Shown here: positions 1 to 46,551 of the stretch, piece after piece
Layout of the letters: each line of letters opens with the position of its first letter
Position numbering within the stretch: position 1 is the first letter of the stretch
Position numbers and translations under genes: made by a program
DNA from: Candidatus Ornithomonoglobus intestinigallinarum
GTDB taxonomy: Bacteria; Bacillota; Clostridia; UBA1381
Length of the DNA stretch: 46,551 bases
Direction of reading: 5' to 3'
Assembly: GCA_018715365.1 (NCBI GenBank)
Contig: DVLU01000064.1
Location: 1 to 46,551, forward strand
Notes under the pieces: model-generated
The model's database searches: none
What the model was told of the DNA's origin: nothing
The model's input: the letters and a program-made list of their open reading frames with translations, nothing else

Positions 1-8
1 CGCCCCTT

Positions 9-1214
9 CTATTCCTCCATATTATAACCAAAGTCAATCTTATTCGTTCCGAATTTTTTTCTCAGGCCGTCCATTGTCTTTTCGAGGGTTTCATGCTTTT
101 TTGGCGCGTTGTCGTCAAAAAACGAAAGCTGCTCCGTTACCGCATCGGCACGGACAAGCCCGCTTCCCGTAACGGTTATCATTCGTATGGGATTATCAAA
201 GCCCCATGACGAGCGCATTATATCCATCGCCGCCGTGCCTATATCGCGCGCCGAATACGTCGGCGCATTAAGCTTTCTCTGGCGTGATATTACCTTAAAC
301 TGCGGCGATTTTATCTGCACCTGGACGGTTGTGCATTTCAAATTATGCTTTCTCATGCGCACGGCTATGCTGTCTGACAGCGAAAACACGGCGCGGCGTA
401 TTTCCTCCTCGCCCGAAATATCCTCACGGAACGTTTCGCCGTTGCCGACGGATTTCACCTCACGCGTTTCGTACACCGAACGCACCGGTTCATCGTCAAG
501 GCCGTTTGCGTAAATGTGAAGCGTATGCCCGAGCTTTCCGAGCCGCGACGTTAAAAGAGCGTCGCCCGCATACGCAAGGTCGCCTATTGTGTGTATATTA
601 AGGCTTTTAAGCTGGCGCTCCGTTGCGCCGCCGACGTAAAACATATTCGAAACCGGCAGCGGGAAAAGTATATCGCGCCAGTTTTCGCGTGATATTACGG
701 TTGTTGCGTCGGGCTTTTTGTAATCGCTGCCGAGCTTTGCAAACACCTTGTTAAACGATACGCCCACAGATATTGTCACGCCCGTTTCGTTTTTTACCTC
801 GCTTCTCAGCCTGTCGGCAATTTCCCTGCCGGTGCCGAAAAGGCGGCGGCTTGACGTTACGTCAAGCCATGATTCGTCTATGCTGAACGGCTCGACAAGG
901 TCGGTGTAACGCTTGTATATTTCGTTTATCCTGACCGAAAATTCCCTGTAGACGCTGTGATGCGGCGGAACGATAACGAGCTGCGGACATTTCCCAAGCG
1001 CCTTATATATCGTTTCCGCCGTTTGTATATTATATTTTTTTGCCTTTTCGTTTTTGGCAAGTATTATGCCGTGGCGGCTTTCCCTGTCGCCGCCCACCGC
1101 CATCGGCACCTCCTTAAGCTTCGGATTCAGCACACACTCCACGGAGGCGTAAAAACCGTTGCAGTCGCAGTGAAGTATCGTCCTGTCCTTTGATATATCG
1201 GCCATATCAGTCAC
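9..1214 (-). CDS. dinB: DNA polymerase IV (Y-family translesion polymerase)
   Basis: Error-prone Y-family DNA polymerase that bypasses damaged template bases. The catalytic palm shows the first metal-binding Asp at residue 17 (HCDCNGFYASVE), with Tyr22 at the steric-gate position. The second catalytic motif is FSIDESWLD, with Asp113 and Glu114. A QLSFF motif at about 362-366 near the C-terminus fits a beta-sliding-clamp binding peptide. The 401-residue length is normal for the family. The start is uncertain: GTG at 1214 or ATG at 1205, neither with a strong ribosome binding site. It lies 6 bp downstream of the glycosyltransferase gene, so it is probably the last gene of the queA transcript. 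No LexA-type operator was recognised. Confidence 0.93.
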   Translation of the reverse strand: MTDMADISKDRTILHCDCNGFYASVECVLNPKLKEVPMAVGGDRESRHGIILAKNEKAKKYNIQTAETIYKALGKCPQLVIVPPHHSVYREFSVRINEIYKRYTDLVEPFSIDESWLDVTSSRRLFGTGREIADRLRSEVKNETGVTISVGVSFNKVFAKLGSDYKKPDATTVISRENWRDILFPLPVSNMFYVGGATERQLKSLNIHTIGDLAYAGDALLTSRLGKLGHTLHIYANGLDDEPVRSVYETREVKSVGNGETFREDISGEEEIRRAVFSLSDSIAVRMRKHNLKCTTVQVQIKSPQFKVISRQRKLNAPTYSARDIGTAAMDIMRSSWGFDNPIRMITVTGSGLVRADAVTEQLSFFDDNAPKKHETLEKTMDGLRKKFGTNKIDFGYNMEE

Positions 1215-1220
1215 CGTCCG

Positions 1221-4200
1221 TTACGATGCAAGCAGCACCCATGTATCAAACCATCTTAAATGGTCCGCATAGTCAACGCTGCACGGCGCGCCCGAAAGCA
1301 CGGGATAAAACGCCGCAAAAAGCGCCGCCGCCGCCGCGGCGTATACGCAGCAGCATATTATAACAAGCCTTTGCCCGCTTATGCCGCCGTTTCTTGTGCG
1401 CATCCCGAAAATACGCTCGCTGCCCGCACTGCCGTAAATATCCTCCATGCAGTACCCTATCATGAGCGCTATAAACGGCACGCACGGGAAATAGTGGTAT
1501 ATAAACGTCGTGCGCGTTACGGGGATCCAGAACACTATCTGAATCGCATACGCAATAACAAGGAACCATGCTCTTTTGCTCCTGTTTGCTATCCCGTTAT
1601 AAAGCGTTATAAAGAATGCCGGTATTCCTATCCACCAAACAAGCGGGTTTCCGAAGGAGCTTATGCCTTCTTTTATCGTATCGCTTATTTCTCCCGAATA
1701 ATACCATATCGGGCGCGTCATAACTATCCATTCGTACCATTTCGACGAATACGGATGCGTTGATTCGACAACCGTTTTTGAATGATAGGTAAATATCGCA
1801 TTCTGATTGTCTATAATCGTTTTTATGCCCTCGGAGCCCGGCGCTCTCAGGTACGGTATATACGAAAGCCCGTAAATCAAAAGCGGCACAAACACAAAGA
1901 ATATACAGCACCAGAATATTGTTATTCGCGTGTTTGCCTCAAAGCTTTCGATAACATGCTTGTGGCTTATGCCGTCGGTTGTGCCCTTCGGGTCCTTTTT
2001 TGCGTACAGATATTCGCGGTACCGCATATAAAGCGATACGAAAAATATTACCGCAAGGCCGACGCCGGCGTATATGCCCGTCCATTTTGACGCGATGCCC
2101 AGTCCCATCGATATGCCGCACAGCGCAAGCGGCACAAGCGTCTTTTTGACGGGCGTATCGTAAAAGCTCATTGTACAGTATTTGTACATAAAGTAATACA
2201 TGAGCATTATAAAGAACGTGACGTAAACGTCTATCGTCGCAATCCTCGTCTGCGCAAAGTGCATGAAGTCAAACGTAAACAGCACCGCCGCCAAAGCCGC
2301 CGCCCATTTGTATTTTAAAAGACGGCGCGCAAACAGATATATAACAGGTATCATCAGCACTCCGAAAAACGTGCCGACGCACCTCCAGCCGAACGGCGTC
2401 ATGCCGAAAAGCGCAATGCCCAGCGCTATGAGGTCTTTCCCGAGCGGCGGATGCGTCCATTCGTAAACGTCAAGCCCGTGAACGAATTCGTAGCCTGTGC
2501 GCGCATGGTATATCTCGTCAAAATACGTACTGTTCATAAACGATGAACGCTCCGGTATCGTATCCTGCTCGTCAAACATCGCCGATACTGACGGCTCCGC
2601 AGCGTTTGCGGGCGTTATATATTCGCCGTTCTCATCAACAATCCCAAGCTCCATAACGGAAAGGTGCTCGCCGTTTGTAGAAAGGCGCAGATAACGCGCC
2701 GTTTTGTTTACGGGCTGCTCCGACCAGTAAAATACAGCTCCCGAGGTAAGCTCGTCCGTTGCAAAGTCAGCGTTATTTTCATCGCAGTACGAAATGCTCA
2801 GCCTCCTGCTTTCCGAAAGCTCATAGGAGCCCAGATATATTTTAAGCTCCGATATATCACGTTCCGCGCCGAGGTCTATTTCAACGGAATTGCCGCCGCC
2901 TATATCAACAAACGTCTGCGGCGCTTTTGTGTCGCCGAGATTGTAAAACGCAATTGCTCCGTAAACGACCATCAGCGACGCCATAACAATATAGTCAAAC
3001 CTGCCGAGCTTTTCATAAACGGCGCTCCTTTTAAAGCGCATAGTCCCCTTTTGCCCCGCGTCCGATTTTGCCCGCTGCTTTGACGCGCCGCCGCGGTTTG
3101 CTTTCGCCGCGTTTTTTGACTTGTCCGCAAGCACGGCGGCCGCTTTGTTTTCCGCGTAGTATTTCTGCGCATATGCCAAGCAGTACGCAAAAAACGCAAG
3201 GTTTATTAAGGATGCGGCAACTATAACCGGGCTTTTAAAATATTTGTTTATATCCTGCTCGTAGATAAAGAGCACCCAGGCGGTATTGAAAAACTGCGTA
3301 AGCGTTGAGAGCGCGTACACGATAAATCCGCGCGGCGAGCTCATATATAAAAATGCGGTGAGCAAAAGCGCCATCGCCGGGAAGGCGTATCTGTCGTGCA
3401 TTTTTGCGGAGAGCATAAAAACGGCAAACGACAAAAGCGCGCCGCAGAAATAATATCTGCCCTCGTTTTTTGTTTTGAAGAAAACGTATGCCGTATACGC
3501 CACGATAAGCGCAAGTATAAAGTAGTTTACAACGGACATTACGCTCCCGAGCTCAGTCCAGTTCTGACCGAGCGCTCCCCATAGGTTAAACGCGTTGACC
3601 GTAAGATACGGATACGACGCAAGCGTTTCCGTATACTGCTCCGTCACATTCTTAAGCCCGAACGGCAGCGCGAGCAGCACGATCAAAGCAATCGCGCCGA
3701 GCCCCCAAAGCAGGTTTTTTATAAATTTTATCCTGTCGAATTTCGGCAAAAACACGTTCTCTATTATGCCGAATATAAGAAGCGGCGTAAATATAAACGA
3801 CTGCGGCTTTATAAATATACATACGGCAAACGCAAAATACGATTTTACCGTATCCCTGTTTGTGAGGAAATAAAGCATCAGCAATATAAAAAGCGTATAG
3901 ACGCCGTCAACCTGTCCCCACAGCGAGCTGTTTAAAATCACCGCCGGATTCAACAGATACGCGCCCGCGGCGGCCGACGAAATGCCCGTATTGAATTTTC
4001 TGCGCGCGATCTTATATATCAAAAGCCCGGCGGCAAGGTCGCATATTATCGCGGGCAGCTTCAAAAGCAGCCACAGCGAGCCGTCCTGCGGCGAAAATAC
4101 GCTTCGCACCGCGCCTATCAAATACAGCACGTACATATAGCCCGGCGGATAATCGGTAAACGCATCGGAGGAATAGAAATTCCCGAAGCCTCCGTCAAAT

Positions 4201-4427
4201 ACCATGTCGGACCATGCGTTAAAGCAGTTCATATCCGTTGCGTGCCCCTGATATTTCACGGCGCATATTACGTGCACCGCGGCGGAAAGCGCCGTGAGCA
4301 GAATAATATATACGGCGTTATCGTCGCCGCGCCTGCTTTTTGCAAGCGACGGGGCAAGATAATACGTCCACAGCGCAAAAAAGCCTATGGCATATAAAAG
4401 TATGACCATAATTATTGCAGTCATCAT
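1221..4427 (-). CDS. Two-module GT-C glycosyltransferase with C-terminal PMT domain
   Basis: Large integral membrane protein of about 1068 residues. Residues 1 to about 430 form a multi-helix GT-C-like module with the early acidic loop HATDMNCFNAW and later YPPGYMY and WGQVDGVY. A Lys/Ala-rich cytoplasmic linker follows. Residues of about 490-600 form a beta-rich segment resembling a discoidin (F5/8 type C) fold (VEIDLGAERDISELKIYLG). The rest is a PMT (dolichyl-phosphate-mannose protein mannosyltransferase-like) module with FDEIYHARTGYEF and EWTHPPLGKDL. Such enzymes transfer sugars from polyprenyl-phosphate donors on the outer membrane face. GTG at 4433 is possible, but GAGGTGA at 4430-4436 places the ribosome binding site before ATG 4427 or 4424. 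It is 9-18 bp after queA and probably cotranscribed with it. Substrates are unknown. Confidence 0.85.
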   Translation of the reverse strand: MMTAIIMVILLYAIGFFALWTYYLAPSLAKSRRGDDNAVYIILLTALSAAVHVICAVKYQGHATDMNCFNAWSDMVFDGGFGNFYSSDAFTDYPPGYMYVLYLIGAVRSVFSPQDGSLWLLLKLPAIICDLAAGLLIYKIARRKFNTGISSAAAGAYLLNPAVILNSSLWGQVDGVYTLFILLMLYFLTNRDTVKSYFAFAVCIFIKPQSFIFTPLLIFGIIENVFLPKFDRIKFIKNLLWGLGAIALIVLLALPFGLKNVTEQYTETLASYPYLTVNAFNLWGALGQNWTELGSVMSVVNYFILALIVAYTAYVFFKTKNEGRYYFCGALLSFAVFMLSAKMHDRYAFPAMALLLTAFLYMSSPRGFIVYALSTLTQFFNTAWVLFIYEQDINKYFKSPVIVAASLINLAFFAYCLAYAQKYYAENKAAAVLADKSKNAAKANRGGASKQRAKSDAGQKGTMRFKRSAVYEKLGRFDYIVMASLMVVYGAIAFYNLGDTKAPQTFVDIGGGNSVEIDLGAERDISELKIYLGSYELSESRRLSISYCDENNADFATDELTSGAVFYWSEQPVNKTARYLRLSTNGEHLSVMELGIVDENGEYITPANAAEPSVSAMFDEQDTIPERSSFMNSTYFDEIYHARTGYEFVHGLDVYEWTHPPLGKDLIALGIALFGMTPFGWRCVGTFFGVLMIPVIYLFARRLLKYKWAAALAAVLFTFDFMHFAQTRIATIDVYVTFFIMLMYYFMYKYCTMSFYDTPVKKTLVPLALCGISMGLGIASKWTGIYAGVGLAVIFFVSLYMRYREYLYAKKDPKGTTDGISHKHVIESFEANTRITIFWCCIFFVFVPLLIYGLSYIPYLRAPGSEGIKTIIDNQNAIFTYHSKTVVESTHPYSSKWYEWIVMTRPIWYYSGEISDTIKEGISSFGNPLVWWIGIPAFFITLYNGIANRSKRAWFLVIAYAIQIVFWIPVTRTTFIYHYFPCVPFIALMIGYCMEDIYGSAGSERIFGMRTRNGGISGQRLVIICCCVYAAAAAALFAAFYPVLSGAPCSVDYADHLRWFDTWVLLAS

Positions 4428-4442
4428 TTTCACCTCATGAAT

Positions 4443-5468
4443 TTATTTTATAAACATCGCGTCGCCGAAGCTGAAAAAGCGATACCGTTCCTTTACGGCT
4501 TCGTTATAGGCGTTCAGCACGTTTTCGCGTCCCGCAAGCGCGCTCACAAGCATTATGAGCGTCGATTCGGGCAGATGAAAGTTTGTTATAAGCGCGTCGA
4601 TTACGTTGAATTTCCTGCCGGGATAAATAAAAATATTTGTCCAGCCCGTCTGCTCCTTAAGCGGCAGCCCGTCCGCGCCGGCAGTTTCAAGCACGCGCGT
4701 CGCCGTTGTTCCGACGGATATAACGCGTTTTCCCGCAGCCTTTGTTTTATTCACAAGCTCCGCCGTTCCCTGCGGCAGAATATAAAATTCGGAGTGCATT
4801 TTATGCTCCGAAATATCCTCGGCCTTCACCGGGCGGAACGTTCCGAGCCCCACATGGAGCGTGAGAAAGCCTATGTTTACGCCCTTGTCCTTTATTTTTT
4901 CAAGCAGCTCCGGTGTAAAATGAAGCCCCGCCGTGGGAGCGGCGGCCGAACCGGGGTGCTTTGCGTAAACCGTCTGATAACGGTTTTTGTCCCGCAGCTT
5001 TTCCGTTATGTACGGCGGCACGGGCATTTCGCCGAGCCTGTCGAGCACCTCCTCAAACACGCCGTCATACGTAAATTTAACGAGCCTGTTCCCCTCGTTA
5101 AGAGTTTCCAGTATTTCGGCTTTTAATTCACCGTTCCCGAACACAAATCTTGCGCCGGGCTTTGCGCGTCTGCCCGGACGGAGGATTACCTCCCACACGT
5201 CAATCCCCTTTCTGTGCAGCAGAAGAAATTCTATCGTGCCGCCGGTGTCCTCCTTAACGCCGTACAGCCTTGCGGGGAGAACCTTTGTATCGTTTAATAT
5301 AAGGGCGTCGCCCTCGTTCAGCAAATCAACAATATCGGTAAAATGCTTATGTTCAACAGCCCCGCTTTCTTTATCGAGCACCATCAGCCTTGACGCGCTC
5401 CTGTCCTTAAGCGGCGTCTGTGCGATGAGCTCCTTGGGGAGCTCGTAATAAAAATCAGATGTTTTCAC
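4443..5468 (-). CDS. queA: S-adenosylmethionine:tRNA ribosyltransferase-isomerase
   Basis: QueA transfers and isomerises the ribosyl part of SAM onto preQ1 in the tRNA wobble position to make epoxyqueuosine. The 341-residue protein begins [17 protein letters not shown], the family's usual N-terminus. It carries the conserved segments [26 protein letters not shown] (about 178-189) and [10 protein letters not shown] (near 290). The start codon is GTG at 5468, chosen because an AGGAG lies 9 nt upstream. It is first in a queA-glycosyltransferase-dinB minus-strand group. tgt, which often neighbours queA, is not in the window. Confidence 0.97.
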
Positions 5469-5502
5469 GCTATGCGTCTCCTATACATTATAAATTATCC
5501 GT

Positions 5503-5516
5503 ATTATTATATCATA
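5503..5516 (-). promoter_or_regulatory. Extended -10 promoter of queA
   Basis: On the minus strand the sequence reads TATGATATAAT, with TATAAT at 5506-5511 and the TG of an extended -10 one base upstream. No good -35 hexamer is present at 16-18 bp; that position is occupied by the T-tract of the upstream terminator. Confidence 0.6.
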
Positions 5517-5527
5517 CTTTGCCAAAT

Positions 5528-5555
5528 AAAAAAAGCCCCAAATCGGGCTTTTTTT
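5528..5555 (-). terminator. Terminator after the beta-galactosidase gene (can act in both directions)
   Basis: AAAAAAAGCCC, loop CAAATC, GGGCTTTTTTT. This forms a GC-core stem flanked by A7 and T7, so it is an intrinsic terminator on either strand. It lies 40 bp beyond the lacZ stop and immediately upstream of the queA promoter, and so separates the two minus-strand transcription units. Confidence 0.88.
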
Positions 5556-5595
5556 ATTTTATTTTGCGCAAAACGCCGCTCCCGCGGACAAATGC

Positions 5596-8547
<2,952 letters not shown>

Positions 8548-9573
8548 TCAGCTTTCGATAACCTCAAGGTAATCGGGGTATTCTCTCTCTTCTTCGGACG
8601 TATATTGAAGCAAAACATCGCCGTCGTTATCCTCCAGCTCGTCAAAGCCCATGATTTTATACGTTATATACATTATCCTGTTTCTGTCGGTTGTTCTGAA
8701 CTCGGCAAAAAGCGGCTTGTTCAATTTTTTTGCAAGCTTCGCAAGATAGATAAGTATTGCCGAGCCGACGCCGCGCGACATTACGCGGCAGCTCATAAGC
8801 AGCAGCTTGATCCTTAGCGCGTCCGTGTTTTCAACAAGTATAAGGCCTATCTTGCCGTAATCACCGTATTTATCGGTAAGCTGCGCAATTCTGAAAATAT
8901 GCTTATCCGACGTTAAAAAGCCCTCAAGCTCCTCATACGAATACGTGTAGCCCGTGGAATTAAGCTGATGCGTTCTCACCGTCAGCTCATACGCTCTCCG
9001 GAGGTCGTGCTCCGTTACGGGCGAAATTGTCAGCCTCATGTTAAGGCGCTTTAAAAATTCGGTGTTATCCCCGGAAAACTCCTGCTCATCGCGCTTTCTT
9101 TTGCTGTCCGCAATATACATCATACGGCGGTTTACCGTATCCTCCGTTATAAACCGCGGTATCATGCAGTCCATATCGGGTATTTTATCAATATCCGCCG
9201 CATCTATCGTTAAGATGTTTTCGTTTGCCGAAAGCACCTCCTCGCGCTCAAACGGCGAATCGTCAACAAACGCAAACGAGTCAAGACCGAGATTCAATTC
9301 CTCCGATATTTTTTTAACGCCCTCGCTTTTCGGATTCCAGTTTATCTGCGGATAGAGGAAATAATCGGCAATGCCCATTTCCTCAAGCTTTTTGTAAGCG
9401 TCATCAAAATTGTTTTTGCTTGCGACCGACATTAAAATCCCGCGCTTATCGAGCGTTTTAAAAATGTCTTTTATGTTGTCCCTTAACTTTACGTCATCGC
9501 CCTCCGACAGCACACCGCTCCAAAGCGTATTGTCAAGATCCCAAACGACGCATTTTATTTTTTTCCGTTCCAT
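8548..9573 (-). CDS. FkbH-type HAD-IIIC enzyme with GNAT-like C-terminus
   Basis: The N-terminal HAD-IIIC domain shows motif I DLDNT (Asp12, Asp14), motif II ASKNN near 51, a motif III Lys at 82 in NWNPKSEG and motif IV FVDDSPFERE (Asp104, Asp105). The C-terminal half, from about 170, resembles an acetyltransferase fold. In characterised polyketide pathways FkbH-family enzymes take 1,3-bisphosphoglycerate, dephosphorylate it and load a glyceryl unit onto an ACP. Here it sits 15 bp downstream of an ACP gene and in the same unit as an MBOAT and an SGNH protein. Loading that ACP with a glycerate-derived acyl group is therefore the natural inference. At 341 residues it has the core FkbH length and lacks the extra N-terminal domain of larger homologues. 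Confidence 0.88.
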   Translation of the reverse strand: MERKKIKCVVWDLDNTLWSGVLSEGDDVKLRDNIKDIFKTLDKRGILMSVASKNNFDDAYKKLEEMGIADYFLYPQINWNPKSEGVKKISEELNLGLDSFAFVDDSPFEREEVLSANENILTIDAADIDKIPDMDCMIPRFITEDTVNRRMMYIADSKRKRDEQEFSGDNTEFLKRLNMRLTISPVTEHDLRRAYELTVRTHQLNSTGYTYSYEELEGFLTSDKHIFRIAQLTDKYGDYGKIGLILVENTDALRIKLLLMSCRVMSRGVGSAILIYLAKLAKKLNKPLFAEFRTTDRNRIMYITYKIMGFDELEDNDGDVLLQYTSEEEREYPDYLEVIES

Positions 9574-9588
9574 TTTGTCACCGCCGTT

Positions 9589-9816
9589 TTACAGATATTT
9601 TTCAACAACCTCTGCCATCGAATTTACAGTTTTAAAGTTTTTCTCCGTTATATCCTTGTTTTTTATTTTTATTTTAAACTCCTTTTCGAGAAACATAACA
9701 ATTTCAAGCGCAAACAGTGAATTAACGTATCCGCCCTTAAAAAGGTCGGTGTCGCAGTCTATGCCCGTTATGTTTTTTTCGCCGAAAAATTTCAATATTC
9801 TTTCCTGTGTGGTCAT
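9589..9816 (-). CDS. Acyl carrier protein
   Basis: Discrete 75-residue carrier protein. The predicted phosphopantetheine attachment site is Ser33 in GGYVNSLFALE. The usual DSL triplet is NSL here, so the Asp before the modified Ser is replaced by Asn. The four-helix ACP pattern is otherwise visible. ATG 9816 has a textbook AAGGAGG upstream. The gene lies immediately before the FkbH gene and after the MBOAT and SGNH/CE4 genes, so it probably shuttles a short acyl unit to surface glycan modification rather than serving fatty acid synthesis. DltC-like carriers have the same size and neighbourhood. Confidence 0.85.
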   Translation of the reverse strand: MTTQERILKFFGEKNITGIDCDTDLFKGGYVNSLFALEIVMFLEKEFKIKIKNKDITEKNFKTVNSMAEVVEKYL

Positions 9817-9896
9817 GATTATTTTCCTCCTTAAAATTTATGCTTTTATATAATGCCTAATGCCGCGATTTACGGGCGGCAATTCGATTGCGTACG

Positions 9897-10049
9897 GGCG
9901 GCGATTGCCTGTTCCGCGAAATGTTCGCCGCAGCAAGCGAAACGCATACCGTCTTCGTGAACGCCGTAAAAAATTATTGCTTGTGTCGGTGCGCGTGGTA
10001 TGCGTAAGCGCGGCGAGGCGATTTTTGAGCGGAACAGGCAATCGCCGCC
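9897..10049. repeat. MITE/REPIN-like inverted-repeat element, copy 1
   Basis: A 153-bp element bounded by perfect 21-bp inverted arms (9897-9917 and 10029-10049, with core GATTGCCTGTTCCGC). A second internal inverted pair, ACGCATACC and GGTATGCGT, gives an almost continuous long hairpin. A related copy lies at 41400-41544 with the same internal blocks (GCGAAATGTTCGCCGC and GGCGATTTTTGAGCGGAAC). It has no coding capacity of its own. The element fills most of the 277-bp gap between the SGNH/CE4 gene and the ACP gene and could affect transcript processing within this unit. Confidence 0.8.
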
Positions 10050-10093
10050 TTTCCTTAAACTTTCGATAGCCTTTGCCCAAAAAGCAAATAATA

Positions 10094-11926
10094 TTATCGT
10101 ATCAATTCCAAAAGCTTTTCGCCCGTAATATTCGGATACATCCCTATCCTTTTAAGCCCGCGCAGGCTCTGCGGCAGACCGCGGGCAACATCGTTTACGC
10201 CCTCCTCCGTTGTGACCGTCACGTCAAATCCGGCTTCGCGCGCGCAGACGTCTGTAAGAACCGAATGTATCCCCTTCGGGAACGAAAGCGCAAAAACATC
10301 GTTTCCGACGGCGCTTTCAATATCGCTCCTCGATTTTTCAAGGTCCGCTTTGAAAATTTCCGCAAACTCCGCGTCGCTCTCGCCGTCAAGCTTTGACGCG
10401 CCGTCGCGGTATTCCGCGTCAAGACCTTCAACGCGGTGCATATCAAACGTGTGGCTTTGAATATCCACATACCCGCTGTCATACATTTCCTTTGCCTGCG
10501 CCCAATCAAAATGCGGGCGTATCGCAGCTCCCGTATCCTTGTACGTTTCCGCGCCCGACGTAACGCCGACCGCAAACACCGTCGCTTTAAAGCCGTACTT
10601 CCGCAATATCGGATAGGCGTATTCGTAATTTGAAAGATAGCCGTCGTCAAACGTTATAACAACGCACCTTTCCGGCAGCGCGCCCGTGCCGTTTACGTAT
10701 TCCTCAAGCTCCGCAAACGATACGCTTTCATAGCCGGCGTTTCTGAGCGCCGCAAGCTGCTCCTCAAAAAGTTCGGGCGTTATTACCATGCCGTTGTCCG
10801 GCTCCTCATCGCCTATATCATGATACATAAGCACCGGGATTTTTTTGGAATACGTATTTACGTCTGCCCGTTCCGACGGACGCGCAAAAACTGTTTTTGC
10901 GTATTCATACGCGTTATCCTTTGTTGTGCTGTGCCCGAACCCGTCGGGTATATAAACGCCCGTATCGCCGTATATCCACGCAAGCGCCATATCGCCGACG
11001 CTGTTTCTGAAGTGCGCGTCATCGTAAAAATACCGCGCGTCCATGCTGACCGGCGAATAACCCGTAAAATCATAAATATCCGTCACCTCGGCAAGCTTCT
11101 GCCAATAGGTGCACAAATCATTGTAGTCGTAGTCCTCGATTTCCGTATCGTAAAGCGGCGACGCGATAAGCTTAAAGTCTATGCCCCTGCTTTCGCAAAG
11201 CTCCTTCACGGCACGGACCGATTCGACAGCCTTATCTATCGCTTCGCCCCTTCTGCCGTCCTCGCGGTAGAGATAAAACTCCGGATTGTTTTCGAAAAAC
11301 TCAGCCTCACCCGTTATGCTTTCGGCGTCGCGCACTGTTTTGTTGTACACTCCTGTTTCGGGGATAAACACATCGTCCGCCGTCGGCAGATAGTCACGCT
11401 CAAAATACGCTTCCAGCTTATCGAGCGAATACTGCGGGTTTAAAAACGCGTATTTCAAATAAAACAGCAGCTCGCTTTCGCCCTCGACCTTTGCATGAAG
11501 ATTGCCCTTTGTGTCATCGTCCTCATAGTCGTAGCTGTACATTTCCTCAATGCCGATATTTAAAATTATGTTTTTTACTTCATAATTGTTTATAACATAT
11601 TCTGCCGTTTTCTGCGCGTCATACATATCGCCGCCGTACATTATCATGTTGTAGAAACGCGCGCCCGTGTATTCGTTCAGCTTTTCAACGGAATACGAGC
11701 TTGTTTTTGAGCTGCCTATTATATATGAATCGTATTCTCCGTGATGCTCGTCGAGATACGCGATTTTTGCGATACGCGGGTTCTGCGTCATATCGTAGGC
11801 ATACCAGTCAAAAATTTTGTCGCCGAACACGCCGAACGGGTCAACGGCAACGTTAAAGCCCGCAAGCAGCGCCGCGGAAACGGCCGCCGAAGCGGCAAAT
11901 ATCAAAATATATTTTTTTAAATTCAA
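10094..11926 (-). CDS. SGNH-hydrolase-like (DltD/AlgX-like) protein fused to CE4 polysaccharide deacetylase
   Basis: A 610-residue protein with an N-terminal membrane anchor or uncleaved signal (about 5-27). The first half is an SGNH-like domain: the candidate nucleophile is Ser72 in YIIGSSKTSSY, and the Asp-His pair is in YDDAHF (Asp302/303, His305). From about 363 a CE4 (NodB) domain follows: IPVLMYHDI, FDDGY (Asp427, Asp428) and metal ligands His492 and His497 in QSHTFDMH. CE4 enzymes remove N- or O-acetyl groups from polysaccharides. SGNH domains next to MBOATs, as in DltD, AlgX and AlgJ, hand acyl groups to glycans. Predicted location is extracellular, membrane-tethered. It lies 26 bp downstream of the MBOAT gene. 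Confidence 0.85.
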   Translation of the reverse strand: MNLKKYILIFAASAAVSAALLAGFNVAVDPFGVFGDKIFDWYAYDMTQNPRIAKIAYLDEHHGEYDSYIIGSSKTSSYSVEKLNEYTGARFYNMIMYGGDMYDAQKTAEYVINNYEVKNIILNIGIEEMYSYDYEDDDTKGNLHAKVEGESELLFYLKYAFLNPQYSLDKLEAYFERDYLPTADDVFIPETGVYNKTVRDAESITGEAEFFENNPEFYLYREDGRRGEAIDKAVESVRAVKELCESRGIDFKLIASPLYDTEIEDYDYNDLCTYWQKLAEVTDIYDFTGYSPVSMDARYFYDDAHFRNSVGDMALAWIYGDTGVYIPDGFGHSTTKDNAYEYAKTVFARPSERADVNTYSKKIPVLMYHDIGDEEPDNGMVITPELFEEQLAALRNAGYESVSFAELEEYVNGTGALPERCVVITFDDGYLSNYEYAYPILRKYGFKATVFAVGVTSGAETYKDTGAAIRPHFDWAQAKEMYDSGYVDIQSHTFDMHRVEGLDAEYRDGASKLDGESDAEFAEIFKADLEKSRSDIESAVGNDVFALSFPKGIHSVLTDVCAREAGFDVTVTTEEGVNDVARGLPQSLRGLKRIGMYPNITGEKLLELIR

Positions 11927-11952
11927 TGCCTGTTTCCTCCGTTTCGCCGCGC

Positions 11953-13359
11953 CTAAAACTGAAAGTACAAAAAGCCCGATACCGTGCCCATGCAGAACAG
12001 CGACAGCGCCATAAGCGCGCCCGCGTATACGGCATATCTCGGCTTCGGCTCAAAGTTCTCTGCCAGCTCGCCCGTATTTTTGAAGCCGAAAATTATAACG
12101 GCACTTATTATAAGCAGCGCGATTATGCCTTTGTTTTCGGCAAAATACGCCGTCCACTGCGTGCAGAGCTCCTGCCACGGCACCGGCGTGAACATTGTTT
12201 GATAAACGCTTATCGCCTGCGTTGTTGTGTACGAATCAAACAGCACCCTCACAAGCACCGAGAAAAAGAACGTCAGCGCCCATGCGATCGGGAACGGCAG
12301 CCTTTTGCGGTAGAGCGTCATCATGTTTGCTGCGCACACAAAAATACCGTTCGCAATTCCCCAGAATATAAAATGCCAGCCTGCGCCGTGCCATATGCCA
12401 GACGCAACAAACGTAACAAGCGTTGCAAAAATAAGCTTTATTTTGCCGTTTCCGAAACGGAATATGCGTTTAAAAACGTTATCCTCAAGAAACCTTGATA
12501 TTGTTATGTTCCATCTGCGCCAAAAATCGGCAAAATTCCGCGCCTTATACGGCGAATTGAAGTTCTGCGGCAGCTCTATATTGAAAAACCGCGACAATCC
12601 GAGCGCCATGTCTATATAGCCCGAAAAGTCAAAGTAATACGCAAACGTGTAGGCTATAACAGCGCTCCACGAATTGAACAGCCCCTCTCCCGTTCCGTCG
12701 TAAAACGCCTGCGCATGCGCTATAAGCGGATCTGCCATAACGGCCTTTTTGAAGCAGCCTACCGCAAAAAGCAAAATGCCGAGCATGACGTTTTTTGAAT
12801 TAAAGGCGATAAGCCTTTTGCCCTTAAGCTGCGGCAAAAATTCATCGTGCGACACAACCGGCCCCACAACGAGCTTCGGAAAAAACGTAACGAATACCAT
12901 GTAATCGAGAAACGAGCATTTTTCCGCATCGCCAGAATAGCTGTCCGTAAGGTACGATATGAGCTGGAACGTATAAAACGAGATTCCGAGCGGCAGTATT
13001 ATATCGAGCATCGGGACGCTTGTCCCGAGCACGGCGTTTACGTTTTCGAAAAAGAAGTTTCTGTATTTAAAATAAAACAGAAGCCCCAGGTTTACCGTAA
13101 GCCCGAGAGCCATTGCCGCAGCTCTCAGCGGCTTTTTTGTTCCTTCCTTCTGCAGCGCACGGCTTATTCCGAAATTAAACAGCGCCGTGAACACGAGTAT
13201 CGGCAGACATTCTATACTGCCGAAGCCGTAGAAAAACAGCGACGACGCGGCAAGCCATGTTTTCACAAGATATGTCCTTTTGGTGAGCCTCAGCAGATAA
13301 TATCCCAGAAGGACTGCCGGAAAGAACAGGAACACGAATTTATACGATGAAAATATCAT
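11953..13359 (-). CDS. MBOAT family membrane O-acyltransferase (DltB/AlgI-like)
   Basis: Multi-pass membrane protein of 468 residues that passes an activated acyl group across the membrane to an extracellular acceptor. Family landmarks are LGISFYTFQ near 124, FFPKLVVGP, YYFDFSGYIDMALG, FADFWRRWNITISRFLEDN and the putative catalytic His324 in GIWHGAGWHF. An open frame extends upstream to 13698, but that part is AT-rich leader sequence containing the promoter. The start at ATG 13359 follows GGGAAG and lies just downstream of the promoter at 13400-13428. It is the first gene of a unit with SGNH/CE4, ACP and FkbH genes, so the likely donor is that ACP. Confidence 0.92.
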   Translation of the reverse strand: MIFSSYKFVFLFFPAVLLGYYLLRLTKRTYLVKTWLAASSLFFYGFGSIECLPILVFTALFNFGISRALQKEGTKKPLRAAAMALGLTVNLGLLFYFKYRNFFFENVNAVLGTSVPMLDIILPLGISFYTFQLISYLTDSYSGDAEKCSFLDYMVFVTFFPKLVVGPVVSHDEFLPQLKGKRLIAFNSKNVMLGILLFAVGCFKKAVMADPLIAHAQAFYDGTGEGLFNSWSAVIAYTFAYYFDFSGYIDMALGLSRFFNIELPQNFNSPYKARNFADFWRRWNITISRFLEDNVFKRIFRFGNGKIKLIFATLVTFVASGIWHGAGWHFIFWGIANGIFVCAANMMTLYRKRLPFPIAWALTFFFSVLVRVLFDSYTTTQAISVYQTMFTPVPWQELCTQWTAYFAENKGIIALLIISAVIIFGFKNTGELAENFEPKPRYAVYAGALMALSLFCMGTVSGFLYFQF

Positions 13360-13399
13360 TATAATACTTCCCACTTTCTGCATTTTTACATACGGTTTT

Positions 13400-13428
13400 A
13401 TTCTATCACAATTATATATAAATGTCAA
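13400..13428 (-). promoter_or_regulatory. Sigma-A promoter of the MBOAT-SGNH/CE4-ACP-FkbH unit
   Basis: On the minus strand: TTGACA at 13423-13428, 17-bp spacer, TAGAAT at 13400-13405, with TG one base before the -10. Predicted transcription start is near 13393, about 34 nt before the MBOAT start codon. It is divergent from the ymdB promoter. Confidence 0.85.
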
Positions 13429-13480
13429 CGCCGCATAATGCGATACTGCGATTTTCAAAAAAAATTTTACGGCCGCGTTA

Positions 13481-13509
13481 TTGACGCGGCGCGCCGTATA
13501 TGATATAAT
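13481..13509 (+). promoter_or_regulatory. Sigma-A promoter of the ymdB-type gene
   Basis: TTGACG at 13481-13486, 17-bp spacer, TATAAT at 13504-13509, with an extended -10 (TGATATAAT). Transcription should start near 13516, about 43 nt before the start codon. Confidence 0.87.
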
Positions 13510-13558
13510 GACCTCGAAAAGGAACGGGTGCAAAAGGCACCGCGAAAGGACTTGCGTT

Positions 13559-14347
13559 ATGAGAATTTTCTGCATCGGCGACGTTGTGAGCGCCGCCGGG
13601 CGCGATATGCTTTTTAAGCATATCGAGGACCTGAAATACAAAAAAAATATCGACCTCTGCATTGCAAACGGCGAAAACGCTTCGCACGGCCACGGCATGG
13701 CGAGAGCGTCATACCTTGAAATGTGCCGAGCCGGCGTTGACGGCTTTACGATGGGGAATCACACGTGGAACACGAAGGAAATAATCCCGATACTCGAAAA
13801 TGAGGAAAATGTTATCCGCCCGATAAATTTCCATCCGTCATGCCCCGGCTCGGGAGCTATGATATTAACGTCAAAGAGCGGGGCGCGTATAGGCGTAATA
13901 AATACGGCGGGGCGCGTATTTATGGATCAGTGCCACGTATCGCCCTTTGAAATAACCGCCGAAAAGGCGGCGGAGCTTAAGAAAAAAACGGACGCCGTAA
14001 TAGTTGATTTCCACGCGGAGGCAACAAGCGAAAAGCAGGCGATGGGCTATTTCCTCGACGGCCTTGCCGGCGCCGTATTCGGCACGCACACGCACGTGCA
14101 GACGGCCGACGAGCGCATACTGCCGAAGGGCACGGGCTACATAACCGACCTCGGAATGACGGGGCCTGCGGAATCGGTGCTCGGCATGAATTACGAGGTG
14201 ATAGTTAATCGGTTCGTTACGGGAATGCCGCAGAAATTCGAAATCGCGGCGGGGACGGCGCAGCTTAACGGCTGCATCTTCGAGCTTGACGACAAAACGG
14301 GGCTTTGCACCGGCATTGAGAGAGTGTTTATAAGAAACGACAGATAA
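13559..14347 (+). CDS. ymdB: YmdB-family metallophosphoesterase (TIGR00282)
   Basis: Binuclear-metal phosphoesterase of 262 residues. Bacillus subtilis YmdB hydrolyses 2',3'-cyclic nucleotides and affects biofilm formation and motility. Metal-site motifs are GDVV (Asp8), NGEN (37-40), MGNHTW (Asn67, His68), DFHAEATSEK (His152) and FGTHTHVQTAD (His177, His179). The frame is open back to the promoter, but ATG 13559 has AAAGGA 8 nt upstream and begins MRIFCIGD, the family N-terminus. It is divergent from the MBOAT unit. Confidence 0.94.
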   Translation: MRIFCIGDVVSAAGRDMLFKHIEDLKYKKNIDLCIANGENASHGHGMARASYLEMCRAGVDGFTMGNHTWNTKEIIPILENEENVIRPINFHPSCPGSGAMILTSKSGARIGVINTAGRVFMDQCHVSPFEITAEKAAELKKKTDAVIVDFHAEATSEKQAMGYFLDGLAGAVFGTHTHVQTADERILPKGTGYITDLGMTGPAESVLGMNYEVIVNRFVTGMPQKFEIAAGTAQLNGCIFELDDKTGLCTGIERVFIRNDR

Positions 14348-14364
14348 CGGATATTTTACGTTCT

Positions 14365-14384
14365 GCGGGGGCTTCTGCCCCCGC
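14365..14384 (+). repeat. GCGGGGGC hairpin between ymdB and the HAD gene
   Basis: Perfect 8-bp stem GCGGGGGC/GCCCCCGC with loop TTCT, 18 bp after the ymdB stop. No T-tract follows, so terminator function is doubtful. The same stem recurs at 41614-41635. Confidence 0.6.
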
Positions 14385-14424
14385 ACCACCATTTTTGAGT
14401 GTATTGCTTATACGGGAGACTGTT

Positions 14425-14991
14425 ATGAAAGTATTTGATTTTGACGATACGATATACGACGGCGAAAGCTCTTTTGACTTTTTCAAATTCTGCCTTAAAA
14501 GGAAAAAGTCGCTCATGCGCTATATGCCGTCCGTAATATCAAAGGCGGTAAAATACAAATCGGGAGAGCTTGCGCCCAAGGACGCGCGGCAGTTTGCCGA
14601 TAAAATGGTTAAAGTCTTTTTTGATAACTGCAGAGATCTCGATGTGCTTGTGAGAGAATTTTGGTCAGCACACGCGCAGAAGCTCATGCCGCATATGCTC
14701 GATAAAATCTCGCCCGACGACGCCGTAATATCGGCGTCGCCGCGTTTTCTCTTTGAGGGCATAAAAGACAGGCTCCCGACAAAAAACATAATATGCACGG
14801 AGCTTGACGAGGAAAACAAGACACTTGCGCTGTTCTGCCACGGCGACAACAAGCTGACGTCATTCCGCGACCGTTTCGGCAGCACACCCATAGACGAGGT
14901 CTACACGGACAGCCTTGACGACCTGCCGCTCATAAACGCCGCAGAAAAAGCGTTTTTGGTTGACAAAGGGGAAATAACGCAAATAAAATAG
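14425..14991 (+). CDS. HAD-superfamily (SerB/IB-like) phosphatase
   Basis: Small haloacid-dehalogenase phosphatase of 188 residues. Motif I is FDFDDT (nucleophile Asp5, acid Asp7), motif II is the Ser of ISASP, motif III is a Lys in GDNKLTSF and the motif IV acids are in YTDSLDDLPL. It resembles the HAD-IB group that includes phosphoserine phosphatase; the substrate is unknown. The start was moved 10 codons inward to ATG 14425 because GGGAG lies 6 nt before it. It lies between ymdB and a MATE gene, all plus strand, and is possibly transcribed from the ymdB promoter. Confidence 0.88.
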   Translation: MKVFDFDDTIYDGESSFDFFKFCLKRKKSLMRYMPSVISKAVKYKSGELAPKDARQFADKMVKVFFDNCRDLDVLVREFWSAHAQKLMPHMLDKISPDDAVISASPRFLFEGIKDRLPTKNIICTELDEENKTLALFCHGDNKLTSFRDRFGSTPIDEVYTDSLDDLPLINAAEKAFLVDKGEITQIK

Positions 14992-15046
14992 CTTTGCAAA
15001 GCGAAAATCACCCCCGAAAAAAATAAAGGAGAAAAAATACAGCTAT

Positions 15047-16381
15047 ATGGATTCACATAAATTTTTCACGCAAACAAGGCCCGGACGGCTGTTCGTTACG
15101 GCGGCGCTGCCTGGCGCGATAGGAATGTTCGCGTCGGCGCTGTATCAGCTTGCCGACGGAATATTCGTGGGACGGATAATAGGCGGCACGGCGTTTGCGG
15201 CGCTGAATCTTGCGATGCCGTTTGTTATAATAAATTTCGCGCTTTCCGATCTTATAGGCGTCGGCTCATCGGTGCCGATCTCAATAAGCCTCGGCCAGCG
15301 CCGCGATAAAGAAGCGAACAATATTTTCACGTGCTCGTGCATAATGATAGTCATTATAGGCATTATAATCGGCGCGCTGCTTTACGCCTGTGCGCCGGCG
15401 CTCATGCGGTTCATGGGCGCGGACGGCGAATTTGCCGCGCTTGCGGTGCAGTATCTGCGCGTTTATGCGATATGCTCGCCGCTTACGACCATTGTTTTTG
15501 CGGTTGACAATTATCTTCGCATCTGCGGCCGTATAAAATTCAGCATGGTGCTGAACATAATAATGTCCGTGCTCAGCGCAGGGCTTGAATTCGTCTTCCT
15601 GTTCGTCTTCCGCTGGGGGATTTGGGGCGCTGCGCTCGGAACGTGCCTTGGGATGATGATATGCACCGTTATAGCGTTTGTGCCGTTTATAGGCGGCAGG
15701 ATGCGGCTGCGCTTCTACCGCCCGAAATTCCGCGCCGACATGATAAAGAGAATAGCCGCCTGCGGTATGCCGACGTTTTTGAACAATATCGCCGGGCGTG
15801 TTACTTCGATCGTCATGAATATGCTGCTCGTGCGCTGGGGCGGCGAAAGCGCCGTATCGGTGTACGGCATACTTATGTACGTTGACGGCATAGTTCAGTC
15901 GCTGCTCTACGGAATGGTAGATTCGCTGCAGCCCGCAATAGGCTACAACTGGGGCGCGGCGCTTTATAAGCGTGTGCGCGCGATAGGCAAATACTGCTTT
16001 TTGGCGGGAGCCGTATTTTCATGGCTCGTTGTCGCCGTAATATTCATGTTCCCGGAGCTTATAACGGAGCTGTTTATGGGCGGCGGCAGCGGCGGCTTTA
16101 TGGAGGAAGCCGTATTGGCACTGCGGCTTTTCGGAACGGGCTATATAATACGGTGGTTTGCAACGTCAACGCAGAGCTTCCTGCTTGCCGTTGAAAAGCC
16201 GATACCGGCAACGCTTATATCGATATCCGTTGCGCTCGTATTCCCGCTGCTGTTTATATTGGTGCTGTGGAATCTGCACCTTACTGGGCTGTGGCTCAAC
16301 TTTGCAGGGACGTCGTTTTTGTCGGCGGCTCTTGCGGCGTTTATGCTGTTCAAATACAGAAAGGAATTACTTCGAGAATAG
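15047..16381 (+). CDS. MATE family cation-coupled multidrug efflux transporter
   Basis: Inner-membrane antiporter of 444 residues with twelve predicted helices in two homologous halves. The N-half pattern is PGAIGMFASALYQLADGIF; the second half has the matching CGMPTFLNNIAGR and the later SLQPAIGYNWGA. Such proteins export drugs or metabolites in exchange for Na+ or H+. The substrate cannot be told from sequence. AAAGGAG lies at 15025-15031, a rather long 15 nt before ATG 15047. The gene converges with the P-type ATPase gene. Confidence 0.93.
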   Translation: MDSHKFFTQTRPGRLFVTAALPGAIGMFASALYQLADGIFVGRIIGGTAFAALNLAMPFVIINFALSDLIGVGSSVPISISLGQRRDKEANNIFTCSCIMIVIIGIIIGALLYACAPALMRFMGADGEFAALAVQYLRVYAICSPLTTIVFAVDNYLRICGRIKFSMVLNIIMSVLSAGLEFVFLFVFRWGIWGAALGTCLGMMICTVIAFVPFIGGRMRLRFYRPKFRADMIKRIAACGMPTFLNNIAGRVTSIVMNMLLVRWGGESAVSVYGILMYVDGIVQSLLYGMVDSLQPAIGYNWGAALYKRVRAIGKYCFLAGAVFSWLVVAVIFMFPELITELFMGGGSGGFMEEAVLALRLFGTGYIIRWFATSTQSFLLAVEKPIPATLISISVALVFPLLFILVLWNLHLTGLWLNFAGTSFLSAALAAFMLFKYRKELLRE

Positions 16382-16487
16382 TTTTTTTACACAGGGGCTG
16401 CCGAAAGTTTTTTGTCGGCGGCGCATATTTCCCCTTCCGAGGAATGTATGTGCAGCGTAACCTCCTTCCCGAGGAGGAGGTGATATG

Positions 16488-16510
16488 TGCCGCCGGACGG
16501 CAGACTTTTT
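16488..16510 (+). terminator. Weak terminator candidate after the MATE gene
   Basis: TGCCG, loop CCGGA, CGGCA, then GA and CTTTTT. The 5-bp stem with a short T-run lies in the convergent gap between the MATE and P-ATPase genes. A second hairpin, CCTCCT-TCCCG-AGGAGG, precedes it at 16461-16477. Confidence 0.45.
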
Positions 16511-19076
16511 ATTGCTTATTTGTCAATGCCTTCTGTGCCTCAACTATAACAAGCGGAGCAAGCGAGAGCGCGGCGGTAACCGCCCACTGCGCGGCCGAAA
16601 GCGCACCGACTCCGAAAACAGCCGCCGCTGGCGGAAAGCTTATTACGCCCGCCTCGAGCACCAATCCGGCAAAAAACGACAGAACAAGATACTTATTTTT
16701 AAACAATCCCGCTTTTATTGCCGAACCCTCGCTTCTCATATTAAACGCGTGAACAAGCTGCGACAGCGACAGCACGGCAAACGCCATCGTCCCGCCCGTC
16801 CGCACATTTCCAAAAACATTTTTCCCTATCGAGAACGCCAAAAGCGCAAGCGCGCCTATCATAAGCCCCTCGGCCGCAACAGCTCTCCACAGGCCCTTTG
16901 AAAACAGCTTTTTTGTTTTTGACGGTCCGTCCATAACGCTGTCATCGGTCGGATCCATGCCGAGAGCTATTGCCGGAAGCGAATCCGTAACAAGATTTAC
17001 CCACAAAAGCTGTATTGCCGAAAGCGGCGGCGCGCCGGAAAGCAATATCCCTCCGAATACCGTCAGTATTTCGCCGATATTGCTCGACACCAAAAACTTA
17101 ACCGCCTTCTGTATATTTTCAAATATCCCGCGCCCGACTCTCACGGCGCTCACTATCGTAGCAAAATTATCGTCGGTCAGTATCATATCCGACGCATTTT
17201 TTGCAACCTCGGTGCCGCTCCTTCCCATGCTGCACCCTATATCGGCTGCCGACAGCGCCGGCGCGTCGTTTACTCCGTCGCCCGTCATTGCGACGGTGCA
17301 GCCGTTTGCCTGCCATGCTTTAACTATCCTCACCTTATGCGACGGTGTAACTCTCGAAAAAACGCGGTATTCGCGTATCTTTTCCGCAAGCTCCTCATCG
17401 CTTGTTTTATCAAGCTCCGCGCCCGTCATAAGCTTTTCGCCGCCAAGCATCCCCACGCGCCGCGCAACCGACGCTGCCGTGCCCGTATGGTCTCCCGTTA
17501 TCATGACGGGGATTATACCGGCGCGTTTGCATACTCTGACAGCCTCCTCGGCTTCGGGGCGCGGCGGATCCTCTATCCCGAGCAGCCCGGCAAAAACAAG
17601 GCGCTCCTCCTTTAAGGCTTCGCCGTCCCTGTACGCAACGGCAATAACTCTTAACGCATTCGACGTCATTTTTTCGTTCTCGTCAAGGATTTTTTTCCGT
17701 TCCGCCCTTGAAAGCGCCGTTGTCCCCGACGCCGTTGCGGCCTCCGTGCAGCTCGGCAAAATATACTCAAGCGCGCCCTTTACGATAACGCGCCCTCCCG
17801 CTGCCGAACGCCTGAGCACCGTCAGGCGCTTTCTCTGCGACGAAAACGGGATCTCACCCGCGCGCCTGTATTTTTCCTCAAGCGCATTCAGGTCAACGCG
17901 TTCGCTTTCGGCTTTTGCCAAAACAGCCGCGTCGGTCGGGTCCGGCGTTTCGTTGCAGCAAAGCGCGGCAAGCCTCAGCGTAAGCAGTCTGTCTTTTGAA
18001 TATACAGACGTAACCTTCATTTTATTCTGCGTAAGCGTGCCTGTTTTGTCGGAGCAGATAACGTCTGCCCCGCCGAGCGTTTCAACGGACGGCAGGCTGC
18101 GCACGATTGCATTTTGGCGCGACAGCTTCATAACGCCTATCGCAAGCATTATGGTGACTATGGCCGGCAGCCCCTCGGGGATGGCGGCAACGGCAAGCGA
18201 TACCGCCGTCATAAACATATCGAGCGGGTCAAGCTTCAGAAAAAGCCCTATTATAAATACGGCAAAGCATACCGACAGCGCGGCAATACCGAGCGTTTTG
18301 CCCGCCTCCGCAAGCTTTGCTTTAAGCGGCGTTTCCGTATCGTTTTCCTCGGAAAGCATCGCGGCTATCTCGCCCACCTCGGTATCCATGCCGGTTTTTA
18401 CGACTATGCCCGTACCCTTGCCGCCAAGCACCGATGTTGACGAAAATACCATGTTCCGTCTGTCGCCGACAGCCGTCGGACGGCTGTATACGGCTTCGCT
18501 GTCCTTCTCTATCGGATGCGACTCGCCCGTCAGCGCAGACTCATCAACAAGCAGGCCGTTTGACGAAACGAGCCTGCAGTCCGCGCTTATAACATCACCG
18601 GCCGAAAATCTGACTATATCGCCGACGCACAGTCCGCGGCTGTCTATGCTTATCTCTTTGCCGTCCCTCACTACCCGCGAATGCGGCGACGACATCCTTT
18701 TCAGCGCGTCAAGGCTTCGCTGCGCACGGCTCTCCTGGACCGTTCCGAGCACGGCGTTCAGCACGACTATCGCAAGAATGATGACCGGCTCCCAAATATC
18801 GCCGTTCCCCTCCATAAGCGATGTGAAATACGAAACTCCCGCCGCAATAAGCAAAAGGATTATAAGAAAATCGTTAAACTGCGCAAAAAAACGCGAAACC
18901 GCCGTTTTTCGCCTTCGCTCGGCAAGGACGTTTTCGCCGTGCTCCGCAAGCCGCCGTTTTGCCTCCTCCCCGGTCAAGCCTTCGCGCACGTTCGTCCGCA
19001 CGGCACGCTCCGTTTCGCGTATCGTCCCCGTATAAAACTCCTCAAAAACATTTTTCTTTCCGCCGTTTCCCTTCAT
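16509..19076 (-). CDS. Calcium-type P-type ATPase (cation-translocating)
   Basis: P2A-type ion pump of 855 residues. It shows the cation ATPase N-terminus, the dephosphorylation loop ALTGES (183-186), the M4 motif IPEGLPA (300-304), the phosphorylation site CSDKTGTLT (Asp343), the hinge TGDGVNDAPALS and the M6 motif NLVTDSLPA. PEGLP in M4 together with N..TDSLPA in M6 is the pattern of bacterial Ca2+ exporters, so Ca2+ (possibly Mn2+) export is likely. Ten membrane segments are expected and the length is typical. The ribosome binding site (AAAGGGG) is imperfect. It converges with the MATE gene and diverges from the RAYT-like gene. Confidence 0.94.
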   Translation of the reverse strand: MKGNGGKKNVFEEFYTGTIRETERAVRTNVREGLTGEEAKRRLAEHGENVLAERRRKTAVSRFFAQFNDFLIILLLIAAGVSYFTSLMEGNGDIWEPVIILAIVVLNAVLGTVQESRAQRSLDALKRMSSPHSRVVRDGKEISIDSRGLCVGDIVRFSAGDVISADCRLVSSNGLLVDESALTGESHPIEKDSEAVYSRPTAVGDRRNMVFSSTSVLGGKGTGIVVKTGMDTEVGEIAAMLSEENDTETPLKAKLAEAGKTLGIAALSVCFAVFIIGLFLKLDPLDMFMTAVSLAVAAIPEGLPAIVTIMLAIGVMKLSRQNAIVRSLPSVETLGGADVICSDKTGTLTQNKMKVTSVYSKDRLLTLRLAALCCNETPDPTDAAVLAKAESERVDLNALEEKYRRAGEIPFSSQRKRLTVLRRSAAGGRVIVKGALEYILPSCTEAATASGTTALSRAERKKILDENEKMTSNALRVIAVAYRDGEALKEERLVFAGLLGIEDPPRPEAEEAVRVCKRAGIIPVMITGDHTGTAASVARRVGMLGGEKLMTGAELDKTSDEELAEKIREYRVFSRVTPSHKVRIVKAWQANGCTVAMTGDGVNDAPALSAADIGCSMGRSGTEVAKNASDMILTDDNFATIVSAVRVGRGIFENIQKAVKFLVSSNIGEILTVFGGILLSGAPPLSAIQLLWVNLVTDSLPAIALGMDPTDDSVMDGPSKTKKLFSKGLWRAVAAEGLMIGALALLAFSIGKNVFGNVRTGGTMAFAVLSLSQLVHAFNMRSEGSAIKAGLFKNKYLVLSFFAGLVLEAGVISFPPAAAVFGVGALSAAQWAVTAALSLAPLVIVEAQKALTNKQ

Positions 19077-19194
19077 CCCAGCGCGCCCCTTTCCCTAATG
19101 TTTGTCTTTCTAATTCTATTACGGCGGACGCCTGCGTATAACACAATTGTTGATAAAATGTAATATAAATGTTTTAGTGTCCCCGTCCGAAATA

Positions 19195-19203
19195 TGATAT
19201 AAT
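19195..19203 (+). promoter_or_regulatory. Extended -10 promoter of the RAYT-like gene
   Basis: TGATATAAT with TATAAT at 19198-19203. No convincing -35 at 16-18 bp. It lies about 42 bp upstream of the first start codon. Confidence 0.6.
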
Positions 19204-19244
19204 ACAGTTACCGCAAAACGTCAAACACAATGTAAAAGGAGTTA

Positions 19245-19832
19245 ATGATCATAATTATGGCAAGAAAAGCAAGAGAAAAAAGCGAATCTGGGCTGTACGC
19301 CGTCCTGCTCCGCGGCAGCGCGGATATATTCGCCGCCGATGACGACCGCGAAAAATTTATGAATCTGCTTGAAAATTCAAACGCGCAGACGCTCGCCGCG
19401 GGATTTACCGCCGGCTGCGCGCTGCTGTGTGTACGCGAAAGCGGCGCCGGGCTTGCCGCGGATATGCGTTCCGTTACGATCCCTTACGCGCGCTGCTATA
19501 ACAACGCACATAACAGCAGCGGAAAAATTTTTTACGGACGCTTTAAAAGTATGCCGATCGGCGAAAACGACGTGCAGAACTGCATCGGAAATATCGCAAA
19601 GCTTTCAAAAAGCAGCTTTGTTTCCTTCTCGGGCGAGCCGGGCGCAGAGTATACGCCCATGGCGTTTTTTGCTTCGGTTTCCGGCGAACCGGTAAAAAGA
19701 ACGGCGCGCAGCAAGCCTGCCGCGCCAAAGCAAAAGCCGTCGCCGTCAGACACCGGCGCCGGCACGGCAGCTTCAAAGCAGCCGGAAAAGATAAACAACG
19801 CCAAAAAAAATCTTCCGTCATGGCTTTTGTGA
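19245..19832 (+). CDS. Degenerate REP-associated tyrosine transposase (RAYT/Y1-like) protein, HUH lost
   Basis: 195 residues. The N-terminus MARKAREKSESGLY, then VLLRG and DDDREKF, matches the start of the Y1/RAYT transposase family from memory. YNNAHNSSGKIFYGRFKSMP (81-104 region) matches the later family block around the GRFKSEP motif. The His-hydrophobic-His metal site, expected near 55-65, is replaced by AGCALLCVRESGAG, so nuclease activity is unlikely. The C-terminal 45 residues are a Lys/Pro/Ser-rich tail. The start is unclear: ATG 19245 is only 3 nt, and ATG 19257 (MARK) 15 nt, from AAAAGGAG. The frame is intact and has a promoter, so this may be a domesticated protein rather than a decaying gene. 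Confidence 0.7.
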   Translation: MIIIMARKAREKSESGLYAVLLRGSADIFAADDDREKFMNLLENSNAQTLAAGFTAGCALLCVRESGAGLAADMRSVTIPYARCYNNAHNSSGKIFYGRFKSMPIGENDVQNCIGNIAKLSKSSFVSFSGEPGAEYTPMAFFASVSGEPVKRTARSKPAAPKQKPSPSDTGAGTAASKQPEKINNAKKNLPSWLL

Positions 19833-19915
19833 TGTTCTAACCGGGGACAGGAGTGCATATAATTTATATAGGGATAGTTTTATTCCGTATTTCTGTTTCC
19901 GGGGAGAAGATTACA

Positions 19916-20671
19916 ATGAGGTTTATGGTAATAAAGGCAAAATACATAGTTTTCGCGCTCGCCTGCGCAATTCTTCTGCCGCTGTGCTTTATGTACGCAT
20001 CGCGCGCCGTTTCCGTTTTCAATTCGGCAGAAACGCGCGAGGTTCCGATATACTGCGTGCAGCGCAGCGACAGCAAAATAGCCGTAACGTTTGACTGCGC
20101 GTGGAACGACAGCGACATTGACGCAATACTAAAAACTCTTGATATATACGACTGCCGCGCAACGTTTTTCATCGTCGGCGACTGGGCGGAAAAATATCCG
20201 CAGAGCCTGCTTAAAATATATAACGCAGGTCACGAGATAGGCGCACATTCGTATAATCACAGCGATTACACAAAGCTTGACGCCGCGGCGCTTATTGCAG
20301 ACATGGAGAAATGCGACGAAGCCATTGCCGCCGTTACGGGCGAAAAGCCGCGCCTTGTCCGCGCGCCGTCCGGCGGCTGGAACGAAACGGTTGTGCGCGT
20401 ATGCAGGGAAAGGCAGACTCCGTGCATACAATGGTCGGTTGACGGTATAGATTACGGGAATGCAGACCCCGAAGGCATAATACGCCGTGCCGCGGCCGCA
20501 ACAAAAGCAGGCGACATAATCCTGCTCCATAACGGTACGGAGCACACGGCCGAGGTGCTTCCCGAAATACTCGAAAAGCTGTCGAAAACGTATGAATTTT
20601 CCACCGTTTCCGATATGATATATACAGAAAATTATACTATAGATCACACCGGTATGCAGATACCGGAATAA
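19916..20671 (+). CDS. PdaB-like polysaccharide deacetylase (CE4), membrane-anchored
   Basis: 251 residues with an N-terminal membrane segment (about 9-30) and an extracellular CE4 domain. Motif 1 is VTFDCAW, retaining one Asp (60), as in the PdaB-like clade of clostridia. Motif 2 is GAHSYNH (His111, His115). Motif 3 is RAPSGGWNE and the C-terminal motif is ILLHNGTEHT. The likely substrate is peptidoglycan or another N-acetylated wall glycan; PdaB itself acts in sporulation. The open frame begins at 19853, but ATG 19916 was chosen because GGGGAG lies 9 nt upstream and hydrophobic sequence follows. It may be cotranscribed with the RAYT-like gene 83 bp upstream. Confidence 0.88.
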   Translation: MRFMVIKAKYIVFALACAILLPLCFMYASRAVSVFNSAETREVPIYCVQRSDSKIAVTFDCAWNDSDIDAILKTLDIYDCRATFFIVGDWAEKYPQSLLKIYNAGHEIGAHSYNHSDYTKLDAAALIADMEKCDEAIAAVTGEKPRLVRAPSGGWNETVVRVCRERQTPCIQWSVDGIDYGNADPEGIIRRAAAATKAGDIILLHNGTEHTAEVLPEILEKLSKTYEFSTVSDMIYTENYTIDHTGMQIPE

Positions 20672-20680
20672 ACCGCAGCA

Positions 20681-20716
20681 GCCCCGTGATTCCAAACGGA
20701 CGGGGCCTCTTTTTTT
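20681..20716 (+). terminator. Intrinsic terminator after the PdaB-like gene
   Basis: GCCCCGT (20681-20687) pairs with ACGGGGC (20700-20706), followed by CTC and T7 at 20710-20716. Another perfect hairpin, CCGGTAT-GCAG-ATACCGG, at 20649-20666 overlaps the last codons of the gene. Confidence 0.85.
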
Positions 20717-20759
20717 GAGAAGATCGAAAAAATTCAATTAAAATTTCTTTTTAAACTGC

Positions 20760-20788
20760 TTGACACCTCCGCCATATTATGATATAAT
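20760..20788 (+). promoter_or_regulatory. Consensus sigma-A promoter of tRNA-Leu
   Basis: TTGACA at 20760-20765, exact 17-bp spacer, TATAAT at 20783-20788 with TG one base upstream. The predicted start is near 20795, 13 nt before the tRNA. Confidence 0.92.
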
Positions 20789-20807
20789 AATTCTGTTATG
20801 ACATAAT

Positions 20808-20896
20808 GCCGATGTGGCGGAACTGGCAGACGCCCGGGACTTAAAATCCCGTGGGGAGCGATCCCCGTACCGGTTCGACCCCGGTCATCGGCACCA
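20808..20896 (+). tRNA. tRNA-Leu (anticodon UAA)
   Basis: 89 nt including an encoded CCA. The acceptor stem GCCGATG/CATCGGC is complete. The anticodon arm is CGGGA-CTTAAAA-TCCCG, giving anticodon UAA. A long variable arm, GGGGAGCGATCCCC, identifies a class II tRNA, and the T arm contains GGTTCGACCCC. The 3' 67 bases are also the left copy of the direct repeat that bounds the integrated element. The gene remains intact, but its terminator is now 3.9 kb away. Confidence 0.97.
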
Positions 20897-20897
20897 A
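20830..20897 (+). repeat. att direct repeat, left copy (inside intact tRNA-Leu)
   Basis: Identical over 68 bp to 24754-24821; the first mismatches are at 20829 and 20898. This copy is part of the functional tRNA gene. Confidence 0.93.
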
Positions 20898-21324
20898 AGA
20901 CAACCTACAAGCAAGGGCTTTCTCTTACAGTTCGGATGTATGTCTGTATCTTTCAAGGGCGCAGGTGTACCGCAAAATCACGGCACATCTGCTTTATCTT
21001 ACAGCCCGGCTTGTAGCGGTCTTGTAGAGCTTTCCCGCGGACGAGTTGAAGTGTTGGCCCACGGAAGGCAGCAGGGGACTATGTACGATCGCTCCGGCAG
21101 CTGGTAACTGCCGGGGTGTATGTCCCCCACACCATCGCACATATGTACACAAAGACATCAATCCAACCCGAATTTTTTATATCCCGTATATTCGTTCACG
21201 GCTGACGGCTCCGTCTGCCTGTCCCATAGGCAGCGTATAGGACGCCGAGCTGACTTTATGGCAGCGGCTCAGCTAAACCCGCCCTTTTTTTCGAAAAAGG
21301 GCGCACGAAAAAAAGCTAAAAATA
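20898..21324 (+). other. Non-coding left end of the element, with inverted and direct repeats
   Basis: No supported gene. CTACAAGC..GGGC (20905-20918) is the inverse of GCCC.GCTTGTAG (21004-21016). GCTTTCTCTTACAG (20917-20930) repeats with one change at 20991-21004. Strong hairpins are CCGGCAG-CTGGTAA-CTGCCGG (21094-21114) and CGCCCTTTTT-TTCG-AAAAAGGGCG (21280-21303). The latter could block read-through but lacks a following T-run. The repeats near the att site fit recombinase or excisionase binding, an inference only. Confidence 0.5.
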
Positions 21325-21353
21325 TTGATTTTTCGCCCAAAATATGATATTAT
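21325..21353 (+). promoter_or_regulatory. Promoter of the XRE regulator gene
   Basis: TTGATT at 21325-21330, 17-bp spacer, TATTAT at 21348-21353 with extended -10 TG. About 115 nt of leader follow. Confidence 0.75.
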
Positions 21354-21421
21354 GAGTATCAGCGTAAGATCCCCATAAAATCCATATTTCAGTTATGACA
21401 GACTGTATCACAGATTATAAC

Positions 21422-21435
21422 ACACTGTCAAGTGT
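21422..21435 (+). promoter_or_regulatory. Possible operator in the XRE leader
   Basis: ACACT-GTCA-AGTGT inverted repeat between the promoter and the start of the XRE gene; the surrounding TAACA/TGTAA extends the symmetry imperfectly. It could be an autoregulatory site. Confidence 0.35.
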
Positions 21436-21474
21436 TGTAACAGCAATGTAATGTAAGTGAAAGGAAGTTGTAAC

Positions 21475-21792
21475 ATGAAACTGGGTATGTACAAGCGGAA
21501 AAATCACTTTCGTATGCCGTCCGAGCCGCCGGAAACTCTGGGCGAAGCAATGCTTCATGAGCGGCTCCGGCAGCGCATGACACAAGCGGATATGGCCGAG
21601 CTGCTCGGCACATGGCAAAATCGGGTGTCGGAATACGAAAATGATAAAAGGACGCCGTCAAAAAGAACGCTGCGGAAGTTTATAAAAGAGCTGTCACTGT
21701 GGCCGTGGAGCGGCGAGCTCTGGCAACTGTATGACAAAGCATATAAAAAGGCGGAATACAACAAGAAAAACAAGCTTGATAGCTTATCTTGA
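21475..21792 (+). CDS. XRE-family helix-turn-helix regulator of the element
   Basis: Small DNA-binding protein of 105 residues. The HTH lies at about 27-72: LHERLRQRMTQADMAELLG, then the recognition helix region QNRVSEYENDKRTPS. The C-terminal tail is basic and Tyr/Lys-rich. ATG 21475 was chosen over an upstream in-frame ATG because AAAGGAAG lies 7 nt before it. As the only recognisable regulator in the element, it probably controls the integrase or itself. Its last codons overlap the -35 of the downstream RNA promoter, so its transcription runs into the RNA gene. Confidence 0.85.
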   Translation: MKLGMYKRKNHFRMPSEPPETLGEAMLHERLRQRMTQADMAELLGTWQNRVSEYENDKRTPSKRTLRKFIKELSLWPWSGELWQLYDKAYKKAEYNKKNKLDSLS

Positions 21793-21817
21793 CAAAATCA
21801 TAGTAAAGTGGTATAAT
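21789..21817 (+). promoter_or_regulatory. Perfect consensus promoter for a short RNA
   Basis: TTGACA at 21789-21794, 17-bp spacer, TATAAT at 21812-21817. The -35 overlaps the stop codon of the XRE gene. There is no open reading frame of note before the terminator at 21918-21946. Confidence 0.88.
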
Positions 21818-21823
21818 TATATA

Positions 21824-21946
21824 CGCGGCTCAGGCCGAGGGTCGTGCCGGTGATGATAAGACCGCTAACTATACTACTCACAAACACATAGTTGGTAAGC
21901 CTGGCGGCGAGCCAAGCAAAAAAGAGCCTTTCAGGCTCTTTTTTTT
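21824..21946 (+). ncRNA. Predicted structured small RNA, about 120 nt
   Basis: Start inferred 7 nt after a consensus -10; end at an intrinsic terminator. The sequence folds into a closed multibranch structure. GGCTC (21827-21831) pairs with GAGCC (21909-21913), and AGGC (21832-21835) pairs with GCCT (21899-21902). An inner hairpin is GGTC/GACC, or alternatively CGGT/ACCG (21848-21851 with 21861-21864). CTAACTAT (21865-21872) pairs with ATAGTTGG (21888-21895) around a 15-nt A/C-rich loop. I do not recognise an Rfam class. The loop could be an antisense or protein contact. It converges on the integrase gene. Confidence 0.65.
21918..21946. terminator. Bidirectional terminator shared by the small RNA and the integrase
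   Basis: AAAAAAGAGCC, loop TTTCA, GGCTCTTTTTT, with T8 at 21939-21946 on the plus strand and T6 on the minus strand. The integrase stop codon (21931-21933) lies in its loop. Confidence 0.9.
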
Positions 21947-22821
21947 GCGCTGAAAAGCTCTGTCAGCGTGTCAGCTGCGGCGGTCATATCGTCACGGGTA
22001 ACGGTATCATATATGCCGAGCGTAATAGTCACGCTTGCATGGCCGAGCCATGCGCTTACTACTCGTACTGGTATGCCGGTGCGCAGTGCTCGATGTGCAA
22101 AAGTGTGCCTTAAAACGTGCAGGCCGCAGCGTTGGATCCCGCAGCGTTTTGTGTACCAGTGCCAGCAATCGAGCAGCGATCGATACTTTATCGGCTTGCC
22201 GTAGCGGTTTAAAAAAACGCGCTCGCCCTTACCGGCTCTCGATCGGCGCATAAGTATCTGGCGAAGCTGTGCGGTCATTGGCAGCTGTCGTGCTCCGCTG
22301 GCCGTCTTGCAGCGCTGAAGCTCTCCATGATAGTCCGTGTGCTCGATGTAAATCATGCCGGCAAAAAAGCTTACGTCTTGCCAGCGGAGCGCGATCAGCT
22401 CGCCGACGCGGCAGCCGGTAAGCAGCAACGCGGCGAAAAAATCGCCGTAAGCGCTCTCGCTCATATGCGAAAGTATGCTGTCAGCGTCCGCCGTGCTTAA
22501 GCTCTCGACAGCTCGGGCACATGAGCGCGGAAGCTCGAGATTGTCCATACAGGTCAGCTCTTTTATAAGCCCGAGCGCTCGAGCTTTACGCAGGCTCTGG
22601 CGGCAGAGCGTAAGCATATGCTTGATTGTGCTGTACGATTTGCGCTCAATAACCATAGCGTTGATCATGTGCTGTATGTCTATGCTTGTAAGCTCGGTCA
22701 GCTCTTTTTCGCACGTTATGTGCGTGCTGTACTGTACATAGCTGTCGTATGTGCTCGGCTTTATAAGCACTCGCTTATATGTGTCCAACCACTCTTTGAC
22801 CCATGCCTTTAACGTGTACAT
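21931..22821 (-). CDS. Tyrosine recombinase (phage-type integrase)
   Basis: Integrase of 296 residues expected to recombine the tRNA-Leu att sites. The N-terminal SAM-like core-binding domain is at about 1-100. The catalytic domain has Arg138 (TGCRVGELIALRW), a Lys near 172, His235 and Arg238 (HVLRHTFAHRAL), His261 (WLGHASVTITLGIY) and the nucleophile Tyr271. All catalytic residues are present, so it looks active. ATG 22821 has an excellent GGAGGTGAT upstream. No arm-binding domain of lambda type is evident. The gene lies between the small RNA and the GC-rich region. No recognisable excisionase is present unless the 96-residue protein serves as one. Confidence 0.95.
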   Translation of the reverse strand: MYTLKAWVKEWLDTYKRVLIKPSTYDSYVQYSTHITCEKELTELTSIDIQHMINAMVIERKSYSTIKHMLTLCRQSLRKARALGLIKELTCMDNLELPRSCARAVESLSTADADSILSHMSESAYGDFFAALLLTGCRVGELIALRWQDVSFFAGMIYIEHTDYHGELQRCKTASGARQLPMTAQLRQILMRRSRAGKGERVFLNRYGKPIKYRSLLDCWHWYTKRCGIQRCGLHVLRHTFAHRALRTGIPVRVVSAWLGHASVTITLGIYDTVTRDDMTAAADTLTELFSAKKRA

Positions 22822-22879
22822 TTTTTATCACCTCCGGTACTAGTTTACCATCAACAGCTCGCGCTGTCACGCTTTTTTT

Positions 22880-23110
22880 CGCTTTAGATCTCCGCTCGCG
22901 CTGCTTCGCGCAGCCCTTGCGGGCGCGCTTCGCCCATGCTCGCTTCCGCGCTGCTGCGCGCAGCCTTCGGCGCGCTTCGCCCGCGTCCGTGCGCCCTTCG
23001 GGCGCCTTCGCTCCGCTCGCTTCGCTTGCGTTCGCTGCGCGTCGCTGCGCTCCTTGCCGGCCCTCGCTCATCGGGATCCGCTTCGCTGCTGCAGCTCGGG
23101 CCGCGGGCGC
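22880..23110. repeat. GC-rich array of mini-hairpins with TTCG/GAA loops
   Basis: No supported gene. Dense short inverted repeats such as GCGCCC-TTCG-GGCGC, GGGCG-CGCTT-CGCCC and many GCTTCGC (minus strand GCGAAGC) units run through this stretch. These loops are unusually stable in RNA or single-stranded DNA. Open frames across it encode only Arg/Ala/Ser-rich low-complexity peptide in every phase. Confidence 0.55.
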
Positions 23111-23163
23111 GCAGTTGTGGCCCGCCGTCCGCTGCGGTGCGGTTGCCCTTGCTGCCCCTTTTG

Positions 23164-23260
23164 GTATTAAATGCGCCGCCGAGGTCGCTTTTCGCGCCGC
23201 TGCGCGCTTGGTTGCGCCGCTGGTGCGGCGCATTTAATACGGGGGGGCAGTAGCCCCCCC
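23164..23260 (-). other. oriT-like structure: 16-bp inverted repeat plus G7C hairpin
   Basis: GTATTAAATGCGCCGC (23164-23179) is exactly inverted at 23225-23240. Next to the second copy is a perfect hairpin GGGGGGGC-AGTA-GCCCCCCC (23241-23260). On the minus strand the order is hairpin, then GTAT, then TAAATGCGCC. From memory this resembles the hairpin-plus-TAAATGCGCC nick region of IncQ/MOBQ plasmids such as R1162. No relaxase gene is present, so this would be used by a helper. Confidence 0.4.
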
Positions 23261-23300
23261 TTCTTGCGGTCGATACCCGTATGTGTAGCTGCGGTGCAGT

Positions 23301-23325
23301 AGCTTGCGCAAGCTCAAGCTTGAGC
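23301..23325. repeat. Two overlapping 14-bp perfect palindromes
   Basis: AGCTTGCGCAAGCT (23301-23314) and GCTCAAGCTTGAGC (23312-23325) overlap by three bases. A T7 run follows at 23333, so the second could also act as a weak plus-strand terminator. They could be protein-binding sites in the element's regulatory region. Confidence 0.5.
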
Positions 23326-23379
23326 AAAGCCGTTTTTTTGGCTGCCGCGGCTTTCGCCTTGGCCCTCGGCGGGGCGTTT

Positions 23380-23850
23380 TTTTTGCTTCTTTTGCCGCAG
23401 CGGCGGCGGCTTTTTTCCGGGTGATCCCCCCGTGCCCCCCTGCCCCGGCCGCTCGGGCGCTGCTTCGCGCCTGCCACCCTCTGCGCGGGCTTTGCCCTTT
23501 GCATCGGACGGCGCTCGCTCCGCCCGCCCTCGCGGCTGTTGGTGGTAAACCATGGGGGTGGTGGGTGGTGGGTGTAGTCGTGTACGTGTACTATGATCGT
23601 GTTTGACTGGGTATATGACACTCTGTTTTGCAGTTTAAGCAATCTGTCCGCCTTTCTAAGCCGTTTTAGACTTGCGACGCATACTCCCCCACAGCCCTCG
23701 CACGTCAAAGGCGCTTAAGAGCGTTTTGGCGGCTTTTTGTGCGATCGGGCTTTTCGGGGACGTGCGCCGCTGCGCCGGAGCGGCTTTTTGGCCCGTGTCC
23801 GCTGCGGTTTCGCAGCAGTATAAGGCTTTGGCTTTGCAAAGTGGCGGCGG
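23380..23850. other. Stretch without a supported gene inside the element
   Basis: No ribosome binding site and start combination with recognisable protein. It holds one copy (23612-23629) of an 18-bp sequence repeated beside the right att copy, GC-rich low-complexity sequence up to about 23.55 kb, and short frames only. Confidence 0.4.
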
Positions 23851-24141
23851 CTACTCCAGAAAGCCGCTGCCGAAGGACAAAAGCAAGTAGAAGTTAAAAA
23901 GCGTACTGCGGCAGCAGCTCACAGGCAAAGCGTTTATGCGGCGTTTTATAAGCGTGAGTACATCGTCAAGGTACACAAGGCCGCCGAAGGCGCGGTGCGC
24001 ACCGTATGCGCCGTAGCCGAGACCGGAAAGCCGTAAAATGTCGGCCCGGAGCGCGGTCAGCTCATCGTCGCAGCAGTGGTCGATGCGCGGAGCGGCCGCG
24101 AGCTTATCCAAGACGGCTTTTTTGAGTATGATTTTTCGCAT
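23851..24141 (-). CDS. Hypothetical 96-residue protein of the element
   Basis: Not recognised. ATG 24141 was chosen because an AAGGAG lies 8 nt upstream; the open frame extends further to 24444, but that part is low-complexity Arg/Thr sequence without a start signal. The protein begins MRKIILKKAVLDKLAAAP, has a Cys-Cys pair in IDHCCDDELTALRADILRL, a Gly/Tyr-rich middle (LGYGAYGAHRAFGGL) and a hydrophobic C-terminus. Size and location would fit an excisionase or an accessory regulator, but no HTH is evident. It is transcribed in the same direction as the integrase. Confidence 0.55.
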   Translation of the reverse strand: MRKIILKKAVLDKLAAAPRIDHCCDDELTALRADILRLSGLGYGAYGAHRAFGGLVYLDDVLTLIKRRINALPVSCCRSTLFNFYLLLSFGSGFLE

Positions 24142-24194
24142 GGTTTTGTCTCCTTCTTTCCGCCGCGGGTCCGCGGCTGTTTCCGGCAAGCCTG

Positions 24195-24564
24195 GGCGGC
24201 GGGCTGCCCCCGCGGGGTACGCTATTCCGGCCGTCTGCTTGCGCGTGTCTGTTTTTGTCGGTTGTGCCGTCGGTGTGTCGGTGTCTTTCCGCCGTGCCGT
24301 GCAGGCGGCTTTTGTGTCGGCTCCAGCGTCGGTGTGTCGGTTTATCTTCCGCCGCCGCTCGGCTCGGCTGTGTCGGCTGGTCCGGCGGTTTGGGCTGTCT
24401 GTGTCCGTGCGCTCCGTGCGGCAGGCGCACTCGGGGGCGGTCAAGGCTGCTCATCGGCAAGCTGTGCGCCGCCGCGCAGTCGCTTTTTTGCGGTTTGCTT
24501 GCGGTTTGCTGTCGGCAGTCCGTCCGCGCGCTCGCCACCGCCCCCGCGGGGGCAGCCCGCCGCC
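24195..24564. repeat. 23-bp perfect inverted repeats flanking a tandem-repeat region
   Basis: 24195-24217 (GGCGGCGGGCTGCCCC then CGCGGGG) is exactly inverted at 24542-24564, 324 bp apart. Between them CGTCGGTGTGTCGGT occurs at 24268-24282 and 24327-24341, each followed by TTCCGCCG. No gene is supported between the repeats. A palindrome GCCCCCGCGGGGGC lies at 24540-24553. Confidence 0.6.
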
Positions 24565-24589
24565 GCCTTGCCTTCTGTCACAGCCGCGG

Positions 24590-24717
24590 TTACCCACGGC
24601 GTACCGTGGATAAGTCCGCCGGACTTACCCACGCCGCCGCCTTGGATAACTCGCTGAAGCCGCTCCCGCTCTCCCCCTGCTCACGTACACACATACATAC
24701 GCCAAAAAAGCGGATAA
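24590..24717. other. Cluster of DnaA-box-like sequences and hairpins near the right end
   Basis: TTACCCACG at 24590-24598 and 24625-24633; on the minus strand TTATCCACG (24605-24613, one mismatch to TTATCCACA), TTATCCAAG (24641-24649) and TTATCCGCT (24709-24717). Hairpins CCACGG-CGTA-CCGTGG (24594-24609) and a 12-bp stem around TAAGTCC-GCC-GGACTTA (24605-24633) overlap them. Replication function is speculative. Confidence 0.3.
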
Positions 24718-24753
24718 CCGCGCTATATATGACACTCTGTTTTTTTTGCCCAC

Positions 24754-24821
24754 ACGCCCGGGACTTAAAATCCCGTGGGGAGCGATCCCCGTACCGGTTC
24801 GACCCCGGTCATCGGCACCAA
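24754..24821 (+). repeat. att direct repeat, right copy (3' fragment of tRNA-Leu)
   Basis: Perfect copy of the tRNA-Leu 3' portion, starting at the anticodon stem. The D arm and 5' acceptor strand are missing, so it cannot make a tRNA. Confidence 0.93.
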
Positions 24822-24853
24822 TCCTCAAGGCTTTTGCCTTGAGGATTTTTTGT
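24821..24853 (+). terminator. Ancestral terminator of tRNA-Leu, displaced by the element
   Basis: ATCCTCAAGGC-TTTT-GCCTTGAGGAT followed by a T-run. It sits directly after the right tRNA fragment, where the tRNA terminator would have been before insertion. Confidence 0.9.
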
Positions 24854-24883
24854 TTTTTTAACCGCACATCGTTCCCGCCATAC

Positions 24884-24932
24884 AAAAAACCCGAAACGGA
24901 AAATATCCGTTCCGGGTATCCGTTTCGGGTTT
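24884..24932 (-). terminator. Terminator of the S10-spc-alpha cluster
   Basis: The 14-bp stem AAACCCGAAACGGA (24887-24900) pairs with TCCGTTTCGGGTTT (24919-24932), with T6 on the minus strand. It lies 13 bp after the rplQ stop. Confidence 0.9.
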
Positions 24933-24945
24933 TATAAACCTCAAA

Positions 24946-25290
24946 TCAATCCACAAGCTCAAGGATTGCCATCTCGGCGCTGTCGCCGCGGCGAGGTCCT
25001 ATTTTGAGTATTCTTGTGTATCCGCCGTTTCTCTCGGCATATTTGGGAGCTATCTCGCTGAAGAGCTTTGTTACAACGTCCTCTTTTGTGATGAACTCCA
25101 AAGCCTGACGGCGAGAATGAAGCGTATTCTTTTTACCCAGAGTTATCATCTTCTCAGCCATGCTCTGAGTTTCCTTAGCTCTGGTTACGGTTGTTTCAAT
25201 CTTTCCGTTCTCCAAAAAGCTTGTTACGAGGTTACGCAGCATAGCTTTTCTCTGAGCCGTTGAAAGACCGAGCTTTCTTGTTCCCGGCAT
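24946..25290 (-). CDS. rplQ: 50S ribosomal protein L17
   Basis: 114 residues beginning MPGTRKLG, with the L17 signatures [14 protein letters not shown] and [10 protein letters not shown], and the C-terminal AIELVD-like ending AILELVD. L17 sits near the exit tunnel of the large subunit. It is the last gene of the alpha operon, 29 bp after rpoA and just before a strong terminator. ABC transporter genes that often follow rplQ in Firmicutes are absent here; the tRNA element lies there instead. Confidence 0.97.
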
Positions 25291-25319
25291 ATCGGTTTAC
25301 CTCCTATATCGTATAATCG

Positions 25320-26270
25320 TTAATCTTCTTCTTTCTTAAGGTAAAGTCCCAAACCGTTCAGCTTGTTTATGACTTCCTCAAGCGACTTTCTGCCCAGGTT
25401 TCTGACCTTCATCATGTCCTCCTCGGACTTGTTTGTCAAATCCTCGACCGTATTGATGCCTGCGCGCTTTAAGCAGTTGTAGGAACGAACGGAAAGATCC
25501 AGCTCCTCTATTGTCATTTCGAGAACCTTTTCCTTCTTGTTTTCTTCCTTCTCAACAATAATCTCAGTATTCTTTGCTTCCTCAGACAGGTCAACAAACA
25601 GGCACAGAAGGTCGTTCATGATTTTTGCGGCAAGGCTGACTGCCTCGTCGGGCTTTATCGTCCCGTTTGTCCAAACCTCGACCGTCAGCTTTTCTCTGTC
25701 TGTATACTGTCCAACGCGCATATTTTCAACAGTATAATTCACCTTTGTTACAGGCGTGTAAATGGAATCGACCGGTATGACGCCTATCACCGACTGCGCG
25801 CCGCTCTTGTTCTTGTCGGCGCTTACGTAGCCCCTGCCCTTTGAGAGCGTGATCTCCATGTAAAGGTGCGCGTCATCGTTAAGCGTTGCTATGTGAAGAT
25901 CGGGGTTGAATATCTCAACGTCCGCGTCGCGCTTTATATCGTCAGCCGTTATTTCGCCGGCGCCTTTAGCTTCGATGTATACGGTTTTCGGCGAATCGCC
26001 GTGAAGCTTTATCGCAAGCTTCTTGATGTTAAGGATCATCTCCGTAACATCCTCCGTAACACCGGGTACTGTTGAGAACTCATGCTGAACGCCGTCTATC
26101 TTTATAGATGTTGCGGCGGCGCCGGGCAGAGATGACAGCAGTATCCTGCGAAGCGAATTTCCGAGCGTTGTGCCGTAGCCTCTCTCGAGCGGAGAAACAA
26201 CAAACCTTCCGTAGCGTCCGTCCTCGCTCAGCTCTTCACATTCGATGTTGGGCTTTTCCATTTCTATCAT
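25320..26270 (-). CDS. rpoA: RNA polymerase alpha subunit
   Basis: 316 residues. The N-terminal dimerisation domain shows [21 protein letters not shown], and the C-terminal DNA-contacting domain has [16 protein letters not shown] and [10 protein letters not shown]. The subunit nucleates RNA polymerase assembly and contacts UP elements and activators. AAGGAGGG lies 7 nt before ATG 26270. It lies between rpsD and rplQ, the usual alpha-operon position. Confidence 0.98.
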
Positions 26271-26369
26271 TCAGAACCCTCCTTTTAACTCCGAGACGTC
26301 CGCAGCATTAAGCTGCGGCAGCCTCTTATAAATATAATTCGTATCCACTTTACCGAGGGTAAATTGTTA

Positions 26370-26963
26370 TTATTTCGAGTACAGCTCGACGATAAGGTGC
26401 TCTGCAACCTCATAGTCTATATCGTCTCTGTTTGCCAGTCTGATGACTTTGCCTGTGAGTGTGTTTCTGTCCATATCAAGCCACTGAGGAATAACGCGCT
26501 TTGCGTTCTCTTCAACGATTTCCTTTATTCTTACCGAGCTTCTGCTCTTTTCCCTTACGGAGATAACGTCGCCCGGCTTAACAAGATATGAAGGAATATC
26601 TACCTTTTTGCCGTTTACCGTTATGTGACCGTGATTAACAAGCTGTCTTGCTTCGCGTCTTGTGTTTGCAAGTGCGAGTCTGTACACAACGTTGTCAAGT
26701 CTTGATTCAAGAATCTGAAGCAGCATTTCACCCGTTATGCCCTGTCTTTTTGTTGCCATAACGTAATACTTGTGGAACTGCTTCTCAAGCAGGCCGTATA
26801 TAAACTTAACCTTCTGCTTTTCGTTGAGCTGAAGGCCGTATTCCGACTGCTTTCTTCTGCCCTTTTTGGGGTTCTTGTTTGATTTCTTATCAATGCCCAG
26901 AACTGTAGGTTCAAGTCCGAGTGTTCTGCATCTCTTCAGTATAGGCTGAGTATTTCTTGCCAT
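26370..26963 (-). CDS. rpsD: 30S ribosomal protein S4
   Basis: 197 residues. The S4 RNA-binding domain is at about 88-150 ([20 protein letters not shown], then [16 protein letters not shown]). Only one Cys is in the N-terminal region, so it is the zinc-free form. S4 is a primary 16S rRNA binder and in many bacteria represses its own operon. The 99-bp gap to rpoA, longer than most in the cluster, could hold a control structure. Confidence 0.97.
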
Positions 26964-26988
26964 TGCTCTTTTTCCTCCTTCTCTATAA

Positions 26989-27387
26989 TCAGACTCTTCT
27001 TCTCTTGGGCGGTCTGCATCCGTTATGAGGAATAGGAGTAACGTCCTTGATCATTGTAACGTCAAGACCTGTTGCCTGAAGCGCTCTTATTGCAGCTTCT
27101 CTGCCTGCGCCGGGGCCTTTAACATAAACCTCAACTGTTTTCATGCCGTGCTCCATTGCAGCCTTCGCAGCCGTTTCAGCCGCCGTCTGCGCAGCAAACG
27201 GTGTGCTCTTTCTTGAACCGCGGAAGCCTAAGCCGCCTGCGCTTGCCCATGATATGGCGTTGCCCGCCGTATCTGTTATTGTAACTATTGTATTATTGAA
27301 TGTTGAACGAATGTGCGCTGCGCCCTTTTCAACGTTTTTTCTGTCACGGCGTCTTGTGCGCGTTGTTCTCTTTGCTACCTTAGCCAT
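26989..27387 (-). CDS. rpsK: 30S ribosomal protein S11
   Basis: 132 residues with [16 protein letters not shown], the [17 protein letters not shown] segment and the C-terminal [19 protein letters not shown]11 lies on the small-subunit platform near the mRNA exit. It is 17 bp after rpsM and 25 bp before rpsD. Confidence 0.98.
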
Positions 27388-27404
27388 TTAGCTTAGTCCC
27401 TCCT

Positions 27405-27773
27405 TTATTTCTTTTTACCTGCTATAGTTCTCGCGGGACCCTTGCGCGTCCTTGCGTTATTTTTCGTGTTCTGTCCTCTTACGGGCAGTCCCTTTCTGTG
27501 TCGAATACCTCTGTAGCAGCCGATTTCCATAAGACGCTTAATATCCAATGCCAGCTGTCTTCTCAAATCACCTTCAACAGTGTATTCAGCATCGATTATT
27601 TCTCTTAAGCTGTTTACTTCTGCATCCGTAAGATCCTTTACTCTTGTGTCGGGATTTACTCCGCTTTTGGCTAAAATCTTCTGAGAGCTCTTAAGACCTA
27701 TTCCATATATATAAGTAAGTCCTACCTCAACTCTCTTTTCTCTCGGTAAGTCAACACCTGCTATTCTTGCCAT
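27405..27773 (-). CDS. rpsM: 30S ribosomal protein S13
   Basis: 122 residues beginning [16 protein letters not shown], with the helix-two-turn-helix region [14 protein letters not shown] and the basic tail RGLPV-type segment [17 protein letters not shown]13 forms subunit bridges in the 30S head. About 208 bp separate it from rpmJ, one of the larger gaps in the cluster. Confidence 0.98.
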
Positions 27774-27981
27774 ACTTTTCTACACCTCCGTTTAAAGATA
27801 TCATCAAAAAATTTAATAGTGTGCTTTTATGGAGCATACGCTCCGGACTTAACCTCTTCAAGCTGCGCTAAAATGCGCCAGCCGCTGCCCGAACAAGTCA
27901 AGCAATTTTGAGTTTGCCGATATATTGTTTTATGCGCGCGGCGCACCGGCAAAACGCCGCGGCGCGGTTAAGGTTCTGCGA
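27774..27981 (-). other. rpmJ-rpsM intergenic stretch
   Basis: No gene. It contains a perfect hairpin GGAGC-GTAT-GCTCC on the minus strand (27831-27844) and a GC-rich imperfect hairpin near 27930-27975. AGGTG before rpsM is the ribosome binding site. No confident promoter was found. Confidence 0.4.
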
Positions 27982-28320
<339 letters not shown>

Positions 28321-28328
<8 letters not shown>

Positions 28329-28617
28329 TGTTATTTCCTCCTAAATCAGAACCTATAGAACCTATTGTTTCCGCCAATGCTTTTCGCACCTCAGAATTTG
28401 TCACGCACCCGCCGGCGCCGAGCTTTTCGGCGATTGTGCGGCAGATTGTTTTTGAACCTTGAAGATGCTTGAGCTTTTTCTTTTTGGGGCGTTCCGTTTT
28501 TCTCAGGTCCCCGTCCGCAAGATAGGCGTATTCGCCTTCAAGCGCAAGAACCACAAACCGACCGCCCTTATCGCGTCCCGCTTTTGAGCGCGCGATTGTT
28601 CCTACTGATATTTCCAT
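28321..28617 (-). CDS. KOW-domain (L14e-like) RNA-binding protein
   Basis: 98 residues with a KOW motif near the N-terminus ([19 protein letters not shown]) and a basic [14 protein letters not shown] segment. Homologues between map and infA are common in clostridia and are annotated as KOW or L14e-like proteins; their exact role is not established. The gene is 9 bp after map and overlaps infA by 8 bp. Confidence 0.85.
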
Positions 28618-28626
28618 ACCGGCACC

Positions 28627-29373
28627 TCACAGTGTCAGGATTTCATAGCCGTCCTTTGTGACGAGAACGGTATTCTCATAATGAGCCGACAGCTTTCCGT
28701 CAGCAGTCACAACTGTCCAATCGTTGTCGAGCAGCTCCACCTTGTACGTACCCTCGTTTATCATCGGTTCTATTGCAAGGGTCATACCGGCTGCGAGCCT
28801 CACTCCGTGACCCGCCTTGCCGAAATTCGGCACGCTCGGATCCTCGTGCAGCTCCCGGCCTACTCCGTGACCCACAAGGTCGCGCACAACGCCGTAGCCG
28901 TTTTCCTCCGCGTGCTGCTGAATTGCCGCAGACACATCGCCGAGCTTTACGCCGTGCTTTATATGCTTTACGCCTTCAAAAAAGCATTCGCGCGTTACAT
29001 CTATAAGCCTCTGTGCCTCGGGGCTGACTTTTCCGACGGGGAATGTTCTTGCGGCGTCGCTGTGCCAGCCGTCAAGCACCGTTCCCATATCGATGCTTAT
29101 TATGTCGCCTTCCTTAAGGATGGTGTGCTTATCGGGAAATCCATGGACCACCTCGTCGTTCACCGAAGCGCATATGCTGCCCGGGAAACCGTTGTAGTTC
29201 AGGAAATTGGGCTTGCCGCCCTTTGATATTATAAAATCGTGTGCGATTTTATCAAGCTGCTTTGTGGAGATGCCCGGACGTATATTTTTCCCTATAACGT
29301 CCAGCGCCTCCTTTGTTATTGCGCAGGCCCTGCGCATTTTTTCTATTTGCTTGGCCGATTTGATTGTTATCAT
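28627..29373 (-). CDS. map: Methionine aminopeptidase type I
   Basis: 248 residues. The dinuclear metal site is formed by Asp in SIDMGTVLDGWHSD and DAARTF, His in GHGVGRELHEDP, Glu in AIEPMI and Glu in HYENTV. It removes the initiator Met from new proteins. It overlaps adk by 4 bp and precedes the KOW gene. No extra N-terminal zinc domain is present. Confidence 0.98.
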   Translation of the reverse strand: MITIKSAKQIEKMRRACAITKEALDVIGKNIRPGISTKQLDKIAHDFIISKGGKPNFLNYNGFPGSICASVNDEVVHGFPDKHTILKEGDIISIDMGTVLDGWHSDAARTFPVGKVSPEAQRLIDVTRECFFEGVKHIKHGVKLGDVSAAIQQHAEENGYGVVRDLVGHGVGRELHEDPSVPNFGKAGHGVRLAAGMTLAIEPMINEGTYKVELLDNDWTVVTADGKLSAHYENTVLVTKDGYEILTL

Positions 29374-30020
29374 ACCGCGTCAGGCTCCTCAAGCCCGAGG
29401 GCTTTTGCAACGTTTCTCGTTGTATCCTCAAGCAGTTCCTCGCCCTTGGCAGTAACGAGCAGTCCCTCGGCCGCATAATAATCCTTTATGGGCTCTGTCT
29501 GCTCATGATAAACATCGAGCCTGTTTTGGATTGTTTCGGGGTTATCGTCGGCGCGCCTGATAAGCTGACCTCCGCACTTATCGCACTTGCCCTCTTCCGC
29601 GGGCTTATTTGAGATAACATTATACGGAGCGCCGCATTTTGAGCACTCGCGTCTTGACGAAAGCCTTTCAACTATCTTTTCGTCCTCAACCTCAAGCGAA
29701 AGGACCTTATCTATTTTAACGCCCGATTCCGTAAGCGCCTTTGCCTGGGCAATGGTGCGCGGGAAGCCGTCCAATATAAAGCCTTTTTCGCAGTCGGGCT
29801 TTGAAAGCCTTTCTTTTACTATGCCGACTATAACCTCGTCGGGAACGAGCTTACCGTCATTTATATACTGCTCGGCAAGCTTGCCTATTTCCGTTCCCTC
29901 CTTGATGGCGGAACGGAGCATAACTCCCGTGGATATTGTGTCTATACCTAATTTCTTTGACAAAATCTCTCCCTGGGTGCCTTTTCCTGCTCCCGGAGGT
30001 CCCATCAATACTAAATTCAT
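29370..30020 (-). CDS. adk: Adenylate kinase (zinc-binding LID form)
   Basis: 216 residues. The P-loop is GPPGAGKGT (7-15) and the NMP-binding region is FILDGFPRT. The LID has Cys126, Cys129, Cys146 and Cys149, the four-Cys zinc site of Gram-positive enzymes. It interconverts ATP and AMP with ADP. It lies between secY (16 bp) and map (4-bp overlap). Confidence 0.98.
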   Translation of the reverse strand: MNLVLMGPPGAGKGTQGEILSKKLGIDTISTGVMLRSAIKEGTEIGKLAEQYINDGKLVPDEVIVGIVKERLSKPDCEKGFILDGFPRTIAQAKALTESGVKIDKVLSLEVEDEKIVERLSSRRECSKCGAPYNVISNKPAEEGKCDKCGGQLIRRADDNPETIQNRLDVYHEQTEPIKDYYAAEGLLVTAKGEELLEDTTRNVAKALGLEEPDAV

Positions 30021-30036
30021 AGCAGTTCCGCCTTTC

Positions 30037-31371
30037 TTATTCCAAGAAGCCCTTATAATGACGCATTGTCATCTGTGATTCGATTTGTCTTACCGTTTCA
30101 AGCGCAACGCCCTCCATAATGAGCAGCGACGTACCGCCTATCTGAAGCGACGGGATATTGAACACCGCGCCTATGATAACGGGCATTATCGCAACCATGC
30201 CGAGGAAGAACGCTCCGACAAGATTAAGTCTTGACGAAATCTTTCCGATATAATCGCTCGTCGGCTTGCCCGGTCTTATACCGGGGATAAAGCCGCCGCT
30301 CTTCTTCATATTGTTCGACAGCTCAATGGGATTGAACTGTATCGATGAATAGAAGTATGTGAAGAAGATTATAAGCAGGAAGTATATTACCGCGTAAACA
30401 ACGCTGGTCCACCATGCAGTGCTGTAGCCCGCAGACAAGCAGCCGAGAGCGTAATAGCCCCAGCCTTCGGTCGGCATATTGCCGCCGGAAACAAGCCTTA
30501 CTATCGTTGCGGGGAACGCCATAATGGACGACGCGAAGATTATCGGCATAACTCCGCCCATTGCAACCTTGATCGGTATATTTGTGCTCTGGCCGCCGTA
30601 CATTTTACGTCCGACGACACGCTTTGCGTACTGAACGGGTATTCTGCGCTCCGCATCGGAGAAGAATACAACAAACGCAACAGCCGCTATTGCAACAACC
30701 GCAATAAGCACCGCGGCTATAAGTCCCTTAACCGTAACGCCGGCGCCGAGGAACTGATTGTATACAGCGTATATACCCGAAGGTATTCTTGATACGATAC
30801 CTGCAAAGATAAGCAGCGAAACGCCGTTGCCGAGTCCCTTTTCCGTTATAAGCTCGCCTATCCAAACGATAAACGCCGTACCTGCCGTAAACGTAAGCAC
30901 GATTATAAAGAACGTCAGCGGGCTCGGGTTTGTTATTGCGTCAACGCCCGATGTAACGCTCATGTTGTAGAGAGTTACATAAAGGCCGGCGCCCTGGATA
31001 AACGCAAGGGCTATCGCAACATATCTTGTTATCTTGTTCAGCTTCTTTCTTCCCTCAACGCCCTCTTTTGCAAGACGTTCGAGAGCCGGTATTGCAACCG
31101 TAAGCAGCTGAATTATAATTGATGAGTTGATGTATGGTGAAACACCGAGCGCAAGCACGGTTGCATTTGAAAACGCGCCGCCGGTGAACACATCAAACAG
31201 GCTGAACAGGTCTGTTCCGCCCGCGCCGAGGAATGCCTGCATTGCCTCGCTGCTCAGATAAGGAACGGGAATATGCGCTCCGAATCTGAATACGACAAGC
31301 ATCAGGAACGTGAATATAATTCTTGTTCTGAGGCTTGCTATTTTCCACGCATTTCTGAATGTCTGGAACAT
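30037..31371 (-). CDS. secY: Protein translocase subunit SecY
   Basis: 444-residue, ten-helix channel of the Sec translocon. Signatures include RFGAHIPVPYLSS, GVSPYINSSIIIQLLTVA (SecY signature 1) and GLGNGVSLLIFAGI, with the conserved cytoplasmic loop IPGIRPGKPT. One base separates it from rplO, the usual spc-operon arrangement. Confidence 0.98.
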   Translation of the reverse strand: MFQTFRNAWKIASLRTRIIFTFLMLVVFRFGAHIPVPYLSSEAMQAFLGAGGTDLFSLFDVFTGGAFSNATVLALGVSPYINSSIIIQLLTVAIPALERLAKEGVEGRKKLNKITRYVAIALAFIQGAGLYVTLYNMSVTSGVDAITNPSPLTFFIIVLTFTAGTAFIVWIGELITEKGLGNGVSLLIFAGIVSRIPSGIYAVYNQFLGAGVTVKGLIAAVLIAVVAIAAVAFVVFFSDAERRIPVQYAKRVVGRKMYGGQSTNIPIKVAMGGVMPIIFASSIMAFPATIVRLVSGGNMPTEGWGYYALGCLSAGYSTAWWTSVVYAVIYFLLIIFFTYFYSSIQFNPIELSNNMKKSGGFIPGIRPGKPTSDYIGKISSRLNLVGAFFLGMVAIMPVIIGAVFNIPSLQIGGTSLLIMEGVALETVRQIESQMTMRHYKGFLE

Positions 31372-31372
31372 A

Positions 31373-31822
31373 TTACATCACCTCAGCCTTTCCGCCTGCC
31401 TTTTCTATCTTTTCCTTGGCGGATGCGCTGTACTTCGCCACCTTAACGGAAAGCTTTTTGTTAAGCTCGCCTCTGCCCAAAATCTTTACTCCGTCAAGTG
31501 TTTTGCTGATTATTCCGTTTGCTTTTAAAGTTTCGGCAGTTACCTCCGTTCCGTCCTCAAGCTTGTTAAGCTCCTCAACGTTTACGGATACATACTGTTT
31601 TGCAAATATATTATTGAAGCCGCGCTTCGGCAGACGTCTGTACAAAGGCATCTGACCGCCCTCAAATCCGGGTCTTACACCGCCGCCGCTTCTTGCGTTC
31701 TGGCCCTTGTGACCCTTACCCGAGGTCTTGCCGTTTCCCGAGCCTATGCCCCTGCCCACTCTTTTGGGAGCGAACTTTGAACCGGCTGCGGGCTGCAGTT
31801 CGTCTAATCTCATTTGCTGCAC
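31373..31822 (-). CDS. rplO: 50S ribosomal protein L15
   Basis: 149 residues beginning [16 protein letters not shown]; an internal start at MRLDEL (31813) is also possible. The Gly-rich N-terminal extension [19 protein letters not shown] and the [18 protein letters not shown] segment are diagnostic. The N-terminal arm threads through 23S rRNA. Confidence 0.97.
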
Positions 31823-31836
31823 CTCCTGTCTATCGA

Positions 31837-32016
31837 TTAAAGTTCGGTAACTTCAACAAGGTGTGATACCTTGTTTATCATTCCTCTGATCTGCGGCGTA
31901 TCGTCCTTTTCAACCACAGACCTTATCTTGCGAAGGCCAAGAGCCTCGACAGTTGCAATCTGGTCTTTTTTTCTGCCTATCGTGCTTCTGACCAATGTTA
32001 TTTTAAGCTTAGCCAT
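31837..32016 (-). CDS. rpmD: 50S ribosomal protein L30
   Basis: 59 residues: begins [16 protein letters not shown] and ends SHLVEVTEL, the short bacterial form. It lies between rpsE and rplO. The gene has AAGGAGGG directly before ATG 32016, overlapping the rpsE-rpmD gap. Confidence 0.97.
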
Positions 32017-32029
32017 CTATGCGCCCTCC

Positions 32030-32533
32030 TTAGCCTCTTATCTGCTCAACTGTCTTGCCGCGGAGCTTTGCAACCTTTTCTATCTGCTTAAGCTCAGACA
32101 AGCCCTGAATTGTAGCGCTGACTACGTTTCTCTTATTATTGGAACGCAGGCACTTTGTTCTTATATCCTTTATTCCCGCAAGCTCAAGCACTGCACGTGC
32201 AGCACCGCCCGCGATAACGCCGGTACCCTGTGAAGCGGGCTTAAGCAGAACTCTGCCGGCGCCGTGAACGCCTATAACCTCGTGAGGGATGGTTGTGCCC
32301 ACGAGCGGAACCTCGATAAGGTTCTTCTTTGCAGCTTCGATTCCCTTTCTTATTGCGTCGGGGATTTCAGCCGCCTTGCCCTGGCCGCAGCCTACGTGAC
32401 CGTTTCCGTCGCCTACGACAACAAGTGCGCTGAAGCGCATTGTGCGTCCGCCCTTAACGGTCTTTGCAACACGGTTTATTGCCACTACGTTCTCTTCCAA
32501 CTCTAATACTGATGCGTCAATTTTCTGTGCCAC
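32030..32533 (-). CDS. rpsE: 30S ribosomal protein S5
   Basis: 167 residues. The double-stranded-RNA-binding-like N-terminal domain shows [19 protein letters not shown], followed by [16 protein letters not shown] and the [15 protein letters not shown] loop. S5 helps decoding accuracy and mRNA entry. It lies 19 bp after rplR. Confidence 0.98.
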
Positions 32534-32552
32534 TTAACTCGTCCTCCTTTTC

Positions 32553-32912
32553 TTAGAATTCCAAGCCGCCCTCTCTTGCGCCTTCCGCAAGAGCAGCAAC
32601 TCTGCCGTGATATACATATCCGCCTCTGTCAAATACGACCTGCTTTATGCCGGCCGCAAGAGCCTTTTCGGCAACTGCCTTGCCGACTGCCTTTGCGCCT
32701 TCGATGTTGCCGCCGTAGCCCTCAAAGCCCTTATCGAGCGACGATGCGCTTACAAGCGTAACACCCTTTGTGTCGTCTATGACCTGTGCATATATGTGGT
32801 TTAAGCTTCTGAATACGTTCAGACGAGGCTTCTCCGCCGTTCCGGAGATGTTCTTTCTGACTCTCATATGACGCTTTAATCTTGCAGCATTAGAACTTTT
32901 CTTTTTTATCAT
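32553..32912 (-). CDS. rplR: 50S ribosomal protein L18
   Basis: 119 residues with [20 protein letters not shown] and the C-terminal [20 protein letters not shown]. It binds 5S rRNA with L5. It lies 19 bp after rplF. Confidence 0.98.
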
Positions 32913-32931
32913 TTTAGAACACTCCTTTCAA

Positions 32932-33480
32932 TTATTTCTTTTTGCCGCCTGCTTTACCTTCTTTACGTCTGATGTGCTCATCAACGTATTTAATGCCCTT
33001 GCCCTTATACGGTTCAGGCATTCTGTACTCTCTTATCTTTGCAGCCGTGGCGCCGACAGCTTCCTTGTTTGCGCCCTTTACAATGATTTTGTTCGGTGCA
33101 GGCACCTCAAGGGTTATACCCTCTTCCGGAGTGTATTCAACGGGATGCGAATATCCCAGCGAAAGCACGAGCTTCTTGCCCTGCAGCTGCGCTCTGTAGC
33201 CGACGCCGTTTATCTCAAGCTCCTTTGAGAAGCCGTCCGTTACGCCGATTACCATGTTGTTTACAAGCGTTCTTGTAAGGCCGTGAAGCGACTTGTGCAT
33301 TTTATCTTCCGAAGGTCTTTCGACCGTTATAACTCCGTTATCCAGCTTTACTATCATATCCGGATGGAGCGTTCTTGTCAATGTGCCGTTCTTGCCCTTA
33401 ACTGTTATCTCGTTCGCATCACTGATCTTGACGTCTACTCCGGCAGGAACAGTGATGGGCATTTTGCCTATTCTTGACAT
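32932..33480 (-). CDS. rplF: 50S ribosomal protein L6
   Basis: 182 residues, two L6 repeats; [15 protein letters not shown] at the N-terminus and the second repeat ending [19 protein letters not shown]. It binds near the factor-binding base of the 50S. A 79-bp gap separates it from rpsH. Confidence 0.98.
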
Positions 33481-33559
33481 AGGTATGTTTCCTCCTTAAC
33501 TTAAATTCTCTCTGCTGTGCATGCATTGCAAAACAGGTTTTCAGTTTCTTGCGTTGTGA

Positions 33560-33958
33560 TTACCAAATAAAAGCAAGAACTTCGCCGCCGATGTTGAACT
33601 TTCTCGCCTGCTTGTCGGTCATTATACCGCGCGATGTTGAAACGATGGCGATGCCGAGGCCCTTAAGAACCCTGGGCATTTCATCGGCTCCGGCATAAAA
33701 TCTCAAGCCGGGCTTTGATACTCTCTTAAGACCGCTTATTACCTTTTCGTGGTTGGGTCCGTACTTCATGTTTATTCTTATAACGCCCTGCTTGCCGTCC
33801 TCTATAAGCTTATAGCTCTTGATGTAGCCTTCCTTGTCGAGAATATCAACAATAGCCTTTTTGATGTTGGAAGCGGGAACGTCAACCGTATCGTGCTTTG
33901 CAGAATTGGCATTTCTTATTCTTGTAAGCAGGTCCGCGATAGGATCGGTTATTTGCAT
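33560..33958 (-). CDS. rpsH: 30S ribosomal protein S8
   Basis: 132 residues: [18 protein letters not shown] and the C-terminal [20 protein letters not shown]. It is a primary 16S rRNA binder and the usual repressor of the spc operon in Escherichia coli; whether it plays that role here is unknown. Confidence 0.98.
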
Positions 33959-34044
33959 TTAATTTACCTCCTTCCGAAATCTATACAGAATTCGTGCTCT
34001 ATATCAAGTTGTGTATATTCCTTCCGATTGCAAGGAAGCCCTCT

Positions 34045-34230
34045 TTACCAGGAAGCCTTTCTTACGCCGGGTATCTGGCCCTTGTAAGCAAGCTCTCTGA
34101 AGCAGATACGGCATATTCCGAATTTTCTCAGATATGCATGAGGTCTGCCGCAGATCTTACATCTTGTGTAAGCTCTTGTGGAATACTTAGGCTTTCTTTG
34201 CTGCTTTATAACCATTGCTTTTCTTGCCAT
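34045..34230 (-). CDS. rpsZ: 30S ribosomal protein S14, zinc-binding type Z
   Basis: 61 residues. Zinc ligands Cys24, Cys27, Cys40 and Cys43 sit in [20 protein letters not shown]. The short Zn form is typical of Gram-positive bacteria. It lies between rplE and rpsH; the spacer to rpsH is 86 bp. Confidence 0.97.
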
Positions 34231-34250
34231 GATTTTTTCCTCCTTAAAAA

Positions 34251-34790
34251 CTATGAACGGAAGGGAGCGCCGAAAAGTCTGAGCATTTCGCGTGCTTCCT
34301 CGTCTGTGGCTGCGGTAGTAACAAAGTTAATGTCCATACCTCTGATCTTGTCGATCTGGTCATAGTCGATTTCGGGGAAGATAAGCTGTTCCTTAACGCC
34401 CAAGGAATAGTTTCCTCTGCCGTCAAATCCGTTCGGGTTTATACCTCTGAAGTCTCTTACTCGCGGAAGAGCCACGTTAAAGAGTCTGTCCATGAACTCA
34501 TACATCCTGTCGGCTCTTAATGTAACCTTGCAGCCGATGTTCATACCCTCTCTGAGCTTAAAGTTTGCCACCGACTTTCTTGCCTTTGTTACAATAGGTT
34601 TCTGACCTGTTATCTTTGCAAGGTCGCCGCACGCCGCGTCGATTGCCTTGGGGTTGTCCTTAGCTTCGCCCATACCAATGTTAATAACGATTTTTTCAAG
34701 CTTCGGTATCTGCATTGTTGACTTGTAGCCGAACTTTTCCATCAGCGCGGGAGCAATTTCTTTTATATACTTATCACGCATTCTACTCAT
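34251..34790 (-). CDS. rplE: 50S ribosomal protein L5
   Basis: 179 residues with [18 protein letters not shown], the [19 protein letters not shown] block and [20 protein letters not shown]. It binds 5S rRNA and contacts P-site tRNA. It lies 26 bp after rplX. Confidence 0.98.
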
Positions 34791-34816
34791 CGTTAGAATT
34801 TACCTCCTCTCGAAAA

Positions 34817-35140
34817 TCAATCGTTAAATGTTTCGTTGCATTTTTTGCAGTATCTTACCTTTGAGCCGTCCTCAAGAATTTTGATACCTGTTCTTGCGGC
34901 CTTGCCGCATTTTGAGCAAACTCTCATTACGTTTGAAGCGTCTATGGGAGCCTCCATCTTAAGGATGCCGCTCTCCTGACCCTGTCTTCTCGCCTTCTGG
35001 TGCTTAGACACAATCGCAACGCCTTCAACGATGACTTTGCCTTCATTGGGCATAGCCGTTATTACCTTGCCTTCCATGCCCTTATCCTTACCGGCGATAA
35101 CCTTTACCATATCGCCGCGCTTAACATGCATCTTTTTCAT
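34817..35140 (-). CDS. rplX: 50S ribosomal protein L24
   Basis: 107 residues. The KOW domain is HVKRGDMVKVIAGKDKGMEG. The C-terminus carries two CxxC pairs, Cys75/Cys78 and Cys98/Cys101, so a zinc ribbon is likely, as in many Firmicutes. It nucleates 50S assembly. Confidence 0.97.
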   Translation of the reverse strand: MKKMHVKRGDMVKVIAGKDKGMEGKVITAMPNEGKVIVEGVAIVSKHQKARRQGQESGILKMEAPIDASNVMRVCSKCGKAARTGIKILEDGSKVRYCKKCNETFND

Positions 35141-35158
35141 CGTGTTTCGCTCCTCCCA

Positions 35159-35527
35159 TTAAAGAACTTCCGGAGCCAATGATAAGATTTTCATGTACTC
35201 TTTATCTCTCAGCTCTCTGGCAACAGGACCGAAGATACGGGTACCTCTGGGGTTCTTATCATCTCTTACGATAACTGCTGCGTTTTCGTCAAATCTTATA
35301 TATGAGCCGTCGGCACGCTTTGATTTGTTCGCCGTTCTTACAACAACGGCTTTTACAACGTCACCCTTCTTAACAACGCCGCCCGGTGTTGCCTTTTTAA
35401 CGCTGCAAATGATCTCATCTCCGACCTGAGCGTATCTTTTTCTTGATCCGCCCATAACTCTGATACACATAACTTCCTTGGCGCCTGTGTTATCGGCAAC
35501 CTTCAAAAGTGTCTGCTGCTGAATCAT
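35159..35527 (-). CDS. rplN: 50S ribosomal protein L14
   Basis: 122 residues: [19 protein letters not shown] at the N-terminus, then [11 protein letters not shown] and [18 protein letters not shown]. It lies at the subunit interface. It is 25 bp after rpsQ. Confidence 0.98.
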
Positions 35528-35552
35528 TCAAACTTCCTCCTTCCGGGCTTTA

Positions 35553-35810
35553 TTACTTAACCTTTTCTACGATTTCAACAAGTCTCCATCTCTTGTCCTT
35601 TGAGAGCGGTCTTGTTTCCATAACCTTTATCTTATCGCCTATCGAGCACTCGTTGTTCTCATCGTGAGCCTTAAGCTTATAGGTGCTCTTAACGATTTTG
35701 CCGTATAAGGGATGCTTTTTGTTTTCTTCTATAGCAACGACAACGGTCTTATCCATTTTATTGCTTACAACCTTGCCGATTTTGACCTTACGTCTGTTTC
35801 TTTCTTCCAC
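35553..35810 (-). CDS. rpsQ: 30S ribosomal protein S17
   Basis: 85-residue OB-fold primary 16S rRNA binder. [20 protein letters not shown] and the [19 protein letters not shown] end are diagnostic. It lies between rpmC and rplN. Confidence 0.98.
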
Positions 35811-35876
35811 TGAAGTATCCTCCTTTCGAGATGAACTCTATCAAATCTTCTTAATTCCTATTCCGAAATCGTCTGC

Positions 35877-36080
35877 TTAAAGCGCGCTGCCCTGCAGTTC
35901 TCTTTCATGAATGATGGTTAAAATGCGAGCGATGGTCTTTTTAACGTCGCCTATTCTTTTGGGGTTCTCAAGCTGATTGATAGCGTTCTGGAATCTCAGG
36001 TTGAAAAGCTCCTGCTTATAGGAAGCAAGCTTCTCCTCCAGCTCAGCGGTAGATAACTCTCTTAGCTCATTTATTTTCAT
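35877..36080 (-). CDS. rpmC: 50S ribosomal protein L29
   Basis: 67 residues, two helices: [20 protein letters not shown] and the [19 protein letters not shown] signature. It lies at the tunnel exit next to L23. It is 2 bp after rplP. Confidence 0.98.
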
Positions 36081-36082
36081 TC

Positions 36083-36505
36083 TTATTCACCATCCTCTGC
36101 TTCACGCTTAACAAACTTACACTTGATAGGCAGCTTGTGCATGGCAAGACGCATAGCCTCTCTTGCAATCTCCTCGGAAACTCCGGCCATTTCAAACAGC
36201 ACTCTTCCGGGCTTTACAACCGCTACCCAGTACTCCGGTGATCCCTTACCTGAACCCATTCGAGTTTCGGCAGGCTTTCTTGTTACGGGCTTATCGGGGA
36301 ATATCTTTATCCAAACCTGACCGCCACGTCTTGTATATCTCGTCATCGCGATACGCGCAGCCTCTATCTGTCTTGAGGTTATCCACGCCGGCTCAAGAGC
36401 CTGAAGGCCGTACTCGCCGTTTGAAACAACGTTGCCGCGTGTTGCCTTACCCTTCATTCTGCCGCGCATAACACGTCTGTACTTAACTCTTTTAGGCATT
36501 AGCAT
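36083..36505 (-). CDS. rplP: 50S ribosomal protein L16
   Basis: 140 residues. The open frame extends to 36664, but ATG 36505 ([11 protein letters not shown], the family N-terminus) has GGGAGG 8 nt upstream and is the true start. [19 protein letters not shown] and [17 protein letters not shown] are L16 hallmarks. The start overlaps the end of rpsC by 14 bp, implying coupled translation. Confidence 0.97.
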
Positions 36506-37220
36506 GTTGTCTGCCTCCCTTCGGTCTTCTCTGTCTTCTCTCCCTCTTATCCGAAGCGTTGGCGGCAGCTTCCTTTCTTCTGCCCTCCGCAACGTTGAGG
36601 ATTTCGCCCTTGTATATCCAAACCTTAACGCCGAGAATACCGTAGGTTGTTTTTGCCTCGGCAAAGCCGTAGTCTATATCAGCTCTTAAAGTCTGCAGAG
36701 GGATTGTGCCCTCGTGGTACTGCTCTGTTCTTGCGATTTCAGCGCCGCCCACACGGCCCGAAACTGCCGTCTTTATACCCTTAACGCCCATTCTCATGGC
36801 TCTGCCCATAACCTGCTTCATGGCACGTCTGAACGAGATTCTCTTTTCGAGCTGCGCCGCAATGTTTTCGGCAACGAGCTGTGCGTTTGTATCGGGGTTT
36901 CTTACCTCCATGATATTTACGTTTACGGTTTTGCCCGTAAGCTGCTCAAGCTTAACCTTAAGCTTATCTATTTCAGCGCCGCCCTTACCGATTATGATAC
37001 CGGGCTTTGCAGCATGGATCGTTATAAATATTCTGTTCTGCTTTCTGTCGATAGCAATTTTCGCAACGCCTGCGTCATAGCAAGCCTTTTTTATAAATCC
37101 TCTTAAGTTGTAGTCCTCAACCAGCTGGTTGCCGAACTCCTTTTTGCCCGCAAACCATTTTGAGTCCCAGTCCTTTATAACACCGACTCTGAGGCCGTGC
37201 GGATTAACCTTCTGTCCCAT
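36492..37220 (-). CDS. rpsC: 30S ribosomal protein S3
   Basis: 242 residues. The N-terminal segment is [20 protein letters not shown], then a KH domain with [16 protein letters not shown], and the C-terminal S3 domain with GVKIWI-type motif [11 protein letters not shown]. The C-terminal 25 residues are Arg/Lys-rich. It helps form the mRNA entry channel. Confidence 0.98.
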
Positions 37221-37239
37221 TAGTTGACCTCCTTTTCCG

Positions 37240-37578
37240 TTAGTCTTCCATTTCCTTTAATACGAGAGTAATATGGCTCGTTCTCTTCAAAATCTTGAAC
37301 GCTCTGCCCTTTGCGTGCGGCTGAATTCTCTTGAGCGTGGGACCCTGTCCCGCATAGCACTCTGCCACATACAGCTTGTTCTTATCCATATTATGATTGT
37401 TTTCCGCGTTTGCCATTGCCGATGCAAGGAGCTTCTTCAAATACTCGCTTGCCGATTTGGGCGTGTTTTCAAGGATACCCATAGCAACGTTTGCGGGCTT
37501 GTTTCTTATCAAGTCAAGCACTATCTTCACCTTTCTCGGTGAGATACGAGCGTATTTTAATACTGCGCGTGCTTCCAT
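37240..37578 (-). CDS. rplV: 50S ribosomal protein L22
   Basis: 112 residues with the N-terminal [20 protein letters not shown] and the tunnel-lining beta-hairpin region [20 protein letters not shown]. It lies 19 bp before rpsC. Confidence 0.98.
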
Positions 37579-37645
37579 GTCGAAAATCCTCCTTCCGATA
37601 TATTTTCTATATCTTTGTAAGTTGTTAATATCTTTTATTCAATTC

Positions 37646-37679
37646 GGCGGGTGTTTCCGCATTTGCTGCGGAAACCGCC
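37646..37679 (-). promoter_or_regulatory. Hairpin in the rpsS-rplV spacer
   Basis: GTTTCCGC (37653-37660) pairs with GCGGAAAC (37668-37675) around a 7-nt loop, extended by GGCGG/CCGCC. The same 8-bp arms occur in the rpsJ-rplC spacer. It lies in a 112-bp gap without a gene; no T-run follows, so it is not a simple terminator. Confidence 0.5.
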
Positions 37680-37690
37680 CCGCGCCGGAA

Positions 37691-37963
37691 TTATTTAGAG
37701 GTTTTTGCTCCGGCGTGTCCCCTATAGGTTCTTGTGGGAGCAAACTCACCGAGTCTGTGCCCTACCATGTCCTCGCTGATGAATACGGGAACGTGCTTTC
37801 TGCCGTCGTGAACGGCTATTGTGTGACCTACCATCTCAGGGAATATTGTGGAAGCTCTTGACCAAGTCTTAACGACTTTCTTTTCGTTTGCCGCGTTCAT
37901 GGCGTCTATTCTGCTCATAAGACGCTCTTCAACGAAAGGTCCCTTTTTAAGCGATCTGCCCAT
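37691..37963 (-). CDS. rpsS: 30S ribosomal protein S19
   Basis: 90 residues from ATG 37963 ([15 protein letters not shown]), preceded by AAGGAGGAG. The frame is open 11 codons further but without a signal. [20 protein letters not shown] and [16 protein letters not shown] are diagnostic. It lies in the 30S head and contacts S13. Confidence 0.97.
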
Positions 37964-38005
37964 TAGTAATGCTCCTCCTTTCAGGAATATACGCAATAAC
38001 CGAGC

Positions 38006-38839
38006 TTATTTGTCGTTTCTGCGCTTTACGATAAACTTGTTTGTCTTGTTCTTCTTCTTTCTCGTCTTTAAGCCGAGAGCGGGCTTGCCCCAGGGTGTAA
38101 CCGGTGCCGGTCTGCCTATGGGCGACTTACCCTCACCACCGCCGTGCGGGTGGTCGTTCGGGTTCATAACAACGCCTCGAACGGTCGGTCTCCAGCCCAT
38201 GTGACGCTTTCTTCCGGCTTTACCGATCGAGATGTTCTCATGCTGCTGGTTGCCGACGATACCTATCGTAGCCTTGCAGTCAAGACGAACCATTCTAACC
38301 TCGCCCGAAGGAAGTCTTACCTGCGCATAATCGCCTTCCTTAGCCATAAGCTGAGCGCTGTTGCCTGCCGAGCGGACAAGCTGACCGCCCCTGCCCGGAT
38401 ACAGCTCTATGTTATGGATAAGCGTACCGACGGGAATGTCCTTTATAAAGAGCGCATTGCCCGGCTTTATATCCGCGCCTTCGCCCGATACGACAACGTC
38501 GCCGTCCGTAAGTCCGAGCGGAGCTATGATATAAGCCTTTGTGCCGTCCTCATACTGAAGGAGCGCTATATTTGCCGAACGGTTCGGATCGTACTCGATG
38601 CCGATAACCGTAGCGTTCATTCCGTCCTTGTTTCTCTTGAAATCTATAATTCTGTATTTTCTTCTGTTTCCGCCGCCTCTGTGACGAACAGTGATTCTTC
38701 CGTAGGAGTTTCTTCCTGCGTGCTTATTCTTTTTGGCAAGCAGCGAACGCTCCGGCGTTGACTTTGTTATCTCCGCAAAGTCGGAAACTGTCATAAATCT
38801 TCTGGCAGGCGAAGTAGGATTATACTTTTTTATAGCCAT
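38006..38839 (-). CDS. rplB: 50S ribosomal protein L2
   Basis: 277 residues with the OB-fold and SH3-like domains. [20 protein letters not shown] is near the N-terminus and the peptidyl-transferase-adjacent [17 protein letters not shown] loop is near the C-terminus. It is essential for subunit association. Confidence 0.98.
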
Positions 38840-38934
38840 TATCCTCTATCTCCTTTACTCAAATTCAATATCCTTGACCTGTTTCTTCTTATAATAATAT
38901 ACCGTATAACGCCGTATGGCCTGTGCGTTACAAA

Positions 38935-39237
38935 TTAAAGGTCAAAGAATTCGATCGACTTGCTGTCGGCAGCAAGCGTAACAACAGCCTTTTTCCATGA
39001 AGGTCTTCTGCCTTCAAATCTGCCCATTCTCTTGACTTTGCCGAGAACGTTCATTGTGTTCACCTTTGTGACCTTAACGCCGAACGCTTCTTCAACAGCC
39101 TTTTTGATTTCTATCTTGTTTGCCGAACGGGGTACTTCAAACGTGTATTTCTTGATCTCATTGCCCTCTTTGTCGAAGTATGAAGTCATCGACTTCTCCG
39201 TTATTATGGGGCGTCTTAACAAATCATAGGAATTCAT
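38935..39237 (-). CDS. rplW: 50S ribosomal protein L23
   Basis: 100 residues: [14 protein letters not shown], then [20 protein letters not shown] and [19 protein letters not shown]. It is the docking site for trigger factor and SRP at the tunnel exit. It overlaps rplD by 1 bp; a 95-bp spacer separates it from rplB. Confidence 0.98.
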
Positions 39238-39857
39238 TATGCGAGCACCTCCTCAATCTTTGCAACGGCGTCCTTTGAAACGATGAACGCGTCATGCTTC
39301 ATAACGTCGTATGTGTTGAGCGTACCTACGTGAGTAGGAGTTACATTCTTTATATTTCTTGCCGACTTATATACCTTTTCATCGGCGTCTGCCGTTACGA
39401 TAAGCGCCTTTGTAACCTCAAGGCCCTTAAGAAGAGCCGCGATCTTTGAAGTTTTTATTTCGTCAACCTCAAGACCGTCTATAACAAATACCTTGTAATC
39501 GGCATACTTAGCGGAAAGCGCCGATCTTAACGCAAGCCTCTTTACCTTCTTGTTTACGCTGAATCTGTAGCTTCTGGGCTTGGGTCCCAAAGCAACGCCG
39601 CCGCCCGTCCACTGAGGAGCTCTTATGCTTCCCTGTCTTGCGCGGCCCGTACCTTTTTGTCTCCAGGGCTTTGCACCGCCGCCGCTCACTTCCGTGCGCG
39701 TCTTTGTGCTCTGCGTGCCCTGTCTCTGGTTCGCAAGGTAATTTACAACTACCTGATGTAGAACCGGCTTATTCACTTCAGCCGCAAAAACCGCATCGGA
39801 AACCTCCATGCTGCCCGTTTTTACGCCTTCCATGTTATATAAAGCAACTGTAGCCAT
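39237..39857 (-). CDS. rplD: 50S ribosomal protein L4
   Basis: 206 residues. The extended tunnel loop includes [19 protein letters not shown] and [18 protein letters not shown]. In Escherichia coli L4 also represses the S10 operon through its leader. Here a leader of about 310 nt precedes rpsJ, but conservation of that mechanism is not shown. Confidence 0.98.
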
Positions 39858-39885
39858 TATATTTCCTCCTTTCCAATAACCTCGA

Positions 39886-40512
39886 TTACGCCTTAACGCT
39901 GTTTCTTACAGTAACAAGTCCGCCCTTTGCTCCGGGAACAGCTCCCTTAACAAGGATCAGATTCTGTTCGGCGTCTACCTTTACTACCTCAAGGTTTTGG
40001 ATAGTAACCTTCTGGACACCCATATGTCCGGGAAGTACCTTACCCTTAAGAACACGTCCGGGGTTGGAGCACATACCCATTGAACCGGAAACTCTCTTGC
40101 TCTTTGAACCGTGGGACATGGGACCTCTGTGCAGGCCGTGCTTCATCGGACCCGCAAAGCCCTTTCCCTTTGAGATGCCGCTGACATCTATCTTGTCTCC
40201 GGCCTCGAAAACGTCAGCCTTTATCTCGTCGCCTACGTTAAGCGATGAGCAGTCGCTGAGCCTGAACTCTCTGACGTACTTTTTGTTGGCAGTGTTTGCC
40301 TTTGCAAAATGACCCTTCTGCGGCTTGTTAAGCGCTTTTTCCTTAACGTCGCCGTAGCCTACCTGAACGGCTTCGTAACCGTCGTTCTCAACGGTCTTCT
40401 TCTGAGTTACAACGCACGGTCCCGCCATTATTACGGTTACGGGAACAACTGTGCCGTTCTCGGCAAAAATCTGGGTCATGCCGATTTTTGTACCCAAAAT
40501 TGCTTTTTCCAT
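39886..40512 (-). CDS. rplC: 50S ribosomal protein L3
   Basis: 208 residues: [20 protein letters not shown] at the N-terminus and [20 protein letters not shown] in the central loop that reaches the peptidyl transferase centre. It lies 130 bp after rpsJ, an unusually long spacer carrying three hairpins. Confidence 0.98.
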
Positions 40513-40537
40513 TACTTTTCCTCCTTATCAGTTATTG

Positions 40538-40617
40538 GTTTCCGCAAAAGCCGGCGGAAACTTGACCTGCATCATAGCGCATACGCGCTACTGCACTTTT
40601 CGGCCCGTTTGACGGGC
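40538..40617 (-). promoter_or_regulatory. Three hairpins in the rpsJ-rplC spacer
   Basis: GTTTCCGC/GCGGAAAC (40538-40561), TAGCGC-ATAC-GCGCTA (40575-40590) and GCCCG-TTTGA-CGGGC (40603-40617), all perfect stems. There is no gene here. The first shares its arms with the rpsS-rplV hairpin. They may set mRNA stability or L3 expression. Confidence 0.5.
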
Positions 40618-40642
40618 AGTTATTGAAATAAGCCCTTAGGTC

Positions 40643-40957
40643 TTATTTTTGAATAACGTCGATCTCAACGCCTGCGGGGAGGTCGATCTTTATGAGCGAC
40701 TCCATCGTCTTTGCGCCGGGAACAACGATATCAATCAATCTCTTGTGAGTTCTTCTTTCGAACTGCTCACGCGAATCCTTATACTTATGAACCGCTCTGA
40801 GGATTGTGATTATCTCCTTGTCTGTGGGCAGGGGAATGGGTCCCGATACCTTCGCGCCCGTTCTCTTTGCGATCTCCACTATCTTTTCAGCGGACTGATC
40901 CAACACCACATGGTCATAAGCCTTAAGCTTGATTCTGATTTTCTGATTTGCTGCCAT
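40643..40957 (-). CDS. rpsJ: 30S ribosomal protein S10
   Basis: 104 residues: [20 protein letters not shown], then [20 protein letters not shown] and [11 protein letters not shown]. First gene of the S10 operon; tuf is not upstream. S10 is also the transcription antitermination factor NusE. Confidence 0.98.
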
Positions 40958-41268
40958 GTTTTTCCCTCCTTAAAAATTGTTTGTTGTTTCAGCACGACAG
41001 CTCATTTGAAAATTGCACACACTGCCGGGTGTTTCTCTTTCACCCAATTAAAAAGCTCAAACCTCACAAATCAAGATTTGAGCAGTAATAGCCAATTTTC
41101 GCCGCAAAAATCCCATACCCGTGCCGTTCCGGTAAAAACGCCGCGTCAAAAACAGGATTTTATTTAAGCGTGACTGCCGCCCGGTTTCTTGAATCGGACA
41201 TTCTCCACGGAAAAACCGGCAGCCTCCTGCCGCAACCTCCCGCTTCATCGTTTGCCAAGTGTCACAAC
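40958..41268 (-). promoter_or_regulatory. S10 operon leader
   Basis: Untranslated leader of about 310 nt between the promoter and rpsJ. It contains the hairpin CGGCAG-GAGG-CTGCCG (41217-41232) and a further imperfect stem around TCAAATCTTGATTTGTGAGG (near 41060-41085). It ends with AAGGAGGG before rpsJ. Its length fits autogenous control by a ribosomal protein, which I infer only. An ATG-started frame within it (41057-41272) has no ribosome binding site. Confidence 0.55.
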
Positions 41269-41274
41269 GCATCT

Positions 41275-41303
41275 ATTATACATGATTTTACCCGTTTTTG
41301 CAA
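41275..41303 (-). promoter_or_regulatory. Promoter of the S10-spc-alpha cluster
   Basis: On the minus strand: TTGCAA at 41298-41303, 17-bp spacer, TATAAT at 41275-41280. AT-rich sequence upstream (41310-41370, runs of A and T) could be an UP element. Confidence 0.85.
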
Positions 41304-41399
41304 GGGTTTTTGCAAAATATTTTTATTTTTTATTTGACAAAATTACAGAAATTTAAGTTTTATTTTTGTATACTTTGACGGCGCTTTTTTTGCACAGCG

Positions 41400-41544
41400 G
41401 CTGTTGTCTGTTACGCGAAATGTTCGCCGCGGCAAACGAAACGCATGCCGTCTTCGTGAATACGATAAAGACTTACCGCCCGGCTTGGGACGCGTGGTAT
41501 GCGTGAGCGCGGCAAGGCGATTTTTGAGCGGAACAGATAACAGC
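41400..41544. repeat. MITE/REPIN-like inverted-repeat element, copy 2
   Basis: Arms GCTGTTGTCTGTTACGC (41400-41416) and GCGGAACAGATAACAGC (41528-41544) pair with two mismatches. The interior shares GCGAAATGTTCGCCGC and GGCGATTTTTGAGCGGAAC with the copy at 9897-10049. It sits between the activase gene's 3' end and the S10 promoter. Confidence 0.8.
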
Positions 41545-41613
41545 TGCCGCGCGCAGACACGCCGAAGCACGGCAGGAGTGCAGGGCGCGGATGCGCACGC
41601 AAAAGGCAGGGGT

Positions 41614-41635
41614 GCGGGGGCGGTCAAGCCCCCGC
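41614..41635 (-). repeat. GCGGGGGC hairpin overlapping the activase stop codon
   Basis: GCGGGGGC, 6-nt loop, GCCCCCGC. The minus-strand stop codon (41624-41626) lies in the loop. The stem is identical to that at 14365-14384. No T-run follows. Confidence 0.6.
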
Positions 41636-44600
41636 ATATTCAGCTTCCTGTTCCGTTTTAAGATTTGCCGCCTTTTCCCCGCCTTCAAGGTTTTCAAACG
41701 CAACAGCCATCATAAGCTTTATCCTGTTCAGCTGATTAACCTCGCTCGCGCCCGGGTCGTAGTCAACGGCAACGATATTTGCCTGCGGGAACTGGCGCCT
41801 CAATTCCTTTATCATGCCCTTGCCCGTAACATGGTTCGGCAGGCAGGCAAAGGGCTGGACGCAGACAATATTCGGCACGCCGTTTTCTATAAGCTCTATC
41901 ATTTCGCCGGTCAGGAACCAGCCCTCGCCCGTGCTGTGGCCGAGCTGCAGAACGCGCTCCGCACCGTGCGCAATATCCCTTATATGCTTGGGCGCGCGCT
42001 TTGCGAATTTCGGACGCTCCGCAAGCACCTTGGCCATATGCTTCCTGTAGCTTTCTATCGCCCATATGCCGAGATTGCAAAGCATTGCCGACGTAGACTT
42101 CGTCCCGAGATTATCGCGCTTGAAGTTTGCGCCGTAAAGGCAATAGAGCATAAAATCGGCAAGGCCGGGCATTACGGCTTCGCCGCCCTCGCGTTCTATA
42201 ACGTCTATTATGTTATTGTTCGCGTCGGGGTGGAACTTTACAAGTATCTCGCCGACAACGCCCACCTGCGGCTTTTGGATGCTTTCGTCGATTTCTATGC
42301 TGTCAAAGTCCTCTATGATTTCATCTATGACTTTTTTAAGCTTTGTATTTTTCCTGTTGTTCGAAACTATATCGTTATAAAGCCTTTTTTGCCACTTATC
42401 GTACATTCTGTCCGTTTCGCCGCTGTTTACCTCATACGGACGTATCCTCAGCGTTACGGTCAGCAGCAGATCGCCCCACGTGCACGCTTTAACAAGACCG
42501 TCCATAAGCTTCGGAGTAAGCTTAAAGCCAGGATTCCCCTCAAGGCCCGAAACGTTAAGCGAAAGCACCGGCACCTGCGGATAGCCCGCTTCCTTTAACG
42601 CCTTCCTCAAAAACGCTATATAATTCGTTGCACGGCAGCCGCCGCCCGTCTGCGTTATCATGACCGTCGTATTGTCCGGGTCACATCTTCCGCTTATAAA
42701 CGCGTTCACAAGCTGGCCGACAACGATTATCGAAGGATAGCACGCATCGTTATTTACGCTTTTAAGCCCCGCCTCAACGTCCTCGGGCGTTACGTTTTCA
42801 AGACATACCGCATTATAGCCGTTTGTTCTTAAAACAGCTTCAAAAAGCTTAAAGTGCGTCGGGCTCATCTGCGGGAATATCATCGTATGCTTTTTGCGTT
42901 CCTCCTCCGTAAAGCGGACGCGGTTTATCGTGTAATCCTCAATCTTATGCGGCACAAAATGGCTTTCCGTTCTTTCCTTTATTGCCGCCTTCAGCGAACG
43001 GACGCGGATTCTCGCCGTGCCGAGGTTTGACACCTCGTCGATTTTAAGAGTTGTGTATATCTTTTCGTTCGACTGCAAAATCTCCTGCACCTGATCGGTT
43101 GTTACGGCGTCAAGTCCGCAGCCGAAGGAATTAAGCTGTATAAGCTCAAGCCTGTTGTTTTTTATAACCTCGGCCGCCGATTCGTAAAGACGCGTATGGT
43201 ACGCCCACTGGTCAACGACGCGTATATCCCTTTGCAGATGTCCGAGATGCGCAACGCTGTCCTCGGTCAAAACGGCAAAGCCGAGCGAATTTACCATATC
43301 GGGTATGCCGTGATGTATTTCCGGGTCGATATGATACGGCCTGCCGGCAAGCACAATTCCGAGCTTGTCGTTATCCTCAAGCCATTGCAGCGTTTCCTCG
43401 CCCTTTTGCCGTATGTCGTGTTTGAAGTTCTGCAATTCCTCGAAGCCCTTATCGCACGCCCTGTCTATCGTTTCCTTCGTAAAGCCGTATTCGCCGAACG
43501 CCTTAAACATCTGTCGTTTAAACGACGGCTTGTCGGCAAGGTTCAAAAACGGGTATATAAATTTCATGCCCGGGGCGCGCACTGCGTCCATGTTATTGTA
43601 TATAACCTCGGGATACGACGTTACCATCGGGCAGTTAAAGTGATTGCCCGCATCGCTGTATTCTATCTGCTCATACGGTATGCACGGATAAAATATCGTT
43701 TTTACGCCTTTGTCTATAAGGTCCTGTATATGTCCGTGGACAAGCTTTGCCGGATAGCAGGCGCTTTCGGACGGTATCGATTCTATACCCTTTTCGTACA
43801 TATCGTGAGAGCTTCTGCCCGAGATCCTGACTCTGAAGCCGAGCTCCGTAAATATCGTAAACCACAGCGGATAATTTTCATACATGTTAAGAGCTCTCGG
43901 CAGGCCTATCTCGCCCATCGGCGCGTCCTCCGCCGCAAGCGGCGTATAGCCGAACACCCTTTTATATTTGTAGTCAAAGAGATTGGGCAGCTTGTTTTTC
44001 GGACGCTCAAGCCCGGCGCCGCGCTCGCAGCGGTTGCCCGAAACAAAACGTCCGCCGTCGCCGAAATCGGTTATTGTGAGCTGGCAGTGGTTCGAGCATT
44101 TTTTACAGCGCGTAAGCGACGTTTTGAATTTGAATTCGTCAAGCTCGTCGGCCGCAAGTATATCGCACTCGCCGCCGTCCCATCGCTCATGCGCGATTAT
44201 GGCCGAGCCGAACGCTCCCATTATTCCGGCTATATCGGGGCGTATAACGTTTTTGCCCGTCAGGAGCTCAAAGCAGCGGAGGATCGCGTTATTGTTAAAC
44301 GTTCCGCCCTGCACAACTATATTATCTCCCATAAGCTCGGGATCGCGGAGCTTTATGACCTTATATAATGCGTTTCTGACAACGGAATACGAAAGCCCGG
44401 CGCTTATATCGCCGACCGTGGCGCCTTCCTTCTGCGCCTGCTTAACGCGTGAATTCATAAACACGGTGCAGCGCGTTCCCAGATCAACGGGGTTCTCCGC
44501 CGTAAGCGCTTCCTTCGAAAAGCTTATCGTGTCCATTCCCAGCCCCTCGGCAAACGTCTGTATAAACGAACCGCAGCCCGATGAGCACGCTTCGTTAAGC

Positions 44601-45922
44601 ATTATGCTGTCTATGACGCCGTTTTTGATTTTCATGCACTTCATGTCCTGACCGCCGATGTCGATTATAAAATCGACGCCGGGCGAAAAATGGTTCGCGG
44701 CTTTATAGTGCGCTATCGTTTCTATTTCGCCCTCGTTTATCCTGAACGCCGTTTTCAGAAGCAGTTCGCCGTAGCCGGTTGTGCAGGCGTTTGCTATAAA
44801 CGCCTCCTTCGGCAGCTTTGAATACAAATCGCGGAGGATACTTATGCCGCACGTTATCGGCGACCCCTCGTTTTTGCCGTAGTATGTATAAAGTATATTT
44901 GATTTTTCATCTATGAGCGCCGCCTTGATCGTTGTGGAACCGACGTCAAGGCCGAGAAACACGGGTCCCTTCGCCTTTGAAATATCGCCGCGCTTTGCGA
45001 CATGCTCCGCATGACGCTCAAAAAATTCCGTGCGTTCCTCATCATTTAAAAAGAGCTTGCGTATGCGCGTTATTTCGGTGTCGGCGTCCTTGGCGTTTTT
45101 CATGTTTTCCATAAGCTCCGGCAGCGTTGTGACGGCACGTTTGTCGTACATTAGCGCCGCGCCTATGGCAATAAAGAGCTGCGCGTTTTCCGGAGTTGTG
45201 AACGACTTTGCGCTGTCCCCGAGCGTTTCCTCAAACTGCCTGCGAAGCTGCGGCAGAAAATAAAGCGGGCCGCCGAGAAATACGATGTTGCCCTTTATCG
45301 GCCTGCCCTGCGCAAGGCCACTTATCGTCTGCGTAACGACAGCCTGAAGTATCGACGCCGCAACGTCCTCCCTTGCCGCGCCCTCATTTAACAGCGGCTG
45401 AACGTCCGACTTCGCAAACACTCCGCAGCGCGCCGCTATGGGATAAATTATCTTATGCTTTTCCGCAAGCGTGTTAAGCCCGGCGGCGTCGGTCTTTAAA
45501 AGTATCGACATCTGGTCGATAAAAGAACCCGTACCGCCGGCGCACGTGCCGTTCATTCTCTGCTCGAGCCCGCCCGAAAGATACAATATCTTCGCATCCT
45601 CGCCGCCGAGCTCTATAACAACGTCCGTTTCCGGCAGAAATTCCGTTATCGCCGTTTTGTTTGCGATAACCTCCTGCACAAACGGCAGCCCGAGGGAATT
45701 TGAAAGCAAAAGCCCGCCCGAGCCTGTTATAACAACGGTAAAACGCCGCCCGCCTATCGTTTCGTATACCTCTTTAAAAAGCCCCGCAACGGTGCTTTTT
45801 ATATCTGATAAATGGCGCCTGTATTCGGAAAAAAGTATGTTCCTGTTGTCGTCAAGCACAACAACCTTGACAGTCGTTGAGCCGACGTCTATACCCATAT
45901 GAAGTATTCCGGCGTCTGTCAT
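41624..45922 (-). CDS. Acyl-CoA dehydratase activase-type fusion (two BadF/HgdC ATPase domains plus dehydratase-like region)
   Basis: 1432 residues. Two ASKHA activase domains are in tandem. The first has [11 protein letters not shown] (10-20), VITGSGG and a Cys127 in [11 protein letters not shown]. The second has [11 protein letters not shown] (323-333), [16 protein letters not shown] and Cys446/Cys450 in ACSSGCGSF. In HgdC-type activators these Cys bind a [4Fe-4S] cluster used for ATP-driven electron injection. From about 640 a Cys-rich linker (RCKKCSNHC) leads into DUF2229 and HgdB-like regions ([43 protein letters not shown]). The reaction is not known. It is expected to be oxygen-sensitive, which supports a strict anaerobe. 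Confidence 0.9.
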
Positions 45923-46003
45923 ATTGGTTCCTCCTCACTGTAAATACGTCCGGCGCAAAAACGCCCCGGCCCGCATAAAAACCGCATATATCATACCTAT
46001 TAT

Positions 46004-46032
46004 ATTATAATGATTTTCACCCGTTAAGTCAA
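46004..46032 (-). promoter_or_regulatory. Promoter of the activase-type gene
   Basis: On the minus strand: TTGACT at 46027-46032, 17-bp spacer, TATAAT at 46004-46009, about 80 bp upstream of the start codon. It is divergent from the DUF2325 promoter. Confidence 0.85.
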
Positions 46033-46162
46033 GTAGCAAAATATGCAGTTTTGCGCCCGCGTTTTAACGCGGATTTTGTCGGTTTATCGCAGAAGCGGAT
46101 TTCCCTTCGCAAAAACGCCGCCCCTCCCGCACAAAAAGGCGGCAGAAAAATCAAAAAAAGTG

Positions 46163-46191
46163 TTGACAAACGCCTTGCCGTATGGTATTAT
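46163..46191 (+). promoter_or_regulatory. Promoter of the DUF2325 gene
   Basis: TTGACA at 46163-46168, 17-bp spacer, TATTAT at 46186-46191 with extended -10 TG. The start should fall at about 46198, inside the first palindrome. Confidence 0.87.
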
Positions 46192-46195
46192 GTAT

Positions 46196-46250
46196 ATGGT
46201 TAGTTTTAGCTAACCATATTTTTAACAGATTGGGTTAGTTAATTCTAACC
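46196..46250 (+). promoter_or_regulatory. Two tandem TTAG-CTAA palindromes (metal-regulator-like operators)
   Basis: ATGGTTAG-N6-CTAACCAT (46196-46217) covers the transcription start, and GGTTAG-N6-CTAACC (46233-46250) ends directly before GAAAGGAG. Their centres are 35 bp apart. The shape resembles DtxR/IdeR/MntR-family boxes. Metal control, probably by iron or manganese, is an inference. Confidence 0.65.
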
Positions 46251-46265
46251 GAAAGGAGCACAGCA

Positions 46266-46551
46266 ATGAGCGTTGTTATAGTGGGCGGGCATGACAGAAT
46301 GCACTGCCAGTATAAGAGCATATGCAAAAAGCACGGGTGCAAATGCAAGGTATTCACGCAGCTTCCGGCAAACTTCAGAAGCCAGATAGGCAGTCCCGAC
46401 ATACTTATAGTATTCACAAAAACCGTGGCGCACAAAATGGTAAGCATAGCGTCCGAGCAGGCGAAGGTATGCGGCGCCGTAATAAAGCACTGCCATTCCT
46501 CGGGAGCCTGTGCGCTCGAGGGCGCGCTCGACGAGCTTTTAAAGGGCGTTT
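46266..46551 (+). CDS. DUF2325 domain protein, 3' end outside the window
   Basis: The first 95 codons are present: MSVVIVGGHDRMHCQYKSIC at the N-terminus, then SPDILIVFTKTVAHKMV and HCHSSGACALEGAL. This is the DUF2325 pattern. There are seven Cys (14, 20, 25, 27, 69, 76, 82), more than expected by chance. In clostridia DUF2325 genes often lie beside feoA/feoB ferrous-iron transport genes, which fits the operators upstream. Function is not established. GAAAGGAG at 46251-46258 supports ATG 46266. Confidence 0.85.
   Translation, partial: MSVVIVGGHDRMHCQYKSICKKHGCKCKVFTQLPANFRSQIGSPDILIVFTKTVAHKMVSIASEQAKVCGAVIKHCHSSGACALEGALDELLKGV

Follow-up and report, generated by a model that had tools for sequence, protein, structure and literature searches.

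The window analysed here, a stretch of 46,551 nucleotides, belongs to a 2.3 Mb draft genome (104 contigs, 85% complete). On its minus strand, four genes lie head to tail, encoding an MBOAT membrane O-acyltransferase, an SGNH–CE4 fusion protein, an acyl carrier protein (ACP) and an FkbH protein (Table 1). A preliminary description of the same DNA had placed these families on one strand behind one consensus promoter, and both points are borne out: the gene positions are confirmed, profile searches and a predicted SGNH fold support the assignments, and a TTGACA-17-TAGAAT site (13428–13400) lies around 40 bp 5′ of the MBOAT start codon, just 5′ of the interval originally described. The gaps between the genes are 26 bp (MBOAT/fusion), 277 bp (fusion/ACP) and 15 bp (ACP/FkbH). 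The longest of these contains an interspersed palindromic repeat and measures only 18–27 bp in the near relatives L058 and L059. A β-galactosidase gene (8523–5596, minus strand) follows on the same strand 24 bp 3′ of FkbH, so the transcript may extend beyond the four genes.

Table 1. Features of the four-gene locus, in window coordinates
Feature	Position	Strand	Basis or remark
Sigma-70-type promoter, TTGACA-17-TAGAAT, TG before −10	13400..13428	−	11/12 matches; consensus match only
MBOAT membrane O-acyltransferase, 468 aa, catalytic-type His324	11953..13359	−	PF03062, DltB structures
C-terminal acyl-shuttle motif FLYFQF (Tyr465), end of MBOAT	11956..11973	−	Fits FXYXXF of DltX/PatA (PMC12148441)
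SGNH–CE4 fusion gene, 610 aa, one N-terminal membrane helix (residues 3–28)	10094..11926	−	Gene call, AlphaFold model
SGNH domain, residues ~43–342; predicted Ser73, Asp302, His305	10901..11800	−	AlphaFold fold, DltD and GDSL/thioesterase I matches, invariant residues
CE4 N-deacetylase domain, residues ~357–610; Asp427-Asp428, His492, His497	10097..10858	−	PF01522, structure matches, invariant residues
Interspersed palindromic repeat between SGNH–CE4 and ACP genes	9897..10049	+	Insertion, no functional part
Acyl carrier protein, 75 aa, phosphopantetheine site Ser33 in VNSLFA	9589..9816	−	PF00550
FkbH glyceryl-ACP synthase-like protein, 341 aa, HAD and GNAT-fold domains	8548..9573	−	TIGR01686, fold search
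Cys262 codon (SCRVMSRG) of FkbH	8788..8790	−	Only cysteine invariant across FkbH proteins compared

The MBOAT matches PF03062 with an E value of 7.5e-30 in a Pfam profile search, and its best PDB matches are DltB structures; against the DltB equivalog model TIGR04091 it scores 132.5 bits, below the cut-off of 375. Its last six residues fit FXYXXF, the motif whose tyrosine in DltX and PatA carries the acyl group between the MBOAT and its SGNH protein (PMC12148441). Two hydrophobic segments, residues 411–429 and 443–461, precede the motif; in MBOAT–SGNH systems other than Dlt, which have no carrier protein, the motif sits on two extra C-terminal membrane helices (PMC12148441). The motif (as FLYF[QN]F), His324 and Tyr465 are kept in 30 of 30 aligned units. 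The host genome encodes three MBOATs; the other two both end in FLYFRF, and each adjoins a gene for a protein of approximately 370–390 aa, possibly an SGNH partner, with no ACP or FkbH detected beside either.

The N-terminal half of the fusion protein matches no Pfam model, and we assign it to the SGNH family from its predicted fold and its invariant G-x-S and D-x-x-H residues. A Foldseek search with an AlphaFold model of the fusion (35 relatives, mean pLDDT 92) hit DltD (E = 1e-4); the C-terminal half of the model drew hits to PplD, PgaB and IcaB. With VIA-align, residues 47–321 of the model align to GDSL/thioesterase I enzymes at Z ~12, and the predicted SGNH half aligns to DltD at Z 10–11 over around 237 residues. 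Ser73 (G-x-S), Asp302 and His305 (D-x-x-H) are invariant across the 30 units aligned, and the helix that opens the model, residues 3–28, reads as a membrane anchor. All MBOAT–SGNH acyltransferase features tested were found, namely the MBOAT histidine with FXYXXF and an adjacent SGNH partner with Ser-Asp-His.

The C-terminal half matches PF01522 (E = 3e-21) and resembles the CE4 deacetylases PgaB and IcaB, of poly-N-acetylglucosamine (PNAG), and PplD, of a streptococcal wall polysaccharide: residues 356–610 align to all three at Z 28–30, and Asp427, Asp428, His492 and His497, which supply the Asp-Asp and HxxxxH residues, are invariant across the 30 units. In alignments, the domain shares its His-x4-His spacing with PgaB and BpsB. 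Its presence suggests an N-acetylated hexosamine, either as the acceptor or as a residue next to it. Unlike the known deacetylases, it is fused to an SGNH domain, and none of 16 unit-bearing genomes, which are incomplete drafts, encodes a canonical PNAG synthase (PgaC/IcaA) above cut-off; PNAG, proposed as the acceptor from the PgaB-like domain, was rejected on this ground.

The two remaining proteins resemble a pair known from polyketide biosynthesis. The ACP is barely over the cut-off of PF00550 and fails both DltC equivalog models (PRK05087, 27.6 bits, cut-off 68; TIGR01688, 19.9 bits, cut-off 52). It is 39–40% identical to the ACPs of two FkbH-containing cassettes (L051 and L053) and 28–32% identical to those of three others, and unit and cassette ACPs have a VNSLFA-like site in common. 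A phosphopantetheinyl transferase is present in the host genome. FkbH scores 256 bits against TIGR01686 (cut-off 147) and is the one FkbH above cut-off in that genome. Among plasmid records, it shares 49–55% full-length identity with six FkbHs of hydroxymalonyl-type cassettes and, more loosely, 37–39% with a seventh, the matches coming from Streptomyces, Alkalihalophilus and cyanobacteria; a search of viral contigs for FkbH found nothing.

In five of six annotated cassette loci, genes for a 3-hydroxyacyl-CoA dehydrogenase, an ACP, an acyl-CoA dehydrogenase and FkbH lie together, next to genes for PKS, NRPS or related biosynthesis; L056, the sixth locus, has its 3-hydroxyacyl-CoA dehydrogenase gene farther away. 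Such dehydrogenase–ACP–FkbH arrangements signify onward oxidation of glyceryl-ACP (PMC7489565). Neither dehydrogenase gene is present in the window operon or among the conserved neighbours of the unit; as these enzymes would take glyceryl on to hydroxymalonyl, the ACP-bound group would be expected to remain glyceryl. In vitro, the characterised FkbH homologue Tmn16 uses D-1,3-bisphosphoglycerate to charge discrete ACPs with glyceryl (PMC3625739). The preliminary description had proposed that the unit moves a glyceryl or related C3 group; the match of FkbH and ACP to polyketide-cassette pairs, together with the missing dehydrogenases, strengthens that proposal.

In the predicted structure of FkbH, a GNAT-like domain comes after an N-terminal HAD domain; a fold search with this model returned HAD phosphatases and GNATs, and the GNAT assignment comes from it. 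The HAD nucleophile (DxDxT) residues D12, D14 and T16 are invariant, as is Cys262, the only cysteine invariant over all FkbHs aligned. Cys262 is placed at a strand end beside an RGVG turn, which we take to be the site at which GNAT proteins hold the pantetheine portion of CoA. The reading of ASKN for CSKN elsewhere in FkbH was considered as a lost catalytic cysteine and rejected, as most cassette FkbHs of the subfamily read likewise. Every FkbH–ACP loader feature tested was observed: TIGR01686 membership, DxDxT with an invariant cysteine, and an adjacent discrete ACP.

Several lines of evidence support the four genes forming a single inherited unit. First, an alignment scan of approximately 85,000 genomes with the MBOAT, from which 80 loci were kept, gave 43 loci with MBOATs of at least 46% identity, all from Clostridia of gut, rumen and other sources and all sampled as draft metagenome genomes (for three of the 43, L058–L060, the source genomes are identical to G050, G045 and G049). 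MBOAT, SGNH, CE4, ACP and FkbH occur in the same order and on the same strand in 39 of these 43 loci, including L065, whose FkbH is cut by a contig end. Of the remaining four, L061, L075 and L094 end at contig ends, and L089 is interrupted, with its SGNH gene around 7 kb off. The identical order and strand at 39 loci establish that the arrangement is no chance event; lack of a conserved neighbourhood had been set beforehand as one possible refutation of the preliminary description, which has withstood this test. Second, none of the 37 outgroup loci, with MBOATs of approximately 40% identity or less, has an ACP or FkbH gene within 8 kb (less sequence at contig ends); in complete units, the ACP and FkbH genes are adjacent. 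Third, the four proteins have correlated pairwise distances (r = 0.78–0.90), and none of 999 permutations reached such values.

These observations bear on the identity of the acyl donor. A further acetylation system of Pat/Oat type, lying by chance next to an ACP–FkbH pair and with acetyl-CoA as its true donor, would account for an MBOAT with a fused shuttle motif, which is typical of acetyl-CoA-using systems (PMC12148441), and for the like motif, possible SGNH partners and missing ACP and FkbH of the two other host MBOATs. Yet no complete member of this MBOAT clade is without ACP and FkbH, no outgroup MBOAT has them nearby, and the distances of both proteins covary with MBOAT distances, making such a system very improbable. 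The conserved ACP and FkbH instead suggest that the MBOAT uses a carrier-bound donor rather than acyl-CoA, although acyl-CoA could be an additional substrate.

A separate question is whether the carried group is unmodified glyceryl. Across the 391 genomes sampled from the class, such FkbHs belong to the unit, to PKS/NRPS dehydrogenase cassettes or to a third context that is more distant; two further FkbHs lie at contig edges. The cassette FkbHs form one clade (100/99 support) and the unit FkbH lies outside it; a single clade of unit FkbHs is not rejected (p-AU 0.50). FkbH family members could in principle load other phosphorylated acids and, because unit and cassette FkbHs are separate lineages, a change of substrate is possible. 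The relay might then be real and carry 3-phosphoglyceryl, another C3 acid such as lactyl, or a glyceryl-ACP altered by an enzyme encoded elsewhere. The separate lineage and residue 227, fixed as phenylalanine in units and leucine in cassettes, are consistent with such a change. Against it, F227 is the single fixed difference between 32 unit and 13 cassette FkbHs (L056, at 37% identity, left out), set beside approximately 80 positions at least 90% conserved in both groups; the HAD nucleophile region and Cys262 are shared; and the operon holds no further conserved enzyme. We therefore regard a group other than glyceryl as unlikely.

The neighbourhood of the unit provides further information on the acceptor. 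In 15 of the 43 units, the genes adjoin, on the same strand, a gene for a GT2–GtrA fusion and one for a protein of around 620 aa with 9–11 hydrophobic segments; neither was present at any of the 37 outgroup loci. Membrane GT-A enzymes, GtrA flippases and GT-C transferases are the components of systems by which teichoic acids and wall polysaccharides are decorated on the outer side of the membrane (PMC8035078). The ~620-aa protein has no Pfam match and, from its position and hydrophobicity, may be the GT-C member of such a set. This neighbourhood supports an extracellular glycan as acceptor in some members. The alternative that the unit makes a secreted small molecule, with a lipid or metabolite and not a polymer as the substrate acylated by its MBOAT and SGNH proteins, draws on the closest FkbH relatives outside the unit, which lie in PKS/NRPS clusters, and on suomilide synthesis, in which an MBOAT has been deduced to acylate a glycosylated peptide (PMC10143770). 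We consider this quite unlikely, given that the conserved or annotated neighbours of the unit include no PKS/NRPS or dehydrogenase gene, that the fusion protein joins two domains, SGNH and CE4, of extracellular types that are known to modify glycans, and that glycosylation genes adjoin those 15 units.

Taken together, the evidence favours a transmembrane acyl relay that esterifies a glycan of the cell envelope with a glycerate-derived (glyceryl) group, a reading to which we assign a probability of roughly 70%. The chemistry of the relay and its acceptor we infer from motifs, homology and subfamily membership. FkbH would take the acyl group of 1,3-bisphosphoglycerate; by analogy with its subfamily, the HAD domain would remove the 3-phosphate and the GNAT-fold domain, probably through Cys262, would hand glyceryl to the phosphopantetheine arm of the ACP. 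On the cytoplasmic face, the MBOAT would then accept the ACP-bound glyceryl and, judging from its motif and homologues, move it to Tyr465 in the extracellular C-terminal FLYFQF tail. This tail would deliver glyceryl to Ser73 of the membrane-anchored SGNH domain for esterification of a sugar hydroxyl, and the fused CE4 domain may strip N-acetyl groups from hexosamines of the same or a neighbouring polymer. It is reasonably probable that the outcome is polymer glyceroylation, in which 1,3-bisphosphoglycerate is diverted to a carrier without ATP-dependent adenylation and exported as a glyceryl ester to a surface glycan that the same protein de-N-acetylates.

The unit is similar to Dlt in its carrier-bound acyl donor, MBOAT and SGNH protein, and DltD is the closest SGNH fold among the acyltransferases found. 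The two differ in that the operon has FkbH and not the adenylating DltA (the best match to the DltA ligase model TIGR01734 in the host genome, whose assembly is 85% complete, scores 69 bits against a cut-off of 560), that its shuttle motif is fused to the MBOAT with no DltX-like gene seen in the operon, that its SGNH domain is fused to CE4, and that its MBOAT falls under the DltB cut-off. The unit fails the DltA, DltB and DltC model tests and its operon has no DltX-like gene; it would resemble Dlt in its working yet does not belong to it. The preliminary description had presented it as Dlt-like with FkbH replacing DltA. The set of FkbH, ACP, MBOAT and SGNH upholds the first part of that view; the second part does not hold, as the MBOAT lies far under the DltB cut-off and has its own shuttle tyrosine, as in PatA-type systems, so that the unit is more than a dlt operon with another enzyme for DltA.

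Likewise, PatA–PatB and AlgI–AlgJ/AlgX have an MBOAT with a C-terminal FXYXXF and an extracytoplasmic SGNH partner; these systems, however, are described as using acetyl-CoA with no carrier (PMC12148441), and the unit includes an ACP together with an enzyme to load it. With the methoxymalonyl- and hydroxymalonyl-ACP cassettes and the tetronate clusters (OzmB, Tmn16), it shares the FkbH subfamily with its invariant cysteine and HAD residues, the VNSLFA-like ACP site and the closeness of ACP and FkbH genes, but it has neither dehydrogenase nor PKS/NRPS genes, its partners being envelope acyltransferase genes. The unit is best read as combining a Dlt-type carrier, a PatA-type fused shuttle and a polyketide-type loading enzyme. 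The joining of such a carrier to such a shuttle is as expected of an intermediate design.

The earlier remark that no characterised system is known to have this exact set is in keeping with the literature searched, in which we found neither a precedent for the four-gene combination nor its SGNH–CE4 fusion. A search for FkbH with MBOAT/DltB or with polysaccharides likewise gave no relevant precedent, which is weak evidence because it covered open-access literature and few subscription journals. MBOAT–SGNH envelope acylation has two known donors, acyl-CoA (PatA) and a carrier-bound amino acid from an ATP-using ligase (Dlt). The present unit indicates a third route, in which a glycolytic acyl phosphate would be loaded by FkbH, an enzyme hitherto associated with antibiotics of the polyketide and peptide classes, and in which O-acylation and N-deacetylation would be fused in a single extracellular protein. 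If confirmed, this chemistry would be new for envelope polymers and, if true, it would directly couple the surface chemistry of gut Clostridia to their glycolytic state.

The predicted chemical mark is base-labile glycerate esters on gut bacterial surfaces. Native gellan offers a parallel, being a bacterial exopolysaccharide that carries L-glycerate esters, according to a reference cited in PMC4432689; no enzyme for these esters was found described in the literature searched. The parallel differs in stereochemistry, as FkbH acting on D-1,3-bisphosphoglycerate would be expected to yield D-glycerate.

Finally, a 610-aa two-domain FkbH of sister genera is linked to an MBOAT at one locus (L026). 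We take this link to be chance, because at four other loci the same FkbH lies by apparent purine genes with no MBOAT.

Immediately behind the unit, the window carries a GH2 beta-galactosidase gene, which is also present in a near relative (L058/L023); at that position L060/L022 carries a GH20 gene, and L059/L025 carries neither a GH2 nor a GH20 gene. In three related genomes, the gene that comes after the unit encodes a CotH kinase family protein. The operon itself contains one copy (the first listed in the table) of a palindromic repeat found about 29 times, at 76–87% identity, in the draft genome of the window; the corresponding gap in near relatives spans only 18–27 bp. Elsewhere, at L089, the unit is apparently interrupted.

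The window's genome encodes two additional MBOATs; in each case the next gene specifies a protein of about 370–390 aa that may be the SGNH partner. Neither ACP nor FkbH was detected at these two loci, L030 and L031, which are candidates for ordinary O-acetylation systems.

FkbH relatives also occur in other settings. The two-domain form is conserved in sister genera, adjoining apparent purine biosynthesis genes, and no ACP or MBOAT was seen beside it at the four loci listed. In a third setting, the gene order is a protein of about 395 aa, a GNAT-like protein, FkbH and ACP.

Coordinates of features in the window and at other loci
Feature	Location	Details
MITE-like interspersed palindromic repeat	window 9897-10049 and 41397-41536	inverted arms 33 nt
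GH2 beta-galactosidase gene	window 5596-8523	same strand as FkbH, 24 bp downstream of it
Additional MBOATs	L030:210-2722 and L031:7148-9743	both end FLYFRF
CotH kinase family protein gene	L073:12546-14195; L076; L102	
Apparently interrupted unit	L089:8001-17504	~7 kb separating MBOAT from SGNH gene
Two-domain FkbH relative	L027:7772-9595, L028:6771-8597, L029:9653-11467, L033:7797-9731	~610 aa
Third FkbH setting	L171:6736-10677, L172:6584-9538, L173:1178-4101	three Clostridia families
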